This document shows, one piece after another, positions 1-35,536 of a DNA stretch of 35,536 bases. Under the pieces are notes generated by a model, which saw nothing but the letters and a program-made list of their open reading frames with translations, was not told the DNA's origin and did no database searches. Numbering within the stretch: the stretch's first letter is position 1; the number at the start of each line of letters is the position of its first letter. A program made the position numbers and the translations under genes. The DNA comes from a virus, in IMG/VR virus record IMGVR_UViG_3300034104_001666, positions 1 through 35,536 of that record; one strand, 5' to 3'.

Positions 1-741
<741 letters not shown>

Positions 742-745
<4 letters not shown>

Positions 746-1083
746 TGAGTTACCGCTCCTGTCACAATAAAGCTACCTTCAAGATAACGAGTAACTACAC
801 CACTTGAACTGAGTACTAGATCGTAGGCGTAACGCCCTGCGGCTATAGCACCAGTAATGGTTGCACTGAGTGTGACTGTAACGCGACCATTGACAGCATC
901 AAATACCATACGACCATTATCGGTAGAGGCAACTGTTGTTACAGTGCTTGCTCCTACAAAGGGGCGCACAGTCATAGTACCTGTATAGCCAGTAAGATTT
1001 AACGGCACCTGATCATTGAGTATCTGGAACTGAAAGTTGAATGTGGTTGCTTGATCACAGACCAAACTAAATTTAGCACTCAT
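742..1083 (-). CDS. Small beta-rich virion protein (BppU-like N-domain candidate)
   Basis: This encodes 113 residues, starting [11 protein letters not shown] and ending in a segment containing [10 protein letters not shown]. The strand-rich pattern, with [11 protein letters not shown], a GRVTVTLSA strand and an [10 protein letters not shown] strand, recalls phage proteins described as baseplate-upper-protein-like beta sandwiches that often sit beside fibre genes. It lies directly upstream of the collagen-like fibre with a 4-base overlap, so an adaptor or fibre-anchoring role is plausible. No catalytic motif is visible. The family match is from memory of the pattern, and the function is inferred. 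Confidence 0.7.
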
Positions 1084-1613
1084 TATTGTTCACACAATCC
1101 TGTTGCTGGGTTGTAAGTTCCACCTGTTGGGCAGGAGTATTCGTAAACAGTGACTGTTTGGAGGTCACCAGGTGTAAAAGGGTCTCCATATGCAGGGTGA
1201 GAACAAATTCCTGTTGAGGTGTTGAGTAGATATCCCAGGTTGCCAGCTTGCCCACCAGGGCTACAGAATGCTGATGAGTAAGTAGTTCCTACTGCTGTTT
1301 GAGTTGCAGCATAAGGAACAAAAGCAGGTTGCCCTGTTATTTGTCTGAGAGCCTGCGCTGCAGGTAGTTGAAAAGTCCCAGCGATGAGATTGCATACACC
1401 GCTATAATCGAGACGATTACTGCTATCTGTACCCGCAATCGCATTGAGAACTCCTACTGTATCTGTTAAATTTGTACTTACTGAACGCTGTACTGCCCAT
1501 TGACGAGCAGCTAATGCTTCGCCAACCATCTCACCTGGTGCTCGATAGGTGCCACCATTAGCTAGACGATTGAGTTCATCCAATAGCGTTGTGCCGTATT
1601 CTCCTAGTGCCAC
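1083..1613 (-). CDS. Hypothetical virion-operon protein
   Basis: This encodes 176 residues, beginning MALGEYGTTLLDELNRLA. The N-terminal half looks helical and polar. The C-terminal half is rich in Gly, Thr and Tyr and holds four or five scattered cysteines, ending in a segment with YEYSCPTGG and TGLCEQ. The stop overlaps the start of the next gene by one base. I do not recognise a function. The position between the small lysine-rich proteins and the fibre genes suggests a minor virion or fibre-associated component. Confidence 0.7.
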   Translation of the reverse strand: MALGEYGTTLLDELNRLANGGTYRAPGEMVGEALAARQWAVQRSVSTNLTDTVGVLNAIAGTDSSNRLDYSGVCNLIAGTFQLPAAQALRQITGQPAFVPYAATQTAVGTTYSSAFCSPGGQAGNLGYLLNTSTGICSHPAYGDPFTPGDLQTVTVYEYSCPTGGTYNPATGLCEQ

Positions 1614-1623
1614 CTATATCTCC

Positions 1624-1782
1624 TTACTTCTTTTTGCGAGCTACTGCTGCGTTATCTACCAAGTTTGGGTATGGTCGTCCCTTAGCTTTTGCTCGTGCTT
1701 TTGCCGCCGTCTTTTGTGCTGGCGTTAATGTCTTTGACTTCTTCTTAGGATTCTTTGTATCCCAAAATTCTTTCTTCTTCAT
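1624..1782 (-). CDS. Lysine-rich micro-protein
   Basis: This encodes 52 residues from ATG at 1782, which overlaps the stop of the upstream gene. It starts MKKKEFWDTKNPKKKSK, contains AKARAKAKGRPYPNLVDN and ends RKKK. The strong positive charge and the conserved-looking GRPYPNLVDN block suggest a real gene, possibly nucleic-acid-binding. I recall similar short proteins in actinobacterial phages, but none with an assigned function. Confidence 0.65.
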   Translation of the reverse strand: MKKKEFWDTKNPKKKSKTLTPAQKTAAKARAKAKGRPYPNLVDNAAVARKKK

Positions 1783-2057
1783 TTGCAACTACAATCCCAA
1801 GCGCGAAGCGACTTGTTTATTCTAGAGTTCGGATCTTTAGCTGTCTTTGCTGAAGTGTTCTTTGCTTTCATTCCACACATACGACCACAGAAAGACTTGC
1901 GCCGTCCTGCAGACTTAGGTGACTTAGCTGCCTCAGCCTTTTTGACTGGAGGCTTGAGGTTCATCCCCTGCGCTTTAGCAGAGGCACGACCCTTGGCATT
2001 AAGGCCACCCTTGGGGTTCTTGCCCTCTGCTCTTTGCCACGCTGGAGACTTTGCCAT
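1779..2057 (-). CDS. Conserved basic phage protein (DUF6321-like)
   Basis: This encodes 92 residues, starting MAKSPAWQRAEGKNPKGG. Blocks GGLNAKGRASAKAQG, GRRKSFCGRMCGMK and DPNSRINKSLRAWDC match a small phage family that I remember as DUF6321. The protein is basic and has four to five cysteines, CGRMC in the middle and a C-terminal DCSC, which could bind metal. It sits in a run of short basic genes just downstream of the capsid gene. Its role is unknown. Packaging-associated or DNA-binding functions are guesses. Confidence 0.75.
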   Translation of the reverse strand: MAKSPAWQRAEGKNPKGGLNAKGRASAKAQGMNLKPPVKKAEAAKSPKSAGRRKSFCGRMCGMKAKNTSAKTAKDPNSRINKSLRAWDCSCK

Positions 2058-2183
2058 TTACTTAGCAGACTTTCCCATTGCACCAGTCTGTAGTGACTCA
2101 TAGGTCTCATACTTCTTGGCACCTTCGTACTGCTTATCAGGTGTTGGGTACTTTGCAATATCTTCTTCTGTGTAATTTTCCAT
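2058..2183 (-). CDS. Hypothetical micro-protein
   Basis: This encodes 41 residues from ATG at 2183, ending directly before the DUF6321-like gene starts. It is Tyr- and Lys-rich (MENYTEEDIAKYPTPDKQYE and so on). The start shares bases with the stop of the upstream gene (TAATG), which supports translational coupling. No domain is recognised. Confidence 0.55.
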   Translation of the reverse strand: MENYTEEDIAKYPTPDKQYEGAKKYETYESLQTGAMGKSAK

Positions 2184-2305
2184 TACTTCTTCTTCCCCAT
2201 CTTCTTGACGACAGCCTTCTTAGCCATCTTCTTAGCCATCTTCTTCTTTGCGTCCTTCTTACCCTTTGCGGTGTAAGGGAACTTCTCTCCATTTACCATT
2301 GGCAT
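2183..2305 (-). CDS. Lysine-rich micro-protein
   Basis: This encodes 40 residues starting MPMVNGEKFPYTAKGKK, of which nearly half are lysine in the second half (KKKMAKKMAKKAVVKK). The FPYTAKGK block followed by Lys/Ala repeats is a pattern I recall from several phages. A nucleic-acid-binding or capsid-interior role is possible but unproven. Its stop overlaps the next start. Confidence 0.6.
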   Translation of the reverse strand: MPMVNGEKFPYTAKGKKDAKKKMAKKMAKKAVVKKMGKKK

Positions 2306-2314
2306 TTGTTACTC

Positions 2315-2587
2315 CTAGTCTTTGAACGTCATAGTGGTTGAATCAAAAGCTTTACCAACATCGTTGGATATCTTTACTGCTGCATCTATATCTTTTTGCT
2401 TTGTCGAACTTGGTTCGATTCCCTGGCGCACTGCGCTGTAATAGGAACCTAACTCTTTGTCGTGCTGTTTGGCACTCATTATTCCATCGTGGCGAGCATC
2501 GCCTACTGATAGTTGCAGGTTACTGATCTTGCACCCAAAGCAACCTTCTACTTCTACTGGGTGTACTTCTCTAGTGTGCTTACTCAT
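2315..2587 (-). CDS. Conserved hypothetical phage protein
   Basis: This encodes 90 residues. The block VEGCFGCKISNLQLSVGDA near the N-terminus has a CxxC pair and is typical of a small conserved family in actinobacterial phages. The rest is helical and polar (KQGIEPSSTKQKDIDAA-like). The stop of the upstream gene overlaps this start by 4 bases. It lies between capsid-proximal genes. Function unknown. Confidence 0.7.
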   Translation of the reverse strand: MSKHTREVHPVEVEGCFGCKISNLQLSVGDARHDGIMSAKQHDKELGSYYSAVRQGIEPSSTKQKDIDAAVKISNDVGKAFDSTTMTFKD

Positions 2588-2910
2588 ACTACTGGGGTCA
2601 CATATTCTCCTAGGCCAGCATCAATAAGTACCTGTGCTTGGTAGTCACTAATCTCGTACTCGTGTCCACCAAGGAAGTAATAACTAGCTGCAGCTAGATC
2701 ATCTTGGCTTGGAGTCAAGGTCAAGTAGACATTAGTGCCGTTGACAATAATTGTCTGACCACGTGCTATATCTGTAAGGCTAGGTGGGATAGGGCCATCA
2801 ATGGTGCCACCAATAAAGCGACGACCAGCAAGGCGAGAATACTTAGTGTACTCACCAGTGCCAGCTCCCCAGGTTTGATTCTGGAACGGAGTTGTTAATG
2901 TGTATGCCAT
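2584..2910 (-). CDS. Small virion protein downstream of the capsid gene
   Basis: This encodes 108 residues from ATG at 2910 (MAYTLTTPFQNQTWGAG). A TTG two codons upstream is a less likely start, because AAAGG sits at the right distance from the ATG. The sequence is strand-rich, with ARRF/IGGTIDGP-like blocks and a C-terminal YQAQVLIDAGLGEYV. Being first after the major capsid gene, it could be a head-completion or decoration protein. I recognise no family with certainty. Confidence 0.65.
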   Translation of the reverse strand: MAYTLTTPFQNQTWGAGTGEYTKYSRLAGRRFIGGTIDGPIPPSLTDIARGQTIIVNGTNVYLTLTPSQDDLAAASYYFLGGHEYEISDYQAQVLIDAGLGEYVTPVV

Positions 2911-2934
2911 ATCCAACCTTTCATAAGTAGCAGA

Positions 2935-2952
2935 GGTGGGTTTGACCCCACC
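2935..2952 (-). terminator. Hairpin after the capsid gene (weak or partial terminator candidate)
   Basis: GGTGGG and CCCACC pair across a 6-base loop in the short gap following the major capsid stop. There is no clear U-run after it on the minus strand, so it may only attenuate or stabilise the abundant capsid transcript. Confidence 0.3.
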
Positions 2953-2964
2953 CCTGCCGACGGA

Positions 2965-4143
2965 TTAACCGTTTGTTGCTGCTGACTCAATACGAATGAG
3001 AGCAGACTCACGAAGGCGGTTGAAGCCTCCGAAGTAGTACCAACCGATTGTGCGGAAACGACGGAGTGCGTCGATCTCTGGACCGATAACGGTTGAGATG
3101 TCTGCAGCCTGTGCTTCAGCCAATGCTTCACGACCTGCGATGATTGCACGGTAGTTGTTGGTAAATGTAACAGTACCTGTGTCAGCAACTGATGTGATAT
3201 TAGATGCTGTAAGTGCATAGGTAAATGTTGTTGATGTTGTACCAGTGATGGTGAATGTGCCGTTAACTGCTGTGTTTGTTACAGCAGCAACTGTTACAAC
3301 CTGACCTGTTCCGAGGCCGTGAGCAACTGCTGTAGTAATTGTTACTACGTTAGATGTCAAAGCAACGTTGGTGATTGAAACTGTAGGTGTGATACCTGTT
3401 GATAGCTTTAGACCGTTAAGAACACGTGGTGTCTCAACTACGAAAGCGCCTTCGATAACTCCTACTGCGCCAGCAACGAACGGAGTACGATCTACGTACT
3501 TTGAGAGTTCCTGGAATCCGCCTGTACCTGTCTCAGCACGAAGATCGGCTGACTGGCGTGGGTGGAGGTATGCAGCATAGAGTTCACCCATACGAGGCAA
3601 TGCCTTGTTTGTACGTAGTGTTACAACAGCGTTACGGATATCCGCAACTGACATTGTATCTACTGGTAGAACTGCTGATGATGCAGTTGGTGCAGTTCCT
3701 GAAGGACCGTTTGCGTAGAGAACGTTAGTTCCTGCTGAGAGGACCTGTCCTACTACGTTGTCGATTGAGTCAGCTGCGTTGTAAGCGATGATGTCAGCAA
3801 GTGCTGCGTCAACATCGTTGAAAGAAGTTAGGTTTAGCTTCTTTGTTGTTGTAACTGCTGAACCGTATTCGTTCAGTGTTACTGTAACCTGTGAAGGGTT
3901 ACCGAGTGCGATGCTTGAAACATCTGATGCTTCGCTCAATGTTGATGTAGCTTGTGCTAAATCTGAGTAGATTGAGAAAACAACTGATGATCCTGGCATT
4001 GCCTGTTGTACTGGCTTAACATCTGCAAGTGAGCGCATAACAGGAATGGAACGAAGTGCCATTCTTACATACTGATCGTATGCTGTTTGTACTAGATTGC
4101 TGATGCTAGACGTGGTAGTGGTACTACCTGCTGGAATTGCCAT
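2965..4143 (-). CDS. Major capsid protein (N4-gp56-like, HK97 fold)
   Basis: This encodes 392 residues, starting MAIPAGSTTTTSSISN. An N-terminal helix (VQTAYDQYVRMALRSIP), a block with PGSSVVFSIYSDL, and a central AAYLHPRQSADLRAE followed by GAVGVIEGAFVVETPR fit the N4-gp56 family of HK97-fold capsid proteins. The C-terminus has RTIGWYYFGGFNRLRESALIRIESA. Residues of about 250-328 look like an extra small beta domain inserted between core segments (VVTITTAVAHGLGTGQ and NGTFTITGTTSTTFTY). An AAAGG ribosome site precedes the ATG. It follows the scaffold gene, as expected. The family call is by pattern and gene order. Confidence 0.85.
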   Translation of the reverse strand: MAIPAGSTTTTSSISNLVQTAYDQYVRMALRSIPVMRSLADVKPVQQAMPGSSVVFSIYSDLAQATSTLSEASDVSSIALGNPSQVTVTLNEYGSAVTTTKKLNLTSFNDVDAALADIIAYNAADSIDNVVGQVLSAGTNVLYANGPSGTAPTASSAVLPVDTMSVADIRNAVVTLRTNKALPRMGELYAAYLHPRQSADLRAETGTGGFQELSKYVDRTPFVAGAVGVIEGAFVVETPRVLNGLKLSTGITPTVSITNVALTSNVVTITTAVAHGLGTGQVVTVAAVTNTAVNGTFTITGTTSTTFTYALTASNITSVADTGTVTFTNNYRAIIAGREALAEAQAADISTVIGPEIDALRRFRTIGWYYFGGFNRLRESALIRIESAATNG

Positions 4144-4171
4144 TAGGTCTAGCCTTTCTTATAGGATTGGA

Positions 4172-4648
4172 TTAAAGTCCCGACAACCGGATAACTTCGT
4201 CCAACTCTTCTTTGGTGTTTGCGTTCATAAGCTTTTGCATTATGTCTGCGTTATGTTCTGGTGAAGCACCAGAGTCTGCAGTGTTTGTCATACGCTTATA
4301 TGCAGCCGCCTGAGCTGGGTCTACATTAGGTGTTGCCTGGGTTTGACCAGATTCAATGCCGAATACTTCGCCATTATCGTCTAGCCATTTAGACAAAGAC
4401 TCTTCAGTTGGGTCAATGTCCTGCGGAATAAATGAAGCAATTTTGCTATTTACCCCGCGAGATGCGAGGAGATCCTTAATTGCTCTTTCACGCTGGCCTT
4501 TGCTCAAGGACTCAAACTGGGAACGAAGTTCCTGTAGCTCTTTATCCTTTTGCTTTGCAGCCTTGCGTAGTTGCTTTACAAGGTCATTTGACTGTGGTGA
4601 TTCCGTTGTGAAATCGTCGTCGTCATCCTCGTACTCGTAATTGGACAT
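4172..4648 (-). CDS. Scaffolding protein
   Basis: This encodes 158 residues, highly charged. The acidic N-terminus (EYEDDDDDF) is followed by a predicted coiled coil (KQLRKAAKQKDKELQELRSQ, about residues 24-55) and a polar C-terminal region ending with KLMNANTKEELDEVIRLSGL. An acidic N-terminus, a coiled coil and placement directly upstream of the capsid gene are the usual signs of a phage scaffold, which guides shell assembly and is then lost. No protease domain is seen. The assignment rests on composition and synteny. Confidence 0.8.
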   Translation of the reverse strand: MSNYEYEDDDDDFTTESPQSNDLVKQLRKAAKQKDKELQELRSQFESLSKGQRERAIKDLLASRGVNSKIASFIPQDIDPTEESLSKWLDDNGEVFGIESGQTQATPNVDPAQAAAYKRMTNTADSGASPEHNADIMQKLMNANTKEELDEVIRLSGL

Positions 4649-4738
4649 AGTCCGTTCTCCCTATCATTAGTTGATTTCGCCAGCCTCATATTCCAATGGG
4701 GATTGGGTATGGCTCTGACTCCTGGTATTATTGTCGCT

Positions 4739-4762
4739 CCACTAGACCAGTCGCTCTAGTGG
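4739..4762 (-). other. Perfect 8-bp hairpin in the 124-bp gap before the scaffold gene
   Basis: The gap 4649-4772 is the longest non-coding stretch in the virion operon. It contains CCACTAGA and TCTAGTGG pairing across 8 bases, and a smaller CCAAT/ATTGG hairpin at 4693-4706. There is no U-run on the minus strand, so this is not a classical terminator. It could be a processing site or leader for a separate scaffold-capsid message. I see no confident promoter here. Confidence 0.35.
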
Positions 4763-4772
4763 CAGGTTTAGT

Positions 4773-5984
4773 TTAGTAGCCTCCGGCTCTATCGCGGGTT
4801 AAGGCTCCCTGACTGATACCAGATTGTCCACCAAAGGTAGCCTTCTCTAGTCCAGTAATCTTCTGACGTTGCTTCTTTGCCTCTTGAGCACCAGGCACGT
4901 TAAACACTTCGGTCTCTGCAACTGCCTGTGTATATGGATCCTCTCCATACATTGATGCCAATTGTGAACCACGCTGTAATCCACCTGCAATGGTTGAGAA
5001 TCCTTGCTCTGCTGCTTGCTTATCTACGCCATAACGCTGTAGTTCTTCAGCACGTGCTCTTATTGCTTCAGGTGTATTTCCTGTGTACCCAAGGCCAGAT
5101 TGAATTGCAGCTCCACCAATTTCTGCAGCAGTTACCTTACGCTTGATGTTTTCAATAGCGTTCTTAGGATCAAGTGTATAGGCAAGAATATCGCCGTTAG
5201 TAATATCTGGATAGAACTGCTTAAGTGCTGAGGTAACTTCTGGGTTGGCATTAAGAACACGCTTCTGAGCTGTTGCTACTCTATCTTCTAGCTCAGCGTC
5301 ATCAACGTCACCAGCTATAAGTTTTTCAAAACCAACCTGCTTGCCTGTAGGGTCCTTCAAATAATAAGAAGCTGGCAGTCCATATTGACGCATAATATTC
5401 TGGTAAGCGTCTTCTTTAGATATATACTCAGCTGGACTAAGAGCACGCAAACCAGCTTTGATGCGATCTTGATTTGCAGAAAAACGAGTTTGATAAGCTT
5501 TTGTATTGGAAAGAGCTAAAGCCATTTGACTAGCAGGAGTCCTGTTGATAAGCAGGTCGCGTGCATCTGTTACTAAAGATTCTAGTCCGTATTTGGCAAA
5601 CTCTGTACGAAGAATGTCATAAGCGCTAATGCGGCTCTTCATCTCATCGTCATCAATACCAGTGCCTGTATCGGTACCAGTACCTGTACCTGTTCCAGTT
5701 CCTATTCCAGTTCCTGTACCTGTTCCTGTACCACCACCAGCACCGCTACCAGAACCGCCAGTCGGCGCAGTAACAATATCACCAAAAGATTCACCGCCTA
5801 CAATACCTCTAGGCTTAGTTTCTTCGGTAATAGAGCTAGGATTAGTCGAACCCATACCTTCGTAGAAACTGCGTGTAATATCAGATGAGCTAGGTGCTGT
5901 AGATATATTAAGAAGTTTTTTTTCTTCGTCGGTTAATGTTTGACCACCGGTAAGTTTACGTAATGCTTCAGCTGCGGTTGCCAT
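4773..5984 (-). CDS. Virion-operon protein with a Gly-Thr repeat tract
   Basis: This encodes 403 residues (MATAAEALRKLTGGQTL). After about 80 residues comes a low-complexity Gly/Ser/Thr linker, GTGTGTGIGTGTG-like, up to about residue 112. The remaining about 290 residues look mostly helical and charged, with blocks such as ISAYDILRTEFAKYGLESLV and ADDVDDAELEDRVATAQKR-like segments. It lies two bases after the 432-residue gene, and both have helical C-terminal halves, so they may act together. The position between the giant protein and the scaffold suggests an internal or ejected virion protein. No enzyme motif is visible. Confidence 0.65.
   Translation of the reverse strand: MATAAEALRKLTGGQTLTDEEKKLLNISTAPSSSDITRSFYEGMGSTNPSSITEETKPRGIVGGESFGDIVTAPTGGSGSGAGGGTGTGTGTGIGTGTGTGTGTDTGTGIDDDEMKSRISAYDILRTEFAKYGLESLVTDARDLLINRTPASQMALALSNTKAYQTRFSANQDRIKAGLRALSPAEYISKEDAYQNIMRQYGLPASYYLKDPTGKQVGFEKLIAGDVDDAELEDRVATAQKRVLNANPEVTSALKQFYPDITNGDILAYTLDPKNAIENIKRKVTAAEIGGAAIQSGLGYTGNTPEAIRARAEELQRYGVDKQAAEQGFSTIAGGLQRGSQLASMYGEDPYTQAVAETEVFNVPGAQEAKKQRQKITGLEKATFGGQSGISQGALTRDRAGGY
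5656..5760 (-). repeat. Short tandem repeat coding for a Gly-Thr linker
   Basis: On the minus strand, units close to GGTACAGGTACA/GGAACTGGAACA recur about a dozen times with a 6-base period inside the 403-residue gene, giving alternating Gly-Thr. Six-base unit changes keep frame, so copy number could vary without disrupting the protein. Confidence 0.7.
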
Positions 5985-5986
5985 AG

Positions 5987-7285
5987 TTACCCCATAAATC
6001 CAAAGTCTTTAAGGACTTTTGTTGCGATGTCGGACGCTTCAGAGCGAGCTTGGTCTGTGTACTGCCAACGCTGATCCTGTCGTAGCGTCTTCTCAAAATC
6101 GTAGATAGACATTTCCTTGTCAGGTCCAATAGCTTGACGTAGCATTGGATCATCAAGGGTAATACTATTTGGGTTAATCTCTAAAGTACGAGCAAGGACA
6201 TTTTTGTATGGAGAATAAATTGTAGCCAAATCAACTCCTGATTCAACTAGCTTCTTTACATTATCTGGCATACCCAAAGCGGCTATACTACGGATAGAGT
6301 TCTTGACCGCATCTATATTCTCACCAGACTTTATGCGCTGTTCAAAGCCAGCGATTGTGTTTGGATCAAGGGTTATACCATTGTTAAGAGCTGTACCCAT
6401 AATATCTTGGCGTGTGATTTCAGCATCACTTGCTTCCTTGGTTTCCTGCTTCTTTTTGATTGCCTTGATTTCAGGAGCAAATCGCTTATCCTTCTGGAAT
6501 AATTCAATTAAGAACTGCTCTTCATCAAGACCGCCTGTAACGGTAGATGTTACTTTGCCACCCTTAGTTACATATTGAGTTTTGGTTGCAGCTTTCTTTT
6601 GTGCTGCAGTAAGCTTGTTGCTAAGATAAGCCACCTCTTCAGGAGTTGCTTCGCGGTTTAGTAGCTTAACGGATAAGTCCTGAACTACTCCAGCAGTTCT
6701 GGTTGGGTTCCAAATCTGTATATCCTCACGGATAGAAGGCTTGGTTGAACCCTCACCGGTAGGTATCTCTTCTTGGGTAAGATACTCTCGAACCGTGAAA
6801 TCTCTACCTAGTTTTGCAGATTGTAAAGCAGCAGCTTGTTGCGCTGATACGTACGCATTAACTAGAGAGTCCGTATATTTACCGGTAGTCGGTACCTTGA
6901 ATCCAGCTTTCTTAAGAAGCAGTGCCAACTCTTTACGCTGAGCTGTATCCATATTGAAGATTTCTACAGCAATAGGATCTACTGTTCCTAGAGTGTTAGC
7001 ACCTGGTTGTCCCTGGAATCCGCCGTATAAATCTGGGTTTGTTGAAGACATAGTTGAACTACTGGTAACTGAACCAGTTTTCCAATTATTAACAAACGGT
7101 GTTTCTTTTTTCTTATTGCCTGAATTGGGTGTACCTGATCCAATGTTTGCAGAATTAGGGTCAAGGACTACAATACCTTTAGCAATAGCATCTTTCTTAT
7201 TAAGAATTTCTGATGTAAAGTCACTGTAAAATACTTGATAGGTGCCGTTGCCAAGGTCTTTCCAGTTGGATATTTTCTTAGCCAT
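5987..7285 (-). CDS. Hypothetical virion-operon protein, 432 residues
   Basis: It starts MAKKISNWKDLGNGTYQVFY with GGAGA at a good distance. The N-terminal about 60 residues look like a small beta domain (YQVFYSDFTSEILNKKDA). A flexible Ser/Asn/Pro-rich linker follows, then a long helical region with several repeats of RQDIMGTALNNG- and FEQRIKSGENIDAVKNSI-like helices. It is separated by three bases from the giant gene upstream and two bases from the 403-residue gene downstream. I recognise no enzyme motif. An internal virion or ejection-apparatus part is the most economical guess from its neighbours. Confidence 0.65.
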   Translation of the reverse strand: MAKKISNWKDLGNGTYQVFYSDFTSEILNKKDAIAKGIVVLDPNSANIGSGTPNSGNKKKETPFVNNWKTGSVTSSSTMSSTNPDLYGGFQGQPGANTLGTVDPIAVEIFNMDTAQRKELALLLKKAGFKVPTTGKYTDSLVNAYVSAQQAAALQSAKLGRDFTVREYLTQEEIPTGEGSTKPSIREDIQIWNPTRTAGVVQDLSVKLLNREATPEEVAYLSNKLTAAQKKAATKTQYVTKGGKVTSTVTGGLDEEQFLIELFQKDKRFAPEIKAIKKKQETKEASDAEITRQDIMGTALNNGITLDPNTIAGFEQRIKSGENIDAVKNSIRSIAALGMPDNVKKLVESGVDLATIYSPYKNVLARTLEINPNSITLDDPMLRQAIGPDKEMSIYDFEKTLRQDQRWQYTDQARSEASDIATKVLKDFGFMG

Positions 7286-7288
7286 TGT

Positions 7289-10200
7289 TTAATCTCCAAT
7301 TAGTCTTGAGAAGAGAACATAGTATGCGTCTTCCGCATTTGGGTTCTGTGATGCTATCTTTTCAAGCTCGGTTTTTACGTTCTGCTTGAGCAAGTCTTTG
7401 TATGATAAAGCATTATTGCTAGACCCTACAACTAGGTCACGAGTATACAGATAGTTATTGTAAATATCTGACATCTGCTTAATAGCATCGAAAGCATTTT
7501 TATCTGCCCTGCGTGCTACTGCAGCCTCTGGCCCATTAAGCATATTCTGTAAATCTTCATAAGAACGCTGACGCGCTCTCTGACGATCTCCGCCTTCTGC
7601 TAATTCATCTTGCAGTGCAGGACTTGAACCCTTGAATTGTCTTGCCCATACATCCCATTGTTCTTTCAAACGAGTCTTCTGAACATCGTTAAATGTACTA
7701 GCAAGTTCGTCTTCGTATAAATCTTTTTGATCATAATAGAACTGGATGTCACGAGCAGACTGTGTATCCTGCAAGAAGTCGTCGATAGTTTTGCTAAACT
7801 TAACACCAGACTTGAACAGCAAGCGATAGGCGTCAAAGTCAAACTCGCCTACCTTTGGCATTAGAAATGGCGCACCTTGTGGGTATGCCTTCAGTAATGC
7901 TGAGTTCTTATCAAGCCATTTGGTAGTATCTGCCACAGCACGTACTACAGGAACTACGTTGTCATCTGACTCAGATACTGTGTATGGCATCTGGTCTGGA
8001 TATAAACGTAGCCATTCACCCATAGCTTTATCAAGGCTTCCGTCGTACCGAGTAATGAGGTTATTAAATACCTGCTTGAAGTTAACACGATCATTCTCTT
8101 TAACCCATTCAGCCATATCAGACTTAAGTGTTACTTGAGGTGCTGCTGGAGCAAAGAATCCGAATATAAAGCGAACAGCTAGAACGCTTACCGTTGCAGC
8201 ACTAGCTTTATCCTTGAAGGCTTGTACTTCTGCAGGACTTGGTGGGTCCCATTCGCCAGTTTGTTCATTATATTTTGGTTGAACTCCGTGACCACCAGCC
8301 TGTAAGTAGGTTATTCCTTTACGGAAAGCTGAAGCATACTGAGATTGGCGTTCATTGCGATCTAATGTAGCCAAGAATCGAGTTAAGTGTGCAGGAAATA
8401 TAGCGTTAATCATTGGTTGATCTTCGGCATATACACCAAGGATTGTCTTTTCAAACTTATCCAAGGCTGGCACTGCATTAAAGATAAATTTCATTGGAAC
8501 CGCTGCTAATGGTCCGGCAAATGTAGGAAACAATGAGTCTGGGTTCATTGATGGTGTAAGCATATTTAACTTACCACTGAACTCAACAGGCATTGGTGCC
8601 TTAAAGGACTCTGGAGATCCAAGGAACTCAGATACATTTCGCATAGCTGCGTATACAGGAGTCAATCCTGGATAAAAGAAGTATGAATCCCCATTATCAT
8701 CCTGTTGTACGAATCCAGAATGTGCTACACCTTCGTAGGTAAGAGCCAATCGTGAGATTGATTCTGGGTTGTAGCGTACAGTTCTGTAAACGCGACGATA
8801 GAAGTCTTCTGTTGCACGGTAGAATCGAGCAAAGTTACGACTTGCCATAGCTAATTGGCTACGAACTGCTGGGTTATCTACGAAAGCAAGGACTCTATTC
8901 TTTGCAAGTTCTTCTGCAAGTTCAACTATTTCCTTTTTGGCTAAAGTAGTGCCAGCCTTTAGAGCGTCTCCTTCGAGACCCTTTGTGTGGAAATCCATTA
9001 TCCGCTTTTCAAGACCAGACTCTGCTATCTCTTTACGGAACTTAATCATTTCGTTGATAACGATTGGTTCACGTGAGAAGCGAGCATTGGCCTCCCCCAT
9101 AGAATCCCAAAGACGCTCTGTAATATCTGCAGCAAAGTTACCTGTATCAGATACTGGAACAAGAGTAGGGCCAGAGATAAACTCAGGCGTGAGACTTGTA
9201 TCCATCTTGCTTGGCAAATCTTCAAGACTTAGGTTCTTTGTAGAAACGACATATTCACCGTCGTCACCAAGGGTGCGAACCTTACCAAGTAGGTCCATAT
9301 TGATTTCGCCGTTACGCTTTGAGTAAAGGTTACGCACTGCGTCGTATGCCTTCTTAGCGTGGACTGCAGTGTTTCCACCAACAGATGGATCGTACAGCTG
9401 GAATCGGCTACGCTGTGCATCTGTTAAGTTCGCTAGATAAGTACGCATTTCATCTAATGCTTTTACTTCATCATCAAGGTACTTAACTGCAATTTGAGCT
9501 AGATCATCGGTAGACGATACGCCTAATTGGACAAGCCAAGAGATACGGTTCTGCTGATTTGCTACAGGGTTAAACTCTGTAAAGCCTGACTCACCTAAAG
9601 CCTGACGATATGCAACTCCGTCAATCTCAACAGCTGCCATCTTGCCATATTTGGCAACATCATCAGTAGCTTGAATATATTGGTCAGCTCCACGTAAAGC
9701 ATTTTTGCTACCTTCGGCAACTGCACGTAATGTGTCATCAAGGTTGCCGTATTGAGCAATCTCAGCAAGATACTCAGCACCCTTTTTGTCTAAAGATTTA
9801 CCAATTCCGTCGTTGAGTACGGCATCTGCCATAACCTTACGAACATCTTCTGGGGTCTGTGCTTCTCTAACTTGAGTAGCGTATTTCTTAAGGTCTTTAC
9901 GACGAGCTAATTTGTTAATAACACCAACTTCACCAGCTTCTAAGTCTAACTTAAAAGCCTTCTTGCCAACTTCCTTTAGCTTATCTTCTGCGGTTAAACC
10001 CTTTGATAAGCGTATACGAGTACCAAATGCACGACCTGTAGCAATTCCCCAAGGAGAACTACCGATAGCCATATGTGCCATCAAATCTTCCGTTGCATTA
10101 CGAATAACAAAGCGTGGACCTGCCAAGGTTCCAAGAACCCAACCAGATAGAAGAGTATCAGCCCAGCGCTGGTGTGATAGACCAAGTATTCTGTTAATAA

Positions 10201-11980
10201 TTCCAGAACGAACCGCTAATCTATCTAAATCAGTAATCTTTGGTACAGCGATACCTGAAGATAATTGATATGGGAATAGAGCTAGTTGCTGATCACCGAA
10301 CTGTGCTGGGTTACCCTTGTTTACTCCGTCTACAACAATATCTGCTGCATACTTCTTTTCAAGACCTTTGCCTGCAAACTGGTCCATATAGGACTTGCCA
10401 GCTGCTGCCTTTGATACGCCACGAATCTCTGCAACTGTGTTCCAAAGACCTGTAAAGATTTGCTTGCGCTGACCTTCTGATCCTGCTGCAAATGCTTCTG
10501 CAATCATCTTGCTGTGATAACGAGAGTTGGCAAGACGCGCCACTCGATATACTTGGTCTGATGCGTTATCAGACATTACATCAAAGAAGCCATCCTTGAA
10601 ATATGGGATAGTTGTGAACTTAGCAGCAAAGCGATCTATACGACCTTGGATAACATCAAGTGGCATACGGATAGCACCGCTAGGTCCCTTGACCTTAGAT
10701 ACAAATGCTTCGTATTGTGCAATTTTTGCTGGGTCATTGATTAGACCTGTAGCAATATCTGCGTATTCTGGTTCAGTTCCGTACAAAGCTGCAATGATTT
10801 TGCGACCAGACTTGTCAATATTGATTACTTTGCTTGCGCCAGTGTAGAAAGCAATACGTGCTTTACGTGCTGCATCAAGGCGTGGAATCAATGGAGTCTG
10901 TCGAGCAGGTTGTCCTGCAAGAATCTTCTTTACATCTACAGTATTTGCTAGATAGTTCTTAGCAGTAGGCGCGTCCTTAACGCCAGCTCTGATAAACTCA
11001 TCAATAGCAGCTGGGCCAAACTCTGGAGCAATACGCTTAAGGCGAGTTGACGCATCTGTTGCTGCTTTAATATCTTTAGAGGCACGTGCTGTTTTAAGAT
11101 TGCTAAGTTCTTTACCGTATTCATCAAAAAATCCGACTACATTAGGATTAGTAAATACATCATCAACTTTTTGTTTATTTCCAACAATTTTTATTAAAGC
11201 ATAGTTAGCAGCATCGTAGGCTTGCTTAGCCTTACCAAGAATAAGTAGTGGATCGGTACGGAATCGATATAAAGCGTCTACAGTACCTGAGATTCCCTTA
11301 TAGAGAAAACCTGTTCCCTCAAGAGATTCAGGAAGAATATTTGCAACCTGACGACCAGGAGAAAACTTAGCAGCAGCTACTGCGTCATAAGCATCTTGGA
11401 ATAATGGGTCTTGGTTTTTAGAAGCCTTAACCGCAATCTGTCTTTCAGCTTCTGTACCAGTGGCGATAATCTCATCTAGCGGAACGCCAGAAGATGCCTT
11501 GATAGCAACGCTAATGCGATCAGGAGTAAACTTAGCTTTAGCTTTTTCAATACGGCCTTGGTCAAATACATTCTCACCGTTGTCGCCAGTTGCTTCCCAA
11601 GCGGCTTTGAGGCCAGATAAACCTTTGTACTGATTACCTGGCTGCGCTCCTTCTAGCTGTTCTGCTACTTTACCAAAACGATAAAGGCGTGTCATAAAGT
11701 CAGAGGCTTCTTGTAGTCCCCCTAATGCAGCGCCACCTGTGTAGTGCCAAGCACTTCCCCAGAAACCACGCTTCTTCTCAGGTTCAGTTCCATTAAATGC
11801 TACAAGCGCATCTTTTTGCCCTTGAGGTAATTGTGAATACTTTTGTACAGCCTGCTTAGCAGGTAGGTCAAGTAATGACTTATGAGTGTCGACAAGTTTT
11901 GACAAAGAATCAACTTGGTTCTTTTCATTATCATTAAGCTGAGCTTGCATTGCCGCTATCTTTAGATTTTGGCCTGACAT
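7289..11980 (-). CDS. Giant 1563-residue virion protein, candidate internal/ejection protein
   Basis: This one gene takes 4.7 kb. It begins MSGQNLKIAAMQAQLNDNEK and ends with YYVLFSRLIGD. The sequence is mainly helical, with long charged stretches. Moderately hydrophobic patches appear in the middle (LLSGWVLGTLAGPRFVIRN) and in the C-terminal third (VLAVRFIFGFFAPAAPQ). I found no clear polymerase, lysozyme or protease motif. Short-tailed phages often carry one very large internal protein that is ejected with the DNA, and this is the only large gene of that sort here. Its place between portal and scaffold is unusual. The start shares bases with the upstream stop (TAATG) and is preceded by AGAGGA. 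Confidence 0.7.
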   Translation of the reverse strand: MSGQNLKIAAMQAQLNDNEKNQVDSLSKLVDTHKSLLDLPAKQAVQKYSQLPQGQKDALVAFNGTEPEKKRGFWGSAWHYTGGAALGGLQEASDFMTRLYRFGKVAEQLEGAQPGNQYKGLSGLKAAWEATGDNGENVFDQGRIEKAKAKFTPDRISVAIKASSGVPLDEIIATGTEAERQIAVKASKNQDPLFQDAYDAVAAAKFSPGRQVANILPESLEGTGFLYKGISGTVDALYRFRTDPLLILGKAKQAYDAANYALIKIVGNKQKVDDVFTNPNVVGFFDEYGKELSNLKTARASKDIKAATDASTRLKRIAPEFGPAAIDEFIRAGVKDAPTAKNYLANTVDVKKILAGQPARQTPLIPRLDAARKARIAFYTGASKVINIDKSGRKIIAALYGTEPEYADIATGLINDPAKIAQYEAFVSKVKGPSGAIRMPLDVIQGRIDRFAAKFTTIPYFKDGFFDVMSDNASDQVYRVARLANSRYHSKMIAEAFAAGSEGQRKQIFTGLWNTVAEIRGVSKAAAGKSYMDQFAGKGLEKKYAADIVVDGVNKGNPAQFGDQQLALFPYQLSSGIAVPKITDLDRLAVRSGIINRILGLSHQRWADTLLSGWVLGTLAGPRFVIRNATEDLMAHMAIGSSPWGIATGRAFGTRIRLSKGLTAEDKLKEVGKKAFKLDLEAGEVGVINKLARRKDLKKYATQVREAQTPEDVRKVMADAVLNDGIGKSLDKKGAEYLAEIAQYGNLDDTLRAVAEGSKNALRGADQYIQATDDVAKYGKMAAVEIDGVAYRQALGESGFTEFNPVANQQNRISWLVQLGVSSTDDLAQIAVKYLDDEVKALDEMRTYLANLTDAQRSRFQLYDPSVGGNTAVHAKKAYDAVRNLYSKRNGEINMDLLGKVRTLGDDGEYVVSTKNLSLEDLPSKMDTSLTPEFISGPTLVPVSDTGNFAADITERLWDSMGEANARFSREPIVINEMIKFRKEIAESGLEKRIMDFHTKGLEGDALKAGTTLAKKEIVELAEELAKNRVLAFVDNPAVRSQLAMASRNFARFYRATEDFYRRVYRTVRYNPESISRLALTYEGVAHSGFVQQDDNGDSYFFYPGLTPVYAAMRNVSEFLGSPESFKAPMPVEFSGKLNMLTPSMNPDSLFPTFAGPLAAVPMKFIFNAVPALDKFEKTILGVYAEDQPMINAIFPAHLTRFLATLDRNERQSQYASAFRKGITYLQAGGHGVQPKYNEQTGEWDPPSPAEVQAFKDKASAATVSVLAVRFIFGFFAPAAPQVTLKSDMAEWVKENDRVNFKQVFNNLITRYDGSLDKAMGEWLRLYPDQMPYTVSESDDNVVPVVRAVADTTKWLDKNSALLKAYPQGAPFLMPKVGEFDFDAYRLLFKSGVKFSKTIDDFLQDTQSARDIQFYYDQKDLYEDELASTFNDVQKTRLKEQWDVWARQFKGSSPALQDELAEGGDRQRARQRSYEDLQNMLNGPEAAVARRADKNAFDAIKQMSDIYNNYLYTRDLVVGSSNNALSYKDLLKQNVKTELEKIASQNPNAEDAYYVLFSRLIGD

Positions 11981-12381
11981 TAAAGTCCTCTTGATACGGC
12001 TTGTTCGTAAAGAATTGTAATTTCACCTGTTGTATCAAATGGAAGCATCTTGGCTAGTGTATCTGAAATCTTTTCTACAGGCCTTACTCCAGTAAGAATT
12101 GAAGCGTCAGGACCTGGACCAATCTTGTTGCCATACATAATGTCACGATCTGGATAAGCAGATGGAGCAAATAATTCTGTTACTGGTTCTTGTGCTATTT
12201 CTCGTACTTCTGATGCTGGTATGCCTCGTACATCACCAGTCTTTGCAAGCGGAGCACCTGACTTAATAGCCTGCGTCTCAACGCCTTCACCGTATGCTGT
12301 AGAGCCTAGCTCTAAATTATCTGTACGTGTGGAATATTTGCCAGGACCTGCTGGACCTGCAAGTGGATTCATCATACTCAC
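11980..12381 (-). CDS. Hypothetical protein between portal and giant protein
   Basis: This encodes 133 residues from GTG at 12381. AGGAGG lies seven bases upstream, and the start overlaps the previous stop (GTGA). A longer in-frame GTG at 12429 is disfavoured because it would sit deep within the upstream gene. The protein is Gly/Pro-rich at the N-terminus (MMNPLAGPAGPGKYSTR) and has a C-terminal KMLPFDTTGEITILYEQAVS block. There is no recognised domain. It may be a partner of the giant protein, to whose start it is coupled by one-base overlap. Confidence 0.6.
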   Translation of the reverse strand: MSMMNPLAGPAGPGKYSTRTDNLELGSTAYGEGVETQAIKSGAPLAKTGDVRGIPASEVREIAQEPVTELFAPSAYPDRDIMYGNKIGPGPDASILTGVRPVEKISDTLAKMLPFDTTGEITILYEQAVSRGL

Positions 12382-12593
12382 TGTGTGTCCTCCTGTAATT
12401 TCTCTAAGTCTGCGGTCATATCTTCCCACGCTCTATTGGATTGAGTCTTATGGTTAGAATGATAGATTGATAATTCCATTAGTTCACCAGTTAGTGTTTC
12501 TAATGATTGTGCTAAGTTGTGTAAAAAGCCTGCACCTACTACAACAAAATCAAAGGGGCGCACTGGGCGAGGTATGTAATCTTTTTCGTTCAT
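12378..12593 (-). CDS. Small hypothetical protein
   Basis: This encodes 71 residues from ATG at 12593 (a GTG one codon earlier is possible). A Pro/Arg-rich start (MNEKDYIPRPVRPFDFVVVG) is followed by a helical C-terminus ending EDMTADLEKLQEDTQ. The coding end contains the AGGAGG used by the next gene. The function is not recognised. Confidence 0.6.
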   Translation of the reverse strand: MNEKDYIPRPVRPFDFVVVGAGFLHNLAQSLETLTGELMELSIYHSNHKTQSNRAWEDMTADLEKLQEDTQ

Positions 12594-12620
12594 CACCCAG
12601 TACGCCTTTCTTTAATATTA

Positions 12621-12761
12621 TTAGCCTTTTTTTACTGCTGTACCACGACGGCCTGCTGGCATCATTGATGGCATTACTTTTCCGCCTGCTGGCTTTGAAG
12701 TATCTTTCTTGCCTTCAACTGGCTTTGACATTGGCGCTGCTGCGCGAGATCCTTTGTTCAT
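12621..12761 (-). CDS. Basic micro-protein after the portal gene
   Basis: This encodes 46 residues starting MNKGSRAAAPMSKPVEGKK and ending RRGTAVKKG. A strong ribosome site, GGGAGGTG, precedes the ATG. It is Lys/Arg/Met-rich, with no predicted fold. Its role is unknown. It is one of several short basic proteins in this operon. Confidence 0.6.
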   Translation of the reverse strand: MNKGSRAAAPMSKPVEGKKDTSKPAGGKVMPSMMPAGRRGTAVKKG

Positions 12762-12778
12762 ATTTACACCTCCCTCGT

Positions 12779-14536
12779 TTATGCTGCACCGGTAATGCCG
12801 GCTAGTAGTTGGGCTATATCGGGACGTTGACCAGCAGCAGGGGCCGTACCAGCTTGATTATCCTGAGTTGGCTGCGAGGCAGATGCGGGGGCCACACCTG
12901 CTGCTGGAATCTGTTGCTCCATACCTGGTGCCATAGGTGGCATCTCTGGGGTTGGTGCTGGTTCTGGCATAAATGCCTTTTCAATAATGTTCTCTAGTGC
13001 TTGTCCCTTTTGGCGACCTTGGATAACAGCCGCGATACGGTTGATAATCTGTGAAGGGTCTTGGCCTTGCGCCGCGAGTGCCGGTATCGCCTGAGCGTAC
13101 TGAGCAACAGCAACGCGCAAAGAATCGCGCATTTCTTCAATATCGACACGTTGTTCCTCCTGTGTAACGTTTAGATCCATAGGAATCTCACGACGTACAT
13201 AGTCACGCGATACGAGCTTGTCTGAACGCATCTGTAGTAAAGCGATAATGGCGCGGTTAGGATCCATACCAGACATAATGCCGTAACGGACATCTACTCC
13301 ATACTCGCCCTTGATATCACGAGAAGGGATGTACTTGAGCACATAAGGTGTGCCGTCATCGCTTCCCTTGATTGTCTTAGGGATACCACCGAAAATCTTC
13401 TCATCTGCTTCAAAGCAAATGCTGGTTAATTCTGAAAAGAGTCTTGCAAACTGTGCCTGTGCTGCCTTGATCTGTGTATCGAAGCCAGCTTGTAGGGCTT
13501 GTACACCACGACCTGTAACAACAGATGCGTCGATGTTTCCTGAACGAGATTCAGGGTAACGAGCACCAAGACGTAGTTCACGCTCTAGAACTCCAGACTC
13601 TGTAAAGACTCCTGCAGGTAGCTCTAGTGGTACACGACGGATACCTTGTGGATTAGATGTACGCATAATCGCATCTGGTCCGATAGCAAGTTCTTGTACA
13701 TCTTGTGGAATAGCAATAGGTGCTTGGATAGACTTCTCAGCTGCTTGAATCTGTAGGATTGCAAAGCGAGCACGAGCAAGTTGTACAGATAGCACATCAT
13801 CAAACTGACCGCGTGCTTCACCATCTAGGGATGAACGCATTACGGTACGAGCCATACACTTACCAAGTACATTGGGAGTCTGTGATAATACTAGATTCTT
13901 ACGCTCTGGTAAGTAAAGTAGGTCTTGCTCTCTATCGTGGTAGCGCACCATTGAGATATATGGTGATGATAGCTGATACTGGTTGCGACCTAGTATCTGA
14001 TCGTAATACTCTGGGTACTGCGCTGCTAGTGACTCAGCATCGGTAACGATAACCTGTGTCAACGATATGGTACGACCATAGCGATCTAGCTCAGGGTAGA
14101 GGCCAAATGGGTTGAGCATACGAATACGTGGGTTGTTATCGTCATAGTCCATCTCGACCATACCGACAGCCATACCGTAGGTGTTATACCAGTCAGCTGC
14201 GTTATACATTTGAATCTGTAAATCAGAGTTTGAAATATAGAAGTTGGCAATACGAGTACGAGTATCTGCCATCTTACGCGCCGCATCAGATACCATATTG
14301 GTTGCTGAGCAGTTAAAGGATGGAAGCGGTGCCATAGCTTCTGCTAGGTCACGTGCTGCTACGTCAATGAAGTTGGCGACTAGAGGCTTTGGGTAGTCCT
14401 CTGAGAACATAGAAGGAAATACCTTAGAGATATCGCCTTGACGCACGGAAAGGACATCGCGCATACGCTGATCACGCGCTGCAGAGCGCGTTTTCAGACG
14501 CGATACTTTAGCGTCAACTTCTTTAACTGATAGCAA
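12779..14536 (-). CDS. Portal protein
   Basis: This encodes 585 residues, starting MLSVKEVDAKVSRLKTRSAA. It has the size and layout of a portal: an N-terminal helical region, a central mixed region (NTYGMAVGMVEMDYDDNNPR and FGLYPELDRYGR), a helical stem region (FDTQIKAAQAQFARLFSELT) and a Pro/Gln-rich tail after about residue 520. The dodecameric portal forms the DNA channel at one head vertex and docks the terminase. It sits one small basic gene downstream of the terminase, the classical order. I identify it by overall pattern and synteny. Confidence 0.85.
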   Translation of the reverse strand: MLSVKEVDAKVSRLKTRSAARDQRMRDVLSVRQGDISKVFPSMFSEDYPKPLVANFIDVAARDLAEAMAPLPSFNCSATNMVSDAARKMADTRTRIANFYISNSDLQIQMYNAADWYNTYGMAVGMVEMDYDDNNPRIRMLNPFGLYPELDRYGRTISLTQVIVTDAESLAAQYPEYYDQILGRNQYQLSSPYISMVRYHDREQDLLYLPERKNLVLSQTPNVLGKCMARTVMRSSLDGEARGQFDDVLSVQLARARFAILQIQAAEKSIQAPIAIPQDVQELAIGPDAIMRTSNPQGIRRVPLELPAGVFTESGVLERELRLGARYPESRSGNIDASVVTGRGVQALQAGFDTQIKAAQAQFARLFSELTSICFEADEKIFGGIPKTIKGSDDGTPYVLKYIPSRDIKGEYGVDVRYGIMSGMDPNRAIIALLQMRSDKLVSRDYVRREIPMDLNVTQEEQRVDIEEMRDSLRVAVAQYAQAIPALAAQGQDPSQIINRIAAVIQGRQKGQALENIIEKAFMPEPAPTPEMPPMAPGMEQQIPAAGVAPASASQPTQDNQAGTAPAAGQRPDIAQLLAGITGAA

Positions 14537-14545
14537 TGGGTGTCC

Positions 14546-15106
14546 CTACTTCTTCTTTTTGTTGGCAGCCTTAAGAGCTTTTGCATCTGCGGCTTTCTTT
14601 GCTGCATCTGCTGACTTTGCTGGAGCTGAGTTAATCTTTACAACTTTGGCTGGTTTCATATTCTTAACATTGGCTGATTCTCTTGCCGCTCTGTTACCTG
14701 ATGCAATATCTTGTGTTCTTTTGTTAGCAAGTTCGTTTAGTCTTTTAGCTTCAGAAGCATCACCTCTACGGACCTTAACGCTATTTCTTGCAATAGTCTC
14801 TGATCGGCGTTTTTCAAATTCTTTTCTAGAATCTTTAAGCTTACCTGATGTGGCTTTCTTTACAGTTTTAACAGCAACTTCAGTTGCCTTTGCTACTGGC
14901 TTGGTATTAGCAATTTTAATTGCAACATCTTTTTCAGCAAGCTTCTCAGTTGCCTTCATAACGCCTCTACCAATAGCTCTACCGACACCACCAAAAGGTA
15001 CTTCTTGCTTAGTCATTTTAGCCTTACCAGATTTAATATCTTCTTTAAGCTGTCCTTTTAGAAGTCCACTCTTAGAATACATACCACGTGGTTTCTTTGC
15101 TGCCAT
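14546..15106 (-). CDS. Lys/Ala-rich basic protein between terminase and portal
   Basis: This encodes 186 residues, very basic, starting MAAKKPRGMYSKSGLLKGQ and ending in an Ala/Lys tail (DAKALKAANKKKK). Its composition recalls DNA-compacting or capsid-interior proteins, and a histone-like role is one reading. The long plus-strand frame over the same bases (14559-15119) encodes an implausible hydrophobic Ala/Leu/Ser chain and is a shadow of this composition. No domain is recognised. Confidence 0.7.
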   Translation of the reverse strand: MAAKKPRGMYSKSGLLKGQLKEDIKSGKAKMTKQEVPFGGVGRAIGRGVMKATEKLAEKDVAIKIANTKPVAKATEVAVKTVKKATSGKLKDSRKEFEKRRSETIARNSVKVRRGDASEAKRLNELANKRTQDIASGNRAARESANVKNMKPAKVVKINSAPAKSADAAKKAADAKALKAANKKKK

Positions 15107-15115
15107 AGTTATCTC

Positions 15116-16978
15116 CTAGATTACTCTCATATTGTTTTGTTCTGCGAAAGCTTCATCTAGGTTGATGACTGCTCGCTTGCCTACCTCGTGCCGAGATAAG
15201 AATGGATTTTTTAGATGGTGCGTTGCGTACTGACCGTAGTTGAGCATCTCGCGTGCTCTAATCTCACAGAACCACAGAGCCATAACCATATCGGTTTTGC
15301 CCTTAGTAGTGGGGGTCCAGGTAATCAACTGCTCGATAAGAGCCTTGACATTTTCTGTCTGATCACTAGGTAGGTGAATCAGGTTATCTCTATGGTGCTT
15401 ACCATCGAACTGCTTGGTACCAAAGAGGGTAGCCATAGAAGCTACACCGAAACCGCTATCCCACTTGTTAGATCCTGTGTGGTGTTCCTTAAACTGTATA
15501 CCCTTAGAAGCAAGGTGCATACGGATACCTTCATCTTGAGTTAAGAAGGATTGGAAGGCGTTCTTTTCGATAATCCACTCTGAAGGGGAGTAGAGGGATG
15601 TCCAATCAAAGATAAGATTACGGATAGCAGCTGGGCTTGGGCGAGTAATCTTGATAGCATCTACTATGTATCTCTTCTTGGTAGCTCGGTCAATGGCATA
15701 ACAGATAGCTGCAGTATCGCCAATCATCGCTGGGTCAAGTCCACAGATAATGCTAAAGCCGTTAAGGTCTCGTGGATGTCCTGGGCTACCAGATACCAGC
15801 GGTCCAGACTTACGCATACCATCAATAGAACCTTTTACACAGACCGGATCAAAGGCCGCGTTTTCAGATACATCTTGCTGTTGGTATACCAAGGCCCAGG
15901 TGGAAGCATCCATAGCTTGGCGTTCGTTGTAAAGGTTGCGACCATTCCAGCGGGGATATAACTCATCCTCGTCTTTATCTGCTTCGCTCTGTCCATCAAA
16001 GGGCATATCTGACTTGGGCCAGAGTGTTACCCACTTATCAGGGTCTTCGTCAGCTTCAAGCAGTGCTGGCATAGCCAGATATGTCCAAGGTACTTGACCG
16101 CCTGGGTAGCGGTCTTCGGAGCGAAGCTCACGATATAGGTCAATGGAAGCAACGCGTGTTCCAATAATAATTAACTTGCCGGTAGGGTTAAGACGAGAAC
16201 GCACGTCCTGGGTCAGCCAGCGGATTTGCTTCTCAAACTCGTTAGCGTTCTTCAAAGTGACCGCATCGTCTACAATGATCATATCGGCACGCTTGCCGTA
16301 AATCTGACCGCCGATACCGACGGCCTCGATGTTTGGGTCCTTTTCGCTGGACTCACGCAGTTCATCACCAAAGGTGACGCGAGTTGCGGCCCACGTTGCA
16401 GACTTGCTATTGAAGCCGACACCGGCGGCGTAAGCCTGCTGGAACGGTTCATACTGCGGGTGGGTCAGTCTCTGCTTGATAGCATAGAGAAAGTCTGCCG
16501 CAAGCTGCTGAGTCTGGGAAACTATCAGTACTCGAAAGTTCGGGTTCTGGGCTACCTTCATAGTCACATACTCAACGGTAATGGACATTGACTTGGCGTG
16601 GTTCGGCGGAATGTTAATCAGGATTCGGTTATTAGCCAGACCCTTTTCAAACTTCATAGAGGGGTGATACCAAGAAGGCTCACGACCCTCAATCACATCT
16701 ACTAGGTTCTGCTGATGAGCAAAGACCTTGTGGTTCATAAACTTCTCACAGAACTCGGCGTAGCTGAGATCGTGGGCATCGACTGCCGCAAAGTTCTTAG
16801 TCTTGAGTCCGAGGCGGGTACGGTCTGCTTTATCAGCAAAGACCTTATCGGTGCGACGGTAGTACTCGTAAGTCTTACCGGATTTGCCGGCTTGAGCACA
16901 AGCTGCCTCTACGGTCATACCTTCTGCCATAGCCGTAAGGATCAACCTCTTGGCTATATCAGCGGAGTTCTCAGACAC
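15116..16978 (-). CDS. Terminase large subunit with an N-terminal helix-turn-helix segment
   Basis: This encodes 620 residues from GTG at 16978, with AGGAGA six bases upstream. The first about 60 residues look like a helix-turn-helix of the small-terminase type (MTVEAACAQAGKSGKTYEYY). The ATPase follows, with Walker-A-like PPNHAKS at about 124-130 and Walker B MIIVDDAV at about 235-245, then a coupling motif IIGTR. The RNase-H-like nuclease has GLDPAMIGDTAAICY and EWIIEKNAFQSF. The enzyme packages DNA through the portal and cuts concatemers. No separate small-subunit gene is visible, so the N-terminal helix-turn-helix may take over DNA recognition. It is first in the leftward virion operon. 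Confidence 0.95.
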   Translation of the reverse strand: MSENSADIAKRLILTAMAEGMTVEAACAQAGKSGKTYEYYRRTDKVFADKADRTRLGLKTKNFAAVDAHDLSYAEFCEKFMNHKVFAHQQNLVDVIEGREPSWYHPSMKFEKGLANNRILINIPPNHAKSMSITVEYVTMKVAQNPNFRVLIVSQTQQLAADFLYAIKQRLTHPQYEPFQQAYAAGVGFNSKSATWAATRVTFGDELRESSEKDPNIEAVGIGGQIYGKRADMIIVDDAVTLKNANEFEKQIRWLTQDVRSRLNPTGKLIIIGTRVASIDLYRELRSEDRYPGGQVPWTYLAMPALLEADEDPDKWVTLWPKSDMPFDGQSEADKDEDELYPRWNGRNLYNERQAMDASTWALVYQQQDVSENAAFDPVCVKGSIDGMRKSGPLVSGSPGHPRDLNGFSIICGLDPAMIGDTAAICYAIDRATKKRYIVDAIKITRPSPAAIRNLIFDWTSLYSPSEWIIEKNAFQSFLTQDEGIRMHLASKGIQFKEHHTGSNKWDSGFGVASMATLFGTKQFDGKHHRDNLIHLPSDQTENVKALIEQLITWTPTTKGKTDMVMALWFCEIRAREMLNYGQYATHHLKNPFLSRHEVGKRAVINLDEAFAEQNNMRVI

Positions 16979-17017
16979 GTAGTTCTCCTAAAATTAAATG
17001 GGCCGAAATCGGTTTCT

Positions 17018-17050
17018 CTTATACCAAGCTGAGGTAATTTATACCAAGCT
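17018..17050 (-). promoter_or_regulatory. Leftward promoter-like tandem element upstream of terminase
   Basis: On the minus strand AGCTTGGTATAA occurs twice, 20 bases apart (17050-17039 and 17030-17019). The downstream copy reads TGGTATAAG, a TGn-TATAAT extended -10 form (TATAAG at 17023-17018). The upstream copy supplies TTGGTA 18 bases before it. The terminase GTG lies about 40 bases further. The longer element CTCAGCTTGGTATA recurs at 29364-29377 before the other leftward operon. Confidence 0.55.
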
Positions 17051-17117
17051 AGGTGTCTCATATAATGAGATATAAAATCGAATAGACCAATCCCTACTAC
17101 GTACCGTAGGTACTGAT

Positions 17118-17193
17118 CGGGCTTAACGCCCGAGCGAGCTACAGCGAAGTGAGGGGTAAGACTGTACTCGGCCTAGGGGCCTCGTAAGAGGCC
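17118..17193. other. Two perfect GC-rich hairpins in the control region
   Basis: CGGGC/GCCCG pair at 17118-17132 with a 5-base loop, and GGCCTC/GAGGCC pair at 17178-17193 with a GTAA loop. No U-run follows directly. They could be origin structures or part of a small RNA. Only the pairing is visible. Confidence 0.4.
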
Positions 17194-17438
17194 AACCTTA
17201 CTGCTCGAAAACTACTTGCCGTACTTTTCTGCCCTACTATATATAAGGCGCTATAAAAACAGAATGTTGCGTTTTTAGAATGTGATATACAGCACAGTAC
17301 TATAAGCCCCGCTCAGAGTGCAGATCTACTGCTTCGACTTTAGCAAATATTTTTTGTTAGGGTACATAACACTACCTACTCCCGTTTCTTCAATGGGGGG
17401 GTGTGCCTGCCCGCGACACGCCCGACCGCGTTGCCAGC

Positions 17439-17472
17439 TGTCCACAGGGCTGTGGATAAAGTCTGTGGATAA
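17439..17472 (-). promoter_or_regulatory. DnaA-box cluster
   Basis: TGTGGATAA occurs at 17451-17459 and 17464-17472; each is the exact complement of the TTATCCACA DnaA box. A degenerate TGTCCACA lies just left, at about 17440-17447. Two perfect boxes 13 bases apart in non-coding DNA suggest recruitment of host DnaA. Confidence 0.75.
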
Positions 17473-17565
17473 CTGTTGGCCATTGGGAAAGCGCGGGGGG
17501 CTGGCTCAATATCTGGCAGCTTTACATAATAATATTCCACGGCGAATGATAGTTACTGATCTTCA

Positions 17566-17671
17566 TCGGCCAGTAACTTACCGACCAGTAACCTACCCGT
17601 GAGTAACCTACCGACCAGTAATGTTACCGATGAGTAAGTTACCGATGAGTAACCTACTGGCCAGTAACATA
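17566..17671 (+). repeat. Seven-copy 15-bp iteron array
   Basis: Units starting at 17566, 17581, 17596, 17611, 17627, 17642 and 17657 follow the consensus CCGAYSAGTAACYTA. All are 15 bases except the fourth, which is 16. An inverted copy (AGTTACTGATC) sits at about 17551-17561. Tandem sites of this kind bind replication initiators or repressors. The array lies 94 bases right of the DnaA boxes and 90 bases left of the early promoter, so both roles are possible. Confidence 0.85.
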
Positions 17672-17700
17672 GCAAGATAGTTGAAAGTTCAATCACTTTG

Positions 17701-17756
17701 CTCTCAGCTAACTCTCAGGTACATCTCAGCAAATCGTTATCAAAACGTTATCAAAA
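17701..17756 (+). repeat. 11-bp-phased direct repeats upstream of the early promoter
   Basis: Three copies of (C/A)TCTCAG start at 17701, 17712 and 17723, exactly 11 bases apart. They are followed by two perfect tandem copies of CGTTATCAAAA at 17735-17745 and 17746-17756. They end five bases before the -35 box of the rightward promoter, as operators of an activator or repressor would. Confidence 0.65.
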
Positions 17757-17761
17757 TGTGC

Positions 17762-17789
17762 TTGACTTAGCGTGTCCGTAGGGTATAGT
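17762..17789 (+). promoter_or_regulatory. Rightward sigma-70-type promoter
   Basis: TTGACT at 17762-17767 and TATAGT at 17784-17789 are separated by 16 bases, close to the vegetative actinobacterial consensus. Transcription would start near 17796, about 70 bases before the first gene of the rightward operon. Being host-like, it fits early expression. Confidence 0.7.
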
Positions 17790-17802
17790 TGACCCTGTGA
17801 GC

Positions 17803-17842
17803 GAGGCATCCGCCTCAATCGCAGACATCGAACATCTGTTCG
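17803..17842 (+). other. Two small hairpins in the early leader
   Basis: GAGGC/GCCTC (17803-17816, 4-base loop) and CGAAC/GTTCG (17829-17842, loop ATCT) lie between the predicted transcription start and the ribosome site AGAGGAG. They may stabilise the message or regulate translation of the first gene. Confidence 0.4.
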
Positions 17843-17865
17843 AATAACTAAAAAGAGGAGCAAAA

Positions 17866-18057
17866 ATGAACCTAGAATCAAAAGAGCTTGAGGCAATCTT
17901 CTCCCTAGTCTGCCGCGAGATTGAGATCATCGAGAGCGAGATTACCAAAGCACTCAAAGCTCACAATGCCAAAGAGTTCAATGCGGGAGTTGAATACCGT
18001 ACTACTCTTTACGATATCAAGGCTAAGGTGTCATTAGAATATCTAGTCTTAGCATAG
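17866..18057 (+). CDS. First gene of the rightward operon, helical hypothetical protein
   Basis: This encodes 63 residues, MNLESKELEAIFSLVCREIE and so on, with AGAGGAG before the ATG. It is mostly amphipathic helix with a single Cys, looks like a small helical-bundle protein, and has no recognised family. It is the first gene after the strong rightward promoter and so probably expressed early and highly, as expected for a host-takeover protein. That role is inferred from position alone. Confidence 0.7.
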   Translation: MNLESKELEAIFSLVCREIEIIESEITKALKAHNAKEFNAGVEYRTTLYDIKAKVSLEYLVLA

Positions 18058-18063
18058 ACCGAA

Positions 18064-18095
18064 ACGCCGTGAGGCGTCCACCCGTGAGGCGGGTG
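18064..18095 (+). other. Tandem hairpins between the first and second early genes
   Basis: ACGCC/GGCGT (18064-18077, loop GTGA) is directly followed by CACCCG/CGGGTG (18079-18095, loop TGAGG). They share the core CGTGAGGCG. No U-run follows, so attenuation, RNA processing or 3'-end protection of the first message is more likely than full termination. Confidence 0.45.
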
Positions 18096-18139
18096 CTGAT
18101 GATGGTCAATCAACTATCAAAGAGCGAAGGAGAGAGAAA

Positions 18140-18265
18140 GTGAACACAATAGATATATGCGGTAGCTGTGGCTATCAATTCGATGTGCGCGAGGGCAGAT
18201 TAGATTTCCCTCACCCCCTCTACCCTACTTTCGTGTGCGGTAGCTGTATCAAGGAGGGAAAGTAA
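18140..18265 (+). CDS. Zinc-ribbon micro-protein
   Basis: This encodes 41 residues from GTG at 18140, preceded by GAAGGAGAG. Two CGSC knuckles at residues 7-10 and 33-36 form a complete four-cysteine zinc ribbon with about 22 residues between pairs. The next ATG follows one base after the stop. Such tiny ribbons can bind nucleic acid or a host protein. The target is unknown. Confidence 0.65.
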   Translation: MNTIDICGSCGYQFDVREGRLDFPHPLYPTFVCGSCIKEGK

Positions 18266-18266
18266 A

Positions 18267-18395
18267 ATGCCTAAGACAGCTCAGGAAATTATCGAGGAAA
18301 ATAAGAAATTCGTAGAAGAACACGGCATCAAAAATTGGAATGAATTACACGCAAAAGTGCTAGAGCTTAGATTAGCGGGAAAGGAAGCAAAGTAA
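18267..18395 (+). CDS. Helical micro-protein
   Basis: This encodes 42 residues, MPKTAQEIIEENKKFVEEHG and so on, one or two charged helices. AAGGAGGGAA in the end of the preceding gene provides the ribosome site. The stop overlaps the next ATG (TAATG). No family recognised. Confidence 0.6.
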   Translation: MPKTAQEIIEENKKFVEEHGIKNWNELHAKVLELRLAGKEAK

Positions 18396-18517
18396 TGAGT
18401 GAGCTAGAGGTAGCAATGAGAGATTTAGATGATGAGTACGCTGACGGTCTAATCAGCGAACACGCTTATACAGTACGCAAAGAAGAGTTGAGAGCGATAT
18501 TAGAGGGGGCTAAGTAA
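18395..18517 (+). CDS. Helical micro-protein
   Basis: This encodes 40 residues, MSELEVAMRDLDDEYADGLI and so on, ending RAILEGAK. The DDEYADGLIS..AYTVRKEEL pattern resembles the short helical-hairpin (SHOCT-like) segments that often mediate oligomerisation. That likeness is only suggestive. Coupled to both neighbours. Confidence 0.55.
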   Translation: MSELEVAMRDLDDEYADGLISEHAYTVRKEELRAILEGAK

Positions 18518-18610
18518 ATGAAATGCGACGGAGATAAGTGCTCAAGATCCGCCCTATTGGGGGAGGATTACTGTGCGGATTGCTTACGAGATGAAAGAGA
18601 GAGAGAGTGA
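18518..18610 (+). CDS. Cys-rich micro-protein
   Basis: This encodes 30 residues with Cys at 3, 8, 19 and 22 (MKCDGDKC and CADC), enough for one zinc site, and a C-terminal DERERE tail. The GA-rich codons of this tail double as the ribosome site of the next gene, whose ATG overlaps this stop. Confidence 0.5.
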   Translation: MKCDGDKCSRSALLGEDYCADCLRDERERE

Positions 18611-18708
18611 TGGCGGGCGTACCTTCACCAGATGGCTGCCAGGATTGTGGCCACGCCAATCTCAACCGATATTGTGACTGTTGCCGATATGATCATAGAG
18701 AGGATTAG
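18610..18708 (+). CDS. Cys-rich micro-protein
   Basis: This encodes 32 residues with CQDC at 10-13 and CDCC at 22-25, a likely single zinc knuckle. The start overlaps the previous stop, and GAGAGAGAG lies upstream. It has no recognised family and is probably one of a set with its neighbours. Confidence 0.5.
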   Translation: MAGVPSPDGCQDCGHANLNRYCDCCRYDHRED

Positions 18709-18711
18709 AAA

Positions 18712-18813
18712 ATGAGAAAGAGAGAGCATTGGCAAGTGGAGGCGGTGCTGATCTGCATCACCCTCCTTGGGATTATCGGTCTGTGGATTACCCGCAGCAC
18801 GCCGGACTTTTAG
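18712..18813 (+). CDS. Single-pass membrane micro-protein
   Basis: This encodes 33 residues: a basic start (MRKREHWQ) and a hydrophobic stretch (VEAVLICITLLGIIGLWI, residues 9-26) fit one membrane helix with the N-terminus inside. GAGAGGATTAG precedes it. A role in the host membrane is possible. The target is unknown. Confidence 0.5.
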   Translation: MRKREHWQVEAVLICITLLGIIGLWITRSTPDF

Positions 18814-18827
18814 AGAAAGAGAGAGAG

Positions 18828-18965
18828 ATGAGCTATACGATGGCACAAATTGGGGAGGCGGTATATGAAACCCTTTCCAAATTACCCATAGAAGAGTACG
18901 ATAAGGTGGAGGCTATATTCTGGCAATTCAAGACAATACTAGAAGAGAGAGAGAGCAAGATATGA
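18828..18965 (+). CDS. Small hypothetical protein
   Basis: This encodes 45 residues from ATG at 18828 (MSYTMAQIGEAVYETLSKLP), with AGAGAAAGAGAGAG upstream. A longer in-frame start at 18729 would overlap the membrane micro-protein and lacks support. It is helical, ending EERESKI, and its stop overlaps the next ATG. Confidence 0.6.
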   Translation: MSYTMAQIGEAVYETLSKLPIEEYDKVEAIFWQFKTILEERESKI

Positions 18966-19057
18966 GTGACGCATTGCAAGCGCTAATAGATGCAGGGATT
19001 GTGCAGATTATACCTGTTGGATTCGATAAGATAGAGAGAGAGGCAGAAGAGGAATAG
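18962..19057 (+). CDS. Micro-protein
   Basis: This encodes 31 residues, MSDALQALIDAGIVQIIPVG and so on, with an acidic EREAEEE tail. It is last in this run of coupled genes before a 98-base gap. No family recognised. Confidence 0.45.
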   Translation: MSDALQALIDAGIVQIIPVGFDKIEREAEEE

Positions 19058-19066
19058 TTGGAGATT

Positions 19067-19125
19067 CCCTATCTTGTAGGGTAGAGTACCCCTGCAAGGT
19101 GGAGGATAGCTAACCGATAGCTACC
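19067..19125 (+). other. Competing hairpins and a direct repeat in a 98-base gap
   Basis: CCCTA/TAGGG (19067-19081) and GGGTA/TACCC (19079-19091) share bases 19079-19081, so only one can form at a time. They are followed by GATAGCTAACC and GATAGCTACC, starting at 19105 and 19116 (11-base spacing). This is a possible attenuator or operator before the next gene. Only base pairing is seen. Confidence 0.35.
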
Positions 19126-19155
19126 TAATAGATGAAAGAGAAAGAGGGCAAGGAT

Positions 19156-19479
19156 ATGAATACAGAAGAATATAACGGTTGGACAAATCGTGAAACCTGG
19201 GCAGCTAAGTTGTGGATTGATAATGATCAAGCTCTTTATGAAATCGCCAGAGAGTACGCACAGGAAGAGATTCAAGGTCACGATGAGGGCGAAGAGATTA
19301 ACGCCTACCATCTAGGCCAGACCTTCAAGGGGTGGATTGAAGATGATCTACTTACTTTAGAGAATATTACAGGGAATCAAGCTCTCTTTAATATGCTTAC
19401 CGATATTGGATCACTCTATCGCGTGGACTGGCGCGAGATAGCTCAGGCCTTTATTGACGATGAGAAAGAGGGAGAATAA
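19156..19479 (+). CDS. Conserved phage protein with NGWTNRETW motif
   Basis: This encodes 107 residues from ATG at 19156. An upstream ATG at 19132 has a poorer ribosome site, while GGCAAGG precedes the chosen one. The motif YNGWTNRETWAAKLWIDND and a C-terminal SLYRVDWREIAQAFIDD are typical of a small family common in phages and plasmids (I recall it as DUF7249). No function is established to my knowledge. It is the longest of the early small genes and follows a structured gap, so it may be separately regulated. Confidence 0.75.
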   Translation: MNTEEYNGWTNRETWAAKLWIDNDQALYEIAREYAQEEIQGHDEGEEINAYHLGQTFKGWIEDDLLTLENITGNQALFNMLTDIGSLYRVDWREIAQAFIDDEKEGE

Positions 19480-19536
19480 ATGACTATATGCGGCGATCAC
19501 CTAGTACCGATTAGAGAGTGCGGGTGCAAAATATGA
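19480..19536 (+). CDS. Possible 18-residue Cys-containing peptide
   Basis: ATG directly follows the previous stop, with GAGGGAGAATA before it. The peptide has CGDH and CGC (MTICGDHLVPIRECGCKI). Its stop overlaps the next ATG. It may be only a coupling peptide, but the Cys/His pattern fits its neighbours. Confidence 0.35.
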   Translation: MTICGDHLVPIRECGCKI

Positions 19537-19649
19537 ATATGAAAGAAACTATGGAGCAAGAGCTGGCGGAAGCTATCGCTACGCTGGATAAGGCTAACGG
19601 TGCGCTGGCGCGTATCTTCGGGATCGAGGAAGAGGGAGAGAGCGAGTGA
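19533..19649 (+). CDS. Helical micro-protein with acidic tail
   Basis: This encodes 38 residues (MNMKETMEQELAEAIATLDK and so on), ending EEEGESE. The GA-rich tail codons form the ribosome site for the following GTG. It is predicted to be one long helix. No family recognised. Confidence 0.5.
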   Translation: MNMKETMEQELAEAIATLDKANGALARIFGIEEEGESE

Positions 19650-19753
19650 ATTACGGTACGGCTTATGGGCGTGAGCCTAAAATATGGGTATTAGGGAGAG
19701 AGGCATTAGCCCTAATTGAGTGCGACAAAATAGATGAAGGAGAGGGAGAGTAA
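19646..19753 (+). CDS. Micro-protein
   Basis: This encodes 35 residues from GTG at 19646, which overlaps the previous stop. It has a PKIWVLGREALALIECD core and an EGEGE tail. GAAGAGGGAGAG lies upstream of the start. No family recognised. Confidence 0.45.
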   Translation: MNYGTAYGREPKIWVLGREALALIECDKIDEGEGE

Positions 19754-19887
19754 TGGAGTACGAATATGCAGGAGTGTACGACTGTGGCAAGTGCAAGGCT
19801 AAAGATGTGGAAGTGATCGAGTATTATGTGGGCGGATTCGAGTGCCTACCCTGCGCCGGTATTGGGCAAGAGGGAGAGAGTAAATGA
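19753..19887 (+). CDS. Zinc-ribbon micro-protein
   Basis: This encodes 44 residues with CGKC at 11-14 and CLPC at 31-34, a clear four-cysteine zinc ribbon, and an EGESK tail. It has one-base and four-base overlaps with its neighbours. Nucleic-acid or protein binding is possible. The target is unknown. Confidence 0.6.
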   Translation: MEYEYAGVYDCGKCKAKDVEVIEYYVGGFECLPCAGIGQEGESK

Positions 19888-20102
19888 GTGAGATCATCGC
19901 GGTAAAAACAAAAACCTGTGTAGTCTGTGATCAATATGAGATATGGAGCTTGGATCGCCAAGCGGTAGAGAGCTGGCAAGAGGGAGAGCTGATTCAGAAC
20001 GCCTTCCCTGATATGTCTATGAGCGATAGAGAGCTGCTTATATCTGGCACGCACCCTGCGTGCTGGGATAAATTATTCCCAGGAGAGGAAGAGGAAGAAT
20101 GA
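19884..20102 (+). CDS. Conserved phage zinc-binding protein
   Basis: This encodes 72 residues with CVVC at 12-15 and a distal HPAC (about 57-60), a split zinc site. The middle holds ELIQNAFPDMSMSDRELLIS and GTHPACWDKLFPG, a pattern I recall from many phages without a known function. It ends in a run of Glu whose codons carry the next ribosome site. Among the better conserved of the early small proteins. Confidence 0.7.
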   Translation: MSEIIAVKTKTCVVCDQYEIWSLDRQAVESWQEGELIQNAFPDMSMSDRELLISGTHPACWDKLFPGEEEEE

Positions 20103-20341
20103 ATTTTCACCCGAAGGAGTCACCCCTATCCCTACTCTATGAGGTGGTAGAGAGAGAAGGCAATACGGTATGGGCAGGGGAGAACCCTTCCGAAGCTATC
20201 AAGGCGTATCGATCTCAGCCGATAGACACACGCCTGCTGGTATCAGGGTGGGAGGGCAACGAGCCTGAAGATATGCCAGTCGGCCAGCCCTTAGATATTA
20301 CCGAGCTTATCGGTGCGGTGAGAGGGGGCTGGATATGGTAA
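20099..20341 (+). CDS. Hypothetical early protein
   Basis: This encodes 80 residues, MNFHPKESPLSLLYEVVERE and so on. The layout of a strand, a helix (ENPSEAIKAYR) and a strand (DTRLLVSGWEG) looks like a small alpha/beta domain. It overlaps both neighbours by a few bases and has AGGAAGAGGAAGA before its ATG. No family assigned. Confidence 0.65.
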   Translation: MNFHPKESPLSLLYEVVEREGNTVWAGENPSEAIKAYRSQPIDTRLLVSGWEGNEPEDMPVGQPLDITELIGAVRGGWIW

Positions 20342-20487
20342 CAGAAGGCTACGCCTACCTCAACGGTACTGATCCTGAGTTCTGGCTTGATGAAGAGATG
20401 ATTCAATGCGATAAGTGTGAGAGAAAGTACGATTATAAACAGTATCGATCTGAAACCTGCTTTGAGTGTGAGAGCGAGGGAAAATAA
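20335..20487 (+). CDS. Zinc-ribbon micro-protein
   Basis: This encodes 50 residues with CDKC at 25-28 and CFEC at 42-45, a compact zinc ribbon after an acidic helical start (DPEFWLDEEMIQ). The stop overlaps the next ATG. Function unknown. Confidence 0.6.
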   Translation: MVTEGYAYLNGTDPEFWLDEEMIQCDKCERKYDYKQYRSETCFECESEGK

Positions 20488-20555
20488 TGGAATGGTTATT
20501 CTTTACCCTTATTGCGGTATGCTTTGCCGTCTGGATGGAAAGGAATAAATGGTGA
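20487..20555 (+). CDS. Single-pass membrane peptide
   Basis: This encodes 22 residues, MEWLFFTLIAVCFAVWMERN and so on, nearly all hydrophobic and then basic. GAGAGCGAGGG lies upstream. Its tail codons carry GGAAAGG for the next gene. It could be a regulator of membrane proteins, but may be only a leader peptide. Confidence 0.4.
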   Translation: MEWLFFTLIAVCFAVWMERNKW

Positions 20556-20845
20556 GCGAAAATAACGAGGCTGGCCTCAGTCAAGCCATTCACTACCGTA
20601 ACTATAGAAGGGCCAGAGATAGGGCGAGAACTCGCATAGCTCAGGCATACCCAGAGCTATACCTGGAATATCTACAGGAGGAGAGAGCAAACGATGAAAC
20701 CACTGGTAAAACTTGGGTTGGTATTGACCGTGACAATGGTAGTGCTATCACTATTGAATCATACAAAGATGCCATCGAAGGAAGTATTGATCCCGATAAT
20801 GACGGAGAGAACGAAGGCAACGATGAAGGAGAAGAGAGAGAATGA
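20549..20845 (+). CDS. Basic N-terminal, acidic C-terminal phage protein; 3' half overprinted
   Basis: This encodes 98 residues from ATG at 20549 with GGAAAGG upstream. Residues 15-49 (YRNYRRARDRARTRIAQAYP and LYLEYLQEER) form a basic helical segment of a kind seen in many actinobacterial phage proteins. The C-terminal half is acidic (DNDGENEGNDEGEERE). From 20694 on, the same bases also code the transglycosylase-like gene in another frame. Its own stop overlaps the start of a third gene at 20842. Function unknown. Confidence 0.65.
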   Translation: MVSENNEAGLSQAIHYRNYRRARDRARTRIAQAYPELYLEYLQEERANDETTGKTWVGIDRDNGSAITIESYKDAIEGSIDPDNDGENEGNDEGEERE

Positions 20846-21128
20846 GAGAATCGTTAGAGAATATAGTCGCGCTCTCGGATATTCGAGAAAGGAAGTTGCG
20901 TGCCTTGTCACCCTATGGACCCGTGAAAGTAGGCTTGACCACTTGGCCAGACCACGCGACTCCCAAGGACGACCCATTAGTTCAGCTTTTGGAATTGCTC
21001 AACTCCTTAGAGAACGCAGTGGAGAACCTGAACTACAAGTCCTTCACGGCCTACGATACATTGGCCACCGCTACGGAGAATCTGCGTGCCGTGCTTTACG
21101 ACACAGTGACCGGCGAGGGTGGTACTGA
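20694..21128 (+). CDS. Membrane-anchored lytic transglycosylase/lysozyme-like protein
   Basis: This encodes 144 residues with a strong ribosome site (AGGAGGAGAGAG) nine bases before the ATG. An N-terminal hydrophobic segment (residues 5-21) resembles a membrane anchor or uncleaved signal. The domain from about residue 55 has the goose-lysozyme/SLT pattern: YSRKEVACLVTLWTRESRLD (probable catalytic Glu78), SSAFGIAQ at 97-103, GLRYIGHRYG, and a C-terminal GWY. Such enzymes cut peptidoglycan glycan strands. It overlaps the gene before it by 152 bases and almost fully covers the gene at 20842-21135 in a third frame. Its place in an early-type operon, away from the holins, is odd. Confidence 0.75.
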   Translation: MKPLVKLGLVLTVTMVVLSLLNHTKMPSKEVLIPIMTERTKATMKEKRENERIVREYSRALGYSRKEVACLVTLWTRESRLDHLARPRDSQGRPISSAFGIAQLLRERSGEPELQVLHGLRYIGHRYGESACRALRHSDRRGWY

Positions 21129-21135
21129 TGACTGA
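20842..21135 (+). CDS. Helical hypothetical protein, overprinted on the transglycosylase gene
   Basis: This encodes 97 residues from ATG at 20842, which overlaps the previous stop (ATGA) and is preceded by GAAGGAGAAGAG. The chain looks protein-like: a helix, a SPYGPVKVGLTTWPD turn region, then amphipathic helices (LLELLNSLENAVENLNYKSF). Bases 20842-21128 are also read in another frame as the catalytic part of the lysozyme-like protein. Its codons are ordinary for this operon, which argues for a real gene. No family is recognised. It could still be chance. Confidence 0.55.
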   Translation: MRESLENIVALSDIRERKLRALSPYGPVKVGLTTWPDHATPKDDPLVQLLELLNSLENAVENLNYKSFTAYDTLATATENLRAVLYDTVTGEGGTDD

Positions 21136-21598
21136 TTTCTATAAGGGTGATACCTTCAGATCATCGGTGGATGATACTTGGACTACACCACCTAAGTTCT
21201 TTGCTGATATCAATGGAGAGTTTGGGTTCACCTTAGATGCTGCTGCGCTAAAGGGTTCGACCTTGGTACCGAGTAATTGGTATGGTCCAGATCACGATGA
21301 CCCTGAGCGTAGAGATGCACTCGTAAGGGATTGGACTGAGGATGCGAATGGTGGTCCGGTATGGCTGAACCCACCTTATGGGCGAGGTATCAATGCTTGG
21401 GTAGCCAAGGCTTATGAAGAGAGCAAGAAGGGTACGACGGTGGTATGTCTAGTGCCAGCTCGTACTGATACCAACTGGTGGTGGGATAATTGTATGCACC
21501 AAGAGGTGCGCTTTATTAAAGGCCGTCTTAAGTTTGGTGATGGCAAGAACTCAGCTCCATTTCCTAGTGCATTGGTGGTAATGAATGATTGTCTTTGA
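21128..21598 (+). CDS. Phage N6-adenine DNA methyltransferase (Dam-like)
   Basis: This encodes 156 residues from ATG at 21128, with GAGGGTGG upstream. An in-frame GTG at 21119 is less likely. DTWTTPPKFFADINGEFGFT at the N-terminus, LDAAA, WLNPPYGRGI (the catalytic NPPY motif IV) and VCLVPARTDTNWWWDNC are characteristic of the phage Dam/DNA N-6-adenine methyltransferase family. It would methylate adenine in phage DNA, probably to escape host restriction. There is no partner nuclease beside it. It overlaps the upstream genes and the cytosine methyltransferase downstream by 14 bases. Confidence 0.9.
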   Translation: MTDFYKGDTFRSSVDDTWTTPPKFFADINGEFGFTLDAAALKGSTLVPSNWYGPDHDDPERRDALVRDWTEDANGGPVWLNPPYGRGINAWVAKAYEESKKGTTVVCLVPARTDTNWWWDNCMHQEVRFIKGRLKFGDGKNSAPFPSALVVMNDCL

Positions 21599-22214
21599 TT
21601 TCTTTTCAGGTACAGGATCATCAACGCAAGCGTTCAAGGATGCAGGTCATACTGTTATTACCTTTGAGCTAGATGATTTCTTTGAGGCAACTGAACACGC
21701 TAACGTCTTTGACCTTAACGCTGCAGATTTGATTGCTAAGTATGGTCAGCCTGACTTTGTATGGGCAAGCCCACCTTGTACCGCCTTTAGCGTGGCCTCG
21801 ATGGGCCACCATTGGGGCGGTGGAGCTAAGGCATATCAGCCTAAGACTGAGGCAGCAAGGGTAAGCCAAGACCTTGTGGCACACACACGCCAGCTTATCG
21901 CTGACCTTAACCCTACTAAGGGCTGGCTGATGGAGAACCCAAGAGGTATGCTACGTAAGCTACCGGTAGTCGAAGGGTTGCCACGCACGACAGTTACCTA
22001 TTGTACCTATGGCGATGGTCGTATGAAACCTACAGATCTGTGGGGAGTAGTACCTAACTGGACACCACGCACGATGTGTAAGAATGGTATGCCTTGCCAC
22101 GAAGCTGCGCCAAGAGGGGCTAAGACTGGTACTCAAGGGCTTAAGGGAGCAAGAGAAAGATCGCGTGTTCCTTACGAATTAGGGGAAGAAATCTTAGCAG
22201 CTCTGCTACAATAA
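21585..22214 (+). CDS. C5-cytosine DNA methyltransferase
   Basis: This encodes 209 residues. Motif I is DFFSGTGSSTQAF at the N-terminus, motif IV is ASPPCTAFS with the catalytic Cys, motif VI is the phage-type ENPRG, and a TVTYCTYG block follows. A short target-recognition region with several Cys/His lies before the C-terminal ELGEEILAALLQ. The protein is smaller than bacterial enzymes but typical for phage solitary methyltransferases. It is the last gene of the rightward operon, directly before the terminator. Likely role: protection of phage DNA or a change of the modification pattern. Confidence 0.88.
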   Translation: MIVFDFFSGTGSSTQAFKDAGHTVITFELDDFFEATEHANVFDLNAADLIAKYGQPDFVWASPPCTAFSVASMGHHWGGGAKAYQPKTEAARVSQDLVAHTRQLIADLNPTKGWLMENPRGMLRKLPVVEGLPRTTVTYCTYGDGRMKPTDLWGVVPNWTPRTMCKNGMPCHEAAPRGAKTGTQGLKGARERSRVPYELGEEILAALLQ

Positions 22215-22236
22215 TCTTACCTCCTAAGTAACACAG

Positions 22237-22270
22237 CCCTCGCAGGTTTTACCTCTTTCTCCTGCGAGGG
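22237..22270 (+). terminator. Intrinsic terminator between convergent operons
   Basis: A perfect 10-bp stem, CCCTCGCAGG with CCTGCGAGGG, 14-base loop, followed on the plus strand by TTTTACTT. It ends the rightward operon 23 bases after the stop. It could also slow leftward transcripts, though no U-run is present on that side. Confidence 0.85.
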
Positions 22271-22280
22271 TTTTACTTGG

Positions 22281-22874
22281 TCACTGGTAACTTTCAAATA
22301 TGTGTAGCCCTAGTTTTGGCAATACACAATTACGCAACACCTGCCGCTTATTAGGTAGCTTATAGTTACTGAGATCAAAGCCGTGCAATTCTGACAACTG
22401 AGGAATCTGAGCTGAACGAATCTTATCCTTTTCAAAGTCAGCGTCTGGTATTTCATAGTTAGCCCAGAAGTAATGACGCTGCATATCCTTGGTAGGTTTA
22501 ATAAGTGGCTCATAATATGGCTTAACATTTTCCACTACCCAGCCACACTTAGCGTTAGCTTGTAAGAATAGAATTTCTTGATAGAGTTTCATATCAGGAT
22601 AGACAGGTTCTACGCCACGATAACGGACCCCTATGTTTTGTCTAAAACTACTATGGCTTTGACACGGTGGGCTAGACCAAATAAAATCAAACTCAGTAAA
22701 ATGATTAGCTAAATACTCGTGAGCATCACCCACCACAAGCGTATCGTTTGGGTATAAGTCAGCATAGATAGCTGCGATAGCCGGATCATATTCAACAGCA
22801 GTTACCTGATGTTCGCTTGACCATAACTTACGATTTCCTCCTATGCCTGCATACAGATTGAGGACCTTCATCAT
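22281..22874 (-). CDS. Second C5-cytosine DNA methyltransferase
   Basis: This encodes 197 residues; a second ATG at 22871 is better spaced from AAGGAG. Motif I is LNLYAGIGGNRKLW, followed by an acidic AVEYDP (motif II), DAHEYL (motif III), WSSPPCQSHS (motif IV, catalytic Cys) and WVVENVKPYY (motif VI, ENV). It differs strongly from the cytosine enzyme on the other strand, so the two are unlikely to be a recent duplication. It is the last gene of the leftward replication operon. It would modify a different target sequence, broadening protection from host restriction. Confidence 0.88.
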   Translation of the reverse strand: MMKVLNLYAGIGGNRKLWSSEHQVTAVEYDPAIAAIYADLYPNDTLVVGDAHEYLANHFTEFDFIWSSPPCQSHSSFRQNIGVRYRGVEPVYPDMKLYQEILFLQANAKCGWVVENVKPYYEPLIKPTKDMQRHYFWANYEIPDADFEKDKIRSAQIPQLSELHGFDLSNYKLPNKRQVLRNCVLPKLGLHIFESYQ

Positions 22875-22880
22875 TTCTCC

Positions 22881-23060
22881 TTATTGTTTTTTGTTATCGT
22901 AACTGTACATACCAGGGCCGGGGATAAAAGTTCCACTGTTCCACTTACGAACGCATACTTGCTGGCATCCAGTACATAACACAGTTTCTTCAGGGTCACT
23001 CATCTTGCGTGTGACTTCACGCGTAGTGTAACAGGTAGGACATTCATACTCATAGATCAT
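22881..23060 (-). CDS. FmdB-like zinc-ribbon protein
   Basis: This encodes 59 residues, beginning MIYEYECPTCYTTREVTRKM, with a second CTGC pair at about 29-32 and a C-terminal GPGMYSYDNKKQ. The YEYECPTC start, second CxxC and glycine-rich end are the layout of the FmdB-type regulatory zinc ribbons. The start overlaps the upstream stop by 4 bases. Likely a small transcription-associated or nucleic-acid-binding factor. Confidence 0.75.
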   Translation of the reverse strand: MIYEYECPTCYTTREVTRKMSDPEETVLCTGCQQVCVRKWNSGTFIPGPGMYSYDNKKQ

Positions 23061-23440
23061 AACTTGATAGCCTCACTTATATCGAGATAACCTACTAACT
23101 TATCTACCTTATAACGGTTAGAGAACTCACTTGTAGCTGGCATACGCTGCGTTACCCAGTTGGGTTCAGGTACATCCATCAAGTCAAAGGAATAGATACC
23201 TTGTGGAGTAGAGTTAATATAGAAGGGTAGTAGGTCACGCTCTGCTGACTGAGTGATGAGCTTCTTATACTTCATCTCTTCTATAAGTAGCGTATCATAA
23301 TGGGTATAGCGACACTTCAACTCTATGTAGTGACCAGCCTTGACGCTGATACAATCGAAGGCATCGTATACACCAGGTGACTTCTCAAGATCGGGATAGA
23401 GCGAAGCTTTAAGCGTGTCAAATAATTCCTGCTCCTTCAT
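23057..23440 (-). CDS. PD-(D/E)XK-like nuclease candidate
   Basis: This encodes 127 residues from ATG at 23440, which shares bases with the sigma-factor stop. A TTG three codons upstream is unlikely. The block YDAFDCISVKAGHYIELKCR has an Asp, about ten residues, then E-L-K, matching the ExK core of PD-(D/E)XK nucleases. The rest is strand and helix with no other motif. A role in DNA repair, recombination or host DNA breakdown fits the replication operon. Only the core motif supports this. Confidence 0.55.
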   Translation of the reverse strand: MKEQELFDTLKASLYPDLEKSPGVYDAFDCISVKAGHYIELKCRYTHYDTLLIEEMKYKKLITQSAERDLLPFYINSTPQGIYSFDLMDVPEPNWVTQRMPATSEFSNRYKVDKLVGYLDISEAIKL

Positions 23441-24087
23441 TACTTCCAAGGTGTCTGCCCACCCAACTCTTCGTTGAGAGAGCGCAACGCGTTATTACAT
23501 TTACGTTCTGCAGTAGTAGCGTGACACCCAAGTACGCCACCTATCTGTGCAAGCGTGAGCGATTCGTGATAGCGCAGTACCAATACATCTCTCTCTTCAA
23601 CTTCAAGCTTAAGATAAGCACCCTTGATATCTATAAGGGTAGCAAGTAGGTTGCCACCTTCTGCTGGAGATGATGAACCTTTAGGTTGTCCATCGCGGAT
23701 CATCTCTTGTGCCTGCTCAAGTACCGTGCCATCTATGACTGAGGCAATAACAAAGGGTAGTAACTGTGCAAGGGTAGCGCCCTGATAGAACGCTTCATCA
23801 CTTGTCTGATAACCAGACTGTGCGGCCTTCTCCCTACGACAGTAACGTTCAGCGTGACGCAACATCTGCCACGCTATCTTCTGCTCGTTATGTTTGCGCT
23901 TCTCAAAGTCAGGCTCATTGAGTAGTTCATTGGTCCATTCAGCTCGCTTGGCGGCCCAGAGCAGACACTCCTGCTTTACATCGTTCTTCTCTACAAACTT
24001 CTGATACCTTCGGTATGCGGTGTTAGCTACCGATGGAGCTATGTCGTAGATAGATGGATGTATTTCAGTCACGAGGCCAGTTTCCAT
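23440..24087 (-). CDS. Sigma-70-family RNA polymerase sigma factor
   Basis: This encodes 215 residues. A region-2-like segment lies near residues 33-95 (DVKQECLLWAAKRAEW and further helices to ERYCRREKAA). The C-terminal region 4 is clear: LEVEERDVLVLRYHESLTLA, then a helix-turn-helix (IGGVLGCHATTAERKCNNAL). A long variable linker lies between. The region-2 fit is weaker than region 4, so a region-4-only regulator is an alternative. It could direct host RNA polymerase to phage promoters, such as the shared element before the leftward operons. Overlaps the gene upstream by 23 bases. Confidence 0.75.
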   Translation of the reverse strand: METGLVTEIHPSIYDIAPSVANTAYRRYQKFVEKNDVKQECLLWAAKRAEWTNELLNEPDFEKRKHNEQKIAWQMLRHAERYCRREKAAQSGYQTSDEAFYQGATLAQLLPFVIASVIDGTVLEQAQEMIRDGQPKGSSSPAEGGNLLATLIDIKGAYLKLEVEERDVLVLRYHESLTLAQIGGVLGCHATTAERKCNNALRSLNEELGGQTPWK

Positions 24088-24445
24088 CGAGTACCATCAG
24101 CGCAATAGCTGAGTAGTTCAATAGATCTATAAAGGAATCGCGTAAGCTTTCATTCTCTGGCGTTGCACCTGAGTCAATGAGGTGATTGATACGAGCTGTC
24201 TTGTCGTGCATACGCACGCGCAGTCCGTTGAGTGGACCACCTGGCGACAGACTGATGTTTGTCGGACCGTAATCTTTGTGCTTACTGAGGAGTAAGTTAC
24301 CTGCTGAGTCGAGTACTTCCCACATATCTGCGGCAAACTGATTCACCTCGTTGGTATCGGGCGTAGGGTTATCGTCTCGCTTCGCTGATCCTGCCGGATG
24401 ATCTGGAACCCAGCCTCTTGCAATAGCATTATGGTATTCAGCCAT
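24065..24445 (-). CDS. Nucleotide-modification-associated domain protein (Nmad1/DUF1599-like)
   Basis: This encodes 126 residues. The pattern KHKDYGPTNISLSPGGPL, then LRVRMHDKTARINHLID, then ESLRDSFIDLLNYSAIALMV is that of the DUF1599/Nmad1 domain, reported next to nucleotide and DNA modification genes in phages. Its biochemical role is not settled. It may bind or process modified nucleotides. It lies between primase and sigma genes, and the phage carries three DNA methyltransferases, so a link to base modification is possible but inferred. Confidence 0.7.
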   Translation of the reverse strand: MAEYHNAIARGWVPDHPAGSAKRDDNPTPDTNEVNQFAADMWEVLDSAGNLLLSKHKDYGPTNISLSPGGPLNGLRVRMHDKTARINHLIDSGATPENESLRDSFIDLLNYSAIALMVLDGNWPRD

Positions 24446-24451
24446 TCGTCT

Positions 24452-25102
24452 CTACTCACCCTTCTCACCTATAAGCAATGCTCGCGTTGCATCTGCACCG
24501 TAAGCCAAATAATAATCATTGATATCCATACCTGGTGGTAGTGTAACAATAGTTGAGTTTAATATCTCGTTAGCCACACGCTTAGCAAACTCCATTCCAG
24601 GGTTGGATCCATCTTCTTTAATGTCGTTATCGCCCACCACATACACCGTGTCGTAGCCATTGAATAGCTTGGCAAAGTGTGGCTTCCAAGCCTGCACTCC
24701 TGGTACTCCTACCGCTGGTATACCTAGTACACCGCTAGTAATGACGGCATCTAGCTCACCTTCACAAACCACAATATGCGGTGACATAGTGAGTATGTCG
24801 GTGACATTGTAAAGGTGTGCCTTCTGCCCTACCGGACTTCCATACTTAGGCTTACCATCATCTAACCTACGAAACTTGTAGCCTACGCAATGGTTCATTG
24901 CAGTAATGTAGGGAATGGATATCCAACCCTCATACATCTCGTGACCATTGATAGGATCGGTAATGGTACCGAGCTGGAACCTAGCTGCTACCTGCTCAGA
25001 TATCCCACGTTCGAGTAGCGCGACGATTGCCTCTGGACTTATTTCCTGAGCGTATCGTTGCGCCGCTTCCAGCTGCAATTTCGATTGCGCGTTTGAGGCC
25101 AT
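24452..25102 (-). CDS. Toprim (primase-type) protein, C-terminal half of a split primase
   Basis: This encodes 216 residues. After a helical start (QLEAAQRYAQEISPEAIVAL) come a SIPYI block and a YKFRRLDDGKPKYGSP segment typical of DnaG-like primases. The Toprim motifs follow: VVCEGELDAVI (catalytic Glu114) and VVGDNDIKEDG (Asp158 and Asp160). It would synthesise RNA primers with the CHC2 zinc-finger protein encoded just upstream. The two reading frames overlap by 107 bases, with this frame +1 to the zinc finger, so either separate subunits or a frameshift fusion is possible. The N-terminal about 35 residues are the overlapped part. Confidence 0.85.
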   Translation of the reverse strand: MASNAQSKLQLEAAQRYAQEISPEAIVALLERGISEQVAARFQLGTITDPINGHEMYEGWISIPYITAMNHCVGYKFRRLDDGKPKYGSPVGQKAHLYNVTDILTMSPHIVVCEGELDAVITSGVLGIPAVGVPGVQAWKPHFAKLFNGYDTVYVVGDNDIKEDGSNPGMEFAKRVANEILNSTIVTLPPGMDINDYYLAYGADATRALLIGEKGE

Positions 25103-25379
25103 CCTTAAACTCCAAGTTCTCTATAATGCAGACAAGGTTAGCCGCGTTCCCACCCTTACCGCAGGTAAAACAAAAGTATAAATTATCGTAGGTGTTCATA
25201 GATGCTGATGCTCTACTGTCATTGTGCATAATGCACTTGACTGATACATCTTTACCCTGTCGTACCTGTCCCCCATAGTGGGAAACGATAGCCTCTATCG
25301 GTATATCATTGGCGTCGACGTCACCTTTATAGCCTCTGGTCTTACGTGACCTGTCCCAGTTCGATGTTGACACGGACAC
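24996..25379 (-). CDS. CHC2 zinc-finger primase domain, N-terminal half of a split primase
   Basis: This encodes 127 residues from GTG at 25379; a second GTG at 25373 is better spaced from AAGGGG. The primase zinc-binding domain has IEAIVSHYGG, then Cys49, His52 (KCIMHNDSRASASMN), and Cys70 and Cys73 (YFCFTCGKGGNAANLV). It recognises template DNA for the Toprim partner. The C-terminus is basic (RSGNKSRGNRRATR) and overlaps the Toprim gene in another frame. Its start also lies within the upstream Cys-rich gene. Confidence 0.85.
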   Translation of the reverse strand: MSVSTSNWDRSRKTRGYKGDVDANDIPIEAIVSHYGGQVRQGKDVSVKCIMHNDSRASASMNTYDNLYFCFTCGKGGNAANLVCIIENLEFKDGLKRAIEIAAGSGATIRSGNKSRGNRRATRTWDI

Positions 25380-25426
25380 CCCTTACAATCGTCGTGCTCT
25401 TTATTCCTGCAGCTCAGGCAAATCAT
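25295..25426 (-). CDS. Cys-rich micro-protein overlapping the primase start
   Basis: This encodes 43 residues with CLSC (3-6), C14, CPC (17-19) and QHRTG, a compact zinc-binding pattern (MICLSCRNKEHDDCKGCPCQ). I recall short proteins with such a C-x-C-QHR end in actinobacterial phages. The ATG overlaps the upstream stop. Eighty-five bases are shared with the primase zinc-finger gene in another frame; the last about 20 residues may be non-functional read-through. Confidence 0.55.
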   Translation of the reverse strand: MICLSCRNKEHDDCKGCPCQHRTGTGHVRPEAIKVTSTPMIYR

Positions 25427-25599
25427 TGAGGTCGAGCTTTCTTGATTGCCTCTACACTACCACCGTTAATTACTAACTGTGCGTGGGCAAGACCCCAGTT
25501 GTACGCGTTGTGTTCTGGATTAGGGTTAAGTGGATCTGGTGACTCAATCATTAGTTCTACAATTCTTTCAGCAATCTCTTGCTCAGTTAGCTGTGCCAT
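25423..25599 (-). CDS. Hypothetical protein
   Basis: This encodes 58 residues, MAQLTEQEIAERIVELMIES and so on. Helix, PDPLNPNPEHNAYNWGLAHA, helix. The NAYNWGLAHAQLVI segment looks like a packed helix. It overlaps its neighbours by 4 and 17 bases. Function unknown. Confidence 0.6.
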   Translation of the reverse strand: MAQLTEQEIAERIVELMIESPDPLNPNPEHNAYNWGLAHAQLVINGGSVEAIKKARPQ

Positions 25600-25711
25600 C
25601 TTCTGTATCCTCTACTGGTAGTTCTTCTTCAACTGGTACGACTTCTTGTACAGGTGCGTTAGGATCTACCGGACCTGTTGATGTGCTGATAATTCCTTCT
25701 GGTGTTGGCAT
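25583..25711 (-). CDS. Acidic Pro/Val-rich micro-protein
   Basis: This encodes 42 residues (MPTPEGIISTSTGPVDPNAP and so on), ending in an acidic EDTEDGTAN, probably disordered. AAGGAGAAGTAA lies directly before the ATG. Function not recognised. Strong acidity could suit an inhibitor of a DNA-binding protein, but that is speculation. Confidence 0.5.
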   Translation of the reverse strand: MPTPEGIISTSTGPVDPNAPVQEVVPVEEELPVEDTEDGTAN

Positions 25712-25849
25712 TTACTTCTCCTTAGTTTTGAGGGTTTTATTAAGTTGTTTTAGTTCTTTGAGGATAGCAAACAAAGCTATCGTAGTACCTTCTTCAGTGC
25801 CTTCAAAGTCATAGTATTCACTAAGTGTGTATATATCTTCACGCTTCAT
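25712..25849 (-). CDS. Small hypothetical protein
   Basis: This encodes 45 residues, MKREDIYTLSEYYDFEGTEE and so on, ending in a basic helix (LKELKQLNKTLKTKEK). It overlaps the resolvase-like gene stop by 4 bases and has GAGAAGCA before its ATG. No family recognised. Confidence 0.55.
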   Translation of the reverse strand: MKREDIYTLSEYYDFEGTEEGTTIALFAILKELKQLNKTLKTKEK

Positions 25850-26196
25850 TGCTTCTCCTTTAACCATTGTGCTAGGTCCTGTATGACCCAGGCTTGATCT
25901 ATTGAAGCGTTGCGACGCTTAACTATCACATAGGAAAGTGGCACTTCCCCAATACCACGAGCCTTAGCGTAGTTAAGCGCCTCAACTTGAGCTTCTCTCC
26001 AGAACTGAGGCAACGAAAGTGTCTGCCGGTTCTTGAGTTCAAGGATGTAAGTCTGGCCTGCGATAACAGTTACGATGTCGCCTTCATCCTTTGCCCCAGC
26101 TTTAGTCAAACGCTCCGCAACTGCGCCCATCTTACGCAGCCACTTCATCACATCTGTCTCAAACTGAGAACCCTTAGTCTTGTTGTACTGACTCAT
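25846..26196 (-). CDS. Holliday-junction-resolvase-like PD-(D/E)XK nuclease
   Basis: This encodes 116 residues. KGSQFETDVMKWLRKMGA at the N-terminus (Glu14), GDIVTVIAGQTYILELKNRQ (Asp, then E-L-K) and a following helix (QFWREAQVEALNYAKARG) match small archaeal-Hjc-like or VRR-type resolvases. The enzyme would resolve recombination intermediates or branched replication DNA before packaging. It sits two genes downstream of the helicase. A restriction-like endonuclease is an alternative with the same core. Confidence 0.75.
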   Translation of the reverse strand: MSQYNKTKGSQFETDVMKWLRKMGAVAERLTKAGAKDEGDIVTVIAGQTYILELKNRQTLSLPQFWREAQVEALNYAKARGIGEVPLSYVIVKRRNASIDQAWVIQDLAQWLKEKQ

Positions 26197-26386
26197 CTAC
26201 CAGTACTACCTTGTTGATCTTATAGACAACATTACCTTCTTCATCCTTAACCAATTCAACGATACCGGATTGTAGTAAGGCACCAACGAAGTTGGTAAGA
26301 TCCACCTTGAGTGCATCGACATCTGCACGTAGTGCGTCCACCTTGATATTATCTCGGTACTTATTTGATAGCTTCTCTTCGCTCAT
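26174..26386 (-). CDS. Hypothetical protein between helicase and resolvase
   Basis: This encodes 70 residues, MSEEKLSNKYRDNIKVDALR and so on. A coiled-coil-like N-terminus with heptad spacing (VDALRADVDALKVDL) is followed by a small strand segment (VELVKDEEGNVVYKIN). It could be an oligomerising accessory factor for either neighbour. It overlaps both by a few to 23 bases. No family recognised. Confidence 0.65.
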   Translation of the reverse strand: MSEEKLSNKYRDNIKVDALRADVDALKVDLTNFVGALLQSGIVELVKDEEGNVVYKINKVVLVDESVQQD

Positions 26387-27261
26387 ACTTCTATCTCATT
26401 TCCATATTCATCTTGTGGTATGTAGGGACCATTGTACCCATAACGAGCATCCCTTTGTAGCATTGCACCAAAGGCATCCTTGTCTGTGATTTGACAGGCT
26501 CCGTAATTAACAGCTAGTCCAACATAATCTGAGGCATCAGCTGTGTGTGGACCGAAGCGGTTCTTCACAGCTGCAATATTCAGTTCTCCGTTGAACGGAT
26601 CGTAACCTAGAGTAAGGATGAGTGCCGGTAATTGGCTCACCTTGCCGTGAATAGCACGGCGTGCAGGTGGCTTCGTCGGTGATCCATACTCTGACTGCTC
26701 TGATACGTGGTGCAATACCAGTACACAGGCTTCGGTCTTACGTGCCATATCGTGAAGCTCCATCATAATAGCTCGCAGTCCAGCCCATTCGTTATCTGTC
26801 TCTGCTGCTACGTTCATCAAGTTATCTATAACGATTAACTCTGGTGCCTGTCCGTATAGCTCTACGTAGGCCTTGATCTCTAACTCAATATCATCTAGTG
26901 ATGGTGATGAATCAAAGACCCATTTGATGTGCTTCAGTTTGTCAAAGTGCTTATCGTAATAGTGGCTATCCATAGATAGGTTCTGCTCAACTGCTGTCTG
27001 GTTATGACCTGATGAGTAAGCCGCAGCTCGCATCATCACGGTAGTAGTATCAGTATCAGCTGAGAAGAATAGTGTAGGTACATCTGCCTTGATTGAATAG
27101 ATCAAAGCAAACATAGACTTACCCGCGTTAGGCGCGGCTGCAACCATACAGACTTGTCCTCTCCGGAACTTTATCTGCTTGTCTGCTAACCCTTTCCACA
27201 CATCAGGTAGAGGTGTCGCTTTGGTGAGTACTGTTCCCCAAGCTCTCTGCAAGGTCAGCAA
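26383..27261 (-). CDS. DnaB-like replicative helicase / RecA-fold ATPase
   Basis: This encodes 292 residues. Walker A is AAAPNAGKSMFAL (about 41-53), a DnaB-type FFSADTDT follows, Walker B is ELIVIDNLMNV, then come VLVLHHVSE and a C-terminal VKNRFGPHT. Only the ATPase domain is present, without the DnaB N-terminal domain, as in many small phage helicases. It would unwind DNA with the primase encoded downstream. The start is uncertain: TTG at 27261 lies 59 bases inside the WhiB gene, and no strong ribosome site or ATG is seen nearby, so translation may be coupled. Confidence 0.85.
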   Translation of the reverse strand: MLTLQRAWGTVLTKATPLPDVWKGLADKQIKFRRGQVCMVAAAPNAGKSMFALIYSIKADVPTLFFSADTDTTTVMMRAAAYSSGHNQTAVEQNLSMDSHYYDKHFDKLKHIKWVFDSSPSLDDIELEIKAYVELYGQAPELIVIDNLMNVAAETDNEWAGLRAIMMELHDMARKTEACVLVLHHVSEQSEYGSPTKPPARRAIHGKVSQLPALILTLGYDPFNGELNIAAVKNRFGPHTADASDYVGLAVNYGACQITDKDAFGAMLQRDARYGYNGPYIPQDEYGNEIEV

Positions 27262-27541
27262 TGCCCACCTCCTCTACATTTATGTTAAGTCGTCTACGAA
27301 TAGGGCGACGATCTGCTTCAGCAAGACCGCCCCATATCCCAAATCTTTCGTGCTCTAACCCCCATCGTTGACATTCAAGTTTATGAATACAACTTTTACA
27401 AATGCTCTTAGCTGTTTGACCTTCTAGTCTTTTTCCATCTGCTCCGGAAAGGTGTGTTGAACCCTTCTCTAGTTCAGGAAACCAGAAGTCTCCGCCTACT
27501 GAAGCGCAGCTTGGGTCTTCATACTCCCAAGGACCGCGCAT
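27203..27541 (-). CDS. WhiB-family iron-sulfur transcription regulator
   Basis: This encodes 112 residues from ATG at 27541. The frame is open further upstream but would run through the previous gene. Cys12, Cys48, Cys51 and Cys57 give the WhiB C...CxxCx5C cluster (DPSCAS and SICKSCIHKLEC), followed by the G[IV]WGG turn (GIWGG at 68-72) and a basic DRRPIRRRLN tail for DNA binding. The usual FFPE-like motif appears as FWFPE. WhiB proteins are restricted to actinobacteria and their phages and act with the host sigma factor. It overlaps the helicase gene by 59 bases. Confidence 0.92.
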   Translation of the reverse strand: MRGPWEYEDPSCASVGGDFWFPELEKGSTHLSGADGKRLEGQTAKSICKSCIHKLECQRWGLEHERFGIWGGLAEADRRPIRRRLNINVEEVGIADLAESLGNSTHQSDTST

Positions 27542-27545
27542 ACAA

Positions 27546-27944
27546 TTAGCGTACCCAGATAGTGTCGCACTTATCTGGTGCGCCCTTTGGTGAGGCACAC
27601 ATCCAACCCTGCCAAGGACCCTTTTGAGATGTACCTGACTTGAATGACATAGCTCCGTGCTTACACATCTTGCCACCGTCTGTTGCTGGTGCTGGTGTAC
27701 TGAACTGCGGAGGTGAGGCTACTAATGTAGCACCTGGAAAGGATTGTGCTACATTTGCAACGGCTGTAGCTAATGCGCTACCACCACCGAGTTCAGCACC
27801 TGTTGACTTGATAAGAGTTGCAACCATACCAAGATCGGCAAGGCCACTCTCTAGCTCGCGTACATCTGTTGCATAAAGATTGATAAGTGTTCCGTCAGAT
27901 AACTTATAGTTAATCTGGAACTTGGTTGTATCTGGTGCAGCCAT
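27546..27944 (-). CDS. Hypothetical replication-operon protein with a C-terminal Cys motif
   Basis: This encodes 132 residues. The N-terminal half looks like a small beta domain (TKFQINYKLSDGTLINLYAT), followed by a helix and an Ala/Pro-rich linker. The C-terminus has CKHG, GWMCASPKG and CDTIW, possibly one zinc site. The gene lies directly between a Cas4-like nuclease and the WhiB/helicase pair. A single-strand-binding or recombination-mediator role is conceivable, but I cannot assign a family. Confidence 0.7.
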   Translation of the reverse strand: MAAPDTTKFQINYKLSDGTLINLYATDVRELESGLADLGMVATLIKSTGAELGGGSALATAVANVAQSFPGATLVASPPQFSTPAPATDGGKMCKHGAMSFKSGTSQKGPWQGWMCASPKGAPDKCDTIWVR

Positions 27945-28904
27945 TTACTTTCCTCCATTGGATTTGATATTGAGTCTTACTGTTTCATTACCGATAACTT
28001 TTGGTACATAACCTAGAAGTTTTTCAACTGTTGTAGAGTCAACTGTCTCACGACCTTTAACTGTTGACCAGCTTATCTGGATACCACTTTTGGTAGTACC
28101 AGTAGTGCCTTCAAGGGATGCCTTGTAGGAATCTCGTTCCTTCTCTAGCTCCTTGATCTTGCTGTCTAACTGTAAGTAGTGCAGTGCGTGCTTGTCAACT
28201 TCATCATCCTCTATCACTACTTCACTAAGGATGATACGTTCTTTTTTTAGACCACCGCAACCCATTGTTTCTGTTGCGTCATAGTACTGGCAGTAGTCTT
28301 TACAGAATGATTGATCCTTCTCTGGTTCAGGTAGAACTGTAGAAGCCTTGACCTGATTCAACCACTCGAAAGCTTGTAGAGCAATAGCTTCATCGTAAGG
28401 TTCTGTATGTACCTTGACATCCTTCTCAGCACCATCGCGTGCAATAGCTACCAAGTTAACTGTCTTGACTTCGTGACCATTCTTGGATAGAAGATAACCA
28501 TAGACCTGCACCTGCCAGCGTTGCTGGGTTGATGGGAAGTAGCTAAGGTTCTTCACCTTACTGGTCTTCCAGTCAATGACAGCACCTGTGCTTGGTACAA
28601 ATAAATCTACGTGCGCCTTCATATCACCATAGGCAACTTCAGTTTCCACTAGGTATTCTTTACCTTCAGGATCTATATGACCGATAGCATCTTCAATAGC
28701 TGCGTGGATAGCAGTACCCATAATTGCAGCTAACTTAGATTGATTATCATTGGTTTCAGGTTGTGCGTTCAACCGGTACCAGACCTTACGACGGCAACCA
28801 CCAATCTCTGATGGACCTACCTGTGTCTGTGTACTACGTGAACGACTAGCATCCTTGGTATGTAATACGTGTAACAGTAATTCCTTTGGATCTTCTATCG
28901 CCAT
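27945..28904 (-). CDS. Cas4/RecB-like PD-(D/E)XK exonuclease
   Basis: This encodes 319 residues. N-terminal PSEIGGCRRKVWYRL resembles the first Cys-containing motif of Cas4/AddB-type nucleases. The core is HVDLFVPSTGAVIDWKTSKV (Asp and D-W-K), then QVQVYGYLL (motif QxxxY). Cysteines at CKDYCQYY and a later GCGG may complete an iron-sulfur cluster. A helical C-terminal region with KIKELEKERDSYKASLEG follows. Such phage enzymes resect DNA ends for recombination. First large gene of the leftward replication operon. No CRISPR array is nearby, so an adaptation role is not supported. Confidence 0.85.
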   Translation of the reverse strand: MAIEDPKELLLHVLHTKDASRSRSTQTQVGPSEIGGCRRKVWYRLNAQPETNDNQSKLAAIMGTAIHAAIEDAIGHIDPEGKEYLVETEVAYGDMKAHVDLFVPSTGAVIDWKTSKVKNLSYFPSTQQRWQVQVYGYLLSKNGHEVKTVNLVAIARDGAEKDVKVHTEPYDEAIALQAFEWLNQVKASTVLPEPEKDQSFCKDYCQYYDATETMGCGGLKKERIILSEVVIEDDEVDKHALHYLQLDSKIKELEKERDSYKASLEGTTGTTKSGIQISWSTVKGRETVDSTTVEKLLGYVPKVIGNETVRLNIKSNGGK

Positions 28905-28990
28905 TTTCTATTGTCCCTCCAGACAAGCCACGTATCGAATCCGTATGCTGCGACAAAGCCTAGCAATAAACCAAACAGAAAAGCAACCAT
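28895..28990 (-). CDS. Single-pass membrane micro-protein
   Basis: This encodes 31 residues, MVAFLFGLLLGFVAAYGFDT and so on, ending in a basic VWRDNRKWR tail, so one N-terminal membrane helix. The ATG directly follows the previous stop and the end overlaps the nuclease gene by 10 bases; GGAGGGACAAT in its tail is that gene's ribosome site. Function unknown. Confidence 0.5.
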   Translation of the reverse strand: MVAFLFGLLLGFVAAYGFDTWLVWRDNRKWR

Positions 28991-29332
28991 TTATTCCAAC
29001 TCCTTATCAGTATCTTCTTCGGTTTCTTTTGTACCGAAGAGCCATTCTACCAGCGCGGGATTATCCTTGAGAGTGTCCACGATGTGATACCCCACTAGAT
29101 CGCACACCTCTTCTGCATCGAATCGCTTGCGATTAGCAAGTAACGATTCGTGGATAACAGCGTGCGTTACTTCGTGCATTAACACGTGGATCATTTTATC
29201 TTCTGGCAAGTTATGCCTAAGAGATATCCGATTGTTACCCGATATGGTCATACCGTAACTGTCTTCGTCGTGGTGTTTGTAATCGATCTTGTATTTCTGA
29301 CCGAAGATTTTTACCGAATAGATTCTAGGCAT
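28991..29332 (-). CDS. HExxH metallopeptidase-like protein
   Basis: This encodes 113 residues from ATG at 29332. A GTG at 29347 would fall almost on the predicted transcription start. After a beta segment (RIYSVKIFGQKYKIDYKHHD) comes the zinc motif VLMHEVTHAVIHE, then EEVCDLVGYHIVDTLKDN, whose Glu may be the third ligand. The C-terminus is acidic. The fold resembles small ImmA/IrrE-like or minimal gluzincin phage proteins. Targets could be a host repressor or other regulator, but this is inferred. First gene of the leftward replication operon. Confidence 0.75.
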   Translation of the reverse strand: MPRIYSVKIFGQKYKIDYKHHDEDSYGMTISGNNRISLRHNLPEDKMIHVLMHEVTHAVIHESLLANRKRFDAEEVCDLVGYHIVDTLKDNPALVEWLFGTKETEEDTDKELE

Positions 29333-29361
29333 AGCCAAGGATAGCACGGCGTGTCTAGGTT

Positions 29362-29377
29362 CCTATACCAAGCTGAG
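29362..29377 (-). promoter_or_regulatory. Leftward promoter element of the replication operon
   Basis: The minus strand reads CTCAGCTTGGTATAGG, sharing 14 bases with the element before terminase. TGGTATAGG has extended -10 form (TATAGG 29367-29362), predicting a start near 29355, about 23 bases before the metallopeptidase ATG. There is no obvious -35, as in an extended -10 or phage-sigma promoter. Confidence 0.55.
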
Positions 29378-29383
29378 TATGTC

Positions 29384-29389
29384 TATAAT
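29384..29389 (+). promoter_or_regulatory. Possible rightward -10 box
   Basis: TATAAT at 29384-29389 would start a rightward transcript near 29396, before the zinc-ribbon gene. A similar TATAAT follows the same repeat element at 17061-17066. No good -35 is visible in either case. Confidence 0.35.
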
Positions 29390-29455
29390 ATGAGCCGTAG
29401 GCGAATAACGGTAGCGGCCCTAGAAGGGCCGAGCCAGAAGGTGAGGCCCGACAAT

Positions 29456-29713
29456 ATGCGGCTCCGTCTACTCACCCTGCCAAGAATGAAAGGCAGACAC
29501 CGTAGCTACGGTATCCTTCCTGAGCCTTCTGGTGCCGATCTGAGGGACTTTGGCCCTATCCACGTCTGTACCTGTGGCTCCCAAGTCTTTAACGTTATGG
29601 CCTCCTTTGAGGATTACGAGCTGGTCTGGTATGCCCTAGATGCTGAGTGTGTTTCCTGTGGAAACCTTGTGGTCGTACCCTGTCCACCGGATAACCCAGA
29701 CTTTCAGGCATAA
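29456..29713 (+). CDS. Zinc-ribbon protein on the opposite strand
   Basis: This encodes 85 residues from ATG at 29456 with GGTGAGG upstream. The frame is open from 29351, but the -10 box at 29384 and hairpin-rich leader (GGCCCT/AGGGCC) argue against earlier starts. CTCGS and CVSCG frame the block VFNVMASFEDYELVWYALDA, a conserved phage zinc-ribbon pattern I recall but cannot name. It is a lone rightward gene between two leftward operons, and its own regulation suggests a regulatory role. Confidence 0.7.
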   Translation: MRLRLLTLPRMKGRHRSYGILPEPSGADLRDFGPIHVCTCGSQVFNVMASFEDYELVWYALDAECVSCGNLVVVPCPPDNPDFQA

Positions 29714-29748
29714 AAAAAGAAGCCCCCCACCCCGAAGGGCGGAGGGCT
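29712..29748 (-). terminator. Leftward intrinsic terminator
   Basis: On the minus strand an imperfect about 12-bp GC stem (29721-29748, tetraloop CGAA/TTCG) is followed after two bases by seven U's (29718-29712). It ends the tail-lysis operon 20 bases after the last holin-like gene. Confidence 0.85.
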
Positions 29749-29767
29749 GTAGCCTCGCAGTCAAACT

Positions 29768-29962
29768 TTACTTAGCTGAGTTCTTACCAAATTCTGTAGC
29801 TTTTGGATCTAGTGCCTTAAGCAGTGGTCCTGCGATAGCAGCTACTCCTGCTGATAGCAAAGCCTTTGGATCTGTAACTCCTGCTAGGTACAGTGCGATT
29901 ACTGATGCTACTGCTGCACGAAGATATGTAGCTGCGACAGCCTTTAGTTGCTTCTTGTTCAT
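29768..29962 (-). CDS. Holin-like membrane protein
   Basis: This encodes 64 residues with two hydrophobic stretches (AATYLRAAVASVIALYLAG and ALLSAGVAAIAGPLLKAL), charged ends and a basic start (MNKKQLKA). The size, two helices and location directly after the endolysin gene fit a holin or a small accessory membrane protein. The start overlaps the endolysin stop. With the other membrane protein at 30408-30611 it brackets the endolysin. Confidence 0.65.
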   Translation of the reverse strand: MNKKQLKAVAATYLRAAVASVIALYLAGVTDPKALLSAGVAAIAGPLLKALDPKATEFGKNSAK

Positions 29963-30411
29963 TTGCTCTCCTTCTTCTTAGGTAGAGGCTTAACTGCTGC
30001 CTTTACTTTATTGATCTTGGTTACTACACCCAACCAAGGAAACCAAGGTGAGGTGTCTTCTCCACAGGTCTCCTTGATGGAGATGTGAAGATGCTTATGG
30101 TGAGGGTTACTACCGGTGTATTCACGGATTCCCTTTTCCTTAGACCAGATCCTGCCGTTGAATATCAGGTACTTAACGCGTGGGTCTGCCTTAAGGTTTT
30201 CAAAAGCTACAGCGCAGTCAATACCATTGACAATATCGTGTGTAATGTCTACCGCATACCCTGAGTTGTGGTCAGAGTTTGGGTTCTGGTGTACGTGTGC
30301 CTTAGATGGGAGTAACCCATCGCTTGCCTTCTTGCGCTTAGGGCGCAGGGCTGTAGCCTGACGTAACGCTGCAATAGCAGCAGGTGCTGCCCTCTTTGCT
30401 AATGGAATCAT
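29959..30411 (-). CDS. Endolysin, M15-type peptidase
   Basis: This encodes 150 residues. The zinc-peptidase core shows SDHNSGYAVDITHD (His48, Asp55) and a distal HHKHLHI (His107 or His109), as in L-alanyl-D-glutamate and D-Ala-D-Ala peptidases of family M15. GLLPSKAHVHQNPNSDH matches the entry of this fold. The C-terminal about 30 residues are basic (KVKAAVKPLPKKKESK) and may bind cell wall. It would cut peptide cross-links of the host wall at lysis. No signal peptide is seen, so export would depend on the adjacent holin-like proteins. Confidence 0.85.
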   Translation of the reverse strand: MIPLAKRAAPAAIAALRQATALRPKRKKASDGLLPSKAHVHQNPNSDHNSGYAVDITHDIVNGIDCAVAFENLKADPRVKYLIFNGRIWSKEKGIREYTGSNPHHKHLHISIKETCGEDTSPWFPWLGVVTKINKVKAAVKPLPKKKESK

Positions 30412-30611
30412 TTGCTCCCTCTCTGTATCATAATCTGATAAAGAATCTCAACCTTTTCCTCTAACCTAATAACGGAATCTTTGAGGCTTGATCCTGAGTT
30501 GGGTTTAAGTTCATTCAAGTAATGCTTGACCAACCAGCGTACTGATGCAACAAAGCCACCAATGATTGTGCATACCGCAACAGCTACTGTTGCATAGTCT
30601 TGTGCCTGCAT
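30408..30611 (-). CDS. Holin candidate with one membrane helix and coiled tail
   Basis: This encodes 67 residues. One hydrophobic helix (TVAVAVCTIIGGFVASVRWL, about 8-27) is followed by a basic, coiled-coil-like tail (DSVIRLEEKVEILYQIMIQR). Similar single-helix proteins with a coiled tail are often annotated as holins in actinobacterial phages. It starts within the stop of the large tail gene and overlaps the endolysin start. Confidence 0.7.
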   Translation of the reverse strand: MQAQDYATVAVAVCTIIGGFVASVRWLVKHYLNELKPNSGSSLKDSVIRLEEKVEILYQIMIQRGSK

Positions 30612-32521
30612 TAGATTGTCCTAATCGTTACTAAGAGCAATCCGCCATATCCGGAGAATCGCTTATCTGATGGAGTAGCATTTCTAAAATCCATCTCTTC
30701 GATGAGACCGATGTAAGACTCACCAGTTCTAAAGTCCTGAATCTGGATGCTGTCGCCTCTGTTTTCAATCAACTCTAGCTGTGCCATACGTGCAAAGGCA
30801 GAGCCTTCATATCCAATCTCTACTCCAAAGTGATCGCTCTCGTGATCAAAGCAGGATATTGGGTATTGGATAAGGCGCTGGCGTGGTACTGCTGGCAATG
30901 ACTTAAGCTGGTAGCCGGTAAAGAGTGGCCCCTTGCTTGCATCAGTAGTTGATCTACTGAAGGTAAACTGGAAGCCAAGATATTCTTGAGCTGTCTGTGG
31001 GTAGTTGATGTTGATTTCAGGTACTGCAGATTCCTGTGAAAAGCTACCGATAGTTGCAAAGTTATCCAGTGAGTCAACCGACTGGATGATAATGCCACCA
31101 TTACTGGTATCTACTCTGGCCTGCATCAGCTTGAATATCTTTGTTTCAAGGGTGTTGTATCGGATGTAACCGGTACGCAAGTAACCAGTTGGTACAAGGC
31201 TAGTTGTTGACTCGGCATAGACTGTGTTACCTGTGGCAAAGGCAGCTCTATCAGAGTTACCAAAGAAGGCTACCTGGTTAGCGCTGGCTGTTATACCAGT
31301 TGCTATAAGGTCATAGGCCCAAGGGAAGAATAGTGAATTGGCAAGTATGTTGGTGGATAAATCTGTTCGGATTAACCCTGCCTCACCGTCTACTGTGGTA
31401 GCAATATAAGCAAAGCGATCACGGAAGGCAATAGCATTACAAGCTGCCTGGTCATAGAGCAACGGTCCATAGGATATGTTGCCAGTGGCATCAGAGATGC
31501 CCACTCTAAAGCCTAGGTTGGTAGCAAGGACTGCGTAGGTTCCAAGGTACACATCGAAGTCATTGATGCGCTCACCCTGTGGCAAGTCAATAACTACAGT
31601 AGGTGTTTCCAGTGTTGGGAAGCCTAGCGCGTTAGCATTGGCAACATCTAGTGCTATCTTAAATACAGATGATGATGTGCCATTAGGATCGTAGCCTGAG
31701 ATATAAATAGCGCTAGGTCCTTCTGCAATACTTGACCATACCCAGTTAGCGTTAGGATGTGTATAGAGTGCAGTAGGTAGGGCCGTAGAAGCACTAGCAT
31801 TAGCGTTAAGTTCATAGATAGCAGAACCGATAGCAACGATAAGACGCTGTTTTACATAGCGGATAGTGGCACGAGTAGTGCTAGTTGCTGTGTAGATTTC
31901 GGTATCGCTAGTAGACCCAGAGATATTACCTCGATGGACTGTTGAACCGTTTACAAAAAAGTACTGATTACCATTAGTGGTAAGGCTGTAGATAGTAGAT
32001 GCTGTACCAGTCTGTGTATAAGTAGTTGAACTACCACCAGTAGTAATCTTCTTTAGCGCTGTGCCATCTGTGACTAAGATGCAATCATTGGTGCCATCAT
32101 TAACACCGATTATCTGAGCAGGGGCAGCGCCAGCATAGAAGGATGCAGTGTCATTAAGCAGGGTAGCTTGGCCTCTGGTCCAAATGTCCATACCCTTAGA
32201 TTCGGTAAACTGAAAGCGTAGCGACTCTTCCTGTGCTGGCTCAAAGTATTTAATACCTGCGCCAAGGTGGAAGGATGACTGTGATCTGGTCCACCAACCA
32301 GTGAGCGTCTGCTCACCAGCTTCTCGTGTCTGGTCAATCTGTTGTTTACGATACTGCGCTGTTACTCGACGATATGGTGCATCATCTGAGGTAAGCAAGA
32401 AGAACGGTAGACCAGCTATCGCTACATCGTAGGCTTCACCTGTTGAAGTAAAGGTTGTAGAGTTAGCAGGATTGGAAAGTACGTAGGGTATGCCTTCAGT
32501 AATATCATCGCCGTATGGCAT
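30611..32521 (-). CDS. Tail protein with probable beta-propeller repeats
   Basis: This encodes 636 residues, strand-rich throughout. Repeating blades such as TIRYVKQRLIVAIGSAIYEL, DFDVYLGTYAVLATNLGFRV and CNAIAFRDRFAYIATTVDGE alternate with glycine and serine turns. The C-terminal part has KIFKLMQARVDTSNGGIIIQ and GSFARMAQLEL-like segments. This recalls T7 gp12-type nozzle proteins (tail tubular protein B), which form the distal tail tube. It sits with an adaptor-like gene and fibre genes upstream and lysis genes downstream. The nozzle assignment is an inference from fold pattern and size. Confidence 0.65.
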   Translation of the reverse strand: MPYGDDITEGIPYVLSNPANSTTFTSTGEAYDVAIAGLPFFLLTSDDAPYRRVTAQYRKQQIDQTREAGEQTLTGWWTRSQSSFHLGAGIKYFEPAQEESLRFQFTESKGMDIWTRGQATLLNDTASFYAGAAPAQIIGVNDGTNDCILVTDGTALKKITTGGSSTTYTQTGTASTIYSLTTNGNQYFFVNGSTVHRGNISGSTSDTEIYTATSTTRATIRYVKQRLIVAIGSAIYELNANASASTALPTALYTHPNANWVWSSIAEGPSAIYISGYDPNGTSSSVFKIALDVANANALGFPTLETPTVVIDLPQGERINDFDVYLGTYAVLATNLGFRVGISDATGNISYGPLLYDQAACNAIAFRDRFAYIATTVDGEAGLIRTDLSTNILANSLFFPWAYDLIATGITASANQVAFFGNSDRAAFATGNTVYAESTTSLVPTGYLRTGYIRYNTLETKIFKLMQARVDTSNGGIIIQSVDSLDNFATIGSFSQESAVPEININYPQTAQEYLGFQFTFSRSTTDASKGPLFTGYQLKSLPAVPRQRLIQYPISCFDHESDHFGVEIGYEGSAFARMAQLELIENRGDSIQIQDFRTGESYIGLIEEMDFRNATPSDKRFSGYGGLLLVTIRTI

Positions 32522-32541
32522 TAGTTAATTACCTCTTCCCA

Positions 32542-33378
32542 TTAGTCAACCTGTGCTTTTGTATAACGAACGATTACAATTCCTGAACCACCATTACCAC
32601 CTGTTGCAGAATTACCTGATGTAACAGTAGTTCCACCACCGCCACTACCAGTATTTGCAGCGCCAGCGCTACCGTTACTGTTATAGCCAGAAGCTCCACC
32701 GCCACCAGCACCAGCTGATCCGCCTGCTCCTGCACCTCCAGCGGCATATCTTCCTGAAGAACCTGTTCCTGTTACTGATGCCCAAGTGGAATAAGCATTT
32801 GTTCCTGCACCACCGTTGACGGTTGAACCAGCAGCTCCGCTTCCTCCACCACCACCTGAGTTTCCACCATTGTAAATTCCATTAAATCCACTACCACCTG
32901 CGTTGCCTTGTCCAGCAGTTCCAGCACCCGCTGGTGGGTTTACTATTGTTCCACCACCATAGACCCAACCGCTATCTCCTTGACCAGAACCACCATTGGT
33001 TTGAAAGAATCCACCACCAGTAGTTGAGTTTGCACCTAGAGAAGAAGAGCCACCAACAGAACCACTTCCTCCACCACCAACAGTGACAGAGTAATTATTT
33101 ATAGCTAGGCTTGGGCTAAATAACGTTAAACCACCAGCTCCACCACCACCACCAACTAGATAGTTCTGAAATGGGGTGTCAACATACTGAGCGCTACTAC
33201 CTGCGCCACCGCCTGCAACAACAAGGATGTCGCAAGATAATGAATTGCCTGTAACTCCTAGCGTTCCGTTACCAGTAAAGGTTCTGTAATAGTAGGTAGC
33301 ATCAGATGTAAGAGTGCCACCAGTTACGATTGCTTTCCCACGTCTTGATGAAGAAAGGATTCCTAAGATTGGACTCAA
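32542..33378 (-). CDS. Glycine-rich tail-associated protein
   Basis: This encodes 278 residues from TTG at 33378, with GGGGATC upstream and TTGA overlap with the previous stop. An ATG at 33420 in the same frame is possible but less well placed. After about 40 residues (SPILGILSSSRRGKAI) come FTGNGTLGV and LVVAGGGAGSS, then long Gly-rich stretches with repeated GGSG/GAGG, ending GGNGGSGIVIVRY. This glycine-rich sandwich domain is common in phage tail and fibre proteins and is probably adhesive or structural. The last strand IVIVRYTKAQ is typical of the family. Confidence 0.8.
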   Translation of the reverse strand: MSPILGILSSSRRGKAIVTGGTLTSDATYYYRTFTGNGTLGVTGNSLSCDILVVAGGGAGSSAQYVDTPFQNYLVGGGGGAGGLTLFSPSLAINNYSVTVGGGGSGSVGGSSSLGANSTTGGGFFQTNGGSGQGDSGWVYGGGTIVNPPAGAGTAGQGNAGGSGFNGIYNGGNSGGGGGSGAAGSTVNGGAGTNAYSTWASVTGTGSSGRYAAGGAGAGGSAGAGGGGASGYNSNGSAGAANTGSGGGGTTVTSGNSATGGNGGSGIVIVRYTKAQVD

Positions 33379-34295
33379 GACAGATCCCCAATTATTGTGA
33401 AGGTATTGCTTCCTGTACATATAACTGTTGCTGCTGAGAAACGTGCTCTTAGGATTGGAGCGCCTGATGTTGCACCTGTTGAGGTGATAGTTACACCAGC
33501 ACCTGCTGCAAAGCTAGTAAGTCCAACACCGATTGACTGAACGTTTATCTGCTCACCTGCTGTAAAGACTGACGGTGGGATAGTTACTGTTACCGCGCTA
33601 GCATTAGTAGTTGTAACTAGCTTGCCAGAGTCTGCAGCTACCAAGGTGTAGGTGGTACCAGTCTGGGCATTGAACGCAAGGTTAACCACTGGCGCAGTTA
33701 AAGTCTTATTGGTTAGAGTATCTGTTGTTGCGCGACCTACCAGAGTATCGGTAGATGTTGGTAGGGTTAGAGTTCCAGTGTTGCTGATTGTAGAAATCAC
33801 TGGTGCTGTCAGAGTCTTGTTAGTCAAGGTATCTGTGGTTGCTTTACCTACTAAGGTGTCTGTCGCTGCAGGTAGCGTAAGCGTTGTAGTGCCAGCTACT
33901 GCGGTTGCCTGCACTGTAGTCGTACCAGATGTTGCACCAGCAAAAGGCAGGTTAGCTACAGGTGGTACAGTGGCCTGGAAGTTGGTTAGATCGTAAGATG
34001 AAAGTACGTGCTTGACCGTAGCTCCTGCAGTGTGTGTTGTTGCAGAAGTACCAGCACGACCACGAACAATGGTCATTGTATCTGAAGCTACGTTGGTAAT
34101 AAAGACAATCTCTTCGTTAATGGTGTCCACATCAATAGCAACAGTGAAGACATCTACGTTGCCTGCTGCAAGTGATACACCACCCATAAGGGCAGAACCA
34201 GTACCAGTAGCCACAACCATAGTAGTAGCACCAGAAGTAGCAATGGCGTTTTGTAGAGTAGTCTCAATACTGGTAGACGAATATTTACTGGTCAT
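33375..34295 (-). CDS. Fibre-like structural protein with internal repeats
   Basis: This encodes 306 residues, Thr/Ala/Val-rich and strand-rich. Residues of about 140-205 contain two copies of a unit built on ATTDTLTNKTLTAPV, preceded by LTLPAATDTLVG or LTLPTSTDTLVG. This motif is very common in phage tail fibre and capsid-decoration proteins. N-terminal segment INEEIVFITNVASDTMTIVR is a small beta domain also seen in structural proteins. It is probably a tail fibre or appendage joined to the glycine-rich protein. Coupled by overlap to that gene. Confidence 0.75.
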   Translation of the reverse strand: MTSKYSSTSIETTLQNAIATSGATTMVVATGTGSALMGGVSLAAGNVDVFTVAIDVDTINEEIVFITNVASDTMTIVRGRAGTSATTHTAGATVKHVLSSYDLTNFQATVPPVANLPFAGATSGTTTVQATAVAGTTTLTLPAATDTLVGKATTDTLTNKTLTAPVISTISNTGTLTLPTSTDTLVGRATTDTLTNKTLTAPVVNLAFNAQTGTTYTLVAADSGKLVTTTNASAVTVTIPPSVFTAGEQINVQSIGVGLTSFAAGAGVTITSTGATSGAPILRARFSAATVICTGSNTFTIIGDLS

Positions 34296-34304
34296 TGGTT
34301 TTCC

Positions 34305-35207
34305 TTATTTTGTGTAGTGAATACGGATTGGGTACTTGTCGGCTAACTTGAGTGCTTCTTCTTGCAGGCGTTGCTGGTACAAAGCAAAGATGTACTTAGA
34401 TGCAGAGGATCCAGCAGTAGACGGTAGCTTGGTATCGTTCATATCAGCTTCTGCGCTAGATAGGTTGATACGTCCAGCATCAAGATATGAAAGCAACTTG
34501 TATGAGGCACCAAGGACTACTACATCCTGACAGGATGCTGGCAGGCCAGTAACGTCAGCAAAGTCATCTGTATTGTTATCAAGAGTATTTGGTGTTGCAG
34601 TGTAGTAAACCTGAATAGTTCTACCAGGCTGTACGTTGTCATAGATATTGATGGTGTTGGTTGTATTAAAGGTTGCAATGTTTGCCATACCATCCATACG
34701 CCAGCGGTTAATAGGCAACCACTCAAGGCTAGATCCTGTAGTCTGCCAAGATACATAGAGGATATCTTCGGCATCATCAGGTAGCGCATAGGTAGTCTGT
34801 GATGCGTTATAGGTAAAGGTATAAGGCTGTGCTATCCAGAGCTTGGGATAGAAGCTGTTGATTGTGTCGTTGATAGCCCTCTTAATGGCGCTACGTGGGA
34901 AGGTAGGAGACAGAGTAACCTGTGCATACTGTGAGTGAGGTGAGGCAGTAGTACCCTGATAGCCACGACCAAAGCCTGGTATGACGTTGAGTGTATTACT
35001 TGCTGCTGTAAATGAATCAATCCAGATGAGTTCATCATCAATCTCGATAACACCTTTAGCAAGGTTAGACGATGATCCGACAAGGATTTCAGTAGTCGTT
35101 GTAGTCAAACCAGCAGGGTTAGCTACATAGGTAATGCGGTCTTGACGTAAGGCATACCCCTGTAGGTTAGCTCGTACCTCATCGACCATATCATTTAGCG
35201 TTGGCAT
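34305..35207 (-). CDS. Head-tail adaptor / tail tubular A-like protein (tentative)
   Basis: This encodes 300 residues (MPTLNDMVDEVRANLQGYAL). An N-terminal helix is followed by a small strand domain (EIDDELIWIDSFTA and NVIPGFGRGYQGT), then AIKRAINDTINSFYPKLWIA, LPDDAEDILYVSWQ, INRWRMDG and PGRTIQVYYTATP. The C-terminal helices end YQQRLQEEALKLADKYP. This order resembles adaptor or gatekeeper proteins such as T7 gp11 in short-tailed phages. Start shares bases with the glycosyltransferase stop. The function is inferred from pattern and from the nozzle-like gene downstream. Confidence 0.6.
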   Translation of the reverse strand: MPTLNDMVDEVRANLQGYALRQDRITYVANPAGLTTTTTEILVGSSSNLAKGVIEIDDELIWIDSFTAASNTLNVIPGFGRGYQGTTASPHSQYAQVTLSPTFPRSAIKRAINDTINSFYPKLWIAQPYTFTYNASQTTYALPDDAEDILYVSWQTTGSSLEWLPINRWRMDGMANIATFNTTNTINIYDNVQPGRTIQVYYTATPNTLDNNTDDFADVTGLPASCQDVVVLGASYKLLSYLDAGRINLSSAEADMNDTKLPSTAGSSASKYIFALYQQRLQEEALKLADKYPIRIHYTK

Positions 35208-35536
35208 TATTTCCTCTCATACCATCCATCTCCCCACAACGTGAGAAGCCTTGCAAAATACTGTTCGTACTGTGGAGCGATAGCATCCAAGGAATACAAG
35301 GACACTGCTCGCTTATGTATTGCTACCGGATCTAAGTCCTTGACCCACTCTGTTGCTGCTGCAAACTCCATTGCATTTCTGCAACGATATCCAGTAACAC
35401 CGTTAGGGTTGGTCTCTGTAAATGCTCCCCAGTCTGTGGTAATCGTTGGAGTTCCACAGGTCTGTGCTTCGATAACGACGTTACCAAAAGGTTCTATGTA
35501 GAGCGTTGGGGCAAATAGTGCAATAGCACCGCCCAT
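35207..35536 (-). CDS. Glycosyltransferase (GT-B, GT4-like), 5' end beyond the right edge
   Basis: At least 109 C-terminal residues are present; the true start lies outside the window. LYIEPFGNVVIEAQTCGTPT is the E-x7-E sugar-nucleotide motif of GT4-type enzymes, followed by TTDWGAFTE, GVTGYRC and a short C-terminal helix region. It would transfer a sugar from a nucleotide donor. The target could be virion proteins, phage DNA or host surface. Directly upstream of the tail genes, which favours a virion or surface role, but that is inferred. Confidence 0.85.
   Translation of the reverse strand: MGGAIALFAPTLYIEPFGNVVIEAQTCGTPTITTDWGAFTETNPNGVTGYRCRNAMEFAAATEWVKDLDPVAIHKRAVSLYSLDAIAPQYEQYFARLLTLWGDGWYERK

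Follow-up and report, generated by a model that had tools for sequence, protein, structure and literature searches.

Can one stretch of phage DNA be read in three frames to give three proteins, an enzyme among them, and which of the frames came first? The question is raised by three overlapping open reading frames, P1, P2 and P3, on the plus strand of a virus contig of 35,536 bases, here called the window. P1 (20549-20845, 98 aa), P2 (20694-21128, 144 aa, 435 bases) and P3 (20842-21135, 97 aa, in the +1 frame of P2) are found in both the ORF list and the sequence at the positions given in the initial annotation, with the same overlaps of 152 bases between P1 and P2 (20694-20845) and 287 bases between P2 and P3 (20842-21128). 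All 435 bases of P2 are also read in P1 or P3, and P3 lies within P2 save for its last 7 bases. The TGA stop of P1 lies on the ATG start of P3, inside P2, so that the four bases ATGA (20842-20845), already pointed out as the join of P1 and P3, are common to all three frames. A Shine-Dalgarno-like site precedes P1, P2 and P3, in agreement with the ribosome site claimed for each start; that of P2 is the purine-rich AGGAGGAG (20677-20684, plus strand, within P1) and that of P3 is AAGGAGA (20826-20832, plus strand, within both P1 and P2). At the other end, the P2 stop shares one base with the start, at 21128 as annotated, of a gene for a Dam-type DNA N6-adenine methyltransferase (21128-21598, plus strand; Pfam Dam, E 3e-24) in the sequence TGATG (21126-21130), and the P3 stop (21133-21135) is located inside this gene, P3 ending 8 bases into it. 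Our answer, held with high confidence, is that this is a three-gene, three-frame overlap from which three proteins would be made, P2 being the older frame and P3 having been overprinted on it in one phage lineage.

When all three translations were compared with phage protein sets, a check proposed in the initial annotation, PHROG transglycosylases were matched by P2 and nothing significant was found for P1 or P3. The PHROG matches of P2 comprise transglycosylase families at E 1e-8 and weaker (PHROG 12661 at E 1e-8) and an unnamed PHROG at E 2e-9. The NCBIfam Apf C-terminal-like domain was matched at E 6e-9 with 36.2 bits, below the cut-off of 40, and a relative of P2 (P0004, 42% identical) scored 57.1 bits against the same profile and cut-off. 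The motifs from which the enzyme had first been recognised (WTRES, SAFGIAQ, RYIGHRYG and GWY) are all present in the translation. In 50 aligned relatives Glu78, which sits in a conserved (T/S)xE(S) motif, is invariant, as are Cys70 and Cys132. The AlphaFold2 model (pLDDT 85) consists of an N-terminal helix (residues 3-21), hydrophobic and corresponding to the membrane anchor of the initial annotation, and a helical domain. Its top five structural alignments are all to lysozymes or transglycosylases, namely phi29 gp13, the phi29 gp13 lysozyme domain, phiKZ gp144, a digestive lysozyme and a phage lytic transglycosidase, with Z from 7.0 to 4.5 (all below 8); phi29 gp13 aligned with Z 7.0 and rmsd 3.2 over 98 residues, and phiKZ gp144 with Z 5.8. 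On these matches and the model, P2 is a predicted membrane-anchored, lysozyme-like lytic transglycosylase. Met44 of P2 (20823-20825) is largely conserved, and in relatives its codon is preceded by an AAGG-like site; an internal start at this position may give an anchorless transglycosylase, and Met44 may equally be kept by the ribosome site of P3.

Searching IMG/VR with single-sequence patterns yielded 354 loci for P2, 70 for P3 and 543 for P1, and a profile yielded at least 530 loci for P3; every locus found through P1 or P3 also has P2. The codon alignment contains 167 distinct relatives of P2, 45-100% identical. Some starts of P1 were picked too far downstream by the script (giving versions of 47-49 aa), which leaves the overlap tests unaffected.

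Outside the overlap, the N-terminal region of P1 is conserved, basic and helical (RNYRRARDRALxRL..YP..Y..LL..E...DE..GK.W). Its tail, over the 5' end of P2, is fast-evolving, acidic or Asn/Gly-rich and of low complexity. P1 had no significant match in PHROGs, Pfam, NCBIfam and other described families, and tblastn with two of its members against 50,697 phage records revealed none. Over residues 1-45 of P2 the P1 frame has no stop in 164 of 164 relatives, the unused frame having 2-10. When single changes in this overlap were classed as doubly silent (SS), altering one of the two proteins (SN and NS) or silent in neither (NN), rates of 0.025 for SN, 0.023 for NS and 0.006 for NN were obtained, and no change created a stop. 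The NN rate amounts to 0.24-0.26 of SN and NS over residues 1-46 of P2, and to 0.34-0.40 over residues 8-38; since it is about one quarter of the rates of changes altering a single protein, both frames are constrained, while the comparison with SS is weak for this overlap because only 3-4 doubly silent changes were observed.

What the tail of P1 is kept for is less clear-cut. It is possible, if rather doubtful, that it has no function as a protein and acts as a carrier taking ribosomes across the start of P2 to P3, P1 proper being the N-terminal domain, a reading which is compatible with the three-gene explanation and refines it. It would account for a fast-evolving, low-complexity tail next to a strongly conserved N-terminal region, and for two loci (L083:3818-4036 and L086:5828-5992) that lack the conserved N-terminal domain of P1 and keep a short P1-frame ORF over the start of P2, ending in GTGA at the start of P3. 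The tail is nevertheless not free to change its amino acids, NN being 0.34 (0.25-0.42) of NS over residues 8-38 of P2. As L083 and L086 keep the frame of the tail without the P1 N-terminus, bringing ribosomes to P3 is suggested as one job of the tail.

The junction of P1 and P3 is conserved without exception: in each of the 164 loci for which the sequence suffices, P1 ends at a TGA that overlaps the P3 start (NTGA), GTGA in 155 cases and ATGA in 9. The NTGA is found at three registers of the alignment, and since it is kept at these different places the stop of P1 and the start of P3 have shifted together. A Shine-Dalgarno sequence of at least 4 bases is located before P3 in 156 of 158 relatives and before P2 in 154 of 158, compared with 82 of 474 control positions. 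We infer from these features that the frames are translated, with reinitiation as the route to P3. Ribosomes would initiate P1 at its own ribosome site, while separate ribosomes would initiate P2 inside P1 at AGGAGGAG, independently of P1. The tail of P1 would carry the former across the 5' end of P2 to stop exactly at the start of P3, where, having ended P1 at the TGA, they would back up one base and reinitiate on GTG or ATG, aided by the Shine-Dalgarno sequence. The output of P3 would be proportional to that of P1, since P3 would be made by ribosomes finishing P1.

A different route to P3, programmed -1 frameshifting at the end of P1 with P3 as the end of a P1-P3 fusion, is improbable. Relative to P1, P3 does lie in the -1 frame, and purines abound at the junction, but in the window the P3 frame is closed by a TGA six codons ahead of the ATG, so that slippage would have little space, and no slippery heptamer was seen by eye. 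Frameshifting would moreover need neither a start overlapping the P1 stop nor a Shine-Dalgarno sequence, and these are conserved at three registers.

It would be simpler still if P2 were the only gene, P1 and P3 being chance open frames produced by its composition or conservation. For one sequence alone this serves well enough: the open frames of P1 and P3 are then not beyond chance, the P3 frame staying free of stops in 15% of synonymous shuffles of P2 made within the sequence and in 21% of those made with pooled usage (the conservative variant), and the P1 frame in about 51%. What places the overlap far beyond chance is that the frames are open across relatives, not the openness in a single sequence. 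Besides the 164 of 164 for P1, the P3 frame over the catalytic domain has no stop in 166 of 166 relatives, and it is open in all of 19 representatives below 80% nucleotide identity and in 70 of 70 distinct loci that were picked by P2 patterns alone and not for P3; over the P2/P3 region the unused +2 frame has 4-13 stops in the 166 relatives.

To this can be added the substitution pattern, for which single changes between the members of 82 independent pairs of relatives were classed by what they do to P2 and to P3. The rates were 0.103 for doubly silent changes (SS), 0.0226 for those silent in P2 only (SN), 0.0101 for those silent in P3 only (NS) and 0.0026 for NN, giving SN/SS = 0.22 (0.18-0.28) and NS/SS = 0.10. 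Compared with doubly silent changes, those altering P3 only are suppressed 4.5-fold and those altering P2 only 10-fold, and P2-silent changes that make a stop in P3 numbered zero in the 82 pairs. Among the controls, the fictive +2 frame of P2 had an SN/SS of 1.17, and fictive frames of the non-overlapped P1 N-terminus and of the gene at 20099-20341 ranged from 0.84 to 1.16; the Dam control, with 8 pairs only, yielded 0.63 and 1.15, and its intervals were wide. The initial annotation had proposed comparing synonymous and non-synonymous rates per frame, and the ratio of 0.22 for P2/P3 stands against 0.84-1.17 in the controls, a result that was stable when kappa was varied from 1.5 to 4 and was also obtained with deeper pairs and with loci selected through P2 alone. 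The rates indicate that P2 and P3 are both under purifying selection.

Chance frames thus have next to no probability left: the stops missing from every relative do occur in sister transglycosylases, which are similar proteins, changes that alter P3 and are silent in P2 are suppressed where those in a fictive frame are not, and the NTGA junction and the Shine-Dalgarno sequence before P3 are kept throughout or nearly so. Just as remote is an RNA structure or regulatory DNA element constraining silent sites in place of a second protein, for although such elements also lower silent variation, the pattern tracks second-frame codon positions (SS 4.5 times the P2-only-silent rate, no stop created) and covers the whole 287 bases, paired with the start/stop junction and the Shine-Dalgarno sequence. 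Together, the absence of stops, the coupling of start to stop and the substitution rates of each frame uphold the original reading of the three frames as genes and show that all three are real and kept in their frames by selection.

In one respect the initial annotation has to be turned round. It had the enzyme overprinted on two other genes, whereas P2 is widespread, with relatives in 96 phage records, and P1 and P3 have no relatives in phage isolates. Relatives of P2 without a P3 gene occur in Streptomyces, Microbacterium and Planktophila phages. In the Streptomyces phages the +1 frames are partly open through G+C-rich composition, and the A+T-richer Planktophila-type clade was for this reason taken as the outgroup for stop counts. 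This sister group consists of transglycosylases close to that of the phage LanE43-AprF5 (record ct2KA10), whose host is Planktophila (PMC10202952). Its P3 frame contains 1-7 stops over 93 codons in 54 of 54 rows, and over the last 88 codons stops are found in 46 of 48 distinct sequences. At four-fold sites of P2 the mean entropy is 0.71 in the P3 clade versus 1.40 in the sister clade (p = 2e-5), and one third of the four-fold columns are nearly fixed in the P3 clade, none in the sister clade. Searches of 15 sister virus records for P1 and P3 at other places gave nothing for P1, here without a positive control, and for P3 only a stop-broken echo inside the same enzyme gene. As P2 has relatives lacking P3, the sister frame is broken and P3 is absent from phage isolates, the sequences indicate that the frame of the enzyme is the more ancient one and that P3 was written over it later; the tail of P1 was probably also laid over the older enzyme. 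In the tree of the enzyme a strongly supported clade (100/99) unites 14 of the 16 P3 carriers; the other two, the divergent L169 and L177, branch just outside the point at which the Planktophila group splits off, and a single P3 clade is not rejected (p-AU 0.167). Either one gain of P3, or one gain together with one loss in the sister clade, is a possible history. With the sister clade lacking P3 as the state before, how a gene came to be born within an enzyme can be followed codon by codon.

P3 itself has a variable polar N-terminus followed by a conserved SPYGPVxxGLTT segment and a predicted helix of 46 residues (45-90), the only confident part of the model (pLDDT about 95). In the family, positions 49, 56, 63, 70, 77 and 84, spaced as a heptad, are 99% hydrophobic or Ala. 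Nothing significant was found for P3 in PHROGs, Pfam, NCBIfam, PDB sequences, BFVD or PDB folds, the best PDB profile match being a helix at E 0.05 over 26 residues, and tblastn with two members against the 50,697 phage records gave no match. By these searches P3 is a new family with at least 530 relatives in IMG/VR and none in phage isolates. From the model we infer a small soluble coiled-coil protein, the helix suggesting self-association or the binding of a partner. Our best guess is a cytoplasmic regulator or an oligomeric accessory protein made together with P1. A more specific and rather unlikely proposal is that P3 acts on the very enzyme whose gene it overlaps, for example as a cytoplasmic inhibitor, chaperone or export partner keeping the transglycosylase harmless until needed; if so, enzyme and controller would be inseparable by recombination and their proportion fixed by the translation coupled to P1. 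Longer versions of P3 (117-124 aa) with a zinc-ribbon-like end (CxEC..., CLECLE) were seen at L208:3451-3822, L030:6134-6484 and L152:4693-5046, perhaps fusions with the next gene.

Around the locus, a gene with a DUF7249 domain (19132-19479, plus strand, Pfam E 1.5e-10) belongs to the same series of small plus-strand genes. A cytosine methylase-like gene (21585-22214, plus strand, Pfam) lies directly downstream of the Dam gene and is faced by an ORF on the opposite strand (22281-22874, minus strand) in which a similar SPPCQ motif was seen by eye. Further on there is a sigma-factor-like gene (23440-24087, minus strand, PHROG E 1e-10), found in Planktophila phages as well (PMC10202952).

The overlap is maintained over relatives down to about 45-55% enzyme identity. 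Long out-of-frame overlaps have rarely been proved in tailed phages. To our knowledge, common gene callers restrict same-strand overlap to far below the lengths seen here, and would for that reason drop either the enzyme or both its partners; the lack of a significant match of P3 and P1 to any PHROGs, Pfam or NCBIfam family fits such a limit.

No description of this locus was found in the literature searched, and it is best set beside the systems it resembles. In sequence and predicted fold P2 is related to lytic transglycosylases of actinophages (Apf C-terminal-like, NF052397; PHROG 12661 and 15428), but in phiCAM, Endor1, phiScoe56, Muntaha, NootNoot, Shocker and ct2KA10 the transglycosylase gene is non-overlapped and no relative of P3 was found. 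The closest isolates are the Planktophila phages LanE43AprE7/F5 (PMC10202952; ct2KA10, OX376640/OX376641), with 48% identity in the terminase and 42% in the transglycosylase; they differ in having an unrelated WhiB-like ORF upstream of the transglycosylase, neither P1 nor P3, and 4 stops in the P3 frame. The terminase identity, together with the relatives of the enzyme in actinophages, makes a freshwater actinobacterium the likely host. A genome scan with the P2 profile gave a single match, in Leifsonia poae, too distant (32%) for the host to be named from it.

Among tailed phages, one gene contained out of frame in another is also seen in the embedded spanins Rz/Rz1 of lambda and T7, a lysis pair in which the contained gene is usually in the +1 frame (PMC6139136). 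Those proteins have a membrane anchor and a lipoprotein signal and serve phages of Gram-negative hosts, whereas P3 carries no such signal and P2 is a predicted muralytic enzyme and not an i-spanin. P2/P3 as an embedded spanin was accordingly rejected, P3 having neither a hydrophobic N-terminus nor a lipobox Cys and P2 being a predicted transglycosylase.

The nearest likeness in layout is the A-K-C region of phiX174 and G4 (Microviridae). There the stop of A and the start of C meet in a short overlap, and K spans this join in the remaining frame; K is thereby covered by the genes on either side, and a few bases serve all three frames, as here. K shares its 5' end with the 3' end of A, and K and E, like extensions of A and C, are of de novo origin (PMC8227390). 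The two cases differ in age and setting: K, in the middle, is young and codes a small protein, while in the window the central position belongs to the old enzyme and the young frames flank it. In addition, phiX174/G4 are single-stranded DNA phages of 5.4 kb and the present one is a tailed phage with about 40 kb of double-stranded DNA, and no relation in sequence is expected. Both overprinting and the coupling of stop to start are already known; what sets this locus apart is that the ages are reversed relative to A-K-C, that it belongs to a tailed phage, and that an enzyme is wholly double-coded.
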